DNA of 64,000 bases from contig NZ_CP016428.1 in the NCBI RefSeq assembly GCF_001693385.1, positions 7,802,001 to 7,866,000 on the forward strand, read 5' to 3'. A model generated the notes under the pieces. That model had not been told where the DNA came from and ran no database searches. It saw only the letters and a list, made by a program, of their open reading frames with translations. Position numbers and translations under genes: made by a program. Source of the stretch: Bradyrhizobium icense. Its GTDB lineage: Bacteria; Pseudomonadota; Alphaproteobacteria; Rhizobiales; Xanthobacteraceae. Positions 1 to 64,000 of the stretch are shown in pieces. Each line of letters begins with the position of its first letter. The stretch's first letter is position 1.

Positions 1-1
1 C

Positions 2-517
2 GAACTCTGGGTCGTCGTTAACGAGCGCGACGAACTCGGCAACGATCTGGTGCCGGACTACATGACGTCGGTGAAGGACGGCGCGTTCTACGGCTGGCCC
101 TACAGCTATTTCGGCGACCATGTCGACACCCGCGTCGAGCCGCAGCGGCCCGACCTGGTGCAGAAGGCGATGGCGCCGGATTATGCCCTCGGCGCCCACA
201 CGGCCTCGCTCGGGCTCACCTTCAACACCGGCAATCTGTTTCCGGCGGAAATGGCGAACGGCGCCTTCATTGGCCAGCACGGTTCGTGGAATCGCAAGCC
301 GCGTTCGGGCTACAAGGTGATCTTCGTCCCGTTCAAGGATGGCAAGCCAGCAGGCCCGCCGCAGGACGTGCTGACCGGCTTCCTCAACGACAAGGGCGAG
401 GCGCAAGGCCGCCCCGTCGGCGTGCGGCTCGACAAGCAGGGCGCGCTATTGGTCGCGGATGACGTCGGCAACACCATCTGGCGCGTAACGCCGGCGGCGA
501 GATCGGCGGCGCGGTAA
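2..517 (+). CDS. PQQ-dependent sugar (L-sorbosone) dehydrogenase-like protein, C-terminal part
   Basis: The reading frame is open from the first base of the window, so only the last ~171 residues are present. The sequence ([11 protein letters not shown], then [20 protein letters not shown], later GAHTASLGL and GQHGSWNR) is typical of the six-bladed propeller glucose/sorbosone dehydrogenase family. These are periplasmic quinoproteins that oxidise sugars or aldehydes and pass electrons to the respiratory chain. The gene ends in a normal C-terminus (NTIWRVTPA). Substrate cannot be told from this fragment. The family call is firm; the sorbosone label is only the usual annotation. Confidence 0.85.
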
Positions 518-659
518 CGGACACGGCCTTCCCGGCCATGGGGTGGGCGGGGCGGCGACGCTTCCGCCCGGTGGATAGTTCCGCACGTTACTGGGAACGA
601 GCGCGCTGGCTCCACGTTGACCCCTGCCGGCTCCCAAATCGTTGGGACGGCGTGGACGA

Positions 660-1889
660 ATGGCCGTGTCATCACAGGTCAATGTGCCCCTCAGTAACTT
701 GCGCGCGGTCACCATCATCATCGTGGTCGCGTTTCATTCCGTACTGCCTTACCTCGCATCGCAACCGGCCGATCCATTTCCGTTCGACGCACCGCCCTAT
801 CGCTGGATTGCATTCCCGATCCTCGACAGCCAGCGCTGGTTCGGCTTCGACCTGTTTTGCGCGTGGCAGGATGTCAGCCTGATGTCGCTGATGTTTTTGC
901 TGGCCGGTTTGTTCACCCCGTCCAGCCTCGGCCGCAAGGGGCCTCGCACCTATGCTTTGGAGCGCTCGTGGCGGATCGGCCTGCCGTTCGTTCTTGCCGT
1001 CGGCGTTCTCAGCCCTCTCGCCTATTTCGCGTCCTATCGGCTGACCGCGGCCGATCCATCCTTCAGCACCTTTTGGCAACACTGGCGCGCGCTTCCAATG
1101 TGGCCTGCCGGGCCGCAATGGTTCTTGTGGCAGATCTTTCTGCTTGGTGCCGTTGCGGCCGCCGTCCACGCGTTCGCCCCGCATTGGCTTCGGGCATTGA
1201 ACGCGCTCGTCGCCCGCGTTGCCGATCGCCCGCTATTGTTCTTCCTCGCGCTGGCGGCGCTCTCCGCGCTGGCCTATGTGCCGCTGGCAATGGTCTTCAC
1301 ACCGTGGGAATGGACCTTTCTCGGCCCATTTTCATTTCAGCTCAGCCGGCCATTGCACTATATCGTCTATTTCTTTGCTGGATTTGCGATTGGCAGCCAC
1401 GCCTCCGGGCACAGCATATTGCGTCCCGATGGTCCGCTTGCACGTCATTGGCTGGCCTGGCTTGCGGCCGCCATCGCCAGCATGTCCGTATGGGGCGGGC
1501 TCACATCGCTGACCCTGCCGGAGTGGCAGGCGAGCGCGCCGCTCTTTCGCCTGGCTTCGGCGCTGGCGTTTCCGGTCGCCTCCGCAGCCGCCGCGCTGTG
1601 TCTGCTCGCGATCTGCCTCCGGCTGTTGCAATCGCGCGACCGCCTGCTCGATAGCTTCTCCAGCAACGCCTACAGCATCTATCTGGTGCACTACGTCGTG
1701 GTCGTGTGGCTGCAATACGCGTTACTTGATGTCGATCTCAATGCGATCGGCAAGGCTACGATCGTTCTTGCCGCTGCACTCACCGTAAGCCTGGCTGTAA
1801 GCGCTGGAATGAAGATCGGGGTGAGAGCTATCGTTTCGCGTCATTCCGAGCCGCAAGACGAAAGCGCCATCGCCAACCAACCGCGATAA
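660..1889 (+). CDS. membrane acyltransferase, acyltransferase-3 / MdoC-like family
   Basis: A 409-residue polytopic membrane protein starting at an ATG; an in-frame TTG 18 bases upstream is an alternative. The N-terminus (LSNLRAVTIIIVVAFHSVLPY) carries the first membrane helix with the R..H pair expected in acyltransferase-3 proteins. About ten hydrophobic segments follow, and the C-terminal SYSIYLVHYVVVVWLQ segment is typical of the family. Such proteins move acetyl or succinyl groups onto extracellular glycans or lipids. It lies 11 bases upstream of an ABC permease gene, suggesting one transcript with the exporter and the esterase behind it. The acyl donor and acceptor are unknown. Confidence 0.85.
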   Translation: MAVSSQVNVPLSNLRAVTIIIVVAFHSVLPYLASQPADPFPFDAPPYRWIAFPILDSQRWFGFDLFCAWQDVSLMSLMFLLAGLFTPSSLGRKGPRTYALERSWRIGLPFVLAVGVLSPLAYFASYRLTAADPSFSTFWQHWRALPMWPAGPQWFLWQIFLLGAVAAAVHAFAPHWLRALNALVARVADRPLLFFLALAALSALAYVPLAMVFTPWEWTFLGPFSFQLSRPLHYIVYFFAGFAIGSHASGHSILRPDGPLARHWLAWLAAAIASMSVWGGLTSLTLPEWQASAPLFRLASALAFPVASAAAALCLLAICLRLLQSRDRLLDSFSSNAYSIYLVHYVVVVWLQYALLDVDLNAIGKATIVLAAALTVSLAVSAGMKIGVRAIVSRHSEPQDESAIANQPR

Positions 1890-1900
1890 CGGATGCCGAC

Positions 1901-3034
1901 ATGTCGCTGGTATTGACACTTGCGTCCCGCAACCTGTTCCACGATCGGCTTCGCTTCGTCGCGACCATGGTCGGAATCGTCTTCTCGGTCGTCCTCGTCA
2001 TGATCCAGATGGGTCTGTTCCTCGGCTTCGGCCGGATGGTTACGACCATGATCGACCATGCCTCGGCCGATTTCTGGATCCTGCCCAAGGGCGCCAAATG
2101 TTTCGAGGATCCTTCGCTGCTCGACGTCAAGCTGCGCGACCGCGTCGCCACCGTCGAGGGGGTGGGTTCGGCAGTCCCGCTGGTGATCGGATTCTCGGAC
2201 TGGCGGCTGGAAAGCGGTGAAGTGACGCCGGTTTTCATCGTGGGTTCCGACCTGCGCGACGGCAGCCTGCAGCCGTTCAATGTCGTAGACGGCAATGTGC
2301 CGACGTTGACGCAGGGCGCGAACGTTGCGGTCGATCGCTCCTATTTTGACAGGCTCGGCGTCAGCGGCGTCGGCTCGACCGCGGAGATCCGCGGCCGCAA
2401 GGTGCGCGTGGTCGCCGTCACCGACGGCATCCGCTCGTTCGCCACGACGCCTTACGTGTTTGTCGACCAGAAAAACGTACGCAACTACACCGGAACTCCG
2501 CGTGATCGCGCCAGCAGCATTCTGGTCCGCCTGAAGAGCGATGCCGATCGGGAGAAGGTTCTCGGTGCCATTCGCGCGCAGGCCGGTGACGCGGAGGTTC
2601 TTACTTCAGACGAATTCCGCAGCCGCAGCCGATCGTTCTGGCTGTTTGGCACGGGGGCCGGAGCCGCGCTGTTTGCCGGCGCAATGCTCGGAATGATCGT
2701 CGGCACCGTGATCGTCGCGCAGACGCTTTACTCCAGCACCAAGGATCATCTGAACGAATTCGCCACCCTGCGCGCGATGGGCTCCTCGAACGCCTATATC
2801 TACACCGTGATCATCTATCAGGCGCTCATCAATGCCGTGATCGGCTTCGCCATCGCCGCAGGAATCGGCTCGATCGTGGTCCAGATGACTGCCAAAAGCG
2901 CGCTGCCGATCGTCATCACGCCATGGCTGATGGCGGCGCTGTTCGCCCTCACCGTCGTGATGTGCGTCGCATCCGGCATCGGGGCAATCATCCGTGTCGT
3001 TCGTATCGATCCAGCCACGGTGTTCATGCGATGA
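1901..3034 (+). CDS. ABC transporter permease, FtsX-like / DevC family
   Basis: A 377-residue protein with one N-terminal membrane helix, a large periplasmic domain of about 220 residues, and three C-terminal helices (about residues 250-370). This is the MacB/DevC FtsX-type layout. The start MSLVLTLASRNLFHDRLRFVATMVGIVFSV and the LNEFATLRAMGSSNAYIY loop, which contacts the ATPase, fit DevC. The stop codon overlaps the ATPase start by four bases (ATGA), so the two are translationally coupled. DevC proteins normally work with an HlyD-type fusion protein (DevB), and none is encoded next to it here. Confidence 0.88.
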   Translation: MSLVLTLASRNLFHDRLRFVATMVGIVFSVVLVMIQMGLFLGFGRMVTTMIDHASADFWILPKGAKCFEDPSLLDVKLRDRVATVEGVGSAVPLVIGFSDWRLESGEVTPVFIVGSDLRDGSLQPFNVVDGNVPTLTQGANVAVDRSYFDRLGVSGVGSTAEIRGRKVRVVAVTDGIRSFATTPYVFVDQKNVRNYTGTPRDRASSILVRLKSDADREKVLGAIRAQAGDAEVLTSDEFRSRSRSFWLFGTGAGAALFAGAMLGMIVGTVIVAQTLYSSTKDHLNEFATLRAMGSSNAYIYTVIIYQALINAVIGFAIAAGIGSIVVQMTAKSALPIVITPWLMAALFALTVVMCVASGIGAIIRVVRIDPATVFMR

Positions 3035-3756
3035 ATGATTATGTGGTCGAAGCCAAGTCGGTCGAGAAGACGCTGGGTCGCGGCGCCGGCGAGGTGCAGG
3101 CGCTGCGCGGCATCGATCTCGCGCTGCGCCGGGGCGAGTTGACGTTGCTGATGGGCCCTTCGGGGAGCGGCAAGACCACGCTGCTTTTGGTTCTCGGATG
3201 CATGCTGACGCCGAGTTCGGGCAGCGTCACCGTCTGCGGCACGCCGATAGCCGACGCCGACAAGGAGGCGCTCGCCAGGATCCGGCGCGAGCATATTGGT
3301 TTCGTATTCCAGTCCTATCACCTGTTCCCAACGCTGACCGCGACCCAGAACGTGCAATTGGCGCTGGATATCCGTGGCGAGCACGGCAGGCGCGCGGCGC
3401 AGAAGTCGCAGGAGGCCCTTGCAATGGTCGGGCTCGAGCAGAAGGTGAACAGTCTGCCGGGCGGGCTCAGCGGCGGCGAGCAGCAGAGGGTCGCGATCGC
3501 GCGCGCCCTCGTCGCAAACCCTTCTGTCGTTCTTGCCGACGAGCCGACCGGGGCACTGGATGGAAAAAACGGCCAGAGCATCATGCGCATTCTCGCCGAT
3601 ACCGCCCATGACCGCGAGCGCGCGGTGCTGGTCGTCACCCACGATCCGCGCGTGGTCCCCTACGCCGATCGCATCGTCGAGATCGAGGACGGCCTCATCG
3701 TGCAAGAGCGTACCGACCGCCCGCGCATGCCCACCGCCGTGCCGTTCAGAGCCTGA
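3031..3756 (+). CDS. ABC transporter ATP-binding protein, DevA/LolD-like
   Basis: A 241-residue ATPase with Walker A GPSGSGKTTL (about residues 43-52), Q-loop VFQSYHLFP, signature LSGGEQQRVAIARAL and Walker B VVLADEPTGALD, then the H-loop VVTHD. This is the LolD/MacB/DevA subclass that powers FtsX-type permeases. ATG at 3031 is chosen because it overlaps the permease stop and gives a normal family length. Together with the permease it would form a mechanotransmission or export pump for a lipid, glycolipid or small hydrophobic molecule. Substrate unknown. Confidence 0.92.
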   Translation: MNDYVVEAKSVEKTLGRGAGEVQALRGIDLALRRGELTLLMGPSGSGKTTLLLVLGCMLTPSSGSVTVCGTPIADADKEALARIRREHIGFVFQSYHLFPTLTATQNVQLALDIRGEHGRRAAQKSQEALAMVGLEQKVNSLPGGLSGGEQQRVAIARALVANPSVVLADEPTGALDGKNGQSIMRILADTAHDRERAVLVVTHDPRVVPYADRIVEIEDGLIVQERTDRPRMPTAVPFRA

Positions 3757-3769
3757 GCGCAGGGCCGCC

Positions 3770-4666
3770 ATGAGCCTGCGAGCCGAACTTTTGCGCCTGG
3801 GCATTCGCATGTTGCTCAAGCGGCGCGGCGGAAGCCTCGATGTCGAGCAATGGCGGCGGAACATGCGTGCAATGGAGCGGTTTGTGCCGCATCCGCCCGC
3901 CCGCAGCACAACAGTCGAGATCGAGGCCGGTCGGCTGCGGTTTCACCGGGTTACCACGCCGGCATCCCGGCCCGAACGTAACGTGCTCTATCTTCACGGC
4001 GGCGCCTATGTTTCAGGCGCGCCGATCTATTACCGGCATTTCCTGTGGCGGATTGCCGATGCTTTGCAAGCCCGCGTGTGGGCGCTCGAATACCGCCTGG
4101 CTCCCGAGCACGCTTTTCCGGCAGCGCTTGAGGATGCCGTGGGGGGCTATCATTGGCTTGTCGATCACACTCCCGATATCCGCCAGTTGTTTGTGGCGGG
4201 AGACTCGGCTGGCGGCGGCCTGGCGCTGGGCCTGCTGTTGAAGCTCCGTGACGACGGCAAACCGCTTCCTGCCGCGGCCGTCGCCCTGTCGCCCTGGACC
4301 GATCTGGCCCTGACCGGCGCCTCGCTGAAGACGAATGCCGCGGCCGATCCGATGCTGAACGTCGAGGATCTTCCAGGCATAGCGACACTCTATCTCGGCG
4401 GAGCCGATCCGCGTACGCCCTATGCTTCGCCGCTCTATGGCGATCCCGCTGGATTGCCGCCGGTACTTATTCAGGTCGGCAGCGATGAAATTCTCAGGGA
4501 TGACGCGGTCCGCATGGCGGAGAAGCTGCGGTCAGACAATCCTCGCAGCAAGCTCGAGATCTGGCGGCGCATGCCGCACGTCTGGCAATTGTTCGTGCCG
4601 GTGTTGCCGGAGGCCCATCGCGCGATTGCACAGATCGGGGAGTTTATTTCTGGCGTGCGCGGCTGA
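3770..4666 (+). CDS. alpha/beta hydrolase, hormone-sensitive lipase (HSL) type esterase
   Basis: A 298-residue esterase. The oxyanion-hole motif HGGAYVSG (about residues 73-80) and the nucleophile elbow GDSAGGG (about residues 144-150) are intact. A catalytic Asp in SDEILRDD and a His in MPHVWQLF complete the triad, so the enzyme should be active on short acyl esters. The ATG lies 13 bases after the ABC ATPase stop, so it probably ends the acyltransferase-ABC-esterase operon. Having both an acyltransferase and a deacylating enzyme around an exporter suggests the exported molecule is acylated, but that is inference. Confidence 0.88.
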   Translation: MSLRAELLRLGIRMLLKRRGGSLDVEQWRRNMRAMERFVPHPPARSTTVEIEAGRLRFHRVTTPASRPERNVLYLHGGAYVSGAPIYYRHFLWRIADALQARVWALEYRLAPEHAFPAALEDAVGGYHWLVDHTPDIRQLFVAGDSAGGGLALGLLLKLRDDGKPLPAAAVALSPWTDLALTGASLKTNAAADPMLNVEDLPGIATLYLGGADPRTPYASPLYGDPAGLPPVLIQVGSDEILRDDAVRMAEKLRSDNPRSKLEIWRRMPHVWQLFVPVLPEAHRAIAQIGEFISGVRG

Positions 4667-4675
4667 TGCGAAAGC

Positions 4676-5782
4676 TCAGACGCGGAAGTGCTTCGAGAGC
4701 TTCAACCCCTGCGCCTGGTAGTTCGAGCCGATGCGCTGGCCGTACATCGCATCGGGCCGCGCGAGCATTTTCTCGTAGACCAGACGCCCGACGATTTGGC
4801 CGTGCTCGAGGATGAACGGCACCTCGCGCGAGCGCACTTCGAGCACGGCACGCGCGCCCTGCCCGCCAGCGCCGGCATAGCCGAAGCCCGGATCGAAGAA
4901 GCCGGCGTAGTGCACGCGGAATTCGCCGACCAGCGGATCGAACGGCACCATCTCCGCGGCGTAATCCGGCGGCACCTGCACGGCCTCCTTCGAGGCCAGG
5001 ATGTAGAACTCGCCGGGATCGAGGATGAGGCTGCCGTCCGATCGAGCCGGGATCGGCTCCCAGAATTCGTCGACCGCATAGCCGCCGCGGCGATCGACGT
5101 CGACGACGCCGGTATGGCGCTTGGCGCGGTACCCGACGAAGCCGCCGGTGTTCTGCCCGGAGAGATCGACCGACAGCGCCACGCCATTGGCGAGGTCGGC
5201 GTCGTCGATATCGACCAGCCGCTCGGCGCCATGCAGCGCGTCGAGTTCGTCGGCGTTGAGGATGGCATCACCGGTGCGGAAGCGCACCTGGCTGAGCCGC
5301 GAGCCCTCGCGCAGCAACACCGGAAAGGTCTTCGGACTGATCTCGGCATAGAGCGGGCCGTGATAGCCGGCGCCGATCATGTCGAAGCGGCGGGTGCCGT
5401 CGGCGATCACGCGGGTGAAGACGTCGAGCCGTCCGGTCGAACTCTTCGGATTGGCCGCGGCCACGATCTCCGGCGGCAGCGCGAGGCTTTCCAGGAGCGG
5501 CACGATGTAGACGCAATTGGTCTCCAGCACCGCGCCGTCGGAGAGGTTTATTTCATGCAGCTTCAATTCGTCGATGCGCTCGGCGACGGTCGCGCCCGGC
5601 CCAGGCAGGAAGCTCGCACGCACCCGGTAAGCAACATCACCAAGGCGCAAATCTAGGCTTGCGGGCTGGATCTGGCTTTCGACAAACGGATATTCGGGCA
5701 GGATCAGGCCCGCATCCGCCATCGCCGCGATCATGCGGTCAGGCAGAATTCCGTTACCGTCGGGCGGAAGCGTGAACGACAC
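4676..5782 (-). CDS. dcd: 2'-deoxycytidine 5'-triphosphate deaminase
   Basis: A 368-residue protein of the double-length alphaproteobacterial dCTP deaminase family, which makes dUTP for thymidylate synthesis. The N-terminus SFTLPPDGNGILPDRMIAAM, the segment QIQPASLDLRLGDVAYRVRASFLPG and the repeat-like second half (RSDGSLILDPGEFYILASKE) fit that family. The GTG at 5782 is preferred over the upstream ATG because it has an AGGGGA-like ribosome site about six bases before it and gives the usual family length. It converges with the esterase gene, only nine bases away, and is divergent from metZ. Confidence 0.9.
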   Translation of the reverse strand: MSFTLPPDGNGILPDRMIAAMADAGLILPEYPFVESQIQPASLDLRLGDVAYRVRASFLPGPGATVAERIDELKLHEINLSDGAVLETNCVYIVPLLESLALPPEIVAAANPKSSTGRLDVFTRVIADGTRRFDMIGAGYHGPLYAEISPKTFPVLLREGSRLSQVRFRTGDAILNADELDALHGAERLVDIDDADLANGVALSVDLSGQNTGGFVGYRAKRHTGVVDVDRRGGYAVDEFWEPIPARSDGSLILDPGEFYILASKEAVQVPPDYAAEMVPFDPLVGEFRVHYAGFFDPGFGYAGAGGQGARAVLEVRSREVPFILEHGQIVGRLVYEKMLARPDAMYGQRIGSNYQAQGLKLSKHFRV

Positions 5783-5872
5783 GGCGCGGTCCCCTGAGGT
5801 GGCCCTTTTCGGATGCCCAATGTCATCCAAACCTCGTAAATATGGGCTTTTAGGGGTTATCCGATGGCCGCC

Positions 5873-5901
5873 TTGACTGAAAGGGCGCAAGCGAATATCA
5901 G
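5873..5901 (+). promoter_or_regulatory. probable sigma-70 type promoter of metZ
   Basis: TTGACT at 5873-5878 and TATCAG at 5896-5901 are separated by 17 bases. This places the start of transcription around 5908, just before the riboswitch aptamer. The call rests on pattern and position only. Confidence 0.5.
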
Positions 5902-5912
5902 CATGACTTATC

Positions 5913-5968
5913 CCGTGGTGATTTGAGCCGGCCGGCTTGCAGCCACGTTAAATAAGTCGCTAAACAGG
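5913..5968 (+). promoter_or_regulatory. SAM-II riboswitch aptamer (alphaproteobacterial SAM riboswitch)
   Basis: The segment follows the SAM-II layout. Stem P1 pairs CGTGG (5914-5918) with CCACG (5943-5947). The conserved GATTTGA follows the 5' strand, and TTAAATAAGTCGCTAAA follows the 3' strand, closely matching the conserved 3' part of the class. SAM-II elements are known upstream of metA, metX and metZ in alphaproteobacteria, where S-adenosylmethionine turns expression down. Its position in the metZ leader, 88 bases before the start codon, agrees. I compared it from memory of the consensus, not with a covariance model. Confidence 0.88.
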
Positions 5969-6020
5969 CCGGGGACACGTGTGATCCCGGCCTGTGGAAA
6001 TTCTTCCAGGCCGGTTTTTT
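5965..6020 (+). terminator. antiterminator/terminator switch of the metZ leader
   Basis: Two mutually exclusive hairpins share one strand. CAGGCCGGG (5965-5973) can pair perfectly with CCCGGCCTG (5986-5994). The same 3' strand, CCGGCCTG (5987-5994), can instead pair perfectly with CAGGCCGG (6007-6014), which is followed by six T residues, forming a canonical intrinsic terminator. The first hairpin starts where the SAM-II aptamer ends. The expected logic is that SAM binding blocks the first hairpin and lets the terminator form. The pairings are seen; the switching is inferred. Confidence 0.85.
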
Positions 6021-6055
6021 GTGACCATTTTCTTACTGGTCACGGCGGAGGTCAC

Positions 6056-7249
6056 ATGTCTGAAGTTGGTTCTACCAAGCGTTTTCGTCCCGAAACCCGC
6101 CTCGTCCATGGCGGTACGCTGCGCTCGCAGTTCGGCGAGACGTCGGAAGCGCTGTTCCTCACCCAAGGCTATGTCTACGACAGCGCGGAGCAGTGCGAGG
6201 CGCGCTTCAAGGGCGAGGATCCCGGCTTTATCTATTCGCGCTATTCCAATCCCACGATTTCAATGTTCGAGCGCCGAATGATCGAGCTCGAAGGCGCGGA
6301 AGCGGCTCGCTCCACCGCCACCGGCATGGCCGCGGTAACGACCGCGATCCTTGCACCGCTCAGAGCCGGCGATCATGTGGTGGCCTCGAAAGCCCTGTTC
6401 GGCTCCTGCCTTTACGTCGTGCAGGACCTCCTGCCGCGCTACGGGATCGAAACGACGCTGGTCGACGGTCTAGATCTCGATCAATGGCAGCGCGCATTGC
6501 GGCCCAGCACCAAGACCTTCTTCCTGGAGAGCCCGACCAACCCGACGCTCGATGTGCTCGATATTCCGGCGATTGCCGAGATCGCGCACAAGGGCGGCGC
6601 GCGGCTGGTCGTCGATAACGTCTTCGCCACGCCGATCTGGCAGAGCCCGCTTTCGCTCGGCGCCGATGTCGTGGTCTACTCCGCAACCAAACATATCGAC
6701 GGTCAAGGGCGCTGCCTCGGCGGCATCATTCTCTCGTCCGAAGCCTTCATCGCAGAGCACATTCACAACTTCATGCGCCAGACCGGACCATCGCTCTCGC
6801 CGTTCAACGCGTGGGTCCTGCTCAAGGGACTGGAGACGCTGGGCGTGCGGGTACGCGCGCAGACCGACAACGCGGCGAAAATCGCCGAGGCGTTGGCAAG
6901 CCATCCGAAGATTTCGCGATTGATCTATCCCGGCCGTGCCGATCATCCGCAAGCGGAGCTGGTGAAGAAGCAGATGCGCGGCGGCTCGACTTTGGTCGGC
7001 TTCGAGGTCAAGGGCGGCAAGGCGGCCGCCTTCCGCGTCCTCAATGCACTGCAGATATCGCGCATCTCCAACAATCTCGGCGATGCGAAGAGCCTCGTCA
7101 CGCATCCTGCGACCACCACGCATCAGCGACTCACGCCCGAAGCGCGCGCCGAGCTCGGCATCAGCGAGGGCTTTATCCGCTTCTCGGCCGGGCTCGAGCA
7201 TGCCGATGACCTGATCGAGGATTTTGCGCAGGCGCTAGAGAAGGCGTGA
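6056..7249 (+). CDS. metZ: O-succinylhomoserine sulfhydrylase
   Basis: A 397-residue PLP enzyme of the Cys/Met metabolism family that makes homocysteine from O-succinylhomoserine and sulfide, giving direct sulfhydrylation in methionine synthesis. The start MSEVGSTKRFRPETRLVHGG, the segment FIYSRYSNPT and the PLP-lysine motif VYSATKHIDGQGR (about residues 208-220) match MetZ rather than cystathionine enzymes. ATG 6056 follows GGAGG at 6047-6051. The leader carries a SAM-II riboswitch, which strongly supports a methionine role. It stands alone, with a converging SGNH gene downstream. Confidence 0.95.
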   Translation: MSEVGSTKRFRPETRLVHGGTLRSQFGETSEALFLTQGYVYDSAEQCEARFKGEDPGFIYSRYSNPTISMFERRMIELEGAEAARSTATGMAAVTTAILAPLRAGDHVVASKALFGSCLYVVQDLLPRYGIETTLVDGLDLDQWQRALRPSTKTFFLESPTNPTLDVLDIPAIAEIAHKGGARLVVDNVFATPIWQSPLSLGADVVVYSATKHIDGQGRCLGGIILSSEAFIAEHIHNFMRQTGPSLSPFNAWVLLKGLETLGVRVRAQTDNAAKIAEALASHPKISRLIYPGRADHPQAELVKKQMRGGSTLVGFEVKGGKAAAFRVLNALQISRISNNLGDAKSLVTHPATTTHQRLTPEARAELGISEGFIRFSAGLEHADDLIEDFAQALEKA

Positions 7250-7253
7250 GGTG

Positions 7254-7276
7254 CTTACCCTCCCCTGGAGGGTAAG
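7254..7276. terminator. perfect hairpin between convergent metZ and SGNH genes
   Basis: CTTACCCTCC and GGAGGGTAAG form a perfect 10-bp stem with a three-base loop, lying between the metZ stop (7249) and the stop of the converging gene (7280). There is no T-run on either strand, so it may act as a transcript 3'-end protector or a weak bidirectional terminator. Confidence 0.6.
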
Positions 7277-7279
7277 AGC

Positions 7280-8311
7280 TCACATCGGCCGATACGTCCG
7301 CACGTCCGACGGTACGGCGACGCCGAGCTTGATCTGGCCGACCGACTTGATGATGTCGTCGCCGAGCAGTTGCGCGAAGCAGGCGTAGCCCCAGTCGCTC
7401 ATGTGCAGGCCGTCGGCGATCACGAAATTCTCGATCGGGATCGCCTGCCGCTCGTGCCAGTCCTTCATCACCGCGAAGCGAGGGAAAACACCGACCCTGC
7501 GAAGCTCGGCCGCCTTGTTCAGCAGCTTCATCATCTTGCCGGCGCTTTCGGCGTGCTCGTTGACCCGCGGCGAATATTGCGGATCGATCAGCACGACGTC
7601 GGAGCCCGCAGCCTGAATGCGTGCGATGCCTTCGTCGACGAGCTTGGCGGTCTCGGCGGGATCGAGGTTGCGCAGCACCGCATTGGTGCCGACCTGCCAG
7701 ATCACCAGATCCGGATGCAAGTCGATCACGGAGGTCTGCAGCCGCTGCATCATTTCCGGCGCGTCCTCGCCGCCCTTGCCGGCATTGACGACGGAGATGT
7801 CGGCCGTCGGATATTTGCGGCGTAGCTGCGCCGCGAGCCTGTTCGGATAGTTGAATTCCGGTGAACTGGAGCCGTACCCCTGGGTCGATGACGATCCGAA
7901 AGCGACGATCACGACCGGCAGGCCCGCGACGAGCTTGTTCGCGACGCGCGGCAGCGATCCCATCGATTTGGAAGCGCCCTTCGGCGGCAGGCAGGGAACG
8001 CGGCTGAAGATGTCGCCGGCCGATTTCGCGACCTCCTTCACCTTGTCGATCGCCTTGCCGGTGACGCCCTTCTGCGCGGCCGGATTGCCTGTGGCCGCCG
8101 GCGCTGCCTGCGGCAGGGCGCCTTCAGCCGAGGGTTGCTTTTCCGGATTGTTTTCGGCTTTGGCACCATCGGACAGCGCCGCCTGCTGGCCGGTTTGCTG
8201 CGAGGCCGTCTGGGCATGCAACGGCGACACCGAGGCAGACGTCAATATCGCCAGGCCCGCGGCCGTGACAGCCAGCAATGTCGACAAACGAAAAGGGCAG
8301 TGAGAACTCAT
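7280..8311 (-). CDS. SGNH/GDSL-type hydrolase, exported
   Basis: A 343-residue protein with an N-terminal signal sequence (hydrophobic about residues 8-30, then PLHAQ) and a low-complexity Ala/Gln/Pro linker to about residue 95. The SGNH hydrolase domain follows. Block I is VIVAFGSSSTQGYG with the nucleophile Ser, block III has QVGTNAVLRN, and block V is DGLHMSDWGY with the Asp-x-x-His pair. Such enzymes remove O-acetyl or other acyl groups from glycans. It is the third gene of an OpgC-SGNH-SGNH operon, 12 bases behind its paralog, so a role in tailoring a periplasmic or surface glucan is likely. Confidence 0.85.
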   Translation of the reverse strand: MSSHCPFRLSTLLAVTAAGLAILTSASVSPLHAQTASQQTGQQAALSDGAKAENNPEKQPSAEGALPQAAPAATGNPAAQKGVTGKAIDKVKEVAKSAGDIFSRVPCLPPKGASKSMGSLPRVANKLVAGLPVVIVAFGSSSTQGYGSSSPEFNYPNRLAAQLRRKYPTADISVVNAGKGGEDAPEMMQRLQTSVIDLHPDLVIWQVGTNAVLRNLDPAETAKLVDEGIARIQAAGSDVVLIDPQYSPRVNEHAESAGKMMKLLNKAAELRRVGVFPRFAVMKDWHERQAIPIENFVIADGLHMSDWGYACFAQLLGDDIIKSVGQIKLGVAVPSDVRTYRPM

Positions 8312-8323
8312 TAACGCAAGTCC

Positions 8324-9085
8324 CTAATTCTGCTGCGCCTGATCGAGGCGGGCCGCATCGAGCACGAATTTCGACAGCGCGCGGCCGAGGCAGGCATGAA
8401 CCCTTTTGGCCATGTCGGTGCCATGAAAGGTACTGAACAGATTGAAATCTCCGGCGTCGTTCCAGTGGCGCATGATGGCGAACCGATCGAACAGCGGAAC
8501 ATTATGCTGCTGCGCCACCACGCGCATATTATCTAGGTATGGCGGCGCCGAAATCATCGTTTCGGTGCGGGGGCTGTATTGCAGATTGACCAAAACCACG
8601 TCGGTTCCCGCATTTTGCAGCGCAGCAACCCCCTCGTCGACGGCGCCGCGAAAGTCGTCGGGATCGACAGACCGCATAGCGTCGACGGTTCCCGTCTGCC
8701 AGATGACCAAAGTAGGCCGTTTTGCTTCCACCAGCTTAACGAGGCTGGGGTCCACCTCCTCGGCGGTCTTGCCGGTCTGTAGTTCTACGGAGAGATTGAC
8801 TGGGATCGAGGGCAGTTTCTCCTTCAGTGCCGCCTGCAGCCTGGCCGGGTAGGCGCTGTTTTCGGAGGAAAGGATGGTCGATGAGCGGCTCCCCACCACC
8901 AGCACGGTCAGCGGCCGGGCGTTCCTGACGGCCTCGGCCACCTTCGGAAGCGTGCCCTCGGTGGAGAGGAGATAGGGGGGAACTTGACAGGCCTGGGGGG
9001 CCGCATCCTGGGCACGAGCCAAACCGGCGGCTGCAAGACCCGCAAACAGTGTCAGGACCAGCACAGCTCCCGAGCCGCGCCTCAT
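8324..9085 (-). CDS. SGNH hydrolase-like protein, exported, catalytic block altered
   Basis: A 253-residue protein with a clear signal peptide (MRRGSGAVLVLTLFAGLAAAGLARAQ). It is a paralog of the neighbouring SGNH gene: VLVVGSRSSTILSSENSAYPARLQ aligns with the GSSSTQGYG block, and VIWQTGTVDAMRSVDPDDFR with VIWQVGTNAVLRNLDPAETA. The C-terminal block reads STFHGTDMAKRVHACLG, where the catalytic Asp of Asp-x-x-His is replaced by Ser. It may therefore be a binding or helper subunit rather than an enzyme. The ATG at 9085 overlaps the OpgC stop (ATGA), indicating translational coupling. Confidence 0.75.
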   Translation of the reverse strand: MRRGSGAVLVLTLFAGLAAAGLARAQDAAPQACQVPPYLLSTEGTLPKVAEAVRNARPLTVLVVGSRSSTILSSENSAYPARLQAALKEKLPSIPVNLSVELQTGKTAEEVDPSLVKLVEAKRPTLVIWQTGTVDAMRSVDPDDFRGAVDEGVAALQNAGTDVVLVNLQYSPRTETMISAPPYLDNMRVVAQQHNVPLFDRFAIMRHWNDAGDFNLFSTFHGTDMAKRVHACLGRALSKFVLDAARLDQAQQN

Positions 9086-10329
9086 GCGCTTCCTCCCGCC
9101 ATGTCGGCGCCGCTGACCACCGTGCTTTTCGTTTTCGAGGCTCCTTTGTCGGCCGAATGCTTGTACCACGAAATCACCCACGCCACGCCCCACATGATGA
9201 GGATTCCGGCAAGACTGACCAGGGCGTGCGCGAGGGCACCCCCGCCAATTTCGGCCAGCACAAAGTGTCCTGCAAAGGCCAGGAAGACGCCGAGACAGAA
9301 TATCTCAAGCGAATGCTGGCCACACAGGATCAACGGTCGCAGCCAGCGCGATTTCAGGCCCGACCAGTTCCTGGGCAGGAAGCGCACGGTAAGCGCCGCC
9401 AGCGCCAGGAAATGGGCAAACCGCAGCACGTCCAGATCGGTCTTGCTGATCGGGTACATCCACTGCTCGATCCGCTTCGGCATCAGGAAGCCGAGTTGCG
9501 GAATGTGCCAGGTCAGCGTGACGAAGAATGCGGCCACCAGATAGGCGATGCAGATCCACATCGTCACCGGCGATGCCAGGATGCGGGACATGCGCTGCGC
9601 CCCGCCCAGCGCGCACCACGCGCCGAACACGAACAGCAACTGCCAGGCAAACGGATTGAAGATCCAGAAGCCGCTCGGATAGGCCGTCAGGTGCCAGTCG
9701 AAGTGCCAGGTCAGCGCGTACAGCAGTACCGACAATGCCAACCCAACATCGGCCCGCCATCTCAGGAGCCACAGGATGATCGGCAGGAAGAGCATCAGCA
9801 CGATGTAGAGCGGCAGCACGTCCATGTTGACGGGCCGGAAGCGCAGCAGCAGCGCCTGCACGATCGTGACATCCGGCTGCTTGAGGAAATCCATGATGCC
9901 CATTTCTTCGCTGTAGAGCGGGTTTTCGAAACGGGTGGCGACGTAGGAGATTTCCGCCAGGAAGATCGTGAACAGGAACACATGGGCGACGTAGATCTGC
10001 CAGACCCGCCGCATGATGCGCGCGGTCGCCACCACGAATCCTGCCTCGAGCATCGCGCGGCCGTAGACGAAGGCGGCGGTGTATCCGGAGATAAAGATGA
10101 AGATTTCGGTGGCGTCGGAAAATCCGTAATTGCGGATCGTGAACCAGGTCAGGATGTTGGTCGGCAGATGGTCGATGAAGATCAGCCACAGCGCCATGCC
10201 GCGAAAAAGGTCGAGCCGCAATTCGCGCTCGCCCGCCACCGGGAGCGCGATCGCCGGCGCGGAAGACGCTGCGGCGGTCTTGGCGTCGCTGCGAGGCGTT
10301 CCGGCGACTGGATCGGCTATGGACGACAT
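9082..10329 (-). CDS. opgC: OpgC family membrane acyltransferase
   Basis: A 415-residue polytopic membrane protein. The motif RELRLDLFRGMALWLIFIDHLPTNILTWFTIRNYGFSDATEIFIFISGYTAAFVYG fits the OpgC family, which adds succinyl groups to osmoregulated periplasmic glucans; about ten membrane segments follow. ATG 10329 is chosen because the protein then begins with a short Ala/Pro-rich cytoplasmic tail. Rhizobia make cyclic beta-glucans, so substitution of such a glucan is plausible. Two SGNH proteins follow in the same operon, giving an acylation-deacylation set. The donor group is not visible from the sequence. Confidence 0.82.
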   Translation of the reverse strand: MSSIADPVAGTPRSDAKTAAASSAPAIALPVAGERELRLDLFRGMALWLIFIDHLPTNILTWFTIRNYGFSDATEIFIFISGYTAAFVYGRAMLEAGFVVATARIMRRVWQIYVAHVFLFTIFLAEISYVATRFENPLYSEEMGIMDFLKQPDVTIVQALLLRFRPVNMDVLPLYIVLMLFLPIILWLLRWRADVGLALSVLLYALTWHFDWHLTAYPSGFWIFNPFAWQLLFVFGAWCALGGAQRMSRILASPVTMWICIAYLVAAFFVTLTWHIPQLGFLMPKRIEQWMYPISKTDLDVLRFAHFLALAALTVRFLPRNWSGLKSRWLRPLILCGQHSLEIFCLGVFLAFAGHFVLAEIGGGALAHALVSLAGILIMWGVAWVISWYKHSADKGASKTKSTVVSGADMAGGSA

Positions 10330-10581
10330 CTGGCACCGTTTGGGCAGTTGAGCACTTACGCGTGCGCTGTCCGGAAAGGATAATATCGGCCCGCAACTTG
10401 CACACCGGATACGCAAGGGATACGCAAAAAGGAAGGTACGGGGCCGGGCAGCGCGACTGCGCTCTAGAATGGAACTATGTTGAAACCGCGATGAAGCAAG
10501 CGGCAACCCGGCGGAGCGGAGATTGGTTCCCCCGGCATTCCCGGCTATGATACGAAACAGGATTCCCGGAAGCTTGCCCGC

Positions 10582-10974
10582 ATGTACCGCGCCGTCACCC
10601 GCCAGATCGAAGTCACTGTCGAACCGAACTTCCTCCCCGAACGCTCGTCGGTCGACAAGGGCCAGTATTTCTGGTCCTACACCATCGTCATTACCAATAC
10701 CGGCGCCGAGACCGTGCAGCTTCGTACCCGGCACTGGATCATCACCGATGCCACCGGTCGCAAGCAGGAAGTCCGCGGCGAAGGCGTGGTCGGCGAACAG
10801 CCAGTTTTGGCGCCGGGCGAACGCTTCGAATATACCTCTGGCGTACCGCTGCCGACCGCGTCGGGCTTCATGACCGGCCGCTATCAGATGGTCAGCGAAA
10901 GCGGCGAGCGTTTCGAGATCGACGTGCCGACGTTCTCGCTGGACAGCCCGGATAATAAGCGGGTGTTGAATTGA
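10582..10974 (+). CDS. apaG: ApaG (DUF525) protein
   Basis: A 130-residue protein of normal ApaG length. The motifs ITNTGAETVQLRTRHWIITD, GEGVVGEQPVLAPGERFEYTSG and GFMTGRYQMV are the conserved core of this fibronectin-like fold. ApaG is linked to Co2+/Mg2+ resistance in enterobacteria and binds nucleotides in other species; its precise role is unsettled. It stands alone, with the divergent OpgC operon upstream and a repeat-rich spacer downstream. No obvious regulatory site is seen in the 250 bases upstream. Confidence 0.93.
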   Translation: MYRAVTRQIEVTVEPNFLPERSSVDKGQYFWSYTIVITNTGAETVQLRTRHWIITDATGRKQEVRGEGVVGEQPVLAPGERFEYTSGVPLPTASGFMTGRYQMVSESGERFEIDVPTFSLDSPDNKRVLN

Positions 10975-11145
10975 CGAGCGCTCGCGCTCGTCATCACCGG
11001 ACTTGACCTGGTGATCCACCCGCCTTCGCGGGTGACGACAGTCCGTGGGTGGACAAAACGAAGCGTGCCCGCCTTCATAAAGCGCGATCGACGAAGAATG
11101 GTGGGCACAGCGCTATCGCGCCTTTGCCCGCCCTACGAACACCGC

Positions 11146-12150
11146 CTACTCCTCCACGCCCGCTTCATGCGGGGTGAACTGGTAGACCGACGAGCAGAAC
11201 TCGCAAGTCACCACTACCTTGTCGTCCTTGACCATCTCGGCGCGGTCCTTCGGCGCGAAGCTCTTCAGCATGGCCGACACCGCCTCGCGCGAGCAGGAGC
11301 ATTGTGCGCGCAAGGTGAGCGGCGAGAACACGCGCACGCCGCGCTCGTGAAACAGGCGGTACAGCAGCCGCTCGCCCGACAGATCGGGATCTATCAACTC
11401 GACGTCCTCGACGGTGCCGATCAGCGATTGACCTTCCACCCATGCGTCGTCTTCCGCCACCTGATGCGCCGCCGCGCCTTCCGGCGCGTCGCCCGGATGC
11501 AGATCGGCCTGCCGCGCCCGCTCGGGCGCCTTCGGCAGGAATTGCAGCAGCATGCCGCCGGCGCGCCAGCGATGCTTGCCGCCGTCGCCGCCGCGCCATT
11601 CCTCGCCGACCGCGAGCCGCACGCGAGTCGGGATCTGCTCGGAGCGCAGGAAATATTCATGCGCGGCATCCTCGAGGCTGCCGCCGTCGAGCGCCACCAG
11701 GCCCTGGTAGCGGCTCATGTCCGCGCCCTGATCGATGGTCATCGCGAGATGGCCTTTGCCGAGCAGGCTGCCTGAATCCTGGCCGCCCTTCAGCCGCTTG
11801 AGGTCGTAGCGCGCATAGGCGCGCAGCCGGTCCGGCGCCTGGAAATCCACGATCAGGAACGACACCGGCCCGTCGGTCTGCGTCTGCAGGATGAAGCGAC
11901 CGTCGAATTTCAGCGCGGAGCCGAGCAGCGTCGCCAGCACGATCGCTTCGCCGAGCAGTTTTCCGACCGGCGCGGGATAATCGTGCTTGGTCAGGATGTC
12001 GTCGAGCGCGGGGCCGAGCCGGGTCAGCCGTCCGCGCAGATCGAGCGAGGCGACCTCGAACGGCAGCACCGCGTCATCGACGGGAACGGACGAGGGCGCG
12101 CGAATGGGCGCCTCGGTCGTGATTTTGATGTCGGGGAAATCTGAAACCAT
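11146..12150 (-). CDS. hslO: redox-regulated molecular chaperone Hsp33
   Basis: A 334-residue cytoplasmic holdase chaperone activated by oxidation. The four zinc-binding cysteines are visible as C-x-C (QCSCSREAV, about residues 282-284) and C-x-x-C (VTCEFCSSVY, about 315-318), the hallmark of Hsp33. The N-terminal domain (YPAPVGKLLGEAIVLATLLGSALKFDGRFILQTQ) is intact. It lies downstream of argD-argF on the same strand, separated by a palindromic repeat element, and may have its own promoter. Confidence 0.95.
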   Translation of the reverse strand: MVSDFPDIKITTEAPIRAPSSVPVDDAVLPFEVASLDLRGRLTRLGPALDDILTKHDYPAPVGKLLGEAIVLATLLGSALKFDGRFILQTQTDGPVSFLIVDFQAPDRLRAYARYDLKRLKGGQDSGSLLGKGHLAMTIDQGADMSRYQGLVALDGGSLEDAAHEYFLRSEQIPTRVRLAVGEEWRGGDGGKHRWRAGGMLLQFLPKAPERARQADLHPGDAPEGAAAHQVAEDDAWVEGQSLIGTVEDVELIDPDLSGERLLYRLFHERGVRVFSPLTLRAQCSCSREAVSAMLKSFAPKDRAEMVKDDKVVVTCEFCSSVYQFTPHEAGVEE

Positions 12151-12216
12151 GGCGCTCTATCTGGGGTCTCGGAATGCAAAACGGAAGGGGTTGAGAGCGG
12201 CGAAACTATCTCCACA

Positions 12217-12338
12217 CGTCGTCCCTGCGAACGCAGGGACCCATAACCACAGGGCGTTGTGAGTTAGGCAAGGCATCAGCCACTGCCTTCAATCATTAGG
12301 GCCGCGGCGTATCGGTCCCTCTTTCCGCAGGGACGACG
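12217..12338. repeat. REP/MITE-like palindromic element (GTCGTCCC family), copy 1
   Basis: Terminal inverted repeats CGTCGTCCCTGCG (12217-12229) and CGCAGGGACGACG (12326-12338) bound a non-coding stretch. The inner left arm continues AACGCAGGGACCCATAACCAC, making a hairpin on its own. Four related copies occur elsewhere in this window, always between genes. Confidence 0.8.
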
Positions 12339-12345
12339 GAGAGCG

Positions 12346-13275
12346 TTACCCCACTTCGTTGAAGCACCAGGCCAGAATGCCCTTCTGCGCATGGAGGCGA
12401 TTTTCGGCTTCGTCGAACACGACCGACTGCGCGCCGTCGATCACTTCATCGGTGACCTCCTCGCCGCGATGGGCGGGCAGGCAGTGCATGAAGATCGCAT
12501 CCGGCTTGGCCAGCGACATCAGCTTCGCATTGACCTGATAGGGCTTGAGCACATTGTGGCGGTGCTCGCCGTCCTTGTCGCCCATCGAGACCCAGGTGTC
12601 GGTGACGACGCAATCGGCGCCGCGGACGGCGGCTTCGGGATCGGTGCCGAGCACGATCGGCGCCTGCGTCGCCTTGATCCAATCCTTCATCGCCTTGTTC
12701 GGCGCGAGCTGCGGCGGGGTCGCGACATTGAGCTTGAACTTGAAACGCTCGGCCGCATGCGCCCAGGACGCCAGCACGTTGTTGTCATCGCCGGTCCAGG
12801 CCACGGTCCTGCCCTCGATCGGCCCGCGATGCTCCTCGAAGGTCATCAGGTCGGCCATCACCTGGCAGGGATGCGAGCGCCGCGTCAGGCCGTTGATCAC
12901 GGGCACGGTGGCATGCGCGGCCAATTCCAAGAGCGCATCGTGGTTGAGGATACGGATCATGATCGCATCGACATAGCGCGACAGCACGCGCGCGGTGTCG
13001 GCAATGGTCTCGCCGCGGCCGAGCTGCATCTCCGCGCCGGTCAGCATGATGGATTCGCCGCCGAGCTGGCGCATGCCGACGTCGAACGACACCCGGGTGC
13101 GGGTCGAGGGGCGTTCGAAGATCATCGCCAGCGTCTTGCCTTCGAGCGGCTTCTTGCCCCTCTCATGCGCTTTCAGCTTCGCCTTCATGGTGGCACTTAA
13201 GGCCAGCATGTTGCGCAATTCATCCAACGGCAGTTCGTTGATGTCGAGGAAGTGACGGACGGACTTGCTCATCAT
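12346..13275 (-). CDS. argF: ornithine carbamoyltransferase
   Basis: A 309-residue transcarbamylase that makes citrulline from ornithine and carbamoyl phosphate in arginine synthesis. The carbamoyl-phosphate loop [21 protein letters not shown] (about residues 53-73), [11 protein letters not shown] and the ornithine-side motif [16 protein letters not shown] are all present. Two consecutive ATG codons occur; the first overlaps the argD stop by four bases, so the genes are translationally coupled as argD-argF. Confidence 0.96.
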
Positions 13276-14480
13276 CCCGCCGCCTTCTTCAACTCGGTGC
13301 TCGACAGTGCGACGCAGGCACGCTCCAGCATCTGGATCGACTCGTCGATCTCGGCCTCGGTCACGATCAAGGGCGCCAGAAACCGCACCACATTGTCGCC
13401 GGCGCCGACCGTCAGCAGCTTCTGGTCACGCAGCGCGTTGACGAGATCGCCCGACGGCACCACGGCCTTGACGCCGACCAAAAGCCCCTCGCCGCGCACT
13501 TCCGAGAGCACGGCGGGATAGCGATCGACCACGGAGGCCAGTTTCTGTTTCAACAGCAGCGACATCTTCTGCACGTGATCGAAGAAGCCGGGCTTCAGCA
13601 TCACGTCGAGCACGGCATTGGCGGCTGCGATCGCCAGCGGATTGCCGCCGAAGGTCGAGCCGTGCGAGCCCGGCGTCATGCCGCTTGCTGCTTCCGCCGC
13701 CGCCAGCACCGCGCCGATCGGGAATCCACCGCCCAGCGCCTTGGCCAGCGACATCACATCCGGCGTCACGCCGACGCGCTTATAGGCGAAGAGATCGCCG
13801 GTTCGGCCCATGCCGGTCTGCACCTCGTCGAATGCGAGCAGGAGGCCGTGCTCGTCGCAGAGCTGGCGCAGCGCCTTGAAGAAAGACTGCGGCGCGGAGC
13901 GCACGCCGCCCTCGCCCTGCACCGGCTCGATCAGGATGCCCGCGGTCTGCGGGCCGATCGCTTTCTTGACCGCTTCGAGATCGCCATGCGGCACCTGGTC
14001 GAAACCGTCCATCGGCGGCCCGAAGCCTTCGAGATATTTGGCGGAGCCGGTGGCTGCGAGCGTGCCCAGGGTGCGGCCGTGGAACGCACCCTCGAAGGTG
14101 ATAAGGCGGTAGCGCTCGGGATGGCCCTTGGAGAACTGATAGCGGCGCACGACCTTGATGACGCCTTCCATCGCCTCCGCGCCGGAATTGCAGAAGAACA
14201 CGAGGTCGGCAAAGCTCTGCTCGCAGAGCCGCGCGGCGAGCTTCTCGCCATCCGGCGACTTGAACAGGTTCGACATGTGCCAGAGTTTCGTCGACTGTTC
14301 CTGCAGCGCCTCGATCAGGTGCGGATGGCAGTGACCCAGCGCATTCACCGCGACGCCCGAGGTGAAGTCGAGATAACGCTCGCCATTGGTGGCGGTCAGC
14401 CAGCAGCCCTCGCCGCGTTCGAAGCCGAGATCGACCCTGGCGAAGACGGGGAGCAGATGCGACGTGGCGCTATTGGTCAT
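13272..14480 (-). CDS. argD: acetylornithine aminotransferase
   Basis: A 402-residue class-III PLP aminotransferase that converts N-acetylglutamate semialdehyde to N-acetylornithine and may also act as succinyldiaminopimelate transaminase. [19 protein letters not shown] and the PLP-lysine region [19 protein letters not shown] (Lys at about residue 255) are present. The ATG at 14480 ([25 protein letters not shown]) matches the usual ArgD start. The upstream leader contains a strong hairpin followed by a T-rich tract on this strand. Confidence 0.95.
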
Positions 14481-14560
14481 GGCAATCACTGAGGTTGAGA
14501 CCTGCCTTGGAGACCTGCCGCGGGCGTGCATTGGCGCGAACGCGGCAACAGCCGGTCTTG

Positions 14561-14596
14561 CGAAAACGAAACGTGCCGCCTCTTAAGGGCGGCACG
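14561..14596 (-). terminator. terminator-like hairpin in the argD leader
   Basis: On the minus strand CGTGCCGCC and GGCGGCACG form a perfect 9-bp stem (14588-14596 with 14572-14580) with a 7-base loop. The T-rich tract TTTCGTTTTCG follows it directly. It lies about 80-115 bases upstream of the argD start codon on the coding strand, so it is either an attenuator or the terminator of a short leader transcript. Confidence 0.6.
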
Positions 14597-14976
14597 TGAG
14601 AAGCATTCTATGTGGGCGGGGGGCGCTGTCAACACGCCACGGAACGGCCCTTCCTGCAGTGCAGGATGCTGAAATCCGTAAGATTGCGGTGTGGTGGAAA
14701 ACACGCAGTGAAATGCCTAGATGTACAGAAGATGTGGACGTTCGAGCCCGGACTCTTGCGCCCGAGTCACGCCATATTGTAGCGTTTGGGCTGTCGGGTA
14801 CGACATCTCGTGCGGCAGTTTCTGATCCCTTAGAGTCCTTTTGTGCAGGCGTAAACGTTCGGCGCGGTTAGCGCGTCCGGCGAGGGCTAAGGGATTCTGA
14901 CCGCAGGGATTTTTAAGACGAATGACTCGCCAGCGCTGCCCCCGATTGGCCGGCGCGATGCGAAGGGAAGATTACG
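14597..14976. other. 380-base gene-free stretch upstream of gcrA with five GANTC sites
   Basis: I see no convincing gene here. Five CcrM methylation motifs (GANTC) lie at 14751, 14764, 14833, 14893 and 14924. By chance one would expect fewer than one in this 180-base span. They probably belong to the gcrA promoter; the divergent argD promoter must lie in the left part. Confidence 0.7.
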
Positions 14977-15486
14977 ATGACCGTTTTGACCTGGTCCGAC
15001 GATCGCGTCGAACAGCTTAAGAAGCTCTGGGAAGCCGGATTGTCGGCGAGCCAGATCGCCGCGGAACTCGGGAATGTGACGCGAAACGCAGTGATCGGCA
15101 AAGTTCACCGGCTGGGCCTGTCCGGCCGCGCCAAGAGCCCCTCCTCGGCCGCCCCGCGGCAGCGCAAGGCACGTCCCGCCCAGCCGATGATGCGGGTAGC
15201 GCGCCCGGTCTCGCGCGGCAACACCGCGCTGGCGCACGCCTTCGAAGTCGAGATGGAGCCGGATCCGATCGCCTTCGACAACGTGGTGCCGATGAGCCAG
15301 CGGCTGTCGCTGCTCGAACTCAACGAGGCCACCTGTCACTGGCCGGTCGGCGATCCCTCGAGTCCGGAATTCTTCTTCTGCGGCGGCAAGGCGCTCACAG
15401 GCCTGCCCTATTGCGCCCACCACTCGCGTATCGCCTACCAGCCCGCCGCCGATCGGCGAAGGCAGCAGCCGAAGCAGACGAGGTAA
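14977..15486 (+). CDS. gcrA: GcrA cell cycle regulator
   Basis: A 169-residue protein with the GcrA helix-turn-helix MTVLTWSDDRVEQLKKLWEAGLSASQIAAELG followed by TRNAVIGKVHRLGLSGR. The C-terminal sigma-factor interaction domain includes CHWPVGDPSSPEFFFCGGKALTGLPYCAHHSRIAY. GcrA works with sigma-70 at promoters carrying methylated GANTC sites and drives S-phase genes in alphaproteobacteria. The cluster of GANTC sites just upstream suggests methylation-dependent control of its own gene, as in Caulobacter. Family call is very firm. Confidence 0.96.
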   Translation: MTVLTWSDDRVEQLKKLWEAGLSASQIAAELGNVTRNAVIGKVHRLGLSGRAKSPSSAAPRQRKARPAQPMMRVARPVSRGNTALAHAFEVEMEPDPIAFDNVVPMSQRLSLLELNEATCHWPVGDPSSPEFFFCGGKALTGLPYCAHHSRIAYQPAADRRRQQPKQTR

Positions 15487-15510
15487 GGGGCGCGCCGTTA
15501 TCTCAACGAT

Positions 15511-15633
15511 GTCGTCCCTGCGAACGCCGGGACCTATAACCACAGGCGCACGTGGTTATGCCTCGCTGAAGCTCCAGCGCATTTCAACAATCGAGATTGG
15601 TGTTTACGAGTCCCCGCGTTTCGCGGGGACGAC
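15511..15633. repeat. REP/MITE-like palindromic element (GTCGTCCC family), copy 2
   Basis: Left arm GTCGTCCCTGCGAACGCCGG (15511-15530) and right arm GCGGGGACGAC ending at 15633 are imperfect inverted repeats. The element lies between the 3' ends of gcrA and phoB and has the same length and the same CTATAACCACAG internal string as its relatives. Confidence 0.75.
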
Positions 15634-15679
15634 GGCTGGGTTCGCCGAGGCTGAGTTCGCCGAGATTGCAGCGGAGCAG

Positions 15680-16384
15680 CTACGGCTCCACCTTCGCAAA
15701 CCGGTCATCCAGCGCGTAGCCTGCGCCGCGAACGGTGCGGATCGGGTCCTGCTCGCGGCCGGGGTTGAGCAGTTTGCGCAGGCGGCCGATGTGGACGTCG
15801 ACGGTGCGCTCGTCGATATAGATGTCGCGGCCCCAGACGCTGTCGAGCAACTGCTCGCGGCTGAAGACGCGGCCGGGATGCTCAAGAAAAAATTCCAGCA
15901 GGCGATACTCGGTCGGGCCGAGATCGATCTGGCGGCCGGAGCGAGCGACGCGACGCTTTTCGCGGTCGAGTTCGATGTCGCCATAGGTCAGCACGGTGGC
16001 GAGCCGCTCGGGGCTGGCCCGGCGCAGCAGGCCCTTCACGCGCGCCAAAAGTTCCGGCACCGAGAACGGCTTGACGATGTAATCGTCGGCGCCGGTCGCA
16101 AGCCCCCGCACGCGCTCACTCTCCTCGCCGCGCGCGGTCAGCATGATGATCGGCAATTGCTTGGTTTCGGGGCGCGCCCTTAAGCGGCGGCACAGTTCGA
16201 TGCCGGAGAGCCCCGGCAGCATCCAGTCGAGCACGACAAGATCGGGCACGCGCTCCTTCAGCCGCGTATCCGCATCGTCGCCGCGGCCGACGGTTTCGAC
16301 CTCATAGCCTTCTGCGTCGAGGTTGTAGCGCAACAGCGTGGTGAGCGCTTCCTCATCCTCGACCACCATAATGCGCGCGCTCAT
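15680..16384 (-). CDS. phoB: phosphate regulon response regulator PhoB
   Basis: A 234-residue OmpR-type regulator. The receiver domain has VVEDEEALTTLLRYNL, the phospho-acceptor Asp in LVVLDWMLPG (about residue 53) and the Lys in DDYIVKPF. The winged helix (EYRLLEFFLEHPGRVFSREQLLDSVWG, then RTVDVHIGRLRKLL) would bind Pho boxes. The ATG at 16384 gives the usual PhoB start MSARIMVVEDEE. It is the last gene of the phoR-pstSCAB-phoU-phoB block, 111 bases after phoU. Confidence 0.95.
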   Translation of the reverse strand: MSARIMVVEDEEALTTLLRYNLDAEGYEVETVGRGDDADTRLKERVPDLVVLDWMLPGLSGIELCRRLRARPETKQLPIIMLTARGEESERVRGLATGADDYIVKPFSVPELLARVKGLLRRASPERLATVLTYGDIELDREKRRVARSGRQIDLGPTEYRLLEFFLEHPGRVFSREQLLDSVWGRDIYIDERTVDVHIGRLRKLLNPGREQDPIRTVRGAGYALDDRFAKVEP

Positions 16385-16495
16385 CCTGCTCTTGCCTCTC
16401 TTGTTTGACGTGTTCTCTGCGCAGATAAGTCTACGCAATCTGCGTAAACTTGATTGCTATGCGAACCGGTTTCCACTTCGCTTGAAAACGCTTTG

Positions 16496-17212
16496 TCAGG
16501 TATTGGGTACGGTCGTGGCAAACGTCGTCATGTCGCCCTTCGGGCGCTTGTCGAGCATCTGCTGTCCCTCGATCATGTAGAACACGGTTTCGGCGATGTT
16601 GGTGGCGTGATCGCCGATCCGCTCGATATTCTTGGCGCAGAACATCAAGTGGATGCAGAACGAGATGTTACGCGGATCTTCCATCATGTAGGTCAGGAGT
16701 TCGCGGAACAGCGAGGTGCAGATGGCATCGACTTCCTCGTCGCCTTTCCACACCGCCATCGCCGCCGGCAGATCGTGCGCCGCATAGGCGTCCAGCACCG
16801 ACTTGACCTGCGACTGCACCAGATCGGTCATGTGTTCCAGGCCGCGCATCAACTTCAGCGGCTGGAAATCGTTCTCCAGCGCGGCGACGCGCTTGCCCAT
16901 GTTCTTGGCGAGGTCGCCGATCCGCTCCAGATCGGTGGCGACCCGCATCGCGCCGACGATTTCGCGCAAATCGATCGCCATCGGCTGGCGGCGGGCGATG
17001 GTCAGCACCGCGCGCTCCTCGATCAGATGCTGCAGGCGGTCGATCTCGACGTCGGTAGCGACGACGCGCTTACCGAGCTCAACGTCGCGGCGAACCAGCG
17101 CGTCGACGGATTCGGTGATCATGCGCTCAGCCAGGCCGCCCATCTCGGCGACCAGACGGGTGAGTTCCTGAAGATCGCTGTCAAACGCCTTGGCGGTATG
17201 TTCGGATGCCAT
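16496..17212 (-). CDS. phoU: phosphate transport regulator PhoU
   Basis: A 238-residue all-helical protein with two PhoU repeats. Metal-binding motifs of the type ExxxD occur in DLERIGDLAKNMGKRV and NIERIGDHATNIAETV. PhoU links the PstSCAB transporter to PhoR and silences the Pho regulon when phosphate is plentiful. The ATG at 17212 is chosen because it has the standard start MASEHTAKAFDSDLQEL. It follows pstB by 11 bases. Confidence 0.95.
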   Translation of the reverse strand: MASEHTAKAFDSDLQELTRLVAEMGGLAERMITESVDALVRRDVELGKRVVATDVEIDRLQHLIEERAVLTIARRQPMAIDLREIVGAMRVATDLERIGDLAKNMGKRVAALENDFQPLKLMRGLEHMTDLVQSQVKSVLDAYAAHDLPAAMAVWKGDEEVDAICTSLFRELLTYMMEDPRNISFCIHLMFCAKNIERIGDHATNIAETVFYMIEGQQMLDKRPKGDMTTFATTVPNT

Positions 17213-17223
17213 GTGTCGTCTCC

Positions 17224-18045
17224 TCAACCGAACCGGCCGGTGATGTAGTCCTGGGTACGTCGATCGCGCGGCGAGGTGAAGATCTTGTTGGTATCGTCAA
17301 ATTCGACCAGCTCGCCCAGATACATGAAAGCGGTCTTGTCGGATACGCGCGCCGCCTGCTGCATGTTATGGGTGACGATGGCGATGGTGTAGTCCTCCGA
17401 TAGCTCCTGGATCAGCTCCTCGATCTTGGCGGTCGAGATCGGGTCGAGCGCCGAGCAGGGTTCGTCGAACAGGATCACCTCAGGCCTGACCGCAACGGTG
17501 CGCGCGATGCAGAGCCGCTGCTGCTGGCCGCCGGAGAGCGAGAGGCCGGAAGCGTTGAGCTTGTCCTTGACCTCGTTCCACAGCGCGCCGCCGCGCAACG
17601 CCTTCTCGACCCGGCCGTCCATCTCGGACCTCGATATCTTCTCGTAGAGGCGGATGCCGAAGGCAATGTTCTCATAGATCGTCATCGGGAACGGCGTCGG
17701 TTTCTGGAACACCATGCCAACGCGGGCCCGCAGCAGATTGAGATCGAGCTTGGGGTCGAGGATGTTGGTCTGGTCCAGCAAGAGCTGACCGGTCGCGCGC
17801 TGACCCGGATAGAGATCGTACATCCGGTTGAATATCCGCAGCAATGTGGATTTGCCACAGCCGGACGGGCCGATAAAGGCGGTGACGCGATGCGTGCCGA
17901 GCGTCAGGTTGATGTTCTTCAGCGCGTGGTGTTCGCCATAGTAGAAGTTCAGTCCACGGGCAGTCACCTTTGGTGCGGCCTCGGGCAGTGGCGTCTGGGG
18001 AATAGGCCCGCTCGCGTTACTCACGGATACGGAGATGTCGGTCAT
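17224..18045 (-). CDS. pstB: phosphate ABC transporter ATP-binding protein PstB
   Basis: A 273-residue ATPase with Walker [13 protein letters not shown]-loop [15 protein letters not shown], signature [17 protein letters not shown] and Walker [14 protein letters not shown], with PstB-specific sequence around them. Its ATG overlaps the end of pstA by four bases. It energises high-affinity phosphate uptake at the inner membrane. Confidence 0.97.
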
Positions 18046-18887
18046 TTGGATTTCCTCTCGGCGCCAAGGATGCGCGCGCCAATATTCAGGGCCAACACGG
18101 TGAGCGTGATCAGAAGCGCCCCGCTCCAGGCGAGCTGCTTCCAGTAGACATAGGGGCTCTGGACGAAGTTGTTGATGGTGACCGGCAGGTTCGCCATCGT
18201 CTTGGTCAGGTCCAGGCTGAAGAACTGATTTGAGAGCGCGGTGAACAACAGCGGCGCGGTTTCACCGGCGACGCGGGCGGTGGCGAGCAAGACGCCGGTG
18301 ATCAGGCCGGCGCGCGCGGCGCGGTAGGCGATCCGCCGGATCACCAGCGAGCGCGGCAGGCCGAGCGCGGACGCCGCCTCGCGCAGCGGATTGGGCACCA
18401 GTCCCAGCATGTCCTCGGTGGTGCGCACCACCACGGGGATCACGATCACGGCCAGCGCCAGGCAGCCGGCAAAGGCCGAGAAGCCGCCCATCGGCACCAC
18501 GATGGCGCCGTAGATGAACAGACCGATGATGATCGACGGCGCGCTCAAGAGGATGTCATTGATGAAGCGGATCACCGAAGTGAGCTTGTCGTGCTTGCCG
18601 TACTCGGCGAGATAGGTTCCCGCGAACAGGCCGAGCGGCGCGCCGATGCCGACCCCGATCACGGTCATGATGATCGAGCCGATGATGGCGTTACGCAGGC
18701 CGCCGTCGGTCGATCCCGGCGGCGGCGTGTCCTGCGCGAAGACAGCGAGATTGAGGCCGGCAAGGCCGTTGTAGAACAGCGTGAACAGGATCAGCGCCAG
18801 CCAGGTCACGCCGAACAGCGCCGCGGCGAGACACAGCATCCGGATGATGACGTCGTTGCGGCGGCGCGATGCGTAGATCGGGTTCAT
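18042..18887 (-). CDS. pstA: phosphate ABC transporter permease PstA
   Basis: A 281-residue inner-membrane permease with six predicted helices. The EAA-loop sequence ([51 protein letters not shown]) is typical of PstA. One base separates it from the pstC stop codon. It pairs with PstC to form the phosphate channel. Confidence 0.95.
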
Positions 18888-18888
18888 C

Positions 18889-19887
18889 TCAGTTCCCCGC
18901 TTTCTTTTCCAGCCGCATCAGCATCAACCGCGCGGCCGCGAGCACGCAGAAGGTCAGCACGAACAGCAGCAGCCCGAGCAGGATCAGGCCCGACTGGTGT
19001 AACCCGTCGCTCTCGGCGAATTCGGAGGCGATCGCGGCCGAGATCGTGGTGCCCGGCGCGAAGATCGAGGACTGGATCTTGAACGAATTGCCGATGATGA
19101 AGGTCACCGCCATGGTCTCGCCGAGCGCACGGCCGAGCGCCAGCATGATGCCGCCGATTACGCCGACGCGCGTATAGGGAATGACGACGTTGCGGACGAC
19201 TTCCCAGGTGGTGCAGCCGACGCCGTAAGCCGCCTCCTTCAAGACCGGCGGCACCGTCTTGAAGACGTCGACCGAGATCGCGGTGATGAAGGGCAGCACC
19301 ATGATGGCGAGGATCAGCGAGGCGTTGAACAGGCTGAGATAGGACGGCGGACCTGCGAAGATCGTGCCCAACACGGGGACGCCGTCGAACAGGTTGATCA
19401 TGAACGGCTGGAAGGTATTCGCCAGGAACGGGCCCAGCACGAAGAAGCCCCACATGCCGTAGATGATCGACGGGATTCCGGCGAGCAGTTCGATTGCAAG
19501 GCCGATGGGACGGCGCAGCCAGAGCGGGCAGATCTCGGTGAGGAACACCGCGATGCCGAGCCCGACCGGAATGGCGATCGCCATGGCGATCACGGAGGTG
19601 ATCAGCGTGCCGTAGACCGGGCCGAGCGCGCCCAGTACCGGCGGGTCGGCCGACGGTGCCCAGCGCTGCGTCCAGAGGAAGGCCGCGCCATATTCCTGGA
19701 TCGCCGGCCAGGCGCCGATGATCAGCGAAACGATGATACCGCCCAGGATGAGGAGCACCGAGATCGCGCAGGCGCGCGTGACCCAGTAGAAAGTGATATC
19801 GCCAAGCTTGAAAGCGCTGAGGGCCCTGGCGCGATCGTAGGGTCCGGCAGCTTCCATCACGTCGCTTTCAACCGCCATCTCTGCCAC
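18889..19887 (-). CDS. pstC: phosphate ABC transporter permease PstC
   Basis: A 332-residue permease with six or seven membrane helices, including the EAA-like region [56 protein letters not shown] start at 19887 is preferred because AGGGGA stands about six bases before it; an in-frame ATG follows three codons later. It is separated from pstS by 186 bases that contain hairpin-rich sequence, a common arrangement that allows more PstS than PstC to be made. Confidence 0.94.
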
Positions 19888-20073
19888 GCTGGTCCCCTGT
19901 ACTTTTATCTGATCCGGTTCGATCCGTCTCGTGCCCCGGATGCGGCCGCAGCGCGCTTGCGGTGCGCTGCTATTCCGAGGCCTATTCTTCTTGATTGGTT
20001 TGATTGGCCGCCAGTGAGTCCCGGCGCTGCGGCGCAGCGCAAAGAGCGCTGCACCGCGTCGGGATAAGAGACC

Positions 20074-21084
20074 TCAGCTCTTGATCTCGGAGGTCCAAGT
20101 CTTCTCGATCTGCTTGACGACCGAGCCCGGCATCGGGATGTAATCGAGTTCTTCGGCCATCTTGTCGCCCTTCTCGAACGCCCACTTGAAGAACTTGAGG
20201 GCTTCCTGCGACGCGGCCTTGTCGGTCGCTGCCTTGTGCATCAGGATGAAGGTCGCACCCGTGATCGGCCAGGACGCCTCGCCCGGCTGGTCGGTCAGGA
20301 TCACATAGTAGTTCTTGGCACCAGCCCAGTCAGCGTTGCCGGCTGCGGCCTGGAACGCAGCGATGGTCGGCTGCACGGTCTTGCCGGCCTTGTTGATCAT
20401 CGCGCCATAGGTCAGCTTGTTCTGCTTGGCGTAGGCGTACTCGACGTAGCCGATCGAGTTCTTGGTCTGGCTGACGTTGCCGGCAACGCCTTCGTTGCCC
20501 TTGGCACCAACGCCCGTCGGCCATTCGACAGCGGTGCCGGAGCCGGCTTTCGTCTTCCATTCCGCATTCGCCTTGGAGAGATAGTCGGTCCAGAGGAACG
20601 TCGTGCCCGATCCATCGGAGCGGCGAACCACTGTGATGGCCTCGCTCGGCAGTTTCACTTTGGGATTGAGCTTGGCGATCGCGGGATCGTCCCATTTCTT
20701 GACCTTGCCGAGATAGATGTCGCCGAGCAGTTCGCCCGAGAACACCAGTTCACCCGGCTTGATGCCTTCGAGATTGACGACCGGCACCAGGGCGCCCATC
20801 GCCTGTGGCCACTGGATCATGCCCTCCTTCTCAAGCTGCTCCGGCTTGAGCGGCATGTCGCTGGCGCCGAACGTCACGGTCTTGGCCACAATCTGTTTGA
20901 TGCCGGCGCCGGAGCCGATCGACTGGTAGTTCAGACCGTTGCCAGTCTCCTTCTTGTAGGCGTCGGCCCACTTCGAATAGAGCGGGAACGGGAAGGTGGC
21001 GCCCGCGCCGGTGATGTCGGCGGCGAAGGCCGAGGTCGATGCGGCGAGCAAGCCGGCAGCGACGATTGTCCTGACGAAATTCAT
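20074..21084 (-). CDS. pstS: phosphate ABC transporter substrate-binding protein PstS
   Basis: A 336-residue periplasmic phosphate-binding protein. The signal peptide (MNFVRTIVAAGLLAASTSAFA) is followed by ADITGAGATFPFPLYSKWADAYKKETG and SIGSGAGIKQI, and the phosphate-binding region RSDGSGTTFLWTDYLSK is present. ATG 21084 is chosen for the signal peptide. A Pho box lies about 95 bases upstream, so it should be induced at low phosphate through PhoB. In related genomes phoR normally lies directly upstream; here a copper island intervenes. Confidence 0.96.
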   Translation of the reverse strand: MNFVRTIVAAGLLAASTSAFAADITGAGATFPFPLYSKWADAYKKETGNGLNYQSIGSGAGIKQIVAKTVTFGASDMPLKPEQLEKEGMIQWPQAMGALVPVVNLEGIKPGELVFSGELLGDIYLGKVKKWDDPAIAKLNPKVKLPSEAITVVRRSDGSGTTFLWTDYLSKANAEWKTKAGSGTAVEWPTGVGAKGNEGVAGNVSQTKNSIGYVEYAYAKQNKLTYGAMINKAGKTVQPTIAAFQAAAGNADWAGAKNYYVILTDQPGEASWPITGATFILMHKAATDKAASQEALKFFKWAFEKGDKMAEELDYIPMPGSVVKQIEKTWTSEIKS

Positions 21085-21179
21085 GGTTGATCTCCATATC
21101 CTGAGCGAAGCGCCGTTGCGCCCGATCGCGCTCATGCCGCCCGTGTAGGCGCGGTCGATAGAGCTTTTACGAAGGTTCG

Positions 21180-21199
21180 ATGACAGTTGGATGACAGGC
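21180..21199 (-). promoter_or_regulatory. Pho box upstream of pstS
   Basis: On the minus strand the sequence is CTGTCAT-CCAA-CTGTCATCG: two direct repeats spaced 11 bases apart, matching the alphaproteobacterial PhoB site CTGTCAT-N4-CTGTCAT. It sits about 95 bases upstream of the pstS start, the expected distance for PhoB activation. Confidence 0.85.
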
Positions 21200-21223
21200 G
21201 CAACCAATTGAAATCGCTTGCCT

Positions 21224-21655
21224 TTATTCCGATGCCGGGGGCTTCGCCGGGGGAAAACAGGCGGTGAAGGGGGCACCGTTTTTTGGCACGCTTTCGATCA
21301 ACAGCCGGCCGCGATGGCGGTTAAGAATGTGTTTCACCAGGGATAAGCCGAGCCCGGTTCCACCCTGCGCGCGGCTATCGCCGACGTCGACCCGATAGAA
21401 GCGCTCGGTCAGCCGCGGCAGGTGTTCCGGCGCAATGCCGGGGCCGAAATCGCGGACCATGACGCGGACTTCCGGCGCGCGCTCGCCCGAACCGATCTGG
21501 CTCAGCGAGACGATTACCTTCCCGCCGGACGCGCCATATTTGAGCGCGTTCTCGATCAGGTTCTCGAACAGCCGCAACAGTTCCTCGCGATCGCCTGCAA
21601 TCGCGACCGGCATGTCCGGCAGGTCGATCTCGATCGCGACCTGGCGCTCCCTTGC
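21224..21655 (-). pseudogene. duplicated 3' end of phoR (PhoR ATPase-domain fragment)
   Basis: This stretch aligns without gaps (constant offset of 6415 bases) with the last 432 bases of the intact phoR at 27639-28070. By eye there are about 10 differences in 420 bases, so roughly 97-98% identity. It encodes only PhoR residues 291 to the end (N-box ENLIENALKYG, G-boxes DFGPGIAPEHL and GGTGLGLSLVKHI) and lacks the sensor and histidine domains and a start. Together with the intact copy it brackets the copper island, so it marks how the island entered. It should not make a working kinase. Confidence 0.9.
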
Positions 21656-21694
21656 GAGATTGCGAAGCGGATTGTTCGCTGTTAGCCTGTAAAT

Positions 21695-22057
21695 ATGCGC
21701 GTGACGGCCCAGTTGTTTCCGTTGCTGTTGATGGTCGCCGCACTCACTCTGCCGGTGGCCGCACGGGCTAGCGTGTCAACTGAGGCCCGCATTGAAGCGT
21801 CAGCCAGTTTCGTAAAACCTGCCGGTCGTCCGAACCCCAAGCACATGGTGGCACCTTGCCATGAGTGCTGGATGAAGGCCTGCGGCTCATATGCTGCTTG
21901 CGGCCTTTGCTGCGGTGCGGCGAGTGCCATCCTCCCCTCTGCGAGCGTGCTTGGATTGATAGGCCCGCGAGTGATAGCTCCCTCACCGATTCCGGACATT
22001 CGAGATCACCACGGCCCTCCGGACCCGTATCCTCCCAGACCCACCGCCTTCAGTTGA
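21695..22057 (+). CDS. small exported Cys-motif/Pro-tail protein (CutF-like), copy A
   Basis: A 120-residue protein with an N-terminal signal sequence (residues 1-24). A cysteine cluster follows (Cys55, 58, 63, 69, 72, 73, containing both C-x-x-C and C-x3-C), and the tail PPDPYPPRP (residues 108-116) is proline-rich. It shares the AAC-x(2-3)-C pattern and the same tail with the protein at 23392, so the two are paralogs. A hairpin (22088-22096 with 22115-22123) lies shortly after the stop. This resembles CutF-like nascent copper sensors, which stall through a C-terminal proline motif. The next gene is a protease, not an oxidase. No clear ribosome site is visible. Function is inferred. Confidence 0.65.
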   Translation: MRVTAQLFPLLLMVAALTLPVAARASVSTEARIEASASFVKPAGRPNPKHMVAPCHECWMKACGSYAACGLCCGAASAILPSASVLGLIGPRVIAPSPIPDIRDHHGPPDPYPPRPTAFS

Positions 22058-22087
22058 GGTGGCCGCAGTCGCAGCTGCCTCGCACTG

Positions 22088-22123
22088 TGCCGTCACGTGC
22101 CTGATCTCGAGCGTGTGACGGCA
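22088..22123 (+). promoter_or_regulatory. RNA hairpin after the copy A stop codon
   Basis: TGCCGTCAC (22088-22096) pairs perfectly with GTGACGGCA (22115-22123). It begins 30 bases after the stop of the small Cys-motif gene and has no T-run, so a regulatory or processing role fits better than termination. Confidence 0.5.
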
Positions 22124-22273
22124 ACCGGCAGAGAGCGACCCGTCGGAGGTCCTCAATCTTCCCGGTCTGCTGACGACGGGGATCCTCAAAGCGCAGTCGC
22201 TTGGATCGGCGGGTAGCCGAAACTGCCATCGTTTTTGGAGGCATTGCGCTGCCTAATTTTCGGGGAGGGGACC

Positions 22274-23149
22274 ATGATGCAGGCTACGCAAATTTTCATA
22301 GCCGTCGGAAGTTGGGCGATTCTGGCAACCGCTACGCTAGTCATCGCGACCACCGGCCCGCCAAGCGTCGGCGATCCCCAATCAATCCCTGCCAACGGAG
22401 AGGAGGCGCCTCAGGGCACCAATGTTGATCCCCGCCGTATTGTCGATGCGCGGCTGCCGCCCTACGCAGCAGTTGGCAGGTTCAAAGGCACGATGGGCTG
22501 CACGGCCGCCATAGTTCTTCATCCGAGGATCATCGTCACTGCAGCTCACTGCGTCACTCACAGAGATGGCTCGGTCAAACAGTCCAACTTGTCTTTTCGG
22601 TTAGGCTATCAGGCGGAAACCGCTCTTGGCGATTTTCAAGCGACCGTAGCGACCATCGGATCGATACAGAGCTTCAGGCGACAATCCGTCCACGATGCCT
22701 CGCGAGATTGGGCGATTCTCGTTCTTGATCGGGCGCCGGCGGGCGTCCACCCGTTTCTCTTGAGCTCTTATTCCGTTGCAAGCCTGAAATCGCTCGAGCA
22801 GCAAATCCTGATGCCGAGTTACTCAAACGATATCGGCGATGCGGAGGTTCTAAGCGTCGATCCGGCGTGCACCGTTCGTGACTTGGTTTGGCACGCACTC
22901 ATTCACGACTGCAAGGCACGGTACGGCTCATCTGGGGCTCCGCTGCTGGTACGAGATCGAGATGGACCTTGGTACGCAGTTGTCGGCATCCATACTGGCT
23001 CAATGTTCGCTAGTGACGAAGACGGCCACGTCGCGAAATTTATTGGAAATCGGGCCATCGCTGCCTCGATGTTCGCGGAGGCCGTGGTTGCGCTCTCGCG
23101 ACGCCTGGATGCCGATGCTGTACCTGACGTCGGCTCGGCTGCATACTGA
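22274..23149 (+). CDS. exported trypsin/V8-like serine protease
   Basis: A 291-residue protein with an N-terminal hydrophobic signal (residues 5-27). The chymotrypsin-fold triad is visible: His in IVTAAHCVTH, Asp in SRDWAILVLD, and Ser in YGSSGAPLLV. The ATG at 22274 follows a GGGGAGGGGACC purine-rich ribosome site. Base composition looks lower in GC than the flanking pst and phoR genes. It lies between the two small Cys-motif proteins in the copper island. Target unknown; periplasmic quality control is one possibility. Confidence 0.8.
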   Translation: MMQATQIFIAVGSWAILATATLVIATTGPPSVGDPQSIPANGEEAPQGTNVDPRRIVDARLPPYAAVGRFKGTMGCTAAIVLHPRIIVTAAHCVTHRDGSVKQSNLSFRLGYQAETALGDFQATVATIGSIQSFRRQSVHDASRDWAILVLDRAPAGVHPFLLSSYSVASLKSLEQQILMPSYSNDIGDAEVLSVDPACTVRDLVWHALIHDCKARYGSSGAPLLVRDRDGPWYAVVGIHTGSMFASDEDGHVAKFIGNRAIAASMFAEAVVALSRRLDADAVPDVGSAAY

Positions 23150-23391
23150 TAGACCGAATGAAGCTGAAACGCCGCCAATTCGAAAGTGAAGACCATGACA
23201 AGCGACCAGCCGATCAACTTGCCCAGGGCGCGCACCTCCACGAGCGTCCGTCTGCGCGATACCGCACCGATTATGCTGGAGCGCGCCGCCGTCACAATCC
23301 CGTGAGCCGAGGGCTCGGAGATGGAACAGGCATTCTGATACATCGTCCTGTCGGCCTAGCTTTTGGCCCAGCCAATCGCTATTTTGGCTGC

Positions 23392-23739
23392 ATGGCGAAG
23401 AAGGTCCGCCGCATCATGACGCTGTTGCTGGCCATCACGTTTATCGTGGGGCTGGTCCCTCATGGCATGCGCGCCGCGGATGCGGACCTGAAGATGGTCA
23501 TGGCTGCCGCCACCGACATGCCGATGTCAGGTGAGTGCGATCGTTGCGGCGATGATCAGGGGGCAATGACGGCAGCAGCATGCTCCGCCTACTGCGGCAG
23601 TTTTGCAGCCTTGCCCCTGATCGGAACGTTGTTTGAGCCGTCATCGGTCGAAACGGTGGGAGATTTGCCCGGACTAACTTCCGCCGGACATACAATTCCA
23701 CCCGATCCCTACCCTCCCAGGCCTGCCATCCTGAGCTGA
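23392..23739 (+). CDS. small exported Cys-motif/Pro-tail protein (CutF-like), copy B, upstream of multicopper oxidase
   Basis: A 115-residue protein starting MAKKVRRIMTLLLAITFIVG, a strong export signal. It has C-x-x-C (Cys49, 52) and C-x3-C (Cys64, 68), a Met-rich segment (residues 35-46) and the tail PPDPYPPRPAILS. In Rhodobacter capsulatus, CutF binds copper through C-x3-C during co-translational export and stalls at a C-terminal proline motif, which opens an mRNA hairpin that hides the start site of the oxidase CutO. Here a 9-bp hairpin begins three bases after the stop and the oxidase follows 127 bases downstream. The architecture is seen; the mechanism is inferred by analogy. Confidence 0.72.
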   Translation: MAKKVRRIMTLLLAITFIVGLVPHGMRAADADLKMVMAAATDMPMSGECDRCGDDQGAMTAAACSAYCGSFAALPLIGTLFEPSSVETVGDLPGLTSAGHTIPPDPYPPRPAILS

Positions 23740-23741
23740 GG

Positions 23742-23764
23742 CACGTCGCCGGCCCGGCGATGTG
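23742..23764 (+). promoter_or_regulatory. RNA hairpin between CutF-like gene and multicopper oxidase
   Basis: CACGTCGCC (23742-23750) pairs with GGCGATGTG (23756-23764) through a five-base loop (one G-U pair). It starts three bases after the stop codon at 23737-23739. GGCACGT (23740-23746) could alternatively pair with ACGTGCC (23830-23836), nearer the oxidase start, so two structures compete. Confidence 0.6.
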
Positions 23765-23866
23765 ATCCTCTCGCGCGCGTGATGCTGATAGCGTCGCAAG
23801 CGTGTCGAACGCACGTAGGCTTCATGGCCACGTGCCGCGAATCAACGCACAGGATCGGTTTTCGAA

Positions 23867-25297
23867 ATGCACTCTCATTCGGGTCCGGCGATCAGCCGCC
23901 GCGCACTCCTCATTGGCGGCACCGTGCTCGCTACGACAACCTCGTTGGCGCGTGTCGCACGCGCTGCACCGGCAGAACCGAACGTGATCGAGCTCACCGC
24001 CGCACCTGGTCGAGCACCGATCGTCGGCGCGCCTTATCCGCCCACGGATGTCTGGTGCTATGGGAATCGCATTCCCGGTCCGGAAATCCGGGTGCGCCAG
24101 GGCGAGCGCGTTCGCGTTGTCGTCCGGAACCAACTGCCGGAAGACACGACCGTGCATTGGCACGGCATCCGTCTACCGAATTCCATGGATGGCGTTCCTG
24201 GTCTCACGCAACCGCCGATCAAACCCGGCGAAAGCTTCACCTACGAATTCACGCCGCCCGATGCCGGGACGTTCTGGTACCACCCGCATGCTGACAGTCT
24301 GCGGCAACTCGGGCGGGGTATGGCGGGTGCCTTCATCGTCGAGGAGCCGACAGCGGTATCCGCTGATCGCGATCTTGTCTGGATGCTGTCGGACTGGCGC
24401 TTGACATCCGAAGCGCAAATCGCAGCCGGCTTTGGTAACGCGATGGAGGCGGCGATGTCGGGCCGCGTCGGCAACACGGTAACTCTCAATGGGGCCATAA
24501 CAGACGAGGTGCCGGTGCGCGCGGGCGAGCGCGTACGACTGCGTCTCGTGAACAGTTCACTGGCGCGAATTATGTCGCTCCGTTTCGAGGGTCACCGTCC
24601 GGCGATCGTGGCGATCGACGGCCAGCCCTGCGATCCCCACGAGCCCGAACGCGGCCGTGTCGTGCTTGGTCCGGCGATGCGCATCGATCTCATGATCGAC
24701 ATGCAAGGCGAACCGGGACGGCGCTACCGGGTCATCGACGATTTTTACGAGGGGCTTTCCTACTGGCTCACGCAGCTCGTCTACGAAGACAAGCCACCGC
24801 TCCGCGCCCATCATCTCGAACCTTCGCCTTCCCTTCCGCGCAATCCTTTACCGGAACCGGATTTGGCCGCTGCGGAGCGCCGCGAATTGCGATTGCAAGG
24901 CGGCATGATGGGCGGCGGGGGCATGATGGGAATGGGCGGCATGCAGGGCATGTCGCACGGCGCGAGCTGGGCCATTAACGGCACGTCCATGACCGGCGAT
25001 GGCCACGCGGACATGCCGCCGCTGCTGACGCTCCAGCTTGGCCGAAGCTACGTGCTGATCATCCGCAACCAAACGGCCTGGTGGCATCCGATGCATCTAC
25101 ACGGCCACAGCTTTCGGGTGATGACCCGCAATGGAACGGCAGCCCCTCATCGGCAATGGGCCGATACCGTTCTCGTACCGCCAAAGGAATCTGTCGAGGT
25201 CGCTTTCGTGGCAGACAATCCCGGCGACTGGATGATGCACTGCCACGTCACCGACCATCAGGTCTCGGGCATGATGACAGTGCTGCGCGTTGTATGA
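23867..25297 (+). CDS. Tat-exported multicopper oxidase (CopA/CueO/CutO-like)
   Basis: A 476-residue three-domain oxidase. The twin-arginine signal SRRALLIGG (residues 10-18) indicates export in folded form. Copper ligands are complete: HWHG (about 95-98), FWYHPHADS, HPMHLHGHSF (about 406-415) and HCHVTDHQ. A Met-rich loop (GGMMGGGGMMGMGGMQGM, about residues 346-364) resembles the substrate Cu(I) site of CueO-type enzymes. It would oxidise Cu(I) in the periplasm. The ATG has only a weak ribosome site (AGGA 12 bases upstream), which fits translation controlled by the upstream CutF-like gene. Confidence 0.92.
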   Translation: MHSHSGPAISRRALLIGGTVLATTTSLARVARAAPAEPNVIELTAAPGRAPIVGAPYPPTDVWCYGNRIPGPEIRVRQGERVRVVVRNQLPEDTTVHWHGIRLPNSMDGVPGLTQPPIKPGESFTYEFTPPDAGTFWYHPHADSLRQLGRGMAGAFIVEEPTAVSADRDLVWMLSDWRLTSEAQIAAGFGNAMEAAMSGRVGNTVTLNGAITDEVPVRAGERVRLRLVNSSLARIMSLRFEGHRPAIVAIDGQPCDPHEPERGRVVLGPAMRIDLMIDMQGEPGRRYRVIDDFYEGLSYWLTQLVYEDKPPLRAHHLEPSPSLPRNPLPEPDLAAAERRELRLQGGMMGGGGMMGMGGMQGMSHGASWAINGTSMTGDGHADMPPLLTLQLGRSYVLIIRNQTAWWHPMHLHGHSFRVMTRNGTAAPHRQWADTVLVPPKESVEVAFVADNPGDWMMHCHVTDHQVSGMMTVLRVV

Positions 25298-25323
25298 GCA
25301 TTCCACCTGTAAAGGAGAATGAA

Positions 25324-25767
25324 ATGAACCGACGAAGTTTCTGCCTTGGCGCCACACTCGCGATGCTGGTGCTGCCGCTGCCGACATTAGCTGAGCCGAC
25401 CCGGGCGACGTTGTACAAGAACCCGCAATGCAGTTGCTGTGAGGGGTATGCTGCATACCTTCGGCAGCATGGCTTCACCGTCGACGTGAAGCCAACCAAC
25501 GATCTCGCCGAGATCAGCAGCAAAGCCGGTGTCCCCGAAAAATTCCAGGGCTGCCACTCGATGTTCGTCGACGGCTACGTGATCGACGGACATGTCCCGG
25601 TGAACACGATCCGGAAGCTGCTGTCGGAGCAGCCGGCCATCGCCGGAATCACCCTTCCCGGCATGCCGGAGGGATCTCCAGGCATGACCGGCTTCAAACA
25701 TGGGCCCTTCACGATTTACGCGGTCACCAGGGGTGGCGCGCCACCAAAGATCTACGCCACGGAATAA
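25324..25767 (+). CDS. DUF411 family exported metal-binding protein
   Basis: A 147-residue protein with a signal peptide (RRSFCLGATLAMLVLPLPTLA) and the DUF411 core: YKNPQCSCCEGYAAYLRQHGF with C-x-C-C at about residues 36-39, QGCHSMFVDGYVIDGHVP, and LPGMPEGSPGM. DUF411 proteins are often found with copper resistance genes and probably bind copper in the periplasm. A strong ribosome site (AAAGGAGAATGAA) precedes the ATG. It is 26 bases after the oxidase, almost certainly the same operon. Confidence 0.9.
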   Translation: MNRRSFCLGATLAMLVLPLPTLAEPTRATLYKNPQCSCCEGYAAYLRQHGFTVDVKPTNDLAEISSKAGVPEKFQGCHSMFVDGYVIDGHVPVNTIRKLLSEQPAIAGITLPGMPEGSPGMTGFKHGPFTIYAVTRGGAPPKIYATE

Positions 25768-25869
25768 GGGAAGAAATGCCGATCATCGGATGCCTTCAAC
25801 CACGAGCGAAAATGACATGAACGCCCAGACGACATTCCAACTCTCGATGATGAGGAGCCTGCGGCAGCA

Positions 25870-26526
25870 ATGAACGGCGTCGCTCGCATCGCACTACGTT
25901 CGGCCGCCCGATTGACCGCAGCGGCCGCTGTCGCCTTACTGACCCAACACGGAGCGGCACGGGCGGTACCGCAGAACTTTGTCATGCATCCGGCACCGAA
26001 GGCGGTGCCAGCGGTCACATTCGAAGTTGAAACCGGAGCCAGTCAGAGCCTTGCCGAATTCACGGGGAAGGTTGTCGTCCTCAACATCTGGGCGACCTGG
26101 TGCGTCCCCTGCCGGCTCGAAATGCCGGCTCTCGATCGTCTGCAGTCGATCCTGGGCAGCGATGGTTTCGCGGTGGTGCCCGTTTCGATTGATCGCGGCG
26201 GAATCGAAGCGGTAAAGAAATTCTATGGTGAAATTGCGATCAAGAATCTCCCGATCTACCTCGATGTGTCTGGTCAGGCCGTCCGGCGGCTCGATGCAGT
26301 CGGACTGCCGACCACGCTGATCCTCGATCGCAACGGACAAGAGATTGTTCGCGTCATAGGGCCGGCCGAATGGGACGCGCCTGAGATAACGGAATTCCTG
26401 AAGTCGATCATCGCAAGGAAAGTCGATTCAATCGAGCAGGTTGCCCACAACGACGATCGTCACGAATCAACGCCGGGACTGCTCGCGCGCGGCCTTCGAT
26501 GGCTGAAGGCACTCGTCGCCAAATGA
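25870..26526 (+). CDS. TlpA/ResA-like periplasmic thioredoxin
   Basis: A 218-residue thioredoxin-fold protein with an N-terminal signal (residues 5-32) and the active site WATWCVPCRLEMP (Cys at about 78 and 81), followed by the cis-Pro region GLPTTLILDRNG. TlpA-type proteins keep cysteines of copper chaperones such as SCO reduced during cytochrome oxidase assembly. The SCO gene two positions downstream fits this. An 18-codon reading frame (25817-25873) overlaps its start as ATGA and may help coupling, but it lacks a clear ribosome site. Confidence 0.87.
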   Translation: MNGVARIALRSAARLTAAAAVALLTQHGAARAVPQNFVMHPAPKAVPAVTFEVETGASQSLAEFTGKVVVLNIWATWCVPCRLEMPALDRLQSILGSDGFAVVPVSIDRGGIEAVKKFYGEIAIKNLPIYLDVSGQAVRRLDAVGLPTTLILDRNGQEIVRVIGPAEWDAPEITEFLKSIIARKVDSIEQVAHNDDRHESTPGLLARGLRWLKALVAK

Positions 26527-26540
26527 AGGGAGAAAAGCTC

Positions 26541-26813
26541 ATGCCGAAGCTCAGAACTACACTCGCACTCGCTACCGCAATCGTTGTGGCGACAATCGCC
26601 GCGCAGACGCTTTACGCGCAGGACAGCTCGACGAGCCGCCACCGCATGATGGACGGCGATCCTGCTCGAGGCACGATGGGCATTACGAAGATGATGCACC
26701 AGATGAGCGGGATGATGGATCACTGCAGCAGCATGATGCAGAACCGCGGCACTGGTCGGCCTAATGATCAGTGGCGCAGGCGCGCACCAACAGCGCCCGA
26801 TAACGAGAGCTGA
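26541..26813 (+). CDS. small exported Met/His-rich protein
   Basis: A 90-residue protein with a signal peptide (MPKLRTTLALATAIVVATIAAQTLYAQ). The Met- and His-rich segment ITKMMHQMSGMMDHCSSMMQ (about residues 48-67) is suited to binding Cu(I). A GAAGGGAGAAAAGCTC ribosome site precedes the ATG, 14 bases after the TlpA-like gene. I do not recognise a named family. A periplasmic copper buffer or chaperone is the most likely role given the operon. Confidence 0.75.
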   Translation: MPKLRTTLALATAIVVATIAAQTLYAQDSSTSRHRMMDGDPARGTMGITKMMHQMSGMMDHCSSMMQNRGTGRPNDQWRRRAPTAPDNES

Positions 26814-26861
26814 ACTGGCGCTCATGGTGTTTCAGCGGGCGCGTTCAAAATGGAGGCTGAA

Positions 26862-27554
26862 ATGCAAATCCCATTGGTCCTAACTCTGGCGGTCGCTTTG
26901 GCAACGGTTGCCTCGGCTGTCTCGGCACATTCCCTGAAGGAACTCGAGGGCATGCTGGGCGATCGGGAGAAGTATTTCCAGGCCGTCGACAAAGCAGCGC
27001 CCGAATTCACCCTTCAGGATGCGGAGGGGCGGACGACCAGCCTCGCGGATTTCCGCGGCAAGGTGGTCGTCCTGAATTTCATTTACGCCAGCTGTCCTGA
27101 CATATGCCCGTTGCACGCCGACCGGATCGCCGAGATCCAGGGCCTGATCAATCAGTCGCCGATGAAAACGCAGGTCCAGTTCATCAGCATCACTACGGAC
27201 CCGAGCAAGGATACGTCAGACGTTCTCCGCCACTACGGCCAGGCTCACAGGCTCGATTCCGCAAACTGGCTCTTTCTGACTACCAGATCTGATCAGTCGG
27301 AGGATGCCACACGCAACCTCGCGGAGCGGTTCGGCCATCGGTTCGACAAGACGCCGGGGGGCTATCAAATCCACAGCATCGTGACGCATGTCATCGACAG
27401 CCAGGGTCGCTGGCGAGCCAGTTTCCACGGCTTGAAGTTCGAGCCAACCAATCTCGTCGTGTTCGTCAACGCCTTGGTCAATGACGCTGAGAAGCCGCAT
27501 GGCCACATCGCGCCCGGCGTGTGGGAAAAGATCAAGAGGTTGTTCGGATCCTGA
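26862..27554 (+). CDS. SCO1/SenC family copper chaperone
   Basis: A 230-residue exported thioredoxin-fold protein. The copper site C-x3-C is visible in YASCPDICPLHADR (Cys about 78 and 82), and the conserved His follows in HSIVTHVIDSQGRW. SCO proteins deliver copper to the CuA centre of cytochrome oxidase or act as thiol reductants. The ATG at 26862 is chosen over 26850 because GGAGG lies six bases before it. It ends the copper island on the right, facing phoR tail to tail. Confidence 0.9.
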   Translation: MQIPLVLTLAVALATVASAVSAHSLKELEGMLGDREKYFQAVDKAAPEFTLQDAEGRTTSLADFRGKVVVLNFIYASCPDICPLHADRIAEIQGLINQSPMKTQVQFISITTDPSKDTSDVLRHYGQAHRLDSANWLFLTTRSDQSEDATRNLAERFGHRFDKTPGGYQIHSIVTHVIDSQGRWRASFHGLKFEPTNLVVFVNALVNDAEKPHGHIAPGVWEKIKRLFGS

Positions 27555-27638
27555 TCGCGCGCCCCAAACGTATGCGCAACGCCGCAAGCGCTTGGTGATA
27601 CCTGGGTGACAGGATCAAGGCATCGGAAGGGCCGGGCT

Positions 27639-28940
27639 TTAACTTGCCGTCGGGGGCTTGGCCTGGGGAAAACAGGCGGTGAAGGTGGCACCGTTTTTCG
27701 GCACGCTTTCGATCAACAGCCGGCCGCGATGGCGGTTAAGAATATGTTTCACCAAGGATAAGCCGAGCCCGGTTCCACCCTGCGCGCGGCTATCGCCGAC
27801 GTCGACCCGGTAGAAGCGCTCGGTCAGCCGCGGCAGGTGTTCTGGCGCAATGCCGGGGCCGAAATCGCGGACCATGACGCGGACTTCCGGCGCGCCCTCA
27901 CCCGAACCGATCTGGCTCAGCGAGACGATTACCTTCCCGCCGGACGCGCCATATTTGAGCGCGTTCTCGATCAGGTTCTCGAACAGCCGCAACAGTTCCT
28001 CGCGATCGCCTGCAATCGCGACCGGCATGTCCGGCAGGTCGATCTCGATCGCGACCTGGCGCTCCCTTGCCAGCGGCTCCAGCCCGTCGGCGACCTGGCG
28101 GATGATCGGCACGATATCGACGCAGGCTTCGGGGCGCACATGCGCCGACAGTTCGACCCGCGACAGCGACAGCAAATCGTCGATCAGCCGCGCCATCCGG
28201 GTCGCCTGCGTATGCATGATCGAGAGAAAGCGCTCGCGCGCCTTGGCGTCGTCCTTGGCCGGGCCCTGCAGCGTATCGATGAAGCCTGATAGGGCGGCGA
28301 GCGGCGTGCGCAGCTCGTGGCTGGCATTGGCAACGAAATCGGCGCGCATTTCCTCGACCCTGCGCAACGGCGTCTGGTCGTGGAAGGTCATCAGCATGCA
28401 TCTTTCGGTGCCGCCGAACAGCGTCGGCACCGGCACCGGCGTGATGACCAGTTCCATCCAGCGGTCAACCGGCACCTGGTCGAGATAATTGGCGCGACGC
28501 GGCTCGCTGGTCGCGATCGCCTCGCGCAACGCGGTGATGATCTCGGGCGACCGCAGCGCGAACTGGGCAAGTTCGTTCTTGCGCAGCGCGGGCGCGAGCT
28601 GGGCCGCCGCCACATTGAGATGAATGACGCGGCCGGCACGGTCGAGCAGCACGGCCGGATCCGGCATGCCGGCAACGACCGCGCTGACGGCGGCGGACTC
28701 GACCGGACTGACGGCGCGGACGTCTTCGCGGGAGCCGGCGGAATCATGCAGACGCCACGGCACCAGCGCCGCGGCTGCGATGCAGATGAAGACCGCCACG
28801 GCGCGCGCCAGCGAGAGATCGGCCAACAGCACCAGCGCGCAAAGCGCCAGCCCCGCAGCCAACAGGATGATGGCCGAATGCCGCAACCGGTCCGGCCACG
28901 GTGCAAAGAAGGAGGAAGAGCTGGAATCGTCTATTGCCAT
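27639..28940 (-). CDS. phoR: phosphate regulon sensor histidine kinase PhoR
   Basis: A 433-residue membrane sensor kinase. Two N-terminal membrane helices (about residues 20-62) are followed by a PAS-like region (MPDPAVLLDRAGRVIHLN), the phospho-acceptor His in NASHELRTPLAALSGFID (about residue 210), and the ATPase domain with N, G1 and G2 boxes. It phosphorylates PhoB at low phosphate. Its last 143 codons are duplicated next to pstS. If the ancestral order was phoR-pstS, the copper island now separates the kinase from the rest of its operon by about 6.5 kb. Confidence 0.95.
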   Translation of the reverse strand: MAIDDSSSSSFFAPWPDRLRHSAIILLAAGLALCALVLLADLSLARAVAVFICIAAAALVPWRLHDSAGSREDVRAVSPVESAAVSAVVAGMPDPAVLLDRAGRVIHLNVAAAQLAPALRKNELAQFALRSPEIITALREAIATSEPRRANYLDQVPVDRWMELVITPVPVPTLFGGTERCMLMTFHDQTPLRRVEEMRADFVANASHELRTPLAALSGFIDTLQGPAKDDAKARERFLSIMHTQATRMARLIDDLLSLSRVELSAHVRPEACVDIVPIIRQVADGLEPLARERQVAIEIDLPDMPVAIAGDREELLRLFENLIENALKYGASGGKVIVSLSQIGSGEGAPEVRVMVRDFGPGIAPEHLPRLTERFYRVDVGDSRAQGGTGLGLSLVKHILNRHRGRLLIESVPKNGATFTACFPQAKPPTAS

Positions 28941-28984
28941 GGCGCAGGCTTTCTTCCTCTATTCATGAGGCGCCCGCCGCATCA

Positions 28985-30043
28985 TCAGGTGCCCGTGTCT
29001 CCACGCTCGCGCACATAGACGGCAGCCTCATGCCTCGGCTCGGGGTCGGCGACAGGCGCCAAATCGCGCAGACGCTTCGATCGAGCGCCGATGATAATCT
29101 CCCGAAGCGTCAGCAAGATTACAGATATGACAAATGGTCCGATATAATAGAGGACACGGAACAGCAGCATGCCGGCGAGCAGTTCCGCCCGGTCCATCTG
29201 CCAGAGGCCGACCAGCATGGCGGCATCGAAGACGCCGAGCCCGCCCGGCGAATGGCTGGCGAACCCCAACAGCGTCGCCGAGACGAAGATCACCGCGACG
29301 ACGACAAAGCCGATATCGGGCTCGTCCGGCACCAGCATGTACATCGCCAGCGCACAGAAGCCGAGATCGACGATGCCGATGGCGATCTGCAGGAGCGTCA
29401 GCGGGCCGCCCGGCAGGGTGACCGTCCACGGTCCGCGGCCGACGCCGCGCGGCTGGGCCCAGACCCAGGCGACATAGCCGACCAGGGCAATGAGGATTCC
29501 GAACGCTGCAACGCGGTTGAGCCAGGCCGGCAGTTGATCGATCGCGGCGGCGGCTTCCGGATGGTAGGCAATGCCCAATCCGAGCACCGCGGCATTGCCG
29601 AGCCAGAAGGTCAGCCCGGCCAGGAAGCAGATCTTGGCGACGTCGATCGCGTTCAACCCCCAGGCCGAATAAATCCGGTAGCGCACCGCGCCGCCGGTGA
29701 AGACGCTGGCGCCGACATTGTGCCCGATCGAATAGGAGGTGAAGGCGGCCAGCGCTCTGATACGGTAGGGTACGTGGTGCTGGCCGATGGCGCGGACGGC
29801 GAACCAGTCATAGAAGGTGAGCGTGAAATAGCCCGCCGCCACGAACAGGGCGGCCAGCGCGATCCGGCGCGGCTCGGTGCCTTTGATGGCGTCGATCACC
29901 TCGTTGGTGTCGATGCCGCGGAGCATGTGATAGAGCACGTAGCACGCAACGGCGATGACCGTGACGCTGATAAGGACCCCGAGCTTATGCAGGACCTGTT
30001 TCTGGCGCAGAAACGAAGTTGCCCTGCGTATTGCTTCCAGCAT
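28985..30043 (-). CDS. UPF0104 / lysylphosphatidylglycerol-synthase-like membrane protein
   Basis: A 352-residue polytopic membrane protein with about eight helices. YDWFAVRAIGQHHVPYRIRALAAFTSYSIGHNVGASVFTGGAVRYRIY and SHSPGGLGVFDAAML are signature stretches of the UPF0104/YbhN flippase-like family. There is no soluble synthetase domain, so it would be a membrane or lipid-handling protein rather than a full MprF. It lies 44 bases upstream of phoR on the same strand and may be cotranscribed with it. Confidence 0.85.
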   Translation of the reverse strand: MLEAIRRATSFLRQKQVLHKLGVLISVTVIAVACYVLYHMLRGIDTNEVIDAIKGTEPRRIALAALFVAAGYFTLTFYDWFAVRAIGQHHVPYRIRALAAFTSYSIGHNVGASVFTGGAVRYRIYSAWGLNAIDVAKICFLAGLTFWLGNAAVLGLGIAYHPEAAAAIDQLPAWLNRVAAFGILIALVGYVAWVWAQPRGVGRGPWTVTLPGGPLTLLQIAIGIVDLGFCALAMYMLVPDEPDIGFVVVAVIFVSATLLGFASHSPGGLGVFDAAMLVGLWQMDRAELLAGMLLFRVLYYIGPFVISVILLTLREIIIGARSKRLRDLAPVADPEPRHEAAVYVRERGDTGT

Positions 30044-30320
30044 CTACACCTCGAATTGCGCTTCTGCGACGACGGCAATGGCGCGAACCCCGCCGCCGCT
30101 ACGCGGCTCCCTTGCCCCTCTGGTAGCGCGTTTTGGGCCGGAGTGGAATTCGCCTGACGACAATAAAACGCGCTGCTTCAAGATATTAGGCGTGGTTGAT
30201 GACGGCGGTAGCGCAGTTTTGCTGCCTTCCCGCCGCCCCGCAGCGGTTCCGGAGCATAGCAGGGGCTGGTCAACAACCCGTGACAGTGATGGCGGTGAAG
30301 CTGGCCGGCGCATGATGCAC

Positions 30321-30617
30321 TCAGGCCGGCGGCGCACTGCGCGAGACCACCCAGTCGCGCAACCATGACCCGACCGCACAGCCGCAGAGGTAGAGTGCGA
30401 ACATGATCAGGCCGAGGTCGAGCCAGTAGCCGAAACGGCCGGGCACGACGCGCGCGAGCGCGGCTGCGACCAGTGCCGCGACCAAAGCCGAAAGCGCCCA
30501 CCGCCATTTCCGCGAGATGCCTTCGCCGTGCTGAACCACGGATATCCAGCCCATGGCGAAGCCGAGCAGCACCGATGCCAAGAGCCAGCCCCAGTAGAAT
30601 GTGGTCAGATAGGCCAT
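30321..30617 (-). CDS. small three-helix membrane protein, unknown function
   Basis: A 98-residue protein with three hydrophobic segments (about residues 8-26, 40-58 and 66-86). I do not recognise a family. Its ATG is two bases downstream of the stop of the OmpA-family gene on the same strand, so the two are cotranscribed and perhaps act together in the envelope. Confidence 0.7.
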   Translation of the reverse strand: MAYLTTFYWGWLLASVLLGFAMGWISVVQHGEGISRKWRWALSALVAALVAAALARVVPGRFGYWLDLGLIMFALYLCGCAVGSWLRDWVVSRSAPPA

Positions 30618-30619
30618 GC

Positions 30620-32014
30620 TTACTTCACCACGAAATCGATGCGACGGTTCTGCGCCTTGCCCTGGTCGGTCTCGTTACCCGCAATCGGCTGCGTCGAGCC
30701 GTAGCCGACCGCACTGAACCGGTTGGCGGGTAATCCCGCCTTAACCAGATAGTCGGCGACCGCCTGCGCACGCTTCTCGGACAGCGCCTGATTGGCCGCC
30801 TCGTCGCCATCGGCATCGGTGTGCCCGGCGATCTCGATATTGGCGGCCGGACAGCGCAACGCGGTTTCGATCAGGCGGTCGAGGAGGCCTGCGGAATCGG
30901 CGACGATGTCAGCCTTGCCGGATTCGAAGCGGATTCGGGCCTTGCCGAGCAGTTCGGTAAACAATTGCTGGCAGACCGTCGCATCCACCGGCGCCGCGGC
31001 CGGCTTGACCGAGATTTCAGGCTTGAACTGCCAGCCCTGCGGAAAGTCCTTGCCGAGGCCGACGCGGATCTGACTGGCGGCGGCTTCATAGAGCGCATCG
31101 CCCGACAGCTTCACCTCGCGGTCGGAGACGACCAGCGTACCGGTCGACAGCCGCGACAGCGCGCCGAGCGCGGGCACCACCGCATTGGCGAAGCCGGTGG
31201 GCGCACCGACGCTCGGCTTGAGATTATCGACGACTTTTTCCTTGAAGAACTTGCGTCCTGCCGCGGCCACCAGCGCGGCGTGAACATTGTTGTCGGGCAC
31301 GTTGCCGGTCAGCGTCAGCGTTACCGCGACGGGATCCTTGTAGGCCTGGAAAATGTACGGCGGTGCCTTGATCTCGTTGGCTACGACTGAGAAGCCGTCA
31401 GGCAGATTTTTCAGCGCGGCGGCGATGGCTTCGCGGCCGCCGAGTTCGCGTGCCATGCCCGACAGGCTGACTTTGGTGTCAGACAACGTGATCTTGCCGT
31501 CCTTCAGCTTGCCGATCTGGTCGATCAGCAGCAGCGCGGCATTGTCGAAACGCGGTGGCGCCCCGCGCGACAGATTGGTCCGGTCGACCACTTCGACGCC
31601 ACCGAGGCTGGCGCGCGCCGCCTCCAGCAGCCGGCCCTTGCTCGCCGGCAGGGGCGAACTGCCCGACAGCGTGACCCGCACGACGTCGCGTTCAGCCGAC
31701 CAGACGAACGGCTTGGCTTCGGGAACGAGCCGGGTTTCGTCGTTAACCAAACGCACGCCCGGTACCGCTTCCACCGAAGCCACCGCACTCTGCCGGCCAT
31801 CTTCCGAGAATGCATCCGCGGCCAGCGTCACGTCGCGACCTGCAACCGAGATCCGCCGTTTATCGAGAATGGTGTCTTTGAGGGCTGCGGCCGAACGCTG
31901 CGTCACATCGGCTTCCAGCCGTTCGGTGCTCGTCCAGGCTGCGATGGCCCAAAAGATGACCAGCGGAATGACACCCGGCCACCATTTGCTACTCCACCTG
32001 AAAAGTCCGCGCAT
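30620..32014 (-). CDS. OmpA family protein with BON-like repeats
   Basis: A 464-residue protein with one N-terminal membrane anchor (residues 12-30), a periplasmic region that looks like several BON-type repeats (for example VTLTLTGNVPDNNVHAALVAAA), and a C-terminal OmpA peptidoglycan-binding domain (IEIAGHTDADGDEAANQALSEKRAQAVADYLVKAGL, then RRIDFVVK). It resembles ArfA-like inner-membrane-anchored OmpA proteins. Probable role: linking the inner membrane to peptidoglycan. The exact function is unknown. Confidence 0.85.
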   Translation of the reverse strand: MRGLFRWSSKWWPGVIPLVIFWAIAAWTSTERLEADVTQRSAAALKDTILDKRRISVAGRDVTLAADAFSEDGRQSAVASVEAVPGVRLVNDETRLVPEAKPFVWSAERDVVRVTLSGSSPLPASKGRLLEAARASLGGVEVVDRTNLSRGAPPRFDNAALLLIDQIGKLKDGKITLSDTKVSLSGMARELGGREAIAAALKNLPDGFSVVANEIKAPPYIFQAYKDPVAVTLTLTGNVPDNNVHAALVAAAGRKFFKEKVVDNLKPSVGAPTGFANAVVPALGALSRLSTGTLVVSDREVKLSGDALYEAAASQIRVGLGKDFPQGWQFKPEISVKPAAAPVDATVCQQLFTELLGKARIRFESGKADIVADSAGLLDRLIETALRCPAANIEIAGHTDADGDEAANQALSEKRAQAVADYLVKAGLPANRFSAVGYGSTQPIAGNETDQGKAQNRRIDFVVK

Positions 32015-32181
32015 TCGAGTTCCCGCCGGGTCTGGAATGCAGAGAAAACAAACCCTTGCAGGACTGTCAAACCCGAAATGTCGCAGACGCGAAAGGGTCC
32101 GGATATCGGCCCGGCTAACAGTTTCTTCAGCGGTCTGTCGCTAGTTTCGTCCCCGTAGTTAACCGGGCAGCCCGCATCTCG

Positions 32182-33240
32182 ATGAAACTGCTTCGCAACG
32201 CCGTCATTCGCGCCGGGCTGGAAGCGCTGTACTTCTCCGGAGCGCACTACCTGCTGCGACCAATCTTCGCAGGTGTCGGCGTCATTTTCATGCTGCATCA
32301 CGTCCGGCCGCGCCGCGACGGCGAGTTTCAGCCCAATCATCATCTCGAGGTCGAGCCGGAGTTCTTGCGGGCGATGCTGGCGCATCTTCGCACGCTCGAC
32401 GTCGACATCGTCACCATGGACGAGATGCATCAGCGACTTGAGGAGCGCGATTTTGCGCGCCGCTTCGCCTGCTTCACGCTCGACGATGGCTATCGCGACA
32501 ACCGCGATTACGCCCTGCCGGTGATGCGTGAGTTTGACGCGCCCCTCACCGTTTACGTGACGAGCGATTTCGCCGAGGGCACCGGAAGGTTGTGGTGGGT
32601 CGCGCTCGAGAAAGCGATCGCCAAGGCTTCCTCGATCGAAGTCCCGATCGGCGGCACCGCGACCCGGCTCGATACCTCGACGCCGGCAGCCAAGCAGGCC
32701 GCCTTCGACCGCACGCATGGCTGGCTGCGCCGACTTCCGGGCGAACACGACCTGCAGCGCGAAATCTCCGCGCTATGCACGCGCCACGACGTCGACGAGT
32801 CTCTCATCGCCCGCGAGCTCTGCATGTCCTGGGAAGAATTGAAGGCGTTCGCGGACGATCCCCTGGTGACGATCGGCGCGCATACGGTCACGCATTGCGA
32901 TCTGGCGCGGCAGAGCGAAGAGATCGCTTCGTTCGAGCTGGCCGAAAGCCGTGCGCGGATCGAAGCAGCGTTGCAGCGGCCGGTGCTTCATCTCGCCTAT
33001 CCCTATGGCGACCGGATCGCCGCGGGCCAGCGGGAATTCAGGCTGGCGAAAGTGGCAGGCTTCAAGACCGCGGTGACGACGCGGCCGGGCATGATCTTCC
33101 CGGAAAGCGCCAGCCATATAACCGCGCTGCAGCGGGTCTCGCTGAACGGCAACTACCAGGACGCGCGCGTCCTCCCCGTTCTCACCTCCGGCGCCGCCAC
33201 CGCGATGTGGAACGGCTTTCGCCGCATCGACGCGGCCTGA
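32182..33240 (+). CDS. polysaccharide deacetylase family protein
   Basis: A 352-residue protein with the NodB-homology fold. The first motif FTLDDGYRDNRDYALPVM carries the catalytic/metal Asp pair, and TIGAHTVTHCDLA carries the His-x3-His metal ligands. LAYPYGD is a later motif. These enzymes remove acetyl groups from N-acetylated sugars. No obvious signal peptide is seen, only a mildly hydrophobic N-terminus. It stands alone between palindromic repeats, so the substrate cannot be deduced from its neighbours. Confidence 0.87.
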   Translation: MKLLRNAVIRAGLEALYFSGAHYLLRPIFAGVGVIFMLHHVRPRRDGEFQPNHHLEVEPEFLRAMLAHLRTLDVDIVTMDEMHQRLEERDFARRFACFTLDDGYRDNRDYALPVMREFDAPLTVYVTSDFAEGTGRLWWVALEKAIAKASSIEVPIGGTATRLDTSTPAAKQAAFDRTHGWLRRLPGEHDLQREISALCTRHDVDESLIARELCMSWEELKAFADDPLVTIGAHTVTHCDLARQSEEIASFELAESRARIEAALQRPVLHLAYPYGDRIAAGQREFRLAKVAGFKTAVTTRPGMIFPESASHITALQRVSLNGNYQDARVLPVLTSGAATAMWNGFRRIDAA

Positions 33241-33252
33241 AATCTCTCCACA

Positions 33253-33376
33253 CGTCGTCCCTGCGAACCACAGGGACCCATACGCCGCGGCTCATCAGTT
33301 GAGCTGACGTAGGAGGGCATCTACCAAAGCAATTACGGCCTGTGGTTATGGGTCCCTGCGGTTCGCAGGGACGACG
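33253..33376. repeat. REP/MITE-like palindromic element (GTCGTCCC family), copy 3
   Basis: CGTCGTCCCTGCGAACCACAGG at the left and CCTGCGGTTCGCAGGGACGACG at the right form long inverted ends about 124 bases apart. TGTGGTTATGGGTCCC occurs in the right arm as in the other copies. It lies between the deacetylase and SDR genes. Confidence 0.8.
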
Positions 33377-33445
33377 AAAACTGGTGTCCTTGACTCGCCT
33401 TGCTCCCGCGCCCAAAACCTCCGCCAAAGCCAATGGAGGAACGCA

Positions 33446-34246
33446 ATGTTCAAGGATCTGTTCTCGCTTCAGGGCCGCGTCGCGCTGGTGACGGGCGGCT
33501 CGCGCGGCATAGGCAAGATGATCGCGGCCGGCTTTCTCGCGCAGGGCGCGGCGAAGGTTTACATCACCGCGCGCAAGGCAGGTCCCTGCGAGGCAACCGC
33601 CAAAGAACTCACCGCCGCCTATGACGGCGAATGCATTGCGCTGCCGATCGACATCTCAACGGTCGAAGGCTGCGAAAGGCTGGCCGCCGAAATCATCAAG
33701 CTTGAGCCGAAGCTCGACATCCTCGTCAACAACGCGGGTGCGGCGTGGGGCGCGGAATTCGACGAATTCCCGGAAAGCGGCTGGGACAAGGTGATGGACC
33801 TCAACGTCAAGTCGCTGTTCTTCCTGACCAAGGCGCTGGCGAAACCGCTGCGCGCGGCGGCATCGCCCGAGCGGCCGGCGAAGGTCATCAACATCGCCTC
33901 CATCGACGGCATCTTCGTCAATCCGACGGAGACCTATTCCTACGCCGCGAGCAAGGCTGCGGTGATCCATCTGACGCGGCGCATGGCGGCCAAGTTGATC
34001 AAGGACAATATCAACGTCACCGCGATTGCGCCGGGCGCCTTCAAGTCCGACATGAACCGCGCCGCGCGCGACCACGCCGATGAAGTGGCAAAGCGCGTTC
34101 CGGCACGGCGCGTCGGCACCGACGAGGATATGGCCGGTATCGCCATCTACCTCGCCTCGCGCGCGGGGGATTATGTCGTCGGCAATACGATCGCCGTCGA
34201 CGGCGGCGTGGTGTACGCCACGGCGGGGAGTGAGATTGCGGGGTAG
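33446..34246 (+). CDS. short-chain dehydrogenase/reductase (RhlG-like)
   Basis: A 266-residue SDR with the cofactor motif VTGGSRGIGKM (about residues 14-24), NNAGAAWG, and the catalytic Ser/Tyr/Lys set ASIDG...YSYAASKAAVIHL. The C-terminus (AVDGGVVYATAGSEIAG) is typical of reductases annotated as RhlG/FabG-like. GGAGG stands six bases before the ATG. The substrate is not evident. It converges with the box operon and is separated from it by a palindromic repeat, so it is probably not part of that pathway. Confidence 0.9.
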   Translation: MFKDLFSLQGRVALVTGGSRGIGKMIAAGFLAQGAAKVYITARKAGPCEATAKELTAAYDGECIALPIDISTVEGCERLAAEIIKLEPKLDILVNNAGAAWGAEFDEFPESGWDKVMDLNVKSLFFLTKALAKPLRAAASPERPAKVINIASIDGIFVNPTETYSYAASKAAVIHLTRRMAAKLIKDNINVTAIAPGAFKSDMNRAARDHADEVAKRVPARRVGTDEDMAGIAIYLASRAGDYVVGNTIAVDGGVVYATAGSEIAG

Positions 34247-34265
34247 GCTACGGTCCCAGGTCAAG

Positions 34266-34387
34266 GTCGTCCCGGCGAACGCCGGGACCGACACCGCGTG
34301 ATGCATCAATAGAACACGATGGTGGACTTGTTTTGATAACAACGACGGTCGGTGGTTATGGGCCCGCGGCTCAAGGCCGGGGCGACG
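34266..34387. repeat. REP/MITE-like palindromic element (GTCGTCCC family), copy 4, diverged
   Basis: GTCGTCCCGGCGAACGCCGGGACC at the left and GGTTATGGGCCCGCGGCTCAAGGCCGGGGCGAC at the right mirror the other copies, with several changes. It sits between the converging SDR gene and the last gene of the box operon. Confidence 0.7.
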
Positions 34388-34393
34388 GAGAGA

Positions 34394-34678
34394 TCACGTC
34401 TCGCCCTTGTCATACTCGAAATCAGCCTTCGGCGCGTTGGGCAGCTCGCGCTCCAAGGCTTCCCGGTAGCGCAGGCACCCGCGCAGAAATTTTGGCCAGG
34501 GCGGGACAGCCACGTCTGGCGTGACCCGCTCGGGCAAGAGGCCCCAGAGATTGGGATGGTGCCAGCACAAATCGTGACCGGTGCTGTCGCGGTGCGCGCG
34601 GATGCCTTCCCTGAGGCGCTTCACCTCCGCGACCAGTTGGTCGCGGGTCAGTTCTTCGAGGTCGCGGTCGGGGTCCAT
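34394..34678 (-). CDS. small conserved protein at the end of the box operon
   Basis: A 94-residue soluble protein (MDPDRDLEELTRDQLVAEVKRLREGIRAHRDSTGHDLCWHHPNLWGLLPE, then VPPWPKFLRGCLRYREALE). It begins 25 bases after boxB on the same strand. It has a short N-terminal helix and a His/Trp-rich core (CWHHPNLW) but no motif I can name. It sits in the box operon, so a role connected to benzoyl-CoA epoxidation is possible but unproven. Confidence 0.75.
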   Translation of the reverse strand: MDPDRDLEELTRDQLVAEVKRLREGIRAHRDSTGHDLCWHHPNLWGLLPERVTPDVAVPPWPKFLRGCLRYREALERELPNAPKADFEYDKGET

Positions 34679-34703
34679 GTTACTGCTCCCCGATTGCGGG
34701 GGT

Positions 34704-36149
34704 TCAGGTTTCGATCTTCACGTACTCGAAATCGCCGGGCTTGTTGTCGATGCCGACCTTCGGCGGCGAGATCCAGGAAGCGTACTGGCCGGCTTCGGTC
34801 ACCGGCTTCATCAGCGAGGCAATGAAGTCGCCGTCCTGCGACGAAGGCAACCATTCGCCCTTGCGTTGGTTCCAGGTGGCGTCGTCGATCAGAACGCCGT
34901 CGGGCGTGGCATGGACGTCCTTGAACTCGCCGATCTGGCGGTGGAAGGCGACGTTCGGCAGCGTCAGCTTGTACTGATAGCCGGCGGTCGAAATCACCTT
35001 GTTCCAGCGCAGCATGCCCTTGACGCAATCCTGCGTGTAGTCGTCGCGCAGCCGCATGTTGAGCGCGGTGAGCGCCGGCTCGTCGACGCGCTTGATCACG
35101 CCGTCGACCAGCTTCAACACCGGATAGGTGGCGTTCTTGAGCTGATGGTCGTCGTCGATCTGGGTTTCCTTGTAGCGGCCCTTGATGCCGGCGTTGAAGG
35201 CATTCGCCGCGTTGGTCGAGACTTCCGAGCCGAACAGATCGAGCGACAGCGAATAGTGCAGGTTCAGCTTCTTCTGGATGGTCGGCAGGTCGATGACGCC
35301 GAGCGCGCGGACCTTGGCGACATCGGTAGGATCGGTGATGCCGGCGGCCTTCATCGCCTCGCAGGTGCGCTGCACGACGCGGCTGATACCGGTCTCGCCG
35401 ACGAACATGTGGTGCGCCTCTTCGGTCAGCATGAAGCGGCAGGTGCGCGACAGCGGATCGAAGCCGGATTGCGCGAGGCTGTGCAACTGCATTTTGCCGT
35501 CGCGGTCGGTGAAGTAGGTGAACATGAAGAACGACAGCCAGTCCGGCGTCGCCTCGTTGAAGGCGCCGAGCATGCGTGGGCTATCCGCATCGCCGGAGCG
35601 GCGGCGCAACAGATCGTCGGCTTCCTCGCGGCCGTCGCGGCCGAAATATTTCTGCAAGAGATAGACCATCGCCCAGAGATGGCGGCCTTCCTCGACATTG
35701 ACCTGGAACAGGTTGCGCAGGTCGTAGAGCGAGGGCGCGGTCTTGCCGAGATGGCGCTGCTGCTCGACGGAGGCAGGCTCGGTGTCGCCCTGGATCACGA
35801 TCAGGCGGCGCAGCGTGGCGCGGTGTTCGCCGGGGACTTCCTGCCAGGCCGGCTTGCCGTAATTCTCGCCGAAGGGAATGACGCGATTTTCTTCCTGGGG
35901 AGCAAGAAGAATGCCCCAACGATATTCCGGCATCTTCACATAGTCGAACTTGGCCCAGCCGCGCGGATCGACCGAATACGCGGTGCGCAGGTAGACCAGC
36001 GACTGCTGGAAACCTTCCGGCCCCATGTCGCCCCACCAATCCATGTAACCGGGATGCCAGCCTTCCAGGGCTTTGAGCACCTGGCGGTCTTCGCTGAGAT
36101 TCACGTTGTTGGGAATCTTGGTCGAATAATCGACGTTCATGTAATTCAT
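34704..36149 (-). CDS. boxB: benzoyl-CoA 2,3-epoxidase, oxygenase subunit BoxB
   Basis: A 481-residue diiron oxygenase that epoxidises benzoyl-CoA in the aerobic CoA-dependent benzoate pathway. The start MNYMNVDYSTKIPNNVNLSEDRQVLKALEGWHPGY and the iron-ligand regions NVEEGRHLWAMVYLLQKYFG and MLTEEAHHMFVGETG match BoxB. It lies 127 bases downstream of boxC, with an inverted-repeat pair in the gap. Its electron donor BoxA (reductase) is not encoded in this window. Confidence 0.95.
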   Translation of the reverse strand: MNYMNVDYSTKIPNNVNLSEDRQVLKALEGWHPGYMDWWGDMGPEGFQQSLVYLRTAYSVDPRGWAKFDYVKMPEYRWGILLAPQEENRVIPFGENYGKPAWQEVPGEHRATLRRLIVIQGDTEPASVEQQRHLGKTAPSLYDLRNLFQVNVEEGRHLWAMVYLLQKYFGRDGREEADDLLRRRSGDADSPRMLGAFNEATPDWLSFFMFTYFTDRDGKMQLHSLAQSGFDPLSRTCRFMLTEEAHHMFVGETGISRVVQRTCEAMKAAGITDPTDVAKVRALGVIDLPTIQKKLNLHYSLSLDLFGSEVSTNAANAFNAGIKGRYKETQIDDDHQLKNATYPVLKLVDGVIKRVDEPALTALNMRLRDDYTQDCVKGMLRWNKVISTAGYQYKLTLPNVAFHRQIGEFKDVHATPDGVLIDDATWNQRKGEWLPSSQDGDFIASLMKPVTEAGQYASWISPPKVGIDNKPGDFEYVKIET

Positions 36150-36170
36150 GGGCCTGCTCCTTTTCCAGTC

Positions 36171-36274
36171 TCGTGCCCCGGACGCCAGGCGACGCAAGAC
36201 AGCGTGCCGCAGAGCCGGGACCTGTTAAGCTCTGCGAGCCGCGCCACCGACGCCGTGCAGCGTCCGGGACACGA
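36171..36274. repeat. inverted-repeat element between boxC and boxB
   Basis: TCGTGCCCCGGACGC (36171-36185) and GCGTCCGGGACACGA (36260-36274) are nearly perfect inverted ends of a 104-base non-coding element. It lies inside the boxC-boxB transcript and could fold to pause or process the mRNA. A related half occurs near 19928. Confidence 0.65.
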
Positions 36275-36276
36275 AA

Positions 36277-37965
36277 TCAAACCCGCGTCATGTCGAATTG
36301 CGCCTTCTGGCCGGTGCCGTAGCGGCGCAGCGCGCCGTCTTCGCCGACCGCGTTGGGGCGCTGGAAGATCCAGTTCTGCCACGCCGTGAGGCGCGAGAAG
36401 ATTTTCGATTCCATGGTCTCGGGACCCACGAAGCGCAAGTTCGCTTCCATGCCGGTGAGGCCGTCGGGCGAGAAGGACGTGCGCTCCTCCAGGAACACGC
36501 GGACTTCGTCGTCCCAATCGATGTCGTCGAGTGCGAAGGTGACGAGGCCGAGTTCTTCGGCCGCCTCCGCATCAAGCGTGGTGCCGATGGTGGCTTCCGC
36601 GCGCTCCAGATCGGATGGATCGGCCTGGAAGCGCGATTGCAGGCGGGTCAAGCCGTGACTCATCGGGTAGGGACCGAAATTCAGCGCGGTGAGCTGGATC
36701 GCCGGCGGCGGCCGGTTGTCGCCCTGGCGTGAGCCGATCAGCATGTAGGAGCGGTCGGCGGCGAACACGAGTTCGGCCAGCGTGCCGGCAAAGCAGGAGC
36801 CGGGCTCGACCAGCGTCACCAGCGTACGCGAGGTGACGTCGATGCGCTTCAACACGCGCTTCCAGTAATGCCTGATTTCGTTGACCAGCCAGTGCGCCTT
36901 GTTGGCTTCGAGGAAGGCGTCGCAAGCCACGACGTTGGCGGGATCGCCGTGCGACTTGAACACCAGCATCGCGATTTCGAGTTCGTTGATGCGCAAATGC
37001 AGGATCGCATCGTCAAGCTCGCGCGCCACCCGCAGCGGCCAGAACGACGCGCCCTGCCCGATCAGGCCATCGATATCGGCGGGCGGCGCGGCCTCCGGCG
37101 CCTTGATCGAAATGGTCGCGATGCGCGCGGCGCGGTCGATATCGACGCTGACAAAGCCGTAGCGGATGCCGGCCTCATCGATGGTGCGGTCGAGCGGCGC
37201 AAGCGTGATGCCCTTGCCGGTGCCGCTGCGCTTCGAGGCGGCGGCGAATTGCTTGGCGCGCTCGGCAACCTTGGCGTCCAGCTTGCTGTTCGGCGCGATC
37301 TCGTCGACCAGCCGCCAGGAAACCGCACGCTTGCCCTTGATGCCCTCCTCGATGGTGCAGAAGAAGTCGGCATGGTCGCGGCGCACCTTGCGCTTGTCGA
37401 CCACGCGCGTCAGGCCGCCGGTGCCCGGCAGCACCGCGAGCAGCGGCACTTCCGGCAGCGCGACGGCAGCAGCGCCGTCATCGGCCATGATGATGTGGTC
37501 GGTCGCCAGCGCCAGTTCATAGCCGCCGCCGGCCGCCGTGCCGTTGACGACGGTGATGAAGCGCTGTCCGGAATTCTCGGATGAGTCTTCCAGGCCGTTG
37601 CGGGTCTCGTTGGTGAATTTGCAGAAATTGACCTTATGGGCGTGGGTCGCACCCGCCAGCATGCGGATGTTGGCGCCGGCGCAGAACACGCGGTTCTTGC
37701 CGGAACGCATCACCACCACCTTCACTTCGGGGTGTTCGAAGCGCAGCCGTTGCACGGCGTCCGCCAGCTCGATGTCGACGCCGAGATCGTAGGAATTCAG
37801 TTTGAGCTGATAGCCCTCGAACAAGCCGGCATTCTCGTCGACGTCCATGGTCAGCGTCGCGACCTCGCCCTCGACCGCCAGCTTCCAGTGGCGGTAGCGC
37901 GACGGATCGGTTTGAAAATCGATGTATTTCGCTCCCCCCGCAAGGACGCGATCTTCACCGGCCAT
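36277..37965 (-). CDS. boxC: 2,3-epoxybenzoyl-CoA dihydrolase BoxC
   Basis: A 562-residue double enoyl-CoA hydratase-like enzyme that opens the ring of 2,3-epoxybenzoyl-CoA to 3,4-dehydroadipyl-CoA semialdehyde and formate. RSGKNRVFCAGANIRMLAGATHAHKVNFCKFTNETRN and GTAAGGGYELALATDHIIMADD are the oxyanion-hole regions. The C-terminal segment FSRLTAWQNWIFQRPNAVGEDGALRRYGTGQKAQFD is typical of BoxC. GAGGGTGGCTC precedes the ATG. A BoxR-type operator lies 46-59 bases upstream. Confidence 0.95.
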   Translation of the reverse strand: MAGEDRVLAGGAKYIDFQTDPSRYRHWKLAVEGEVATLTMDVDENAGLFEGYQLKLNSYDLGVDIELADAVQRLRFEHPEVKVVVMRSGKNRVFCAGANIRMLAGATHAHKVNFCKFTNETRNGLEDSSENSGQRFITVVNGTAAGGGYELALATDHIIMADDGAAAVALPEVPLLAVLPGTGGLTRVVDKRKVRRDHADFFCTIEEGIKGKRAVSWRLVDEIAPNSKLDAKVAERAKQFAAASKRSGTGKGITLAPLDRTIDEAGIRYGFVSVDIDRAARIATISIKAPEAAPPADIDGLIGQGASFWPLRVARELDDAILHLRINELEIAMLVFKSHGDPANVVACDAFLEANKAHWLVNEIRHYWKRVLKRIDVTSRTLVTLVEPGSCFAGTLAELVFAADRSYMLIGSRQGDNRPPPAIQLTALNFGPYPMSHGLTRLQSRFQADPSDLERAEATIGTTLDAEAAEELGLVTFALDDIDWDDEVRVFLEERTSFSPDGLTGMEANLRFVGPETMESKIFSRLTAWQNWIFQRPNAVGEDGALRRYGTGQKAQFDMTRV

Positions 37966-38010
37966 GAGCCACCCTCTGTCGTTTTCTCAGGATTTGATTG
38001 GTTCGTTAGA

Positions 38011-38024
38011 TGCACAATAGTGCA
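38011..38024. promoter_or_regulatory. BoxR-type operator TGCA-N6-TGCA upstream of boxC
   Basis: TGCACAATAGTGCA fits the TGCA-N6-TGCA pattern known for the BoxR repressor of Azoarcus box operons. It is also a 5-4-5 palindrome. It overlaps the probable -10 region of the boxC promoter. A half-matching site (TGCA-N6-TTCA) lies at 38061-38074. A BoxR gene is present at 41285. Confidence 0.7.
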
Positions 38025-38071
38025 TGTTTTTGATTGAGTCTAGCTAAAAGCGCCAGAACATGCATTTTGTT

Positions 38072-38587
38072 TCATGTTCGGCCAGTGGCCGCGAAGGCGA
38101 CCCAATCGGCCTTGCCGAGCTGCGGCTGCTCAAGTTTCGCCTTGATAAGGGCCGCCAGCGCCGCAACCGGGAAGCCGTCGGCAAAGCCGTCGCCACCCGC
38201 ATTCCGCATGCCCAGCGCGTCGAGCTCGCCAAGCGCTTCACCGAATAGCCGCACGGCGACGTGCGGCTTCTGCATTCGCAGCCGCAGATTGGCGGTCGCG
38301 ATCAGGATACAGGCGCGCAGCAAGATTCGTTCGCGGCCGCCTTGCGGCGCCGCCGCCCATACCGTCTCCAGGATCTCCTGCGCCTCCCAGAAATAGCCGC
38401 GATCGTTGAGCGCCATGCCGTAGCGTAGCGCCGGGTGGCGCGCCGGCACGTAGCCCTGGAAGCGCGCCGGTACCAGAGCTGTGATCTGCGCCAGCGTTTC
38501 GTAATCGGCATTCGCCGCGCCGGCCTCGCCCGGCACATAGGCCCAGCGAGGCAACGGAAGATTGCCGGCGGCTGGGGGTGCGATCAT
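38072..38587 (-). CDS. DUF309 family protein
   Basis: A 171-residue protein. The DUF309 core is visible: HPALRYGMALNDRGYFWEAQEILETVWAAAPQGGRERILLRACILIATANLRLRMQ, with the His and Glu residues (H-x-YFWEAHE-like motif) that may bind a metal. It sits between an alpha/beta hydrolase and boxC in the box cluster on the same strand. The stop is 47 bases from the BoxR-type operator that controls boxC. Role unknown. Confidence 0.82.
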   Translation of the reverse strand: MIAPPAAGNLPLPRWAYVPGEAGAANADYETLAQITALVPARFQGYVPARHPALRYGMALNDRGYFWEAQEILETVWAAAPQGGRERILLRACILIATANLRLRMQKPHVAVRLFGEALGELDALGMRNAGGDGFADGFPVAALAALIKAKLEQPQLGKADWVAFAATGRT

Positions 38588-38623
38588 CGGGGCATCGCCC
38601 CGGAAAGCGCATGGACAAATGCG

Positions 38624-39442
38624 TTAGGCGGCCCGTCCCTGCGAGCCGTTACCTGTGTGCAACACCGCCTTTGCGAATTCCGAAATCGCATCGAGCGTCG
38701 CCTCCGGCGCTTCGCGATGCGGCTGATGTCCCGCGGACGGAATCACAGTCACATCGACCGGACAATAGCACTCTTCCCGGGCGATCTCGACCTGGCGCAG
38801 GGTCCCATACTGGTCGTCCACGCCTTGCAGGATCGCTATCGGCACGCGGATATAGGCGAGGTATTCGGAAATATCCCAGTTGCGGAATTCCGGATCGAGC
38901 CAGGCGCCGTTCCAGCCATAGAAGGCGTTGTCGACGTCCCTGTGCCAGCGCGAAAGCTTCCCCTTCAAATTCGTGGTCTCGTAGGCGTTCCGGATATTCG
39001 CAATCGAGGCCACCGAAATGTCCTCGACGATGAAATGCGGGGCGATCAGCGCGAGGGCCTGCACGCGGTGATCCTGGTGCGAGCCCGCATAGATCGCCGC
39101 GATCGAGGCGCCATCGGAATGACCGAGCAAGAGGCCGCGGCGAAACCCGATCTTGTCGAGCAGTTTCGGCAGCACGTCGAGCGCCTCGACATGCATGTAG
39201 TCGAGCGACCGCGGCAGTTTCACCGGCGTCGATGCGCCGTAGCCCGCGCGCGAATACGCGAACACGCCGGCGCCGGTCGCGGCCTGCAGCTTGTCGGGAA
39301 AATCGCCCCACAGGCCGGTCGAGCCGAGTCCCTCATGCAGCATGACGATAACAGGCGCGTGCTCGGGCGACGGGCCGACCATGCGGTATTCGAGATGGGA
39401 AGCGCCGACCGTGAGGAAGCCTGATGGGGTTAGGGTTGTCAT
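38624..39442 (-). CDS. alpha/beta hydrolase of the box cluster
   Basis: A 272-residue hydrolase with the oxyanion region MLHEGLGSTGLWGDFP, nucleophile elbow LLGHSDGASIAAIYAGSH (Ser at about residue 109), acid LQGVDDQYGT and His in SAGHQPHREAPEATL. The triad is complete. Such hydrolases recur in box clusters, where they may cleave CoA thioesters or lactone by-products. It lies between benzoate-CoA ligase and the DUF309 gene, behind a palindromic repeat. Confidence 0.87.
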   Translation of the reverse strand: MTTLTPSGFLTVGASHLEYRMVGPSPEHAPVIVMLHEGLGSTGLWGDFPDKLQAATGAGVFAYSRAGYGASTPVKLPRSLDYMHVEALDVLPKLLDKIGFRRGLLLGHSDGASIAAIYAGSHQDHRVQALALIAPHFIVEDISVASIANIRNAYETTNLKGKLSRWHRDVDNAFYGWNGAWLDPEFRNWDISEYLAYIRVPIAILQGVDDQYGTLRQVEIAREECYCPVDVTVIPSAGHQPHREAPEATLDAISEFAKAVLHTGNGSQGRAA

Positions 39443-39490
39443 GCGTAAGCTTTCCGAAAGTGATCCAGACGTCGCGCTCCTTGCTGAGGT

Positions 39491-39602
39491 GGTCCCTGCG
39501 AACGCAGGGACCTATAATCACCGGCCTTCGTTGTAACTCTCGCACATGCGCGTCGACGGATAAGCCGGAGCGTATGGGTCCCTGCTTTCGCAGGAACGAC
39601 GT
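39491..39602. repeat. REP/MITE-like palindromic element (GTCGTCCC family), copy 5
   Basis: GGTCCCTGCGAACGCAGGGACCTATAATCACCGG at the left and TATGGGTCCCTGCTTTCGCAGGAACGACG at the right. It lies between the ligase and hydrolase genes on the box strand, thus inside the operon if the operon is continuous. Confidence 0.75.
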
Positions 39603-39610
39603 GAGAGAGG

Positions 39611-41158
39611 TTACGATGCGCCATCCCGCAACTTGAACCGCTGAATCTTACCCGTCGCCGTCTTCGGCAGGCTGTCCACCACGTCGATCCAGCGCGGATA
39701 TTTCCATGGGCCGATCTTCTGCTTGACGTGTTCCTTCAGCGCCTCATGCAGATCATCGGTTTTGGCGCCGGCGCGCAGCACCACAAAAGCTTTCGGCTTC
39801 AACAATCCTTCGGGATCGGCTTCGGGAACGACGGCGGCTTCGAGCACGGCCGGGTGGGTGATCAGCGCGCTCTCCACCTCGAACGGCGAGACCCAGATGC
39901 CCGAAACCTTGAACATGTCGTCGCTCCGGCCGCAGAAGGTGTAGCGGCCGTCGGCGTCGCGAATGTACTTGTCGCCGGTGCGGGTCCAGTGGCCTTCGAA
40001 GGTCGAACGGCTCTTGGCGCGCTGATTCCAGTAGCCCTCGCCTGCCGAGGGCGCATCGACCAGCAATTCCCCGACCTCGCCATCTGCTACCTCGGCGCCG
40101 GCCTCATTGACCAGCCGCACCTTGTAGCCGGGCACCGGACGGCCGGAGGAGCCGTATTTGATGTCGCCGGGCGCGTTGGAAAGGAAGATGTGCAGCAGCT
40201 CGGTCGAGCCGACGCCATCGAGAATGTCGACGCCGAAGCGTGCCTTCCAGGCGTTGCCGACCGATTCCGGCAGCGCTTCGCCGGCGGAGGTGCAGATACG
40301 CAGGCGGTTGCCGGCGCGCGCGTCCTTCAGCGTCTCGTCGTTGAGCATCGCGGCGAACAGCGTCGGCACGCCGTAGAAAATGGTCGGGTTGTATTTGTTC
40401 ATCAACGCGAACATCGCAGCTGGCGTCGGCCGTTCGGTGTGCAAGACCGTGGAAGCGCCGACCGACATCGGAAACGTCAGCGCATTGCCGAGGCCATAGG
40501 CGAAGAACAATTTTGCCGCCGACAGACAAACGTCGTCCCCGCGAATGCCGAGCACCTGCTTGGCGTAGGTTTCGGCGGTGGCGGCCAGATTGGAATGCAG
40601 ATGCCGCACGCCCTTGGGCATGCCGGTCGAGCCCGACGAATACAGCCAGAACGCCGGCTCATCGGGATGTGTCGCCGCGGTCGCAAACGTATCGCTCTCG
40701 CGCGCCAGCTCGTCTGAAAGCTTTTTGTGGCCGTGCGCGTCCTTGCCCGCCACGACGACGTGTTCGAGGTCCGGCATCCGCCCGACGACATCCTTGACGA
40801 CCGGCAGCAGCGCTTCGGAGACGAACAGGACGCGCGCGCGGCAATCTCCAAGTATGTAGGCATACTGCTCCGCCGTCAGCAGCGTGTTGAGCGGCACCGG
40901 CACGACACCGGCGCGGATCGCGCCGAGAAACACACACGGGAAATCGACGGTATCGAGCATGATCATCGCCACGCGCTCTTCGCGGCGGACGCCGAGCCGG
41001 CGCAGCATGTTGGCGACCCGTCGGGTCTGCCGCTGCAGCTCGCCATAGGTGAGTTCGGTGACGGTGTCGGTGAAGGCGAGCTTGGCCCCGCGCCCCTCCT
41101 CGACATTGCGGTCGAGCAGCCAAGTCACCGCATTGTACGAACCGGACGTGCCGCTCAC
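39611..41158 (-). CDS. benzoate-CoA ligase
   Basis: A 515-residue adenylate-forming enzyme. The P-loop FWLYSSGSTGMPKGVRHLHSN (about residues 169-189), VGSTELLHIFLSN, the hinge region GRSDDMFKVSGIWVSPFEVE and the catalytic Lys in KTATGKIQRFKL are intact. FFAYGLGNALTFPMSVGAST matches benzoate-CoA ligases (BclA/BadA type). It activates benzoate for the BoxBC route. It is divergent from boxR over 126 bases, which include a perfect GAATTATAATTC palindrome at 41182-41193. Confidence 0.92.
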   Translation of the reverse strand: MSGTSGSYNAVTWLLDRNVEEGRGAKLAFTDTVTELTYGELQRQTRRVANMLRRLGVRREERVAMIMLDTVDFPCVFLGAIRAGVVPVPLNTLLTAEQYAYILGDCRARVLFVSEALLPVVKDVVGRMPDLEHVVVAGKDAHGHKKLSDELARESDTFATAATHPDEPAFWLYSSGSTGMPKGVRHLHSNLAATAETYAKQVLGIRGDDVCLSAAKLFFAYGLGNALTFPMSVGASTVLHTERPTPAAMFALMNKYNPTIFYGVPTLFAAMLNDETLKDARAGNRLRICTSAGEALPESVGNAWKARFGVDILDGVGSTELLHIFLSNAPGDIKYGSSGRPVPGYKVRLVNEAGAEVADGEVGELLVDAPSAGEGYWNQRAKSRSTFEGHWTRTGDKYIRDADGRYTFCGRSDDMFKVSGIWVSPFEVESALITHPAVLEAAVVPEADPEGLLKPKAFVVLRAGAKTDDLHEALKEHVKQKIGPWKYPRWIDVVDSLPKTATGKIQRFKLRDGAS

Positions 41159-41284
41159 GACGCTTCTCCCCTGAGTTTTAAGAATTATAATTCATACAAA
41201 GACACCGGCTGCGCTTGCTGTCAATCCTCATCGGCATTATGTTTCCGAAATCCGTTCACCAGCAGGTAAAGCTGAACGAGGGAA

Positions 41285-42190
41285 ATGACCGAGGCCAGCG
41301 ACCCCGAATCCGGCTTTCTCGAGCAGCTTGGCCAGCGTGTGCGCACCATGCGCGCCCTCCGCGGCATGTCGCGAAAAGTGCTCGCCAAGGTTTCCGGAAT
41401 TTCCGAGCGCTATATCGCGCAGCTCGAAAGCGGCAAGGGCAATGTCTCGATCGTGCTGCTGCGGCGCGTGTCGAACGCGATGGGCGCGCATCTCGAAGAT
41501 CTGATTCCTTCGGCTGAGCCCGCACCGGATTGGGCCGTCATTCGCGATCTCCTGCGCAAGGCAACGCCGGCGCAGATCGCTCAGGCCAAGGACGCGCTGG
41601 CTGGCGGCGGTCCGTCGGCGCAGCGGCGGATTTCGTTTGCCGGCATTGCCCTGATCGGCCTGCGCGGCGCCGGCAAATCCACGCTCGGCAGGATGCTGGC
41701 AAAAAAGATCGGCTGGAAATTCGTCGAGCTCAACAAGGAGGTCGAGGCGCAGAACGGCTTGTCCGTCGCCGAGATCATCGCGCTCTACGGCCAGGAAGGT
41801 TTTAGGCGCATGGAGCAGGCGGCGCTCGGGCAGTTGCTGGCGCGGAAAGAGCTGATGGTGCTGGCGACCGGCGGCGGCATCGTCTCCGAGCCGTTGACCT
41901 TCGACCTGATCCTGTCGTCGTTCTACACCATCTGGCTGAAGGCCGAGCCGGAGGAGCACATGGCCCGCGTCCGCCGCCAGGGCGATTTGCGGCCGATGGC
42001 GGACGATCGCTCGGCAATGGCAGAGTTGCGCAACATCCTCATCAGCCGCGAGCCACTCTATGCGCGGGCGTCAGCCGTGGTCGATACCGCCGGGCTTTCC
42101 GTCGACGCGGCGGCGGCGCGGCTGAGCGATGCGGTTGCGCCGGTGCTGCACGACAAGCACGCGTTCGGCCTGCGCAGCGCGGTGTCGTGA
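41285..42190 (+). CDS. boxR: BoxR-type regulator: XRE helix-turn-helix fused to a shikimate-kinase-like domain
   Basis: A 301-residue protein. Residues about 15-75 form an XRE-type helix-turn-helix (VRTMRALRGMSRKVLAKVSGISERYIAQLESGKGNVSIVLL). Residues about 120-290 form a shikimate-kinase fold with a Walker A motif IGLRGAGKSTLGRMLA (about 127-136) and GGGIVSEP. In Azoarcus, BoxR represses the box genes and is released by benzoyl-CoA bound in the kinase-like domain. Divergent placement next to benzoate-CoA ligase and a TGCA-N6-TGCA site before boxC support the assignment. Confidence 0.93.
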   Translation: MTEASDPESGFLEQLGQRVRTMRALRGMSRKVLAKVSGISERYIAQLESGKGNVSIVLLRRVSNAMGAHLEDLIPSAEPAPDWAVIRDLLRKATPAQIAQAKDALAGGGPSAQRRISFAGIALIGLRGAGKSTLGRMLAKKIGWKFVELNKEVEAQNGLSVAEIIALYGQEGFRRMEQAALGQLLARKELMVLATGGGIVSEPLTFDLILSSFYTIWLKAEPEEHMARVRRQGDLRPMADDRSAMAELRNILISREPLYARASAVVDTAGLSVDAAAARLSDAVAPVLHDKHAFGLRSAVS

Positions 42191-42239
42191 ACTTTTCTGC
42201 GAAAGCGACATCCGCGCGCCTTGTTCGCGCGAAGAAGCG

Positions 42240-42440
42240 ATGAAGCGGGTCGGCAATCCCGACCGGGTAGCGCGGCGCAAGATAGCTTCAGGCGAAGCCC
42301 TCACCAGATTTCTCGATAGCTACGACTTCACGGCGGTGCCGCGGCGCGACTGTGTCCGGCTGGACACCGACCTGAATTCGGCGGAAGCGACCGCGCAGAA
42401 CATCGTCCGCCATTTCGGTCTCACACCAGCATCGACTTGA
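42240..42440 (+). CDS. short ORF after boxR, possible remnant
   Basis: A 66-codon frame (MKRVGNPDRVARRKIASGEALTRFLDSYDFTAVPRRDCVRLDTDLNSAEATAQNIVRHFGL) whose end overlaps the IclR gene by 20 bases. It reads like the C-terminus of a kinase or AAA-type ATPase, and the frame continues open upstream into the boxR end without a start. It may be the tail of a lost gene or non-coding. I cannot assign a function. Confidence 0.3.
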   Translation: MKRVGNPDRVARRKIASGEALTRFLDSYDFTAVPRRDCVRLDTDLNSAEATAQNIVRHFGLTPAST

Positions 42441-43212
42441 CCGATGCCGCCGTCTCGCGCAATCGCGGCAGGAAGCGTTCGATCATCTCGGCCGCGGACA
42501 CGCGGTCGACATGCGCGCCCATGTTGATGGCGGCGACGATCGCACTGTCGTAGCGGCGGACCGGCACGGAGACTGAACGGAATCCCGGCTCGGCTTCGCG
42601 ATCGACCAGCGAATAGCCTTGCGCGCGATCGGCAACGATCGTCTTCAGGAGCAGCTTCTTGTCGGTGACGGTGAACGGCGTCAGCGGCGCAAGCTCCATC
42701 CTATCAAGCGCCGCGACCAGTTCGTCGTCGGACAGCCGCGACAGCAGCACGCGGCCGACCGAGGTGCAGAAGGCCGGCAGCCGGTAGCCGATGTCTATCC
42801 CTGCCGAGAAGATTCGCGTCGGGCTGGCGCGCGCGACGAAGACGACATCGTTGCCGTCGAGGATCGCCATCGACGCGATCTCCTGCGCCCCGCTCGACAG
42901 TCGATCCAGCGCCGGCTGCAACACGGAGACGACATGGTTGGAGGCGAGATAGCTTGATGCCAGCACCAGCACGCGCGGCATCAGGCGAAACAGCTTGCCG
43001 TCGGTGGCGACGAAGCCGGCGCGTTCGAGCGTGAAGAGGATGCGCCGCGCGGTCGCGCGCGGCAGGTCGGCGGCCTTGGCGAGGTCGCTCAGCGTCATCG
43101 GTTGCCGGCTGCCGCCGAATATTTCCAGCACACGCAGGCCACGGTCGAGGCTTTCGATGAAATCGGTCGCGCCGCGGTTGTCTGCGTTTGCCGCGCGTTT
43201 AAGCTTGGGCAT
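42421..43212 (-). CDS. IclR family regulator, PcaR/PobR-like
   Basis: A 263-residue regulator with the IclR winged helix (FIESLDRGLRVLEIFGG, then TLSDLAKAADLPRATARRILFTLERAGFV) and the effector domain (AFCTSVGRVLLSRLSDDE, GYSLVDREAEPGFRSVSVPV). The second ATG of the pair at 43212 is chosen because GGAGG lies six bases before it. It resembles regulators of protocatechuate and 4-hydroxybenzoate genes. It is divergent from the Rieske oxygenase and shares a 97-base promoter region with it, containing a GTTC-N7-GAAC palindrome. Confidence 0.87.
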   Translation of the reverse strand: MPKLKRAANADNRGATDFIESLDRGLRVLEIFGGSRQPMTLSDLAKAADLPRATARRILFTLERAGFVATDGKLFRLMPRVLVLASSYLASNHVVSVLQPALDRLSSGAQEIASMAILDGNDVVFVARASPTRIFSAGIDIGYRLPAFCTSVGRVLLSRLSDDELVAALDRMELAPLTPFTVTDKKLLLKTIVADRAQGYSLVDREAEPGFRSVSVPVRRYDSAIVAAINMGAHVDRVSAAEMIERFLPRLRETAASVKSMLV

Positions 43213-43268
43213 CGCTGCCTCCATAATCCGCTTGCCTAACGACCAGTCTACGTTAGAATCGCACAAAA

Positions 43269-43283
43269 GTTCAATAGGCGAAC
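43269..43283. promoter_or_regulatory. probable IclR-family operator
   Basis: GTTCAATAGGCGAAC is an interrupted palindrome (GTTC-N7-GAAC) resembling IclR-type sites with GTTCG/CGAAC half-sites. It lies 26 bases before the Rieske gene start and 56 bases before the divergent regulator start. Confidence 0.45.
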
Positions 43284-43309
43284 AAATCCAGCAACCGGAG
43301 ATCCTCGCC

Positions 43310-44668
43310 ATGATGAGCCAGGAAGCGAACGACCTGATCACCCGCACCGGCCGCAAGGACCCGTGCGGAAAGCTGATGCGGATGTACTGGCAGCCGGCGG
43401 CGCTGGTGGACGAGCTGCAGGGCCCGAGGCCTGTGCGCCCCGTAAAGCTGCTCGGCGAAAATCTCGTGCTGTTTCGCGACGAGCAAGGCCGCTACGGCCT
43501 GATCGACCGCCACTGCGCGCATCGTGGCGCCGACCTCGCGTTCGGACGGCTGGAGAATGGCGGCTTGCGTTGCGCCTTCCATGGCTGGCTGTTCGATGTC
43601 TCCGGCCAGTGCCTGGAGACGCCGGCCGAGCCGAGGGACTCGAAGCTGTGCCAGGGTATCAAGCAGCGCTCCTACCCCGTGGTCGAGAAGAGCGGCATCC
43701 TCTGGGCTTATCTCGGCGAAGGCGAGCCGCCGGCATTTCCGGAGATCGACTGCTTTGTGGCGCCCGATAGCCATACCTTTGCGTTCAAGGGCCACATCAA
43801 TTGCAACTGGCTGCAGGCGCTCGAAGTCGGCATCGATCCGGCGCACGCGTCCTTCCTGCATCGCTTCTTCGAGGACGAGGACACGTCAACCGCCTACGGC
43901 AAGCAGTTCCGCGGCGCGTCCGCCGGCAGCGACTTGCCGATGACGAAGATTTTGCGCGAGTACGACAACCCGATCATCAATGTCGAGCACACCGAATACG
44001 GCCTGCGCCTGATCGCGCTGCGCGAGATCGACGAAGAGCGCACCCATGTGCGCGTCACCAACCAGCTCTTCCCGCACGGCTTCGTCATCCCGATGAGCAC
44101 GGAGATGACGATCACGCAGTGGCACGTGCCCATCGATGACGAGAACTGCTACTGGTACGCGATCTTCACCAGCTATGCGGCGCCGGTCGACAAGAAGAAG
44201 ATGCGCGAACAGCGGCTCGAACTCTACGAACTGCCGGACTACAAGTCGCGGAAGAACAAGAGCAACGATTACGGCTTCGATCCGCACGAACAGGCGACTG
44301 CGACCTATACCGGCATGGGCACCGACATCAACGTTCACGATCAATGGGCGGTGGAATCGATGGGCCCGATCCAGGACCGCACCAACGAGCATCTGGGACA
44401 ATCGGACAAGGCGATCGTGCAGTATCGCCGGCTGCTGCGGCAGGAGATCGAGAAGGTGACGGGCGGCGAGAAGCCGATGCTGTTCCTCGACGCCGCGCAT
44501 GCGCGCAGCATTCAGGGGCCTGCCACCATGGACGGCATCGGACCGACGTTGGGCTGGGAAATCTACTGGATGGAAGTCGACGTCAAGCGCCGCCGCGGCG
44601 CGCCATGGGCGGCGCCGGTGCCGGCTGAGATTTCCGGCAAGATCCAGCATTTGTCGGCGGCGGAGTGA
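43310..44668 (+). CDS. Rieske-type aromatic ring-hydroxylating oxygenase, alpha subunit
   Basis: A 452-residue oxygenase. The Rieske centre C-x-H...C-x2-H is seen in DRHCAHRGADLAFG and RCAFHGWLFD (about residues 70-92). The mononuclear iron site is EVGIDPAHASFLHRF (Asp and two His, about 175-190). Length and sequence resemble phthalate 4,5-dioxygenase-type single-subunit oxygenases. A reductase partner is not encoded nearby. It is followed by a glutamine-synthetase-like gene and pobA, so the substrate may be an amino- or carboxy-substituted aromatic. ATG 43310 follows CCGGAGATC. Confidence 0.9.
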   Translation: MMSQEANDLITRTGRKDPCGKLMRMYWQPAALVDELQGPRPVRPVKLLGENLVLFRDEQGRYGLIDRHCAHRGADLAFGRLENGGLRCAFHGWLFDVSGQCLETPAEPRDSKLCQGIKQRSYPVVEKSGILWAYLGEGEPPAFPEIDCFVAPDSHTFAFKGHINCNWLQALEVGIDPAHASFLHRFFEDEDTSTAYGKQFRGASAGSDLPMTKILREYDNPIINVEHTEYGLRLIALREIDEERTHVRVTNQLFPHGFVIPMSTEMTITQWHVPIDDENCYWYAIFTSYAAPVDKKKMREQRLELYELPDYKSRKNKSNDYGFDPHEQATATYTGMGTDINVHDQWAVESMGPIQDRTNEHLGQSDKAIVQYRRLLRQEIEKVTGGEKPMLFLDAAHARSIQGPATMDGIGPTLGWEIYWMEVDVKRRRGAPWAAPVPAEISGKIQHLSAAE

Positions 44669-44677
44669 TGGTCTCTC

Positions 44678-44801
44678 GCCGTCATTGCGAGCGAAGCGAA
44701 GCAATCCATCCCACCACGCGTGGAGAGATGGATTGCTTCGTCGCGGAGCCTGTCATCGGGCGCGCATTTCGCGCGATCCGGTGGCTCCTCGCATTGACGG
44801 C
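44678..44801. repeat. REP/MITE-like element (GTCATTGCGAG family)
   Basis: GCCGTCATTGCGAG (44678-44691) and CTCGCATTGACGGC (44788-44801) are terminal inverted repeats. Inside, GAAGCAATCCATC pairs with GATGGATTGCTTC. It fills the gap between the Rieske and glutamine-synthetase-like genes and would fold strongly in the mRNA. Confidence 0.8.
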
Positions 44802-44851
44802 TGATGGAGCACGATTTCAATACATCAAATCAGACTCGCGGGAGTGACGCG

Positions 44852-46288
44852 TTGAGCTTTGTGAAACGTCACGGGCTGTGGTCGAAAGAGCAGCAGGAGG
44901 CCGCGAGCCGCCTGCGCAAGATCGTCGAAGAGAAAAATCTCGAAGTCATCCGCCTGTCGTTCCCCGACCAGCACGGAATCCTGCGCGGCAAGACGCTGGT
45001 GGCCAGCGAAGCCGTAGCCTCGCTTGAGAGCGGCTGCTCCATCACGACGACCATGCTCGCCAAGGACACCTCGCACAAGACGGTGTTCCCTGTGTTCACC
45101 GCCGGCGGCGGGTTCGGCATGAAGGAGATGGAAGGCGCCGCCGATGTGCTGATGGTGGCGGACCCCACCACCTTTCGCGTGCTGCCATGGGCGCCGACCA
45201 CCGGGTGGCTGCTGTGCGATCTCTATTTCAACGACGGCCGTCCGGTGCCGTTCGCGACGCGGCATCTCTATCGCAAGGTGATCGATCAGCTCGGACAGCG
45301 CAGCTACGATTTCGTAGCTGGCCTCGAAGTCGAATTCCATCTCTTCAAGCTCGACGACGCGCACATGGCGCCGGAGGATGCCGGACAGCCGGGTCGGCCG
45401 CCTTCCGTCAGCTTGCTCTCGCACGGCTATCAATATCTGACCGAGCAGCGCTACGATCAGATGGAGCCGGCGCTGGAAATCATCCGCCGCGATGTGCTGG
45501 CGCTCGGCCTTCCCCTGCGCTCAGTCGAGGTCGAGTTCGGCCCTAGCCAGTGCGAGTTCACGTTCGCGCCGACCAAAGGGCTGGCGCCCGCCGACAACAT
45601 GGTGCTGTTCCGCTCGGCCGTAAAACAGATTGCGCGCCGCCACGGCTATCACGCGACCTTCATGTGTCGGCCGAAACTGCCCAACGTGTTCGCTTCGGGC
45701 TGGCACCTGCATCAGTCGCTGGTGTCGCGCGCGAGCGGCGAGAATGCGTTCATGGCCGGCGACAAGGGCGAGGTGCTGAGCCCGTTTGGCCGCGCCTATC
45801 TCGCGGGACTGCTGGAGCACGCCCGCGCGTCAACCGTGTTCACGACGCCGACCATCAACGGCTACAAGCGCTACCGCTCCTATTCGCTGGCGCCCGATCG
45901 TGCGATCTGGGGCCGTGACAACCGCGGCGTCATGATCCGCGTGCTCGGCGGTCCGGGCGATGCCGCCACCCGGCTGGAAAACCGCATCGGCGAGCCGGCG
46001 GCGAATCCTTATCTCTACATGGCCTCGCAAATTCTCTCAGGGCTCGACGGCGTCGACCGCAAGCTCGATCCGGGTCCGTCGGCGGATGCGCCCTACGAAA
46101 CCAAGGCGGCGCTGTTGCCGAAGAGCTTGCGCGAGGCGGTGTTCGCGCTACAGGACGATCCGTTCTTCCGCGGAGCGTTCGGGCCTGAGTTCGTGGACTA
46201 TTACGTCCACATCAAGAATGCGGAGATCGAACGGTTTCAGGCCGAGGTATCGGACTGGGAACATCGCGAATACTTCGAGATGTTTTGA
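44852..46288 (+). CDS. glutamine synthetase-like gamma-glutamyl ligase
   Basis: A 478-residue member of the glutamine synthetase superfamily. The beta-grasp domain (VIRLSFPDQHGILRGKTL) and catalytic domain motifs EVEFHLF, VEFGPSQCEFTFAP, GWHLHQSL and RLENRIGEPAANPYLYMA are present. A TTG at 44852 is preferred over the ATG at 44804 because GGGAG lies seven bases before it and the ATG abuts a repeat element. Relatives such as PuuA, IpuC and TdnQ glutamylate amines, including aniline in Rieske-linked pathways. A role in activating an aromatic amine is plausible here. Confidence 0.85.
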   Translation: MSFVKRHGLWSKEQQEAASRLRKIVEEKNLEVIRLSFPDQHGILRGKTLVASEAVASLESGCSITTTMLAKDTSHKTVFPVFTAGGGFGMKEMEGAADVLMVADPTTFRVLPWAPTTGWLLCDLYFNDGRPVPFATRHLYRKVIDQLGQRSYDFVAGLEVEFHLFKLDDAHMAPEDAGQPGRPPSVSLLSHGYQYLTEQRYDQMEPALEIIRRDVLALGLPLRSVEVEFGPSQCEFTFAPTKGLAPADNMVLFRSAVKQIARRHGYHATFMCRPKLPNVFASGWHLHQSLVSRASGENAFMAGDKGEVLSPFGRAYLAGLLEHARASTVFTTPTINGYKRYRSYSLAPDRAIWGRDNRGVMIRVLGGPGDAATRLENRIGEPAANPYLYMASQILSGLDGVDRKLDPGPSADAPYETKAALLPKSLREAVFALQDDPFFRGAFGPEFVDYYVHIKNAEIERFQAEVSDWEHREYFEMF

Positions 46289-46368
46289 AAGGGCTGCGCA
46301 AGCTCTCCACTCGTCAAATCCGGACAAGGCGCATATACGTTTTTGCGACGCTTTTCGGAGGGTTTAGC

Positions 46369-47547
46369 ATGGAACCCACGCAAGTCGCGATTATCGGCGG
46401 CGGACCGGCCGGCATGCTGCTGTCACATATGCTGCATCTCGATGGCATCGACAGTGTCGTGCTCGAGCGGCAGGCAAGGGATCACGTACTAAAACGCATC
46501 CGCGCCGGCGTTCTCGAATATGGCACCGTCAAGCTATTGCGCGATGTCGGACTCGGCGAACGAATGGATCGGGAGGGCCACGCCCATGACGGTAGCTGGA
46601 TCGCATGGGAAAGCCGCCAGCCATTTCTGATCGATACCAAACGGCATACCGGCAAGTATATGTGGTCGTTCGGCCAGACGGCGATCACCGAGGAGCTATA
46701 TCGGGTGCGGGCGCACGACGGCGGTCGCGTGATCGACGAGATCAGACAGGTCGCGCTCCACGACCTCGATGGCGAGAGGCCCTGGATCGGTTTCGAGAAG
46801 GACGGCAAAGCGCACAGGCTGGAATGTGACTATGTCGCCGGCTGCGACGGCCAACACGGCGTATCGCGCAACAGCATTCCGACAGACCTGCTGCGAACCT
46901 ACGAGCGCGCCTATCCGTTCGGCTGGCTCGGCATCATGTCCGAGACGCCGCCACTTCACCAAATCATGTATGCACATCACAGCCGCGGCTTCGCGCTTGC
47001 CTCGCAACGCAACCCCATGCTCAGCCGCTACTACATCCAGTGCGACCTCGCGACGGACCTGAAGGAATGGCCGGACGAACGGTTTTGGGAGGAGCTGAAG
47101 CGCCGCTTTCCGCCCGACATTGCCGGCAAGATCGTTACCGGCCCGTCAATCGAGAAATCCATTGCGCCGTTGCGCAGCTTCGTCGCCGAACCGATGAGCT
47201 ATGGCCGGCTGTTCCTGGCGGGAGACGCCGCGCATAACGTTCCACCGACCGGCGCCAAGGGCCTTAACCTCGCGGTTTCCGACGTCTTCTATCTGCATCG
47301 CGCGCTGGTCGCGCAGATCAAGAAGAGTGACGGTCGCTATCTGGAGCGCTACTCGGAAACCGCGCTACGCCGGGTCTGGAACGCCGAGCGCTTGTCATGG
47401 CAATTGACCCGATTGATGCACGTCTTTCCGGACGACGACGACTTCACACGGCGCATCAACCTCAACGAATTCGATCATCTTCAGGCTTCGCCCGCGGCAC
47501 AGGCCGCCCTCGCGGAGCAATATGTCGGGATGCCGTTTGAGGCGTAG
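46369..47547 (+). CDS. pobA: 4-hydroxybenzoate 3-monooxygenase
   Basis: A 392-residue FAD monooxygenase that makes protocatechuate from 4-hydroxybenzoate with NADPH. The FAD motif VAIIGGGPAGMLLSHML, LERQARDHVLKRIRAGVLEYGTV, the CDGQHGVSR stretch and GRLFLAGDAAHNVPPTGAKGLNLAVSD all match PobA, and the length is usual. CGGAGGG lies before the ATG. It follows the glutamine-synthetase-like gene by 80 bases and converges with the Liv-type transporter. The CYP199A-type P450 downstream could supply its substrate. Confidence 0.96.
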   Translation: MEPTQVAIIGGGPAGMLLSHMLHLDGIDSVVLERQARDHVLKRIRAGVLEYGTVKLLRDVGLGERMDREGHAHDGSWIAWESRQPFLIDTKRHTGKYMWSFGQTAITEELYRVRAHDGGRVIDEIRQVALHDLDGERPWIGFEKDGKAHRLECDYVAGCDGQHGVSRNSIPTDLLRTYERAYPFGWLGIMSETPPLHQIMYAHHSRGFALASQRNPMLSRYYIQCDLATDLKEWPDERFWEELKRRFPPDIAGKIVTGPSIEKSIAPLRSFVAEPMSYGRLFLAGDAAHNVPPTGAKGLNLAVSDVFYLHRALVAQIKKSDGRYLERYSETALRRVWNAERLSWQLTRLMHVFPDDDDFTRRINLNEFDHLQASPAAQAALAEQYVGMPFEA

Positions 47548-47569
47548 ATCCGGAGAACGACAGTGGGGG

Positions 47570-48290
<721 letters not shown>

Positions 48291-48298
<8 letters not shown>

Positions 48299-49058
48299 GG
48301 CGCGTCACCGCATGCTGGTCGCCGAGATAGGCGCGCTTGACTTCCTCATTGTTACGGATGGCATCGGGATCTCCTGAGGCGATCACGCGGCCATAGACCA
48401 GCACCGTGATGCGGTCGGCCAATGCGAACACCGCTTCCATGTCGTGCTCGACCAGCACGATGGTGACTTCCTTCCGCAATTCCTTGAGCAACGCTACCAT
48501 GCGCGCGGATTCGGTGACGCCGAGGCCGGCCATCGGCTCGTCGAGCAGCAGCAATTGCGGTTTTGTGGCGAGCGCCACCGCCAGCTCGAGCTCGCGCTGT
48601 TCGCCGTGGCTCAGTTCGGACACCAGCACGTCGGCGCGTTTGGCGAGCCCTACCCGCGTCAACGCCGCCTGCGCCGCGTCGCGCAGATGCCTCTCCTTGC
48701 GCGCAGCGCCCCAGAAGCGGAACGAGTGGCCGTCATGGGCTTGGGCTGCGAGCGCGACATTGTCGGCCGCGGTGAAATTCGGCAGCAGGCAGGTGATCTG
48801 GAACGAGCGTGCCAGGCCAAGCCGGCTGCGCTGATAGGACGGCAGCCGCGTGACCTCGCGGCCGGCGAAGTGAATGGTGCCGGAATTCGGCATCAACTGT
48901 CCCGTCAACTGGCTGATCAGCGTGGTCTTGCCGGCGCCGTTCGGGCCGATGATAGCGTGCAGTTCGCCCGGCACGACGTCGAGCGTCAGATTGTCGGTGG
49001 CCTTGATGCCGCCGAAGCTGCGAACCAGGTTCTCGACGCGGAGCAAGGGATCAGCCAC
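48291..49058 (-). CDS. livG: branched-chain amino-acid-type ABC transporter ATP-binding protein LivG
   Basis: A 255-residue ATPase with Walker A GPNGAGKTTLISQLTG, signature LSHGEQRELELAVALAT, Walker B LLLDEPMAGLG and the C-terminal LivG extension (VLVYGRVIASGDPDAIRNNEEVKRAYLGD). It overlaps livM by eight bases and livF by eight bases, so the set is one transcript. Confidence 0.92.
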
Positions 49059-49998
49059 GGCTAAATCTCCCGAGAAGTCCCATGATGCCGCCGCGCGCGA
49101 ACAGCACGATCAACAAGAGCAGCGGCCCCATGATCAGCGCCCAATATTCGGTGAACTGCGACAGCAACTCCTCCAGCAGCAGGAACACGATGGTGCCCAG
49201 GACGGGACCGAACAGCGAGCCCATGCCGCCGAACACCACCATCACCATAAGTTCGCCGGAGCGGGTCCAGTACATCCCGGCCGGGCTGATGAAATCGGTG
49301 TTGTTGGCGAGCAGCGCGCCGGCGAGGCCGCAGATCGTGCCAGAGATGACGAAGCAGACCAGCCGGTAACGGTTAGCGTGAAAGCCGATCGCCTGCATGC
49401 GCTGCTCGTTGGAGCGGACGCCCTGCACCACCAAGCCGAACCGCGAATTGACGATGCGCCAGATCAGAAAGACGCCACCGAACAGGCAGAAGAGGCAGAG
49501 GTAATAGAACTGCACGCGGTTGGACAGGTCGATCAGGCCGCCGAAAGTGCTCCGCTTGTAGATGGTGAGGCCGTCGTCGCCGCCATAGCGAGAGAGACCC
49601 GAGGCGATGTAATAGGCCATCTGCGCGAAGGCGAGCGTGATCATGATGAAATAGACGCCGCGGGTGCGCAGCGACAGCGCGCCGATCACCAGCGCATAGA
49701 GCGCCGACACCGCGAGCGCCACCGGCCACTGGATGAAACCGGAGCCGATGCCTTCATGGGCGAGGATGCCCACCGCATAACCGCCGATGCCGAGATACGC
49801 GGCGTGGCCAAAGCTCATCATGCCGCCGTAGCCCATGATGAGATTGAGACTGGCGGCCGCCAGCGCGAAAATGACGATGCGGGTGAACAGCGTCAGTATG
49901 AAGATATCGCCGGTCAGCGCCGAATAGGCCGGCAGCAAGACGAGGCCAAGCGCGACGAGCACAACGATGACGCTGCGGGCGTTGATGTAAGATTTCAT
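49051..49998 (-). CDS. livM: branched-chain amino-acid-type ABC transporter permease LivM
   Basis: A 315-residue membrane permease with about nine helices. AASLNLIMGYGGMMSFGHAAYLGIGGYAVGIL and VFGGMGSLFGPVLGTIVFLLLEELL are the conserved LivM regions. It overlaps livH by four bases. Confidence 0.92.
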   Translation of the reverse strand: MKSYINARSVIVVLVALGLVLLPAYSALTGDIFILTLFTRIVIFALAAASLNLIMGYGGMMSFGHAAYLGIGGYAVGILAHEGIGSGFIQWPVALAVSALYALVIGALSLRTRGVYFIMITLAFAQMAYYIASGLSRYGGDDGLTIYKRSTFGGLIDLSNRVQFYYLCLFCLFGGVFLIWRIVNSRFGLVVQGVRSNEQRMQAIGFHANRYRLVCFVISGTICGLAGALLANNTDFISPAGMYWTRSGELMVMVVFGGMGSLFGPVLGTIVFLLLEELLSQFTEYWALIMGPLLLLIVLFARGGIMGLLGRFSRG

Positions 49999-50912
49999 CG
50001 CTTGGCAGCCGGAAACAGCCCCTCCGGACGCACGACGAGCACAATCGCCATGAGGAGATAGATCAGCATCGACGACAGCGCGGGCGCGGCGGTGGAGGCG
50101 GCGGCGGAACTCAGCACGGTGCGCAGGAGATCGGGCAGGAACGCGCGGCCGAGCGTATCGATCATGCCGACGAAGATCGCGGCCATGAAGGCGCCCCGGA
50201 TCGAGCCGATGCCTCCGATCACGATGATGACGAAGGCGAGAATCAGGATGTTCTCGCCCATGCCGATCTGCACCGTGAGGATCGGCGCCTGCATCAGCCC
50301 GGCAAGGCCGGCGAGCGCAGCGCCAAGCCCGAACACCAGCGTGAACAGCAGTTTGATGTTGATGCCGAGCGCGCCGATCATTTCGCGGTTGGAAGCACCG
50401 GCGCGGATCAGCATGCCGATGCGGGTCCGCATCACGACGATATAGAGCAAGGCTGCGACCGCCAGCGCGACCACGATGATCGACAGCCGGTAGGCCGGAT
50501 AGAACACGCCGGGGACGATCTGCACCGGCACGGTCAGCCAGGCCGGCAGCGGCAGCGACAGCCCGGCCGGGCCCCAGATCAGCCGCACCGCGTCGTTGAA
50601 GAACAGGATCAGACCGAAGGTCGCCAGCACCTGATCGAGGTGGTCGCGGCCGTAGAGATGCCGGAGCGCGATGAATTCCAGGAGAATGCCGAGCAGCAGC
50701 GTGGCGCCGAGCGCCAGCAAGATGCCGAGCACAAAACTGTTGGTCCAGGCGACGAAAGTCGCGGCGAAATAGGCGCCCATCATGTAGAGCGAGCCGTGCG
50801 CCAGGTTGACGAAATCCATGATGCCGAACACCAGCGTCAAGCCGGCTGCCAGCAGAAACAGCAGCAGACCGAACTGCAGGCCGTTCAGCGATTGTTCTAC
50901 GAGGACGAGCAT
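49995..50912 (-). CDS. livH: branched-chain amino-acid-type ABC transporter permease LivH
   Basis: A 305-residue permease with about eight helices. The N-terminus (NGLQFGLLLFLLAAGLTLVFGIMDFVNLAHGSLYMMGAYFAATF) and the conserved IIVIGGIGSIRGAFMAAIFVGMIDTLGRAFLP segment match LivH. It is 148 bases downstream of the binding-protein gene, with a stable hairpin in the gap. Confidence 0.92.
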   Translation of the reverse strand: MLVLVEQSLNGLQFGLLLFLLAAGLTLVFGIMDFVNLAHGSLYMMGAYFAATFVAWTNSFVLGILLALGATLLLGILLEFIALRHLYGRDHLDQVLATFGLILFFNDAVRLIWGPAGLSLPLPAWLTVPVQIVPGVFYPAYRLSIIVVALAVAALLYIVVMRTRIGMLIRAGASNREMIGALGINIKLLFTLVFGLGAALAGLAGLMQAPILTVQIGMGENILILAFVIIVIGGIGSIRGAFMAAIFVGMIDTLGRAFLPDLLRTVLSSAAASTAAPALSSMLIYLLMAIVLVVRPEGLFPAAKR

Positions 50913-51003
50913 GGATCCCTAAACTCTAAGACCTAACAAAACAGCGGCAGCACATCTGCGCCGCCGCCATTTCCTTGTTGGGCGGATGATCTGTCGCAAA
51001 CCG

Positions 51004-51024
51004 CCCTCGGGTCAAGCCCAAGGG
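51004..51024 (-). other. intercistronic hairpin between livK-type and livH genes
   Basis: On the minus strand CCCTTGGG and CCCGAGGG form an 8-bp stem (one G-U pair) with a five-base loop, just after the binding-protein stop. No T-run follows. Such hairpins commonly protect the upstream mRNA so that more binding protein than permease is made. Confidence 0.5.
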
Positions 51025-51060
51025 CGCGTCCGCGAAATCATGCACCGGCCATGCCAACTA

Positions 51061-52236
51061 TCACTTCTTCATCGGGCATTTGTCGTGGAAGCGATCCTGG
51101 TCGTCCTTGACGATGGTCGCGACCGTCTTCAGCGAGAGCTGACCCTCGGCGTCCTTGACAACGTCCTGCAGGTAGAAGTTCTGGATCGGAATGTGGTTGT
51201 TGCCGTATTTGAACGGACCGCGCACCGACTTGAAGTTGGCCTTCTCCATCTCGGCCTTCATCTCGTCCTTCTTCGAGGTATCACCCTTGACCGCGACGAC
51301 CGCGCTGTTGATCAGACCTGCGGCATCATAAGTCTGGGCGCCGTAGAAGGTCGGGCGCAGGCCGGTGTACTTCTTGCGATAGTCCTCGACGAACTTCTTG
51401 TTCTCGGGGTTCGGCAGGTCGTTGACCCATTGCTGGGCGCCAGGCACGCCGAGCGCGTTCTCCTTCTGCAGCGGCAGCGTAATTTCGTCGATAGTGAAGG
51501 CGGTGTAGAGCGGGATCTGCTGCTTGATACCGGCCTGGGTGTACTGGTTGAGGAACTGCACTCCGGCCGCGCCCGGATAGAACACGAAGATGGCTTCGGC
51601 CTTGGAGTTCCTGGCCTTGGTGAGCTCGGCGGAGAAGTCGAGCTGGCTCGGCCACACCGTATATTCCTCGCCGACCACCTGGCCCTTGAAGGTGCTCTTG
51701 ACGCCCGCGAGCATGTCCTTGCCGGCGGCGTAGTTCGGGCCGATCAGGAACACCGATTTGACGCCCTTCTGGTTCATGTAGGTGCCCATGGCCTGCGGGG
51801 TCTGGTCGTTCTGCCACGAGGTTGAGAACACGTAAGGCGAGCAGAGTTCGCCGGCGAGCTGCGACGGGCCGGCATTCGAGGTGATCAGGAAGGTCTTGGA
51901 ATCGACCGCGGTCTTCAGCGACGCCAGCAGCACGTTCGACCAGATATAGCCGACGATGAAGTCGACCTTGTCGGACTGGATCAGCTTTTCGGTCTTCTGT
52001 TTGCCGACGTCGGGCTTCTGGCCGTCATCCTCATAGATCACCTCGACCGGCTTGCCGCCCATCTTGCGGCCGAGATGGTCGAGCGCCAGCTCGAACGAGT
52101 TGCGCATGTCGTTGCCGATCACAGCGGTCGGGCCGCTGAAGGTCGAGACAAAGCCGATTTTGATGGTATCGCCCGCGAGCGCGGGCTGCGCCAGCGCCAG
52201 AATTGTTGCGCCCGCCAGCCAGAATGCCTTTTTCAT
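51061..52236 (-). CDS. ABC transporter substrate-binding protein, Leu/Ile/Val-aromatic family
   Basis: A 391-residue periplasmic protein. The signal peptide (MKKAFWLAGATILALAQPALA) precedes DTIKIGFVSTFSGPTAVIGNDMRNSFELALDHLG, typical of the type I periplasmic fold. FLITSNAGPSQLAGELCSPYVFSTSWQNDQTPQAMG lies at the ligand cleft. ATG 52236 is chosen for the signal peptide. It heads the livHMGF operon. Related proteins in Rhodopseudomonas bind aromatic acids; the ligand here is unknown. Confidence 0.9.
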   Translation of the reverse strand: MKKAFWLAGATILALAQPALAGDTIKIGFVSTFSGPTAVIGNDMRNSFELALDHLGRKMGGKPVEVIYEDDGQKPDVGKQKTEKLIQSDKVDFIVGYIWSNVLLASLKTAVDSKTFLITSNAGPSQLAGELCSPYVFSTSWQNDQTPQAMGTYMNQKGVKSVFLIGPNYAAGKDMLAGVKSTFKGQVVGEEYTVWPSQLDFSAELTKARNSKAEAIFVFYPGAAGVQFLNQYTQAGIKQQIPLYTAFTIDEITLPLQKENALGVPGAQQWVNDLPNPENKKFVEDYRKKYTGLRPTFYGAQTYDAAGLINSAVVAVKGDTSKKDEMKAEMEKANFKSVRGPFKYGNNHIPIQNFYLQDVVKDAEGQLSLKTVATIVKDDQDRFHDKCPMKK

Positions 52237-52561
52237 AATCACTCCCCTCCTGTTTATCACGCCAAACCCGGTCAACCGGGCAACCGGCAACGCTAGCTCC
52301 GCGCGCCTCTTATCTGCGAGGTATTTTGTGCGCGAAATCGCCGGTCAGCGGCAAGCATGAACCCCAGGCTCCGGCTAGAACCTTCGGCGCATGCTTAAGC
52401 CACCTGCACCATAATTCGCGGATAGCAGGGATGGCAAGAAATATAATGCCGGTTGCCCCGGCAACAATTGTCGCGGGTGTTGGAGGCCGGGAAAGCCTCA
52501 TGGTCGACTGCTGCAGGCGGGCGGCGCCGTGATGAGAGTATTTGCGCACCTCAGTGCGCGT
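52237..52561. other. 325-base gene-free promoter region of the Liv-type operon
   Basis: No convincing gene is present. It contains, reading leftward, a candidate promoter with -35 TTGTTG (52467-52462) and -10 TATATT (52445-52440), 16 bases apart, and a MarR-type palindrome between the two. A weak 79-codon frame on the minus strand has no supporting features. Confidence 0.55.
52452..52465. promoter_or_regulatory. MarR-type operator GTTGCC-CC-GGCAAC in the Liv operon promoter
   Basis: A perfect 6-2-6 palindrome containing TTGCC-N2-GGCAA, the core of classical MarR operators. It lies between the candidate -35 and -10 of the leftward promoter, where a bound repressor would block RNA polymerase. 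The same motif recurs at 60842-60855, close to a marR gene. Confidence 0.6.
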
Positions 52562-53449
52562 TCAGATCAGGTATTCAGCGCCATCAACAACATAAGGCGC
52601 GTGACGGAAATCCCTGATGGTCGCGACCTTGCCGGCCGACCAGCCCAGCAGCACGAAATATTTCGGCTTGGTATCGCCTTCGCTGGGATCGAATACCAGG
52701 ACGGCGGGGCGCCGTTCGACCAGCCCCGGCACCAGATGCCAGTCGCTGACTTTGTCGTAATTGCCGAAATAGCGGGACACTTCCGCCTTGCCGCGCAAGT
52801 GGGTCCTGCTGACGAGATCGAGCCTGACATCGTCCGAGATCATGGCGCGGATGGCATCGAAATCGCGCGCGTTGAAATGCGCAACATAGGCGCCGAGCCG
52901 CTCGCGATCGGCGTCGGATAGCTTTTGTTGCGGCGCGTCTTCCGGCTCGTCGGAAATCTCACGCAACTGCGCGCGGCCGCGATGCAGCGCGGCCTTGGCC
53001 GCGGGCAGGCTGCAATCCATCACCTCGCAGATTTCTTTCAGCGAGCAGCCGAGCACGTCCATCAGGATGACGCTCACACGCTGCGGCACCGGCAACCGCA
53101 TGAAGGTGCGCAAGGAGGTCGCGGCGATCTGGCGGCTCGCCACGGCATCGAGCTGGTCAACGATCATGTCCACCTCCGCTGGCCCCCGGAGCGCCTCCTG
53201 GCGTTTGCGCCGGCGCAGAAAATCCAGCGCGGTGTTGTGCGCAATGCGGAACAGCCAGCCTTCGGGATTGCCGAGCTCGCCGGCGGCAGGCTGCGCCTCC
53301 ACCGCCTTGATCATGGCATCCTGCAGCACGTCCTCGCCGTCGATGACGGAGCCGACCATGCGCGCGCAATAGCGATGCAGCTTTGGCCGCATCGCCACCA
53401 GCAGGCGCTCGATGTCAGAGCCGGCGGACGCCTCGGGAACCACTGTCAT
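52562..53449 (-). CDS. ECF-type RNA polymerase sigma factor with SnoaL-like C-terminal domain
   Basis: A 295-residue protein. Sigma region 2 is at about residues 12-80 (LHRYCARMVGSVIDGEDVLQDAMIKAVEA) and region 4 at about 110-165 (LPVPQRVSVILMDVLGCSLKEICEVMDCSLPAAKAALHRGRAQLRE). Residues 180-295 form a SnoaL/NTF2-like domain (VAHFNARDFDAIRAMISDDVRLDLVSR), as in SigJ-type ECF sigma factors where this domain tunes activity. Its ATG directly abuts the stop of the 109-residue gene upstream. Regulon and signal are unknown. Confidence 0.9.
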   Translation of the reverse strand: MTVVPEASAGSDIERLLVAMRPKLHRYCARMVGSVIDGEDVLQDAMIKAVEAQPAAGELGNPEGWLFRIAHNTALDFLRRRKRQEALRGPAEVDMIVDQLDAVASRQIAATSLRTFMRLPVPQRVSVILMDVLGCSLKEICEVMDCSLPAAKAALHRGRAQLREISDEPEDAPQQKLSDADRERLGAYVAHFNARDFDAIRAMISDDVRLDLVSRTHLRGKAEVSRYFGNYDKVSDWHLVPGLVERRPAVLVFDPSEGDTKPKYFVLLGWSAGKVATIRDFRHAPYVVDGAEYLI

Positions 53450-53779
53450 TCAGACCCCGGCAAGCACGCTCTCGGTCTCGCGCAGCATGCGATAATTGCC
53501 GACGACGGTCACACCCTTCGCCAGCGGCGGTTCGACGCAACGCTCGCGAATGCCGCTCTGGAACGCCTGAAACGCCGCCAGTTTCGGCAGGGCGCTGGAG
53601 CCGTCATCGGCTGCGGTCTCGACGAAATGAATGAAGGTGTCGTCCTCCAGCCGCAACGACAGATAGCGGAAGCCTTCGGGCTGTGCCGCCTTCAGTTCGG
53701 CAAATACCGCGGCGACCAGTTCCGCATTCCTGTCGGCCATTTCGGGCTTGGTCTTGTACCTGATCACGGTCCGTCTCAT
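53450..53779 (-). CDS. small protein cotranscribed with the ECF sigma factor, dimeric alpha/beta-barrel-like
   Basis: A 109-residue soluble protein (MRRTVIRYKTKPEMADRNAELVAAVFAELKAAQPEGFRYLSLRLEDDTFIHFVE). The pattern of a short strand, a long helix and a strand ending in FIHFVE suggests a ferredoxin-like dimeric barrel of the antibiotic-monooxygenase type. ATG 53779 is chosen for the AGGAGAAAGTC ribosome site. There is no gap to the sigma factor gene, so the two proteins probably act together. Function unknown. Confidence 0.75.
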   Translation of the reverse strand: MRRTVIRYKTKPEMADRNAELVAAVFAELKAAQPEGFRYLSLRLEDDTFIHFVETAADDGSSALPKLAAFQAFQSGIRERCVEPPLAKGVTVVGNYRMLRETESVLAGV

Positions 53780-53983
53780 GACTTTCTCCTCGTTTGCTGT
53801 CATCTCGACCCCAAGGACGTTCCGGAACGGGCAAAGGATGCGGTGGCGGAGAAATATTTTCGTCGGCCCGGCGCAAGGACGACAGCGCCATAGGTTTTCG
53901 CTATCGATCGATTAGCAAATGCGTCTTGGAACGAAGCCGCGAATGTCTGCATAATGCTCACATCGTAACCGAGGTCGCATCGC

Positions 53984-55255
53984 ATGACAGCGCCGCAACA
54001 GCCCCACCACGTGGTGATCGTCGGTGCCGGTTTCGGCGGACTGGAGGCCGCCTTTGGCCTCGCCGGGGCGCCGGTGCGGATCACGCTGATCGACCGCCGC
54101 AACCACCATCTGTTCCAGCCGCTGCTCTACCAGGTCGCGACCGCTTCGCTGGCAACATCGGAGATCGCCTGGCCGATCCGCTATTTGCTGCGCAACCGTC
54201 CCGAAGTGACGACGCTGTTTGCCAATGTGAATGGCGTCGATGCCGAGGGAAAGCGCGTGCTGCTCGAAGACGGCGATACGATCCCCTACGACACGCTGGT
54301 GCTCGCCACCGGCGCCCGCCACGCCTATTTCGGCCACGATGAATGGGAGCCGTTCGCGCCCGGCCTGAAGACGCTGGAGGATGCCACCACGCTGCGGCGG
54401 CGCATCCTCGTCGCCTTCGAGCGCGCCGAACGCGAGAAGGATCCGGCGCGGCGCGCGGCGCTGCTCACCTTTGTCATCATCGGCGCCGGCCCGACCGGCG
54501 TCGAAATGGCGGGAACGATCGCCGATCTCGCCAAGGACACGCTGCCGCCGGACTTTCGCAACATCGATACCCACAAGACCCGCGTTGTGCTGATCGAGGC
54601 CGGCCCGCGCGTGCTCGCGGGCTTTCCGGAAGACCTCTCTTCCTATGCGCAGCGCGCGCTGGAGGAACTCGGCGTCGAGGTCGTGCTGGGGCAGCCGGTC
54701 ACCGAATGTGCGATCGACGGCGTCGTTTATGGTGGCAACAGACTGGAGGCCAGAACCATCGTCTGGGCGGCGGGCGTGCGCGCCTCGCGCGCCGCGGAAT
54801 GGATGAAGGCCCCGGCCGACCGCGCCTACCGCCTGAAGGTCGAGCCTGACCTGACCGTGCCCGGCCATCCCGACGTGTTTGCCGTCGGCGACACCGTGAC
54901 GATCGCAGGCCCCGACGGCAATCCCGTGCCCGGCATCGCGCCGGCGGCCAAGCAGCAGGGCCGCTACGTGGCGGCGCTGATCAAGGCGCGCCTGAACGGC
55001 GGCACGCTGCCGCCGTTCCGCTACAAGCATGCCGGCAGTCTCGCGCAGATCGGCAAGAAGAAGGCCGTGATCGATTTCGGCCGCATCAAGCTGCGCGGCA
55101 ATCTCGCCTGGTGGATCTGGGGCATCGCCCACATCTACTTCCTGATCGGCCTGCGCAACCGCCTCAGCGTCGCCTTGAGCTGGCTGTGGATTCACGCCCG
55201 CGACCAGCGCGCCGCACGGCTGATCACGCAGGGATCGAGCAAGGTCACGGGATAG
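53984..55255 (+). CDS. ndh: type II NADH:quinone oxidoreductase (NDH-2)
   Basis: A 423-residue single-subunit flavoprotein. It has two dinucleotide motifs, VVIVGAGFGGLEAAFGL (FAD, about residues 9-25) and FVIIGAGPTGVEMAGTIADLA (NADH, about 163-183), with HHLFQPLLYQVATASL and VFAVGDTV between and after. A hydrophobic C-terminal segment (NLAWWIWGIAHIYFLIGLRNRL) would dock it on the membrane. It oxidises NADH without proton pumping. It stands alone. Confidence 0.92.
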   Translation: MTAPQQPHHVVIVGAGFGGLEAAFGLAGAPVRITLIDRRNHHLFQPLLYQVATASLATSEIAWPIRYLLRNRPEVTTLFANVNGVDAEGKRVLLEDGDTIPYDTLVLATGARHAYFGHDEWEPFAPGLKTLEDATTLRRRILVAFERAEREKDPARRAALLTFVIIGAGPTGVEMAGTIADLAKDTLPPDFRNIDTHKTRVVLIEAGPRVLAGFPEDLSSYAQRALEELGVEVVLGQPVTECAIDGVVYGGNRLEARTIVWAAGVRASRAAEWMKAPADRAYRLKVEPDLTVPGHPDVFAVGDTVTIAGPDGNPVPGIAPAAKQQGRYVAALIKARLNGGTLPPFRYKHAGSLAQIGKKKAVIDFGRIKLRGNLAWWIWGIAHIYFLIGLRNRLSVALSWLWIHARDQRAARLITQGSSKVTG

Positions 55256-55287
55256 GTTTCGCGCCACGGGATCGCGCGGGGCGGCCC

Positions 55288-56964
55288 TCACGGCGCGCAG
55301 GCAAAACTGGCGGCGCGGTTCGTCGGCCCCGATTTGTAATGCGGCCATGCCGGCCATTGGCACAATGGCAGCGAACGCGTCGTCTCGAACGCCGGCGCTT
55401 CGACCTTCTGCTCGATCACCTCGAGATCGCCGGGCGCCTTGCCGTTCTCGACCCAATCGACGAGCACGGCCAGCATGTCGACATTGGCGGGCGCGCCGGA
55501 GCCGACATGGTCGACACCGGGCGCCGTATAGAGGCGGGCGAACGCCGCCGTCTTCTCGCGGCCCAAGGTGCGCTGCACGTTTTCGAAATAGCGGATGCCC
55601 GCATAGGGGCTCTGCGCATAGTCGGCCAAGTTCTCGAGGATCACGAGCTTGCCGCCGCGCGCGGCAAAGCGGCTGAGGTCCGGATTGGTCGAATCCATCA
55701 ACCGAGACACCTGAAGCAGGCGCTCTTTGTGGTCCTCGGGCTTGTAGGTCGTGACGTCCAGCTTCGGGTCGCGCGCGAAGACATATTGAATGCCGCCCGC
55801 ACCGTAGATCCAGGCGATGCCGTTGGCAGGCACCGGTGGCTGCGCCGGCGCCGCCTTGCCGAGCCACCAGGCGACCCAGCCGCCGGTCGGACCGAACGCT
55901 GGGATATTTTCGCCGGAGACGCCCCAGCCCGGATAATCGTCGAGGCCGTTCTCCAGCGGAAACGAAAACTTGTACGTCGAATGCAGCGTCTTGATCGCCG
56001 CGATCTGCGCTTCCGTCAGGCACTGGTCGCCCGTTTGGCCCGCCGCGCAGCGCAGAGACTCCGGCTGGAATTTCGCCTTGCAGCCGACCGGGTCCAGAAC
56101 AAGCGAATCCTCGGCGCCGTCCGCCTTGTCGCAGGCAGCAAGCACCGCCTTGGCCACAAGCTCGACCTGCGCGGGACGGATCCAGCCCTCACCCATCGTT
56201 ACAAGCCCCGACCGCGTCCCGGCGTGCTGCAATCCGACCCAGTTGACGACGGGCACGCGGGCAAAGATGCCGTCAAAATCGTCGGGATAGCGCTGCGCCA
56301 TCGTCAGCCCCTCGCGGCCGCCTTCTGACGATCCCATGAAATACAGTTTGGCCGGCGGGTTGCCGTAGGCGCGCACCATCAGCGCGACGGCGGCGTCCCG
56401 CACGCGCTTGTAGGAACGATGGGCGAAATTCTCAAAGGCCTCGTCGTTGAGCGCAAACGTCTGCGGCGGCTCGCCCGGCTTGGTCTCGTGGCCGGAATCC
56501 GTGCCGTAGGTGACGAACCCGCGCGCCAGCGGCGACGGCGCGCCGAACGGAGTGGCCGGCGGCAAGGCAAGGCCCGTGATCAGCACGCCGTTGAAGCCGC
56601 CACCGCCATATTGCAACGAGCGGCCGTTCCACTCGACCGGAAGATTCACCTGAAATTTGATCGGCGGTGCCTTGGGATCGGCCGGTGCGATTTGTCCGAG
56701 CACCTTGCAGAATTCCGGATTGGCCGGCGTGATGCGCGCCGCCGGCGTCGGTGCTCTTTCGGCGACGGCAAGCTGCGAAGGCGCAACCATGGTCGCCGAA
56801 TCGATCCGGACGACATTATCGGTCGGCCGGATCAGGTCGCTGCACGTCGCTGCGGGCTCGCCGACCATCTTTGCGGCCGTTGCATCTGCGGCAAAGAACG
56901 AGGTCGCGGCGAGCAGCGAGGCCAACTGGATCGACGTGCGAATATGGAATCTGAGACGTTGCAT
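55288..56964 (-). CDS. tannase/feruloyl esterase family protein, exported
   Basis: A 558-residue protein with a signal peptide (RTSIQLASLLAATSFFAADATA) and the tannase-family fold. The nucleophile motif YFMGSSEGGREGLTMAQRYP, QYGGGGFNGVLITG at the oxyanion side, and YTAPGVDHVGSG with the catalytic His are present. The start at 56964 follows GTGGGGGAAACG. Such enzymes release ferulate, gallate or related acids from plant polymers or esters. This fits the neighbouring hydroxycinnamate and 4-hydroxybenzoate genes. Confidence 0.87.
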   Translation of the reverse strand: MQRLRFHIRTSIQLASLLAATSFFAADATAAKMVGEPAATCSDLIRPTDNVVRIDSATMVAPSQLAVAERAPTPAARITPANPEFCKVLGQIAPADPKAPPIKFQVNLPVEWNGRSLQYGGGGFNGVLITGLALPPATPFGAPSPLARGFVTYGTDSGHETKPGEPPQTFALNDEAFENFAHRSYKRVRDAAVALMVRAYGNPPAKLYFMGSSEGGREGLTMAQRYPDDFDGIFARVPVVNWVGLQHAGTRSGLVTMGEGWIRPAQVELVAKAVLAACDKADGAEDSLVLDPVGCKAKFQPESLRCAAGQTGDQCLTEAQIAAIKTLHSTYKFSFPLENGLDDYPGWGVSGENIPAFGPTGGWVAWWLGKAAPAQPPVPANGIAWIYGAGGIQYVFARDPKLDVTTYKPEDHKERLLQVSRLMDSTNPDLSRFAARGGKLVILENLADYAQSPYAGIRYFENVQRTLGREKTAAFARLYTAPGVDHVGSGAPANVDMLAVLVDWVENGKAPGDLEVIEQKVEAPAFETTRSLPLCQWPAWPHYKSGPTNRAASFACAP

Positions 56965-57135
56965 CGTTTCCCCCACGTTATCGCAGCGCTTTTGCCGGTC
57001 GTTCGAGCTTACATTGGCTCGCACCACGCAGACGTCAATCGAAATAAGATCGGCATCGCCTGGCCCAGACGTTGACATCCGTTATGCGGCGACACCCCCA
57101 CCCATGGCCGGTGCTCCGCATCGGCGTTCTTCTAA

Positions 57136-57157
57136 AGAACGGCGGCCACAGGCCGCC
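57136..57157 (-). terminator. probable terminator after the binding-protein gene
   Basis: On the minus strand GGCGGCC-TGT-GGCCGCC forms a 7-bp stem followed by GTTCTTTAG. It lies about 45 bases after the stop at 57199. Confidence 0.5.
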
Positions 57158-57198
57158 TATGCCTCCCCCGCACGCGGGAGAGGGAGGGCAGCGGAGCA

Positions 57199-58413
57199 TT
57201 ATTTCACCAGCGAGCAGCCGCCGTCGGCGACCGGGCGGAAGGCCTGATCGGCGGGAATGGTCGAAACCAGCTTGTAGTAGTCGTAAGGATACTTCGACTC
57301 TTCCGGCTTCTTCACCTCGAACAGGTACATCGGGTGGATGACGCGGCCGTCCTGGCGGATGGTGACGTCGCCGAACAATTTGTCCTTGCCCTTGAACTTC
57401 TTCATCTCAGGCACCGCATCCCTGGCGTGATCGCTGCCGGTCGCGGCCACCGCGTTGAGATAGGCGAGCGTGGAAGCATAGACGCCGGCCTGGTTGCCGC
57501 TCGGCATCTTGCCGTTCACGCCCGGCCGCGCCGCGAAGCGCTTTGCAAACGCGCGGGTGTTCTCATCCATGTCCCAATAGAAGGCTTCGAACAATTGCAG
57601 GCCTTGGCCTACCTTCAGCCCCATGCCGTGGACGTCGTTGATGAACAGCAGGAACGCCACCATCGTCTGGCCGCTTTGCTGAAGCCCGAACTCGGCCGCC
57701 TGCTTCACCGCATTGACGGTGTCGCCGCCGGCATTGGCGAGCCCGATCACCTTGGCCTTGGAATTCTGCGCCTGCAGCAGAAGCGAGGCAAAGTCCGGCG
57801 TGTTGAGCGGATGCTTGGCCGAGCCCAGCACCTTGCCGCCGTGCTTTTCGATGTAGTTGGTGGCCTCGGCCTCGATGCCCTGGCCGAGCGCAAAATTCAC
57901 CGTGATGAAGTACCATTCCTTGCCGCCCCGCGCCATCATCGCCGCCGCGGTCGAGTTGCCGGTCGCCCAGGCATCATTGACCCACTGGATGGTGTTGCGG
58001 GAGCAGGCCTTGCCGGTCAGGTCGGAGCTGGCGGTGGATGACGCCAGAAATGTCATGCGGCTGTCGCGCAGGAGCGAGTTGATGGTGAGACCGACCGCCG
58101 AATTCGGCACGTCGACCACGGCATCGACCCCGTCGACGTCAAGCCATTTGCGCACGATCGCAGATCCCACGTCGGCCTTGTTCTGGTGATCGGCATAGAC
58201 GATCTCGACCTTGATACCCTTGCCGCCGCCGTTGAAATCTTCCGCTGCCATGCGCGCCGCTTCCACTGAGCCCATGCCGTTGGTGTCCTGGAAGATGCCG
58301 GAAATGTCGTTGAGCACACCGACGCGCACGACGTTACCGGAAATTTCCGCGCGCGCCGCGCCCGACGCCACGCAAGACAACGCAAGCGCGAGACCTAACC
58401 TTAAACCCCTCAT
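57199..58413 (-). CDS. ABC transporter substrate-binding protein (stand-alone), copy 1
   Basis: A 404-residue exported protein of the Leu/Ile/Val-aromatic binding family (signal LRLGLALALSCVASGAARA, then VVRVGVLNDISGIFQDTNGMGSVEAARMAAEDFNGGG). It is closely related to the protein at 60922 (shared VYADHQNKADVG, ALGQGIEAEATNYIEKHGGKVLG, GDVTIRQDGRVIHPMYLFEVKKP). No permease or ATPase gene is beside it. It is 79 bases from the ferredoxin-P450 pair on the same strand, so its ligand may be a P450 substrate such as a methoxybenzoate. Confidence 0.87.
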   Translation of the reverse strand: MRGLRLGLALALSCVASGAARAEISGNVVRVGVLNDISGIFQDTNGMGSVEAARMAAEDFNGGGKGIKVEIVYADHQNKADVGSAIVRKWLDVDGVDAVVDVPNSAVGLTINSLLRDSRMTFLASSTASSDLTGKACSRNTIQWVNDAWATGNSTAAAMMARGGKEWYFITVNFALGQGIEAEATNYIEKHGGKVLGSAKHPLNTPDFASLLLQAQNSKAKVIGLANAGGDTVNAVKQAAEFGLQQSGQTMVAFLLFINDVHGMGLKVGQGLQLFEAFYWDMDENTRAFAKRFAARPGVNGKMPSGNQAGVYASTLAYLNAVAATGSDHARDAVPEMKKFKGKDKLFGDVTIRQDGRVIHPMYLFEVKKPEESKYPYDYYKLVSTIPADQAFRPVADGGCSLVK

Positions 58414-58492
58414 TGTTCTCTCCCTTTCGAATTTTGATCTTGAGCGTTCCCGGACTTCGCCGGGTTTGACTTCAGTTCAGGTGATCAGGCCG

Positions 58493-58816
58493 TCACAACT
58501 GCCGGTCCGGCAGATTGAGGACCAAACCATCGAGATCGGCAGCCAACTTGATCTGGCAGGACAGGCGGCTGTTGGCTCGCCGTTCGGCCGCGGCGCCATC
58601 CAGCAGCGCGTCCTCGTCGTCGCCCATGGCCGGCAGGCGGGCGAGCCAGTCCTCGTCGACATAGACATGGCAGGTGGCGCACATCGCGTTGCCGCCGCAT
58701 TCGGCCAGAATTCCATTGACGTCGTGGCGCGTTGCCGCCTGCATCGCGCTTTCGCCATCGCCGCCGTCGATGCGCTGCGCCCGGCCGTCAGGGTGAACAA
58801 ACGTGATGCTGGGCAT
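58493..58816 (-). CDS. 2Fe-2S ferredoxin of the CYP199A system (palustrisredoxin-like)
   Basis: A 107-residue adrenodoxin/putidaredoxin-type ferredoxin. The cluster cysteines are in AECGGNAMCATCHVYVDEDW (three Cys) and RLSCQIKLAADLDGL (fourth). Such ferredoxins pass electrons from an FAD reductase to the P450. It is ten bases downstream of the P450 gene. No reductase gene is present in the window. Confidence 0.92.
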   Translation of the reverse strand: MPSITFVHPDGRAQRIDGGDGESAMQAATRHDVNGILAECGGNAMCATCHVYVDEDWLARLPAMGDDEDALLDGAAAERRANSRLSCQIKLAADLDGLVLNLPDRQL

Positions 58817-58826
58817 GGGCGGTCCG

Positions 58827-60062
58827 TCAGGCCGGAGAAATGGCGATGGGAAGACTTTCGAGACCGCGCAGCGTGTTGTTGTAGCGGCGCTTCACCGGGC
58901 CTGATATCTCGATACTTGCGACCTTGCGGGCGATCGCCGCCAGCATCACCTCGCCTTCGAGGCGCGCGAGAAGCTGGCCGACGCACATATGGATGCCCGA
59001 GCCAAAGCCGACATGCCCGGAGGTGCGGCGGGTCACGTCGTAGCGGTCAGGATTTTCCCAGCGCCGCGGATCGCGATTGGCAGCGCCAAGGAACATCAGA
59101 ACCTTCTCGCCTTCACCGATGCGATGGCCTGCGAGTTCGACCTCCCGCGTCGTGGTGCGGAAGAAGGTCTGCACCGGGCTTTCGAAGCGGATTGCCTCTT
59201 CGAACGCGTTGCGCGCCAGTGTCGGATCGCTGCGCAGCCGCGCAAGCTGATCGGGGAAGCGCGCCAGGCAGTACATCGCGGCGCCGATGCCGTTGACAGT
59301 GGTGTCGAGGCCGGCCGAAAGCAGCGAGCGCACCAACAGCGGCGCCTCTTCCGCCGAGATGTCGCCGGCGTCGGCGCGCGCATGGATGCAAGCGCCGAAG
59401 CCGCCGGGAGCAAGATTTTCGCGCTGGCACTGCGCGGCGACATAGGCCTGATGTGGCGCCGAGCGTTCGATCGCCTCCTGGCGCAACTGGTTAGGCGGCC
59501 CGAACGCGTTGAACACCAGGCTCGCATAGGGGAGCAGGTTTTCCCGCCCCTCCTGCTTCAGGCCCATTGCATCGGGGAATACCGAGAGCGGATAGGCCTC
59601 CGCGAGATCGGCAACCGCATCGAAACTTCCCCGCGCCAGCAATTCGTCGACCTTGGCCGCGGCCATCGCCGTGAAATGTTCGCGGACCCCTTTCATCGCC
59701 GTCGGCGACAGCACGTTGCTCAGCACCGCGCGAGTCCTGGTATGCGCCGGCGGGTCGGCTTCAAGGATGATGCTTTGCGGCCGCCACGGCTTTTCCTTGG
59801 CGAAATCGCTCAAGCCAACGCCGCGGCTCGAACAGAAGGTCAGTGGATCGTTGAGGACGGCGTGCACCTCGGCATAGCGTGCGACGCCATAGACGCCCCA
59901 CTTCTCGAGCCAGACCACCGGCCCGGCCTCGCGGAGGACGTCGTGGATCCGGTGCGGATCCTCGAAAAACTCGGTCGAGAACGGGTCCACGTCCAGATGG
60001 GGCACGCCGGCTGGCGCACTCCGCTCCGGGGTTTCAGAATCTGTCCGGGATGTCGCGCTCAT
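58827..60062 (-). CDS. cytochrome P450, CYP199A type (para-substituted benzoate monooxygenase)
   Basis: A 411-residue P450. The heme-Cys loop FGSGIHMCVGQLLAR, the E-x-x-R motif FEEAIRFESP and the oxygen-binding helix LSAGLDTTVNGIG are intact. The segments GVYGVARYAEVHAVLNDPLTFCSSRGVGLSDF and AEAYPLSVFPDAMGLKQEGRE are nearly the same as my recollection of CYP199A4 of Rhodopseudomonas palustris. CYP199A enzymes demethylate 4-methoxybenzoate to 4-hydroxybenzoate and oxidise similar para-substituted acids. Product and PobA substrate match. AGGAGACCCAC precedes the ATG. Confidence 0.92.
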   Translation of the reverse strand: MSATSRTDSETPERSAPAGVPHLDVDPFSTEFFEDPHRIHDVLREAGPVVWLEKWGVYGVARYAEVHAVLNDPLTFCSSRGVGLSDFAKEKPWRPQSIILEADPPAHTRTRAVLSNVLSPTAMKGVREHFTAMAAAKVDELLARGSFDAVADLAEAYPLSVFPDAMGLKQEGRENLLPYASLVFNAFGPPNQLRQEAIERSAPHQAYVAAQCQRENLAPGGFGACIHARADAGDISAEEAPLLVRSLLSAGLDTTVNGIGAAMYCLARFPDQLARLRSDPTLARNAFEEAIRFESPVQTFFRTTTREVELAGHRIGEGEKVLMFLGAANRDPRRWENPDRYDVTRRTSGHVGFGSGIHMCVGQLLARLEGEVMLAAIARKVASIEISGPVKRRYNNTLRGLESLPIAISPA

Positions 60063-60142
60063 GTGGGTCTCCTGCATAATGTTCTTGCAGAGCGGTGTGC
60101 GCTGTATCTATGTCTGGAACGCTGGAGCAGCGTCGGAAAAGC

Positions 60143-60673
60143 ATGAGCAGGAACAGACAGGCGCGCGCCCCCCGTGCGGGCGCGGCAGGCAGGACCGGAC
60201 GGGCCGAACAGGTGCTCGACCTCGACCGTTACGTTCCGGCCCTCATCACCTTCATCGCCAACAAATTGTCGCGCAGCGCGACCGTGGTCTATCAGAAGCG
60301 CTTCGGGGTCAACGTCACGGAATGGCGAATCCTGTCGCTGCTCGCAATCGAGCCGGAAATTTCCGCGGCGCGGATCTGCCACGTGATCGGGTTCGACAAG
60401 GGACCAGTGAGCCGGACGCTGGCCGGCATGGAGGAACGCGGGCTGGTCAGCATCAGGGCCGACCGCGAAGATGGGCGCACCCATTCGATCTCGCTGACCC
60501 CGAAGGGCTATGCCACGCATGACCAGGTCATCGCGGTTGCGCTCGAACGCGAGCGCCGCCTGCTCTCCTGCCTGAGCAAGCCGGAGCGGGAGACCCTGAT
60601 CGCGCTGCTGCTGCGGGTGCACGGCAATCTCGACGCCGTGAAAGGCGCAGGCGAGGTCGATACGCGGAGCTGA
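60143..60673 (+). CDS. MarR family regulator, divergent from the P450 operon
   Basis: A 176-residue winged-helix regulator: YVPALITFIANKLSRSATVVYQKRFGVNVTEWRILSLLAIEPEISAARICHVIGFDKGPVSRTLAGMEERGLVSIRADREDGRTHSISLTPKGY. The Arg/Asp wing (RADREDGRTH) is typical of MarR. The ATG at 60143 is preferred, though two upstream in-frame starts exist. Being 80 bases from the divergent P450 start, it probably controls the P450-ferredoxin pair with an aromatic acid or CoA ester as ligand. Confidence 0.85.
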   Translation: MSRNRQARAPRAGAAGRTGRAEQVLDLDRYVPALITFIANKLSRSATVVYQKRFGVNVTEWRILSLLAIEPEISAARICHVIGFDKGPVSRTLAGMEERGLVSIRADREDGRTHSISLTPKGYATHDQVIAVALERERRLLSCLSKPERETLIALLLRVHGNLDAVKGAGEVDTRS

Positions 60674-60841
60674 GCGGCGCCTATTAGCCGCCCCGCGGCC
60701 ACCACACTGCGCACGCGACATCGCATTGCGTCGTGACGATCCGACACGCCCGAACATCCGTTTCTCCCTGTGCGACCCGGCACTCTCCGCGCTCTGCGCT
60801 CTGCGATCGGCCGCCTATTGAAAACACGCTCGCACAAATTA

Positions 60842-60855
60842 GTTGCCTTGGCAAC
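60842..60855. promoter_or_regulatory. orphan MarR-type operator GTTGCC-TT-GGCAAC
   Basis: A perfect 6-2-6 palindrome with the TTGCC-N2-GGCAA core, flanked by AT-rich sequence. It lies in the 248-base gap between the 3' ends of the marR gene and the converging binding-protein gene, where no start codon is nearby. Its sister site is at 52452-52465. Confidence 0.5.
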
Positions 60856-60921
60856 ATATACGACAAGCGTCGAAGATGATTTTCAGCGGCGGCCGGTTGC
60901 TGCCGACCGCCGCCGGTCAGA

Positions 60922-62145
60922 TCATTTCTTGACCAGCGGGCAGTTGCCCTCGCTCTCGGGACGAAACGCCTGGTCGCCCGGAATAGTAGCGACGACCTTC
61001 AGCAGGTCCCATTTCGAGCTGGATTCGTCAGGCTTCTTCACCTCGAGCAGAAACAGCGGATGAATCTTACGCCCGTCTGCGCGGATGGTTCCCTTGCCGA
61101 ACAGCGGATCGTCGGTCGGCATCGCCTTCATCGCCGCGACAACGGCCTTGCCGTCGGTGGCGCCGCCGACCTTGTCGACGGCCTTCAGATAATGCAGCAC
61201 CGAAGCATAGACGCCGGCCTGCATGTCGTTTGGATAATTCTTTTGCGGATGGCGTTCGGCGAACCGTTTTGCAAAAGCGCGCGTGCCGTCGTTCAAATCC
61301 CAGTAGTACGGATTCATGATCTGCGCGCCCTGCGCCGCCTTCAGGCCGAGCGCGGGAATGCCGTTCATGCCGAGGATCAATCCGACCAGCTTCTGCTTCT
61401 GCGTCAGCCCGAACTCCGCCGCCTGCTTGATCGAGGTGATGGTGTCGTCGCCGGCATTCGCCACGCCGACGATGTCGGCACCCGAAGCCTGCGCCTGCAA
61501 CAAGAAGGAAGCATAATCGGCGGTGCCGAGCGGATGGCGCACGGCGCCGAGCACCTCGCCGCCGGAGGCCTTGACGCCTTCCATCGCCTGCTTCTCCAAA
61601 TCGTGGCCGAAGGCGTAGTCGGCGGTCAGGAAGAACCATTTCTTGCCACCTTGGGCGACCACCGCTTTGCCGAGACCGCGACCATAGGCATAGGTATCGT
61701 AGGTCCAGTGCACGGTATTCGGCGTGCATTTCTCGCCGGTGAGAAGCGCGGTGCCGGCGCCCGAGCCGATGAAGACCTTGTTCTTCTGCTCGCTCATATT
61801 GGCAACCGCGAGCGCAATCGCCGAGTTCGGCAGGTCGAAGATGGCGTCGATGCTTTCGGTATCGTACCAGCGCCGCGCGATGCCGACGCCGACGTCGGTC
61901 TTGTTCTGATGATCGGCGGTGATGACGTCGACCGGTTTGCTGGCAGCCTTGCCGCCATAATCCTCCACGGCCATCTGCGCGGCGATGACCGAGCCGATGC
62001 CCTGGTACGTCGAAAACACGCCCGATTGGTCGTTGAGCACGCCGATCCGGACGCGGTCGTGGGCTTGGGCTTGGCCGTGGGCAGCGCCGGCAAACATGCC
62101 GCCGAGCGCGGCAACGAGCATTCCTGTGCGAAAAAACGGTCGCAT
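60922..62145 (-). CDS. ABC transporter substrate-binding protein (stand-alone), copy 2
   Basis: A 407-residue exported protein (signal then AHDRVRIGVLNDQSGVFSTYQGIGSVIAAQMAVEDYGG), a paralog of the protein at 57199. FIGSGAGTALLTGEKCTPNTVHWTYDTYAYGRGLGKAVV lines the ligand site. No permease gene is near. It is divergent from a marR gene, with a perfect palindrome in between, and close to feruloyl-CoA synthase. A hydroxycinnamate ligand, as for the CouP protein of Rhodopseudomonas, is a reasonable guess. Confidence 0.87.
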   Translation of the reverse strand: MRPFFRTGMLVAALGGMFAGAAHGQAQAHDRVRIGVLNDQSGVFSTYQGIGSVIAAQMAVEDYGGKAASKPVDVITADHQNKTDVGVGIARRWYDTESIDAIFDLPNSAIALAVANMSEQKNKVFIGSGAGTALLTGEKCTPNTVHWTYDTYAYGRGLGKAVVAQGGKKWFFLTADYAFGHDLEKQAMEGVKASGGEVLGAVRHPLGTADYASFLLQAQASGADIVGVANAGDDTITSIKQAAEFGLTQKQKLVGLILGMNGIPALGLKAAQGAQIMNPYYWDLNDGTRAFAKRFAERHPQKNYPNDMQAGVYASVLHYLKAVDKVGGATDGKAVVAAMKAMPTDDPLFGKGTIRADGRKIHPLFLLEVKKPDESSSKWDLLKVVATIPGDQAFRPESEGNCPLVKK

Positions 62146-62193
62146 GCATTCCCTCCTGTATGGAAAAGGCGGTCTTCGCGACCACTTCGAAAT

Positions 62194-62212
62194 TACTTAT
62201 AACTTATAAGTA
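62194..62212. promoter_or_regulatory. 19-base palindromic operator between binding-protein and marR genes
   Basis: TACTTATAACTTATAAGTA is a perfect 9-1-9 palindrome. It lies 48 bases from the binding-protein start and 45 bases from the marR start, the expected place for an autoregulated MarR site controlling both. Confidence 0.72.
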
Positions 62213-62257
62213 TTTTGAGGATTGTCAATTCACGTGGTGCCGTGCGAGCTATTGCCC

Positions 62258-62785
62258 ATGGGAAGAATCGCCAAAGTTTCGACGCGCAAGGGCAACGGGT
62301 CGGCCAGACCGGCCGAGCCGGACTCGGCGCGAAAGCTCGATCTCACCGCGCTGCAGCAGACGCCGGGATTCATGATCCGGATCCTGCAGTTGGAGAACTT
62401 CGAGGCGTTTTATCCCTATTTCGAGTCCTTGAAACTTTCGCCGCTTGAATATGCCATCCTGGTTACGGTGCGGGACAACAAGACGGTGACGCAGAGCGAA
62501 CTAGCCGCCGTGTTGAAAATGCAGCTCCCAAACCTCGTGAAAATCCTGTCACAGATGGAGGAGACCGGCATCTTGAAGCGGAAGCGATCCGTGCGGGACA
62601 AGCGCGCGGTCGAGCTCAGCCTCAGCACTGCGGGCGAGAGGCGCGCTGACGAGGCCAGCCGGCTTGGCGAGAGCTTTAATGCGCAGACGCTTTCCGCGCT
62701 CAGCAAGAGCGAGCAGACCGCATTTCTCCAGATGCTGGTGCGGCTGGTCGAGGCGCACAAGCACGCGGCGTCCCGAGGCGCCTAG
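62258..62785 (+). CDS. MarR family regulator next to feruloyl-CoA synthase
   Basis: A 175-residue winged-helix regulator: FMIRILQLENFEAFYPYFESLKLSPLEYAILVTVRDNKTVTQSELAAVLKMQLPNLVKILSQMEETGILKRKRSVRDKRAVELSLSTAG. ATG 62258 is chosen because it gives a short basic N-tail; an upstream ATG at 62222 is possible but would overlap the promoter. Its end is four bases from the converging feruloyl-CoA synthase. It may sense a hydroxycinnamoyl-CoA, as CouR does in Rhodopseudomonas, but that is inference from context. Confidence 0.85.
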   Translation: MGRIAKVSTRKGNGSARPAEPDSARKLDLTALQQTPGFMIRILQLENFEAFYPYFESLKLSPLEYAILVTVRDNKTVTQSELAAVLKMQLPNLVKILSQMEETGILKRKRSVRDKRAVELSLSTAGERRADEASRLGESFNAQTLSALSKSEQTAFLQMLVRLVEAHKHAASRGA

Positions 62786-62789
62786 CGTT

Positions 62790-64000
62790 TCAGCCGGCGC
62801 AGGCGATCCATTCGGCCGAGGCGTCGTCGTCCAGTGTTGCCACTGCGCTCGCGCGCCGCGTCAACACGGCGCGCTGATTGATATAGCCCTTGTCGGTGAT
62901 CTCGCCGCCGTCAACCGAGGCTGGCTCCGCCAATAGTAGCGCCCGCGTCGCGTGGCCGGACGAGTGGCCGCTCTGCGCCTTCAGTTTCGCAAGGCCCTGC
63001 GCGATTGCGCTACGAACCTTCTCGTGACCGATCACGTCCTTCGCGTCGGTAGTGTCGGGCAAGCCGGCATGTGCACGGCAGGCCGCGATGTTCGGAAACA
63101 CCAGGAAGCGAACCTCGTCGCCGCCATGGCCGGTCACGACAATGTCCTGCGCCAGCGGCGCCAGCGCGGCGATGCCGGCGACGCGCAAGGTGCCGACGCT
63201 GACCCAGGTGCCGGAATTGAGCTTGAAGTCCTCCGCGACGCGGCCGTCGAAGAACAGCCCGAGTTCGGGACGCGCCGGATCGGCAAAGGTCACGGCATCG
63301 CCGATCAGGTAATAGCCTTCGGCATCGAACGCCTGCGCGGTCAATTCCGGCGCCTTCCAGTAACCGGGCGTGACATTCGGGCCGCGCACGCGCACCTCCA
63401 GCTTGTCGCCCGAGGGTACCAGCTTCAACTCGGTGCCCGGGATCGGCACGCCGATATTGCCGGAGCGTTTGGCCTGGAAATGGCAATCGGTGGCGAGCGG
63501 CGAGGTTTCGGTCGAGCCCCAGGCCGACACCATCGGCAACGCACGGTCGACGGTCTGGATTGAGAGTTCTTCCAACGCGTCCCAGAGATTCTGCGGCAAC
63601 GCAGCGCCGGCGTAGAAAGCGAACTTCACCTCGCTGAAGAACTTTCTCCGCAACTCGTCGTCGCCGCGCAGCGCCGCGATCAACATGTCAAAACCGCGCG
63701 GCACATTGAAATAAACGGTCGGCATCACGCTGCGCAGGTTGGCGAGCGAGGTCGCGAACAATCCGGGCGCCGGCTTGCCGCCGTCGACATAGAGCGTGCC
63801 GCCGTTGCGCAGCACCAGATTGAAATTGTGGTTGGCACCGAAGGTGTGGCTCCACGGTAGCCAGTCGAGGATCACGAGATCCTCGCGGCCATCTTCGAGG
63901 AATGTCCAGGTCTGCGCCTTGGCCTGCTGGCTCGATGTCAGCATGCGCTGGGTGTTGATCACGGCCTTCGGCGTTCCGGTCGAACCTGACGTAAACAGGA
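62790..64000 (-). CDS. feruloyl-CoA synthase, C-terminal part (cut by window end)
   Basis: The frame is open to the window edge. At the start of the visible part FTSGSTGTPKAVINTQRML is the adenylating-enzyme P-loop, so about the first third is missing. SMLTSSQQAKAQTWTFL-like sequence, LDWLPWSHTFGANHNFNLVLRNGGTLYVDGGKP, AWGSTETSPLATDCHF and GLFFDGRVAEDFKLNSGTWVSVG are characteristic of feruloyl-CoA synthases, which activate ferulate and related hydroxycinnamates with ATP and CoA. It converges with a marR gene. Confidence 0.9.
   Translation of the reverse strand, partial: LFTSGSTGTPKAVINTQRMLTSSQQAKAQTWTFLEDGREDLVILDWLPWSHTFGANHNFNLVLRNGGTLYVDGGKPAPGLFATSLANLRSVMPTVYFNVPRGFDMLIAALRGDDELRRKFFSEVKFAFYAGAALPQNLWDALEELSIQTVDRALPMVSAWGSTETSPLATDCHFQAKRSGNIGVPIPGTELKLVPSGDKLEVRVRGPNVTPGYWKAPELTAQAFDAEGYYLIGDAVTFADPARPELGLFFDGRVAEDFKLNSGTWVSVGTLRVAGIAALAPLAQDIVVTGHGGDEVRFLVFPNIAACRAHAGLPDTTDAKDVIGHEKVRSAIAQGLAKLKAQSGHSSGHATRALLLAEPASVDGGEITDKGYINQRAVLTRRASAVATLDDDASAEWIACAG

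Follow-up and report, generated by a model that had tools for sequence, protein, structure and literature searches.

The small open reading frame in front of a multicopper oxidase gene in Bradyrhizobium icense raises the question of whether this oxidase is governed by a copper switch of the CutF kind and, if so, which RNA element hides its start. The window (the whole 64,000-nt stretch of DNA that was analyzed) carries the leader ORF at 23392–23739 on the plus strand; the oxidase, DUF411, TlpA-like, and SCO genes, the pause site and RNA stems, and the second CutF-like ORF described below are on this strand too. The oxidase is the next gene (23867–25297; Pfam PF07732, PF07731, and PF00394); it starts 127 nt after the leader stop codon, stands in the cutO position, and begins with a Tat-type signal (SRRALL, by reading). 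It is followed by a DUF411 protein in the cutG/copG position (25324–25767; PF04214; PDB 6wis at E 3.4e-20), a TlpA/ResA-like thiol-disulfide protein (25870–26526; below the NCBIfam cut-offs), and an SCO1/SenC protein (26862–27554; PF02630). In the cited passages of PMC8456105, the Rhodobacter capsulatus cutFOG operon comprises a leader with C69-x3-C73 and the tail P109EPEGPPPRL118, a Tat-exported oxidase, and CutG, a CopG homologue modeled on PDB 6WIS, and SenC is among the named neighbors of CutF-like genes. The locus is an operon of the cutF-cutO-cutG type, so the link to DUF411, which an initial annotation of this DNA had taken to be undescribed, was already on record. A Met-rich small ORF between the TlpA-like and SCO genes (26541–26813) matched no NCBIfam model at E values up to 0.01, and a longer reading of it gave a sub-threshold Pfam hit (E 0.12). 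A 420-bp piece from the 3′ end of a histidine kinase gene that reads as phoR-like occurs in two copies (21236–21655 and 27651–28070; 97.6%), one on either side of the whole copper block. Among named loci, the nearest are those of Bradyrhizobium murdochi and B. retamae, whose leaders are 91% and 90% identical to that of the window; both have the same copper block with similar repeats.

The leader has 115 residues with Cys64, Cys68, and the motif PPDPYPPRP at residues 103–111 of its tail (PPDPYPPRPAILS), as had been annotated. It also holds a C-x2-C pair absent from that annotation, Cys49 and Cys52; the four cysteines (23535–23595) are accompanied by Met residues, and the N terminus (KKVRR, a hydrophobic run, then GMRA) resembles a putative Sec signal peptide by reading. 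The published rules for CutF-like proteins, in the parts of the two papers cited, are a length below 170 residues without a Pfam domain, a C-x3-C motif, a Sec signal peptide, and a copper oxidase within a ten-gene window (PMC8456105), together with Pro-Pro close to the C terminus (both papers; within 15 residues in PMC9973294). The 115-residue leader matched no Pfam family at E values up to 1 and no NCBIfam model at E values up to 0.01, its C-x3-C is formed by Cys64 and Cys68, Pro108-Pro109 lies near the end of the 115 residues, and the oxidase is within the ten-gene window. By the corresponding signs of the CruR/DUF2946 family, PF11162 gave no match at E values up to 1 (for member 1, none up to 10), and the window tail PPDPYPPRPAILS lacks an RAPP-like motif. 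Homologue searches yielded 43 leader relatives. In an alignment of 32 rows (29 of the 43, one homologue of a second ORF of the window, and the two window ORFs), Cys49, Cys64, Cys68, and the four tail prolines were invariant and the stretch from Cys68 to the tail was gap-free; position 49 is Tyr in L044, a genomic relative from outside this alignment. The spacing from C-x3-C to Pro-Pro is 40 residues in the window leader and 39–42 in its relatives; among 50 tails examined, 45 have C-x3-C, and 41 of these show 40–41 residues. The 8.3-Mb genome contains two exact PDPYPPRP-coding sites, both in the window, and no control matches. The string PPDPYPP occurred in no paper searched, most subscription papers lying outside that search.

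A genomic set of 60 tail-bearing places was assembled by searches that were neutral to codon choice, as they used proteins, a peptide pattern, or MGN for the Arg codon. The oxidase is the next gene in 45 of them. Two were chance tails (L064 and L071) and were dropped, and collapsing near-duplicates reduced the remaining 58 to 50 tails for codon counts and, with plasmid loci included, 56 loci to 40 for covariation. In the window, CCT-CCC-AGG (Pro108-Pro109-Arg110; 23713–23721) is the predicted pause site, on the basis of its codon signature. Arg follows Pro-Pro in 47 of the 50 non-redundant tails and is encoded by AGA (25), CGA (18), AGG (3), or CGT (1), never by CGC or CGG, although these two account for ∼74% of Arg codons in the oxidase genes. 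The share of AGA, CGA, and AGG at this place, 46 of 47, compares with 14.2% in the oxidase genes. In the part of these ORFs before the tail, Arg is encoded by CGC 28, CGT 18, CGG 13, CGA 9, AGG 6, and AGA 6 times, so that slow codons there (21/80) also exceed the oxidase-gene level. The first Pro of the motif is CCT in 41 of the 50 tails (5.3 expected). In a set of plasmid loci that was not de-duplicated, all eight Arg codons were CGA or AGA, and three leaders have Lys. DUF2946 relatives with RxPP tails in the same order (23 of 30 loci looked at) mostly use CGC (15) and in four cases a slow codon. AGA, AGG, and CGA are slow Arg codons in Escherichia coli and are probably slow in these hosts too. 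Frameshifting at CC(C/U) before a slow Arg codon was considered and dropped by reasoning, as such a slip does not fit CCT-AGA.

The codons that follow this site provide the partner of the oxidase Shine–Dalgarno (SD) sequence. The SD, AGGA at 23851–23854, is weak, as had been annotated, with a spacing of 12 nt. The tail codons GCC ATC CTG (23725–23733) form the 5′, anti-SD strand of a helix, termed P1, whose 3′ strand CAGGAT-C-GGT (23850–23859) holds the SD; ATC-CTG after Pro-Pro-Arg is complementary to CAGGAT. In the window P1 is short, with 6 bp and a further 3 beyond a bulge, and it is present in the minimum free energy (MFE) fold. The two strands differ between lineages in step with each other, for example ATCCTG:CAGGAT in the window, CGTCCTG:CAGGACG in L006, TTCAACGATCT:AGATCGTTGGA in L098, CTCTCCATCTAG:TTGGATGGAGGG in L103, and CTCATCTGA:TCAGATGAG in L095; L017 showed no uninterrupted tail–SD helix of at least 5 bp. 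The tests of P1 with 45 loci, with 33 non-redundant loci, and with 34 loci drew on the 45 of 60 tail places with the oxidase next; start codons of some loci were set manually or from the SD score, pairing playing no part in the choice, and the 33-locus set omits L007, whose start was mis-set and which is included in later sets. Tail–SD covariation gave z 7.4 in the 33 loci (0/20000 permutations) and z 9.1 in the 40 non-redundant loci among all 56 (0/20000). Sliding controls on 34 loci peaked at z 7.8 for a 20-nt window ending at the oxidase start codon; SD-side windows shifted by 5–10 nt gave z 5.5–7.5, and those missing the SD gave z −1.7 to 1.7. On the coding side of these 34 loci, z was −1.1 to 1.5 for windows at least 21 nt upstream of the Arg codon, 5.1 and 2.0 for the two windows overlapping the tail, and −0.9 for one beyond the tail. 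By sequence comparison the covariation signal is confined to the SD region. Synonymous recoding of the 34 tails lowered the pairing score (z 5.3, 0/500), and at least five tail–SD pairs occurred in the MFE folds of 45/45 loci, where 14.1 were expected from shuffles. The published R. capsulatus mechanism involves an RNA structure that shields the oxidase SD, and P1 is a candidate for that role through covariation in relatives and its presence in the window MFE.

Plasmid-borne loci extended the comparison. Eighteen were hand-picked for variety from the 60 listed rows of 290 oxidase-found records; by eye, a CutF-like ORF stands directly upstream in 11 of the 18, and cytochrome c or other genes are found in seven. 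P1 appeared in the folds of the 11/11 oxidase-picked plasmid loci (at least five tail–SD pairs, counted with no shuffle control), and the divergent tails SLDPFPPKLPV, QPPRFLL, and PPPPRFSANTV each pair with their own SD, e.g., GATTTTCCGCA:TGCGGAAGATC. The six plasmid loci left after removing near-duplicates, both mutual and of the first set, gave z 3.3 (111/20000). The window tail alone showed no preference for its own SD over the others (rank 0.48; synonymous null p 0.358). A per-locus RNAduplex test, which is weak because pairing comes easily to GC-rich strands, reached p <0.05 in only four of 32 loci (30 with the oxidase, and L048 and L050:6339 as manual additions). P1 was missed by RNAalifold run on a MAFFT alignment of 20 loci, in our opinion because the helix register shifts between lineages. 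Fixed-register pair counts on the MAFFT alignment were 75.7% versus 20.7–45.1% in slid versions, and they did not beat column shuffles (98/500 for the covariation score, 87/500 for cells paired). As the sequences are related, nominal P values overstate independence. The case for P1 is comparative, and the pairing in the window by itself is not statistically distinctive. The Arg codon is paired in 25 of the 45 MFE folds, where an RNA constraint may therefore explain part of the codon choice, and is fully unpaired in 20, where P1 pairing does not explain it. In the same literature, among the papers listed on cutF with stalling and SD, CutF-like proteins with codon and SD, alphaproteobacterial arrest peptides, and DUF2946 uORFs, no title named a tail-coded anti-SD. 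Rfam gave no match within 21600–24000 at E values up to 5.

The region between leader and oxidase is itself predicted to be structured: the fold of 23719–23869 had z −4.07 (0/200 shuffles). A hairpin, P2 (23738–23770), begins in the leader stop codon and forms a 14-bp stem with a 2-nt bulge in the MFE, its core being the 9-bp hairpin at 23742–23764 (one G-U); further stems P3 (23771–23808) and P4 (23811–23835) are predicted from the window only. The 9-bp hairpin had been proposed to hide the oxidase start. It exists, and a stem directly after the stop codon is kept in 51/56 related loci (21.2 expected); however, P2 lies ∼80 nt from the oxidase SD, which is covered by P1. Comparison of the loci thus points to the conserved helix between tail codons and SD, rather than this hairpin, as the element that hides the oxidase start. 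A second pairing that had been suggested, 23740–23746 with 23830–23836, is complementary in the window, but 40 loci gave z −1.1 and 4308/5000 permutations reached its score.

We propose, with a probability of about 0.7, that the leader works as a CutF-like copper switch, acting in cis and coupled to export, whose arrest codons also supply the anti-SD strand and whose slow Arg codon helps to set the pause. The conserved motifs, the operon, P1 covariation, the stem after the stop codon, and the codon signature come from comparison of related loci; export, stalling, copper dependence, and a role of slow decoding in shaping the codon choice are what we infer, the copper effect and its sign being taken by analogy from CutF. 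The leader would be targeted to Sec during its synthesis, and nascent chains would slow or stall at Pro-Pro-Arg, a state that, as for CutF, copper on the Cys cluster may favor. A slow Arg codon (AGA, CGA, or AGG) would lengthen the pause when Pro-Pro is in the P site. A ribosome paused there would cover the codons just behind Pro-Pro-Arg; these are the anti-SD strand of P1, so the pause would keep P1 open, the oxidase SD would be exposed, and the Tat-exported oxidase would be made. Once the ribosome finished and left, P1 would re-form over the inner stems and turn the oxidase off. When a ribosome footprint at Pro-Pro-Arg was masked in model folds of 56 loci, mean SD openness rose from 0.14 to 0.37, compared to 0.17 with a control mask, and it increased by more than 0.2 in 30/56 loci versus 5/56. 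For the window the modeled opening is small, from 0.05 to 0.21 with Arg in the A site or 0.10 with Arg in the P site, and the control mask opened the SD more (0.30) than did the ribosome mask. From the 40–41 residues between the Cys motif and Pro-Pro, the Cys site would at the pause lie close to where the chain leaves the ribosome or enters Sec, a position that would sit uneasily with periplasmic copper sensing.

Three other explanations deserve weight. The leader could be a periplasmic copper chaperone for the oxidase, with a Pro-rich tail that binds protein and RNA features that are incidental. That was the earlier view of CutF in the cited part of PMC8456105, and it accords with the Cys cluster and Met residues of the leader. 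We regard it as very improbable, since protein function leaves unexplained why, in each lineage, the synonymous codons of the tail follow that lineage's SD, and since R. capsulatus CutF has no effect in trans and can be dispensed with when the stem-loop is mutated, according to the passages of PMC9973294 cited. Plain translational coupling free of copper sensing, in which any ribosome reaching the leader end opens the oxidase SD, draws on the fact that any passing ribosome would open P1. Coupling helices at gene borders are common. Nevertheless, the conserved cysteines, the near-fixed spacing from Cys to Pro-Pro, and the slow Arg codon would be superfluous for such coupling, which makes this explanation unlikely.

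The remaining alternative is control like that of CruR, whereby a stall at the tail would shield RNA from Rho and the target of copper would be operon transcription, not oxidase translation. The general protein type is shared, DUF2946 weakly matches six of the 32 aligned members (best E 0.0063), and the tail coding stretch reads as C-rich and G-poor from its codons. The window protein, however, lacks both a DUF2946 match and RAPP, DUF2946 relatives have ordinary Arg codons, the sequence between leader and oxidase is rich in structure with P1 over the SD, and copper would be expected to raise, not lower, a detoxifying oxidase; Rho-type control therefore seems improbable here. In the cited parts of PMC9426467 and PMC12992588, CruR/DUF2946 proteins of Bordetella resemble the window leader as nascent copper-sensing leaders with a Cys motif and a proline-based C-terminal stall at fixed spacing, and differ in an RAPP motif with common codons, Rho dependence, and the lowering of expression by copper. 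Arrest of CruR was shown in vitro (PMC12992588, as cited), having been listed in 2024, together with that of CutF, as undemonstrated (PMC10987492, as cited). The DUF2946 leaders of the same order (L160–L189) displayed a weaker tail–SD covariation (28 loci, z 3.1, 12/5000), and some of the ORF picks in that set look wrong.

The CutF-type switch that we favor is closest to R. capsulatus cutF-cutO-cutG, with which the locus shares a small leader (exported there, putatively exported here), C-x3-C, a C-terminal Pro-Pro-Arg, a Tat oxidase, and a CopG-type third gene (parts cited of PMC8456105 and PMC9973294), as well as an RNA structure over the oxidase SD (PMC9973294). The published positions alone place the last Cys of R. 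capsulatus CutF ∼42 residues before Pro-Pro-Arg, compared to 40 in the window leader. The annotated CutF-like switch is upheld in this spacing and in the published rules that could be applied, and fails in the role given to the hairpin and in the novelty of DUF411. The sections of PMC9973294 cited describe R. capsulatus CutF as cis-acting, translated, and exported, and as no longer needed after mutation of the stem-loop that covers the cutO SD; stalled CutF was not directly detected, copper-slowed export was deduced from reduced proteolysis, and the Pro-rich tail alone caused no strong stall. In that species a stem-loop lies between cutF and cutO, with CTTC as the mutated anti-SD, whereas in the window the anti-SD lies in the codons after Pro-Pro-Arg; CTTC cannot be encoded within PEPEGPPPRL-stop, so the R. 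capsulatus anti-SD must lie outside the last ten codons. The window type differs further in its PPDPYPPRP tail and in an intergenic stretch of ∼90–165 nt with several predicted stems. A search of the class for the R. capsulatus tail (385 genomes) returned 27 matches, none a plausible CutF on inspection. SecM, MifM, VemP, and related arrest peptides are similar to the proposed switch in that a stalled ribosome disrupts RNA hiding the SD of the next gene; they differ in monitoring Sec or YidC activity rather than a metal and in their stall motifs (PMC10987492, as cited).

The window contains a second CutF-like ORF (21695–22057; 120 residues) whose PPDPYPPRP tail is identical to that of the first over nine residues, with different codons at seven of the nine and AGA for Arg. 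It precedes a trypsin-like gene (PF00089), the pair spanning 21695–23149. The protease is found in six of 257 genomes of the genus (E up to 1e-40); a CutF-like ORF stands directly upstream of it in four inspected loci (that of the window's own genome and three divergent ones), and the remaining two protease genomes (G226 and G239) have a CutF-like ORF there as well (L041 and L042). The tail–SD folds before the trypsin-like gene are inconsistent. It seems unusual for a protease that looks exported to be preceded by a leader of the copper type. A Tepidamorphus MAG (L050) carries tandem CutF-like leaders 4.3 kb apart (2007–2046 and 6300–6339), the first before an oxidase-like gene (33% identity) and the second before a gene with a Tat-like start that did not match the window oxidase. 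On the minus strand of L077, near the oxidase locus, lies a second, oppositely placed CutF-like ORF with the tail PDPFPPRPVDIA, an AGA Arg codon, and a tail end at 2573 of the reverse complement.

At even odds, in our judgment, these leaders represent a widespread alphaproteobacterial RNA–peptide switch in which the arrest codons serve both as a copper-responsive Pro-Pro-Arg pause and as the anti-SD, a nearly obligatory slow Arg codon sets the length of the pause, and peptide, codon, and helix are co-selected, with similar leaders having come to serve further targets, a secreted trypsin-like protease among them. The tail–SD covariation of DUF2946 leaders may point to a wider rule still, and the distance from Cys to the pause would bear on whether copper is truly sensed in the periplasm. 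CutF-type control would then pass from one studied locus to a rule recognizable in sequence: a pause at prolines, a slow Arg codon immediately following, and then the anti-SD codons.
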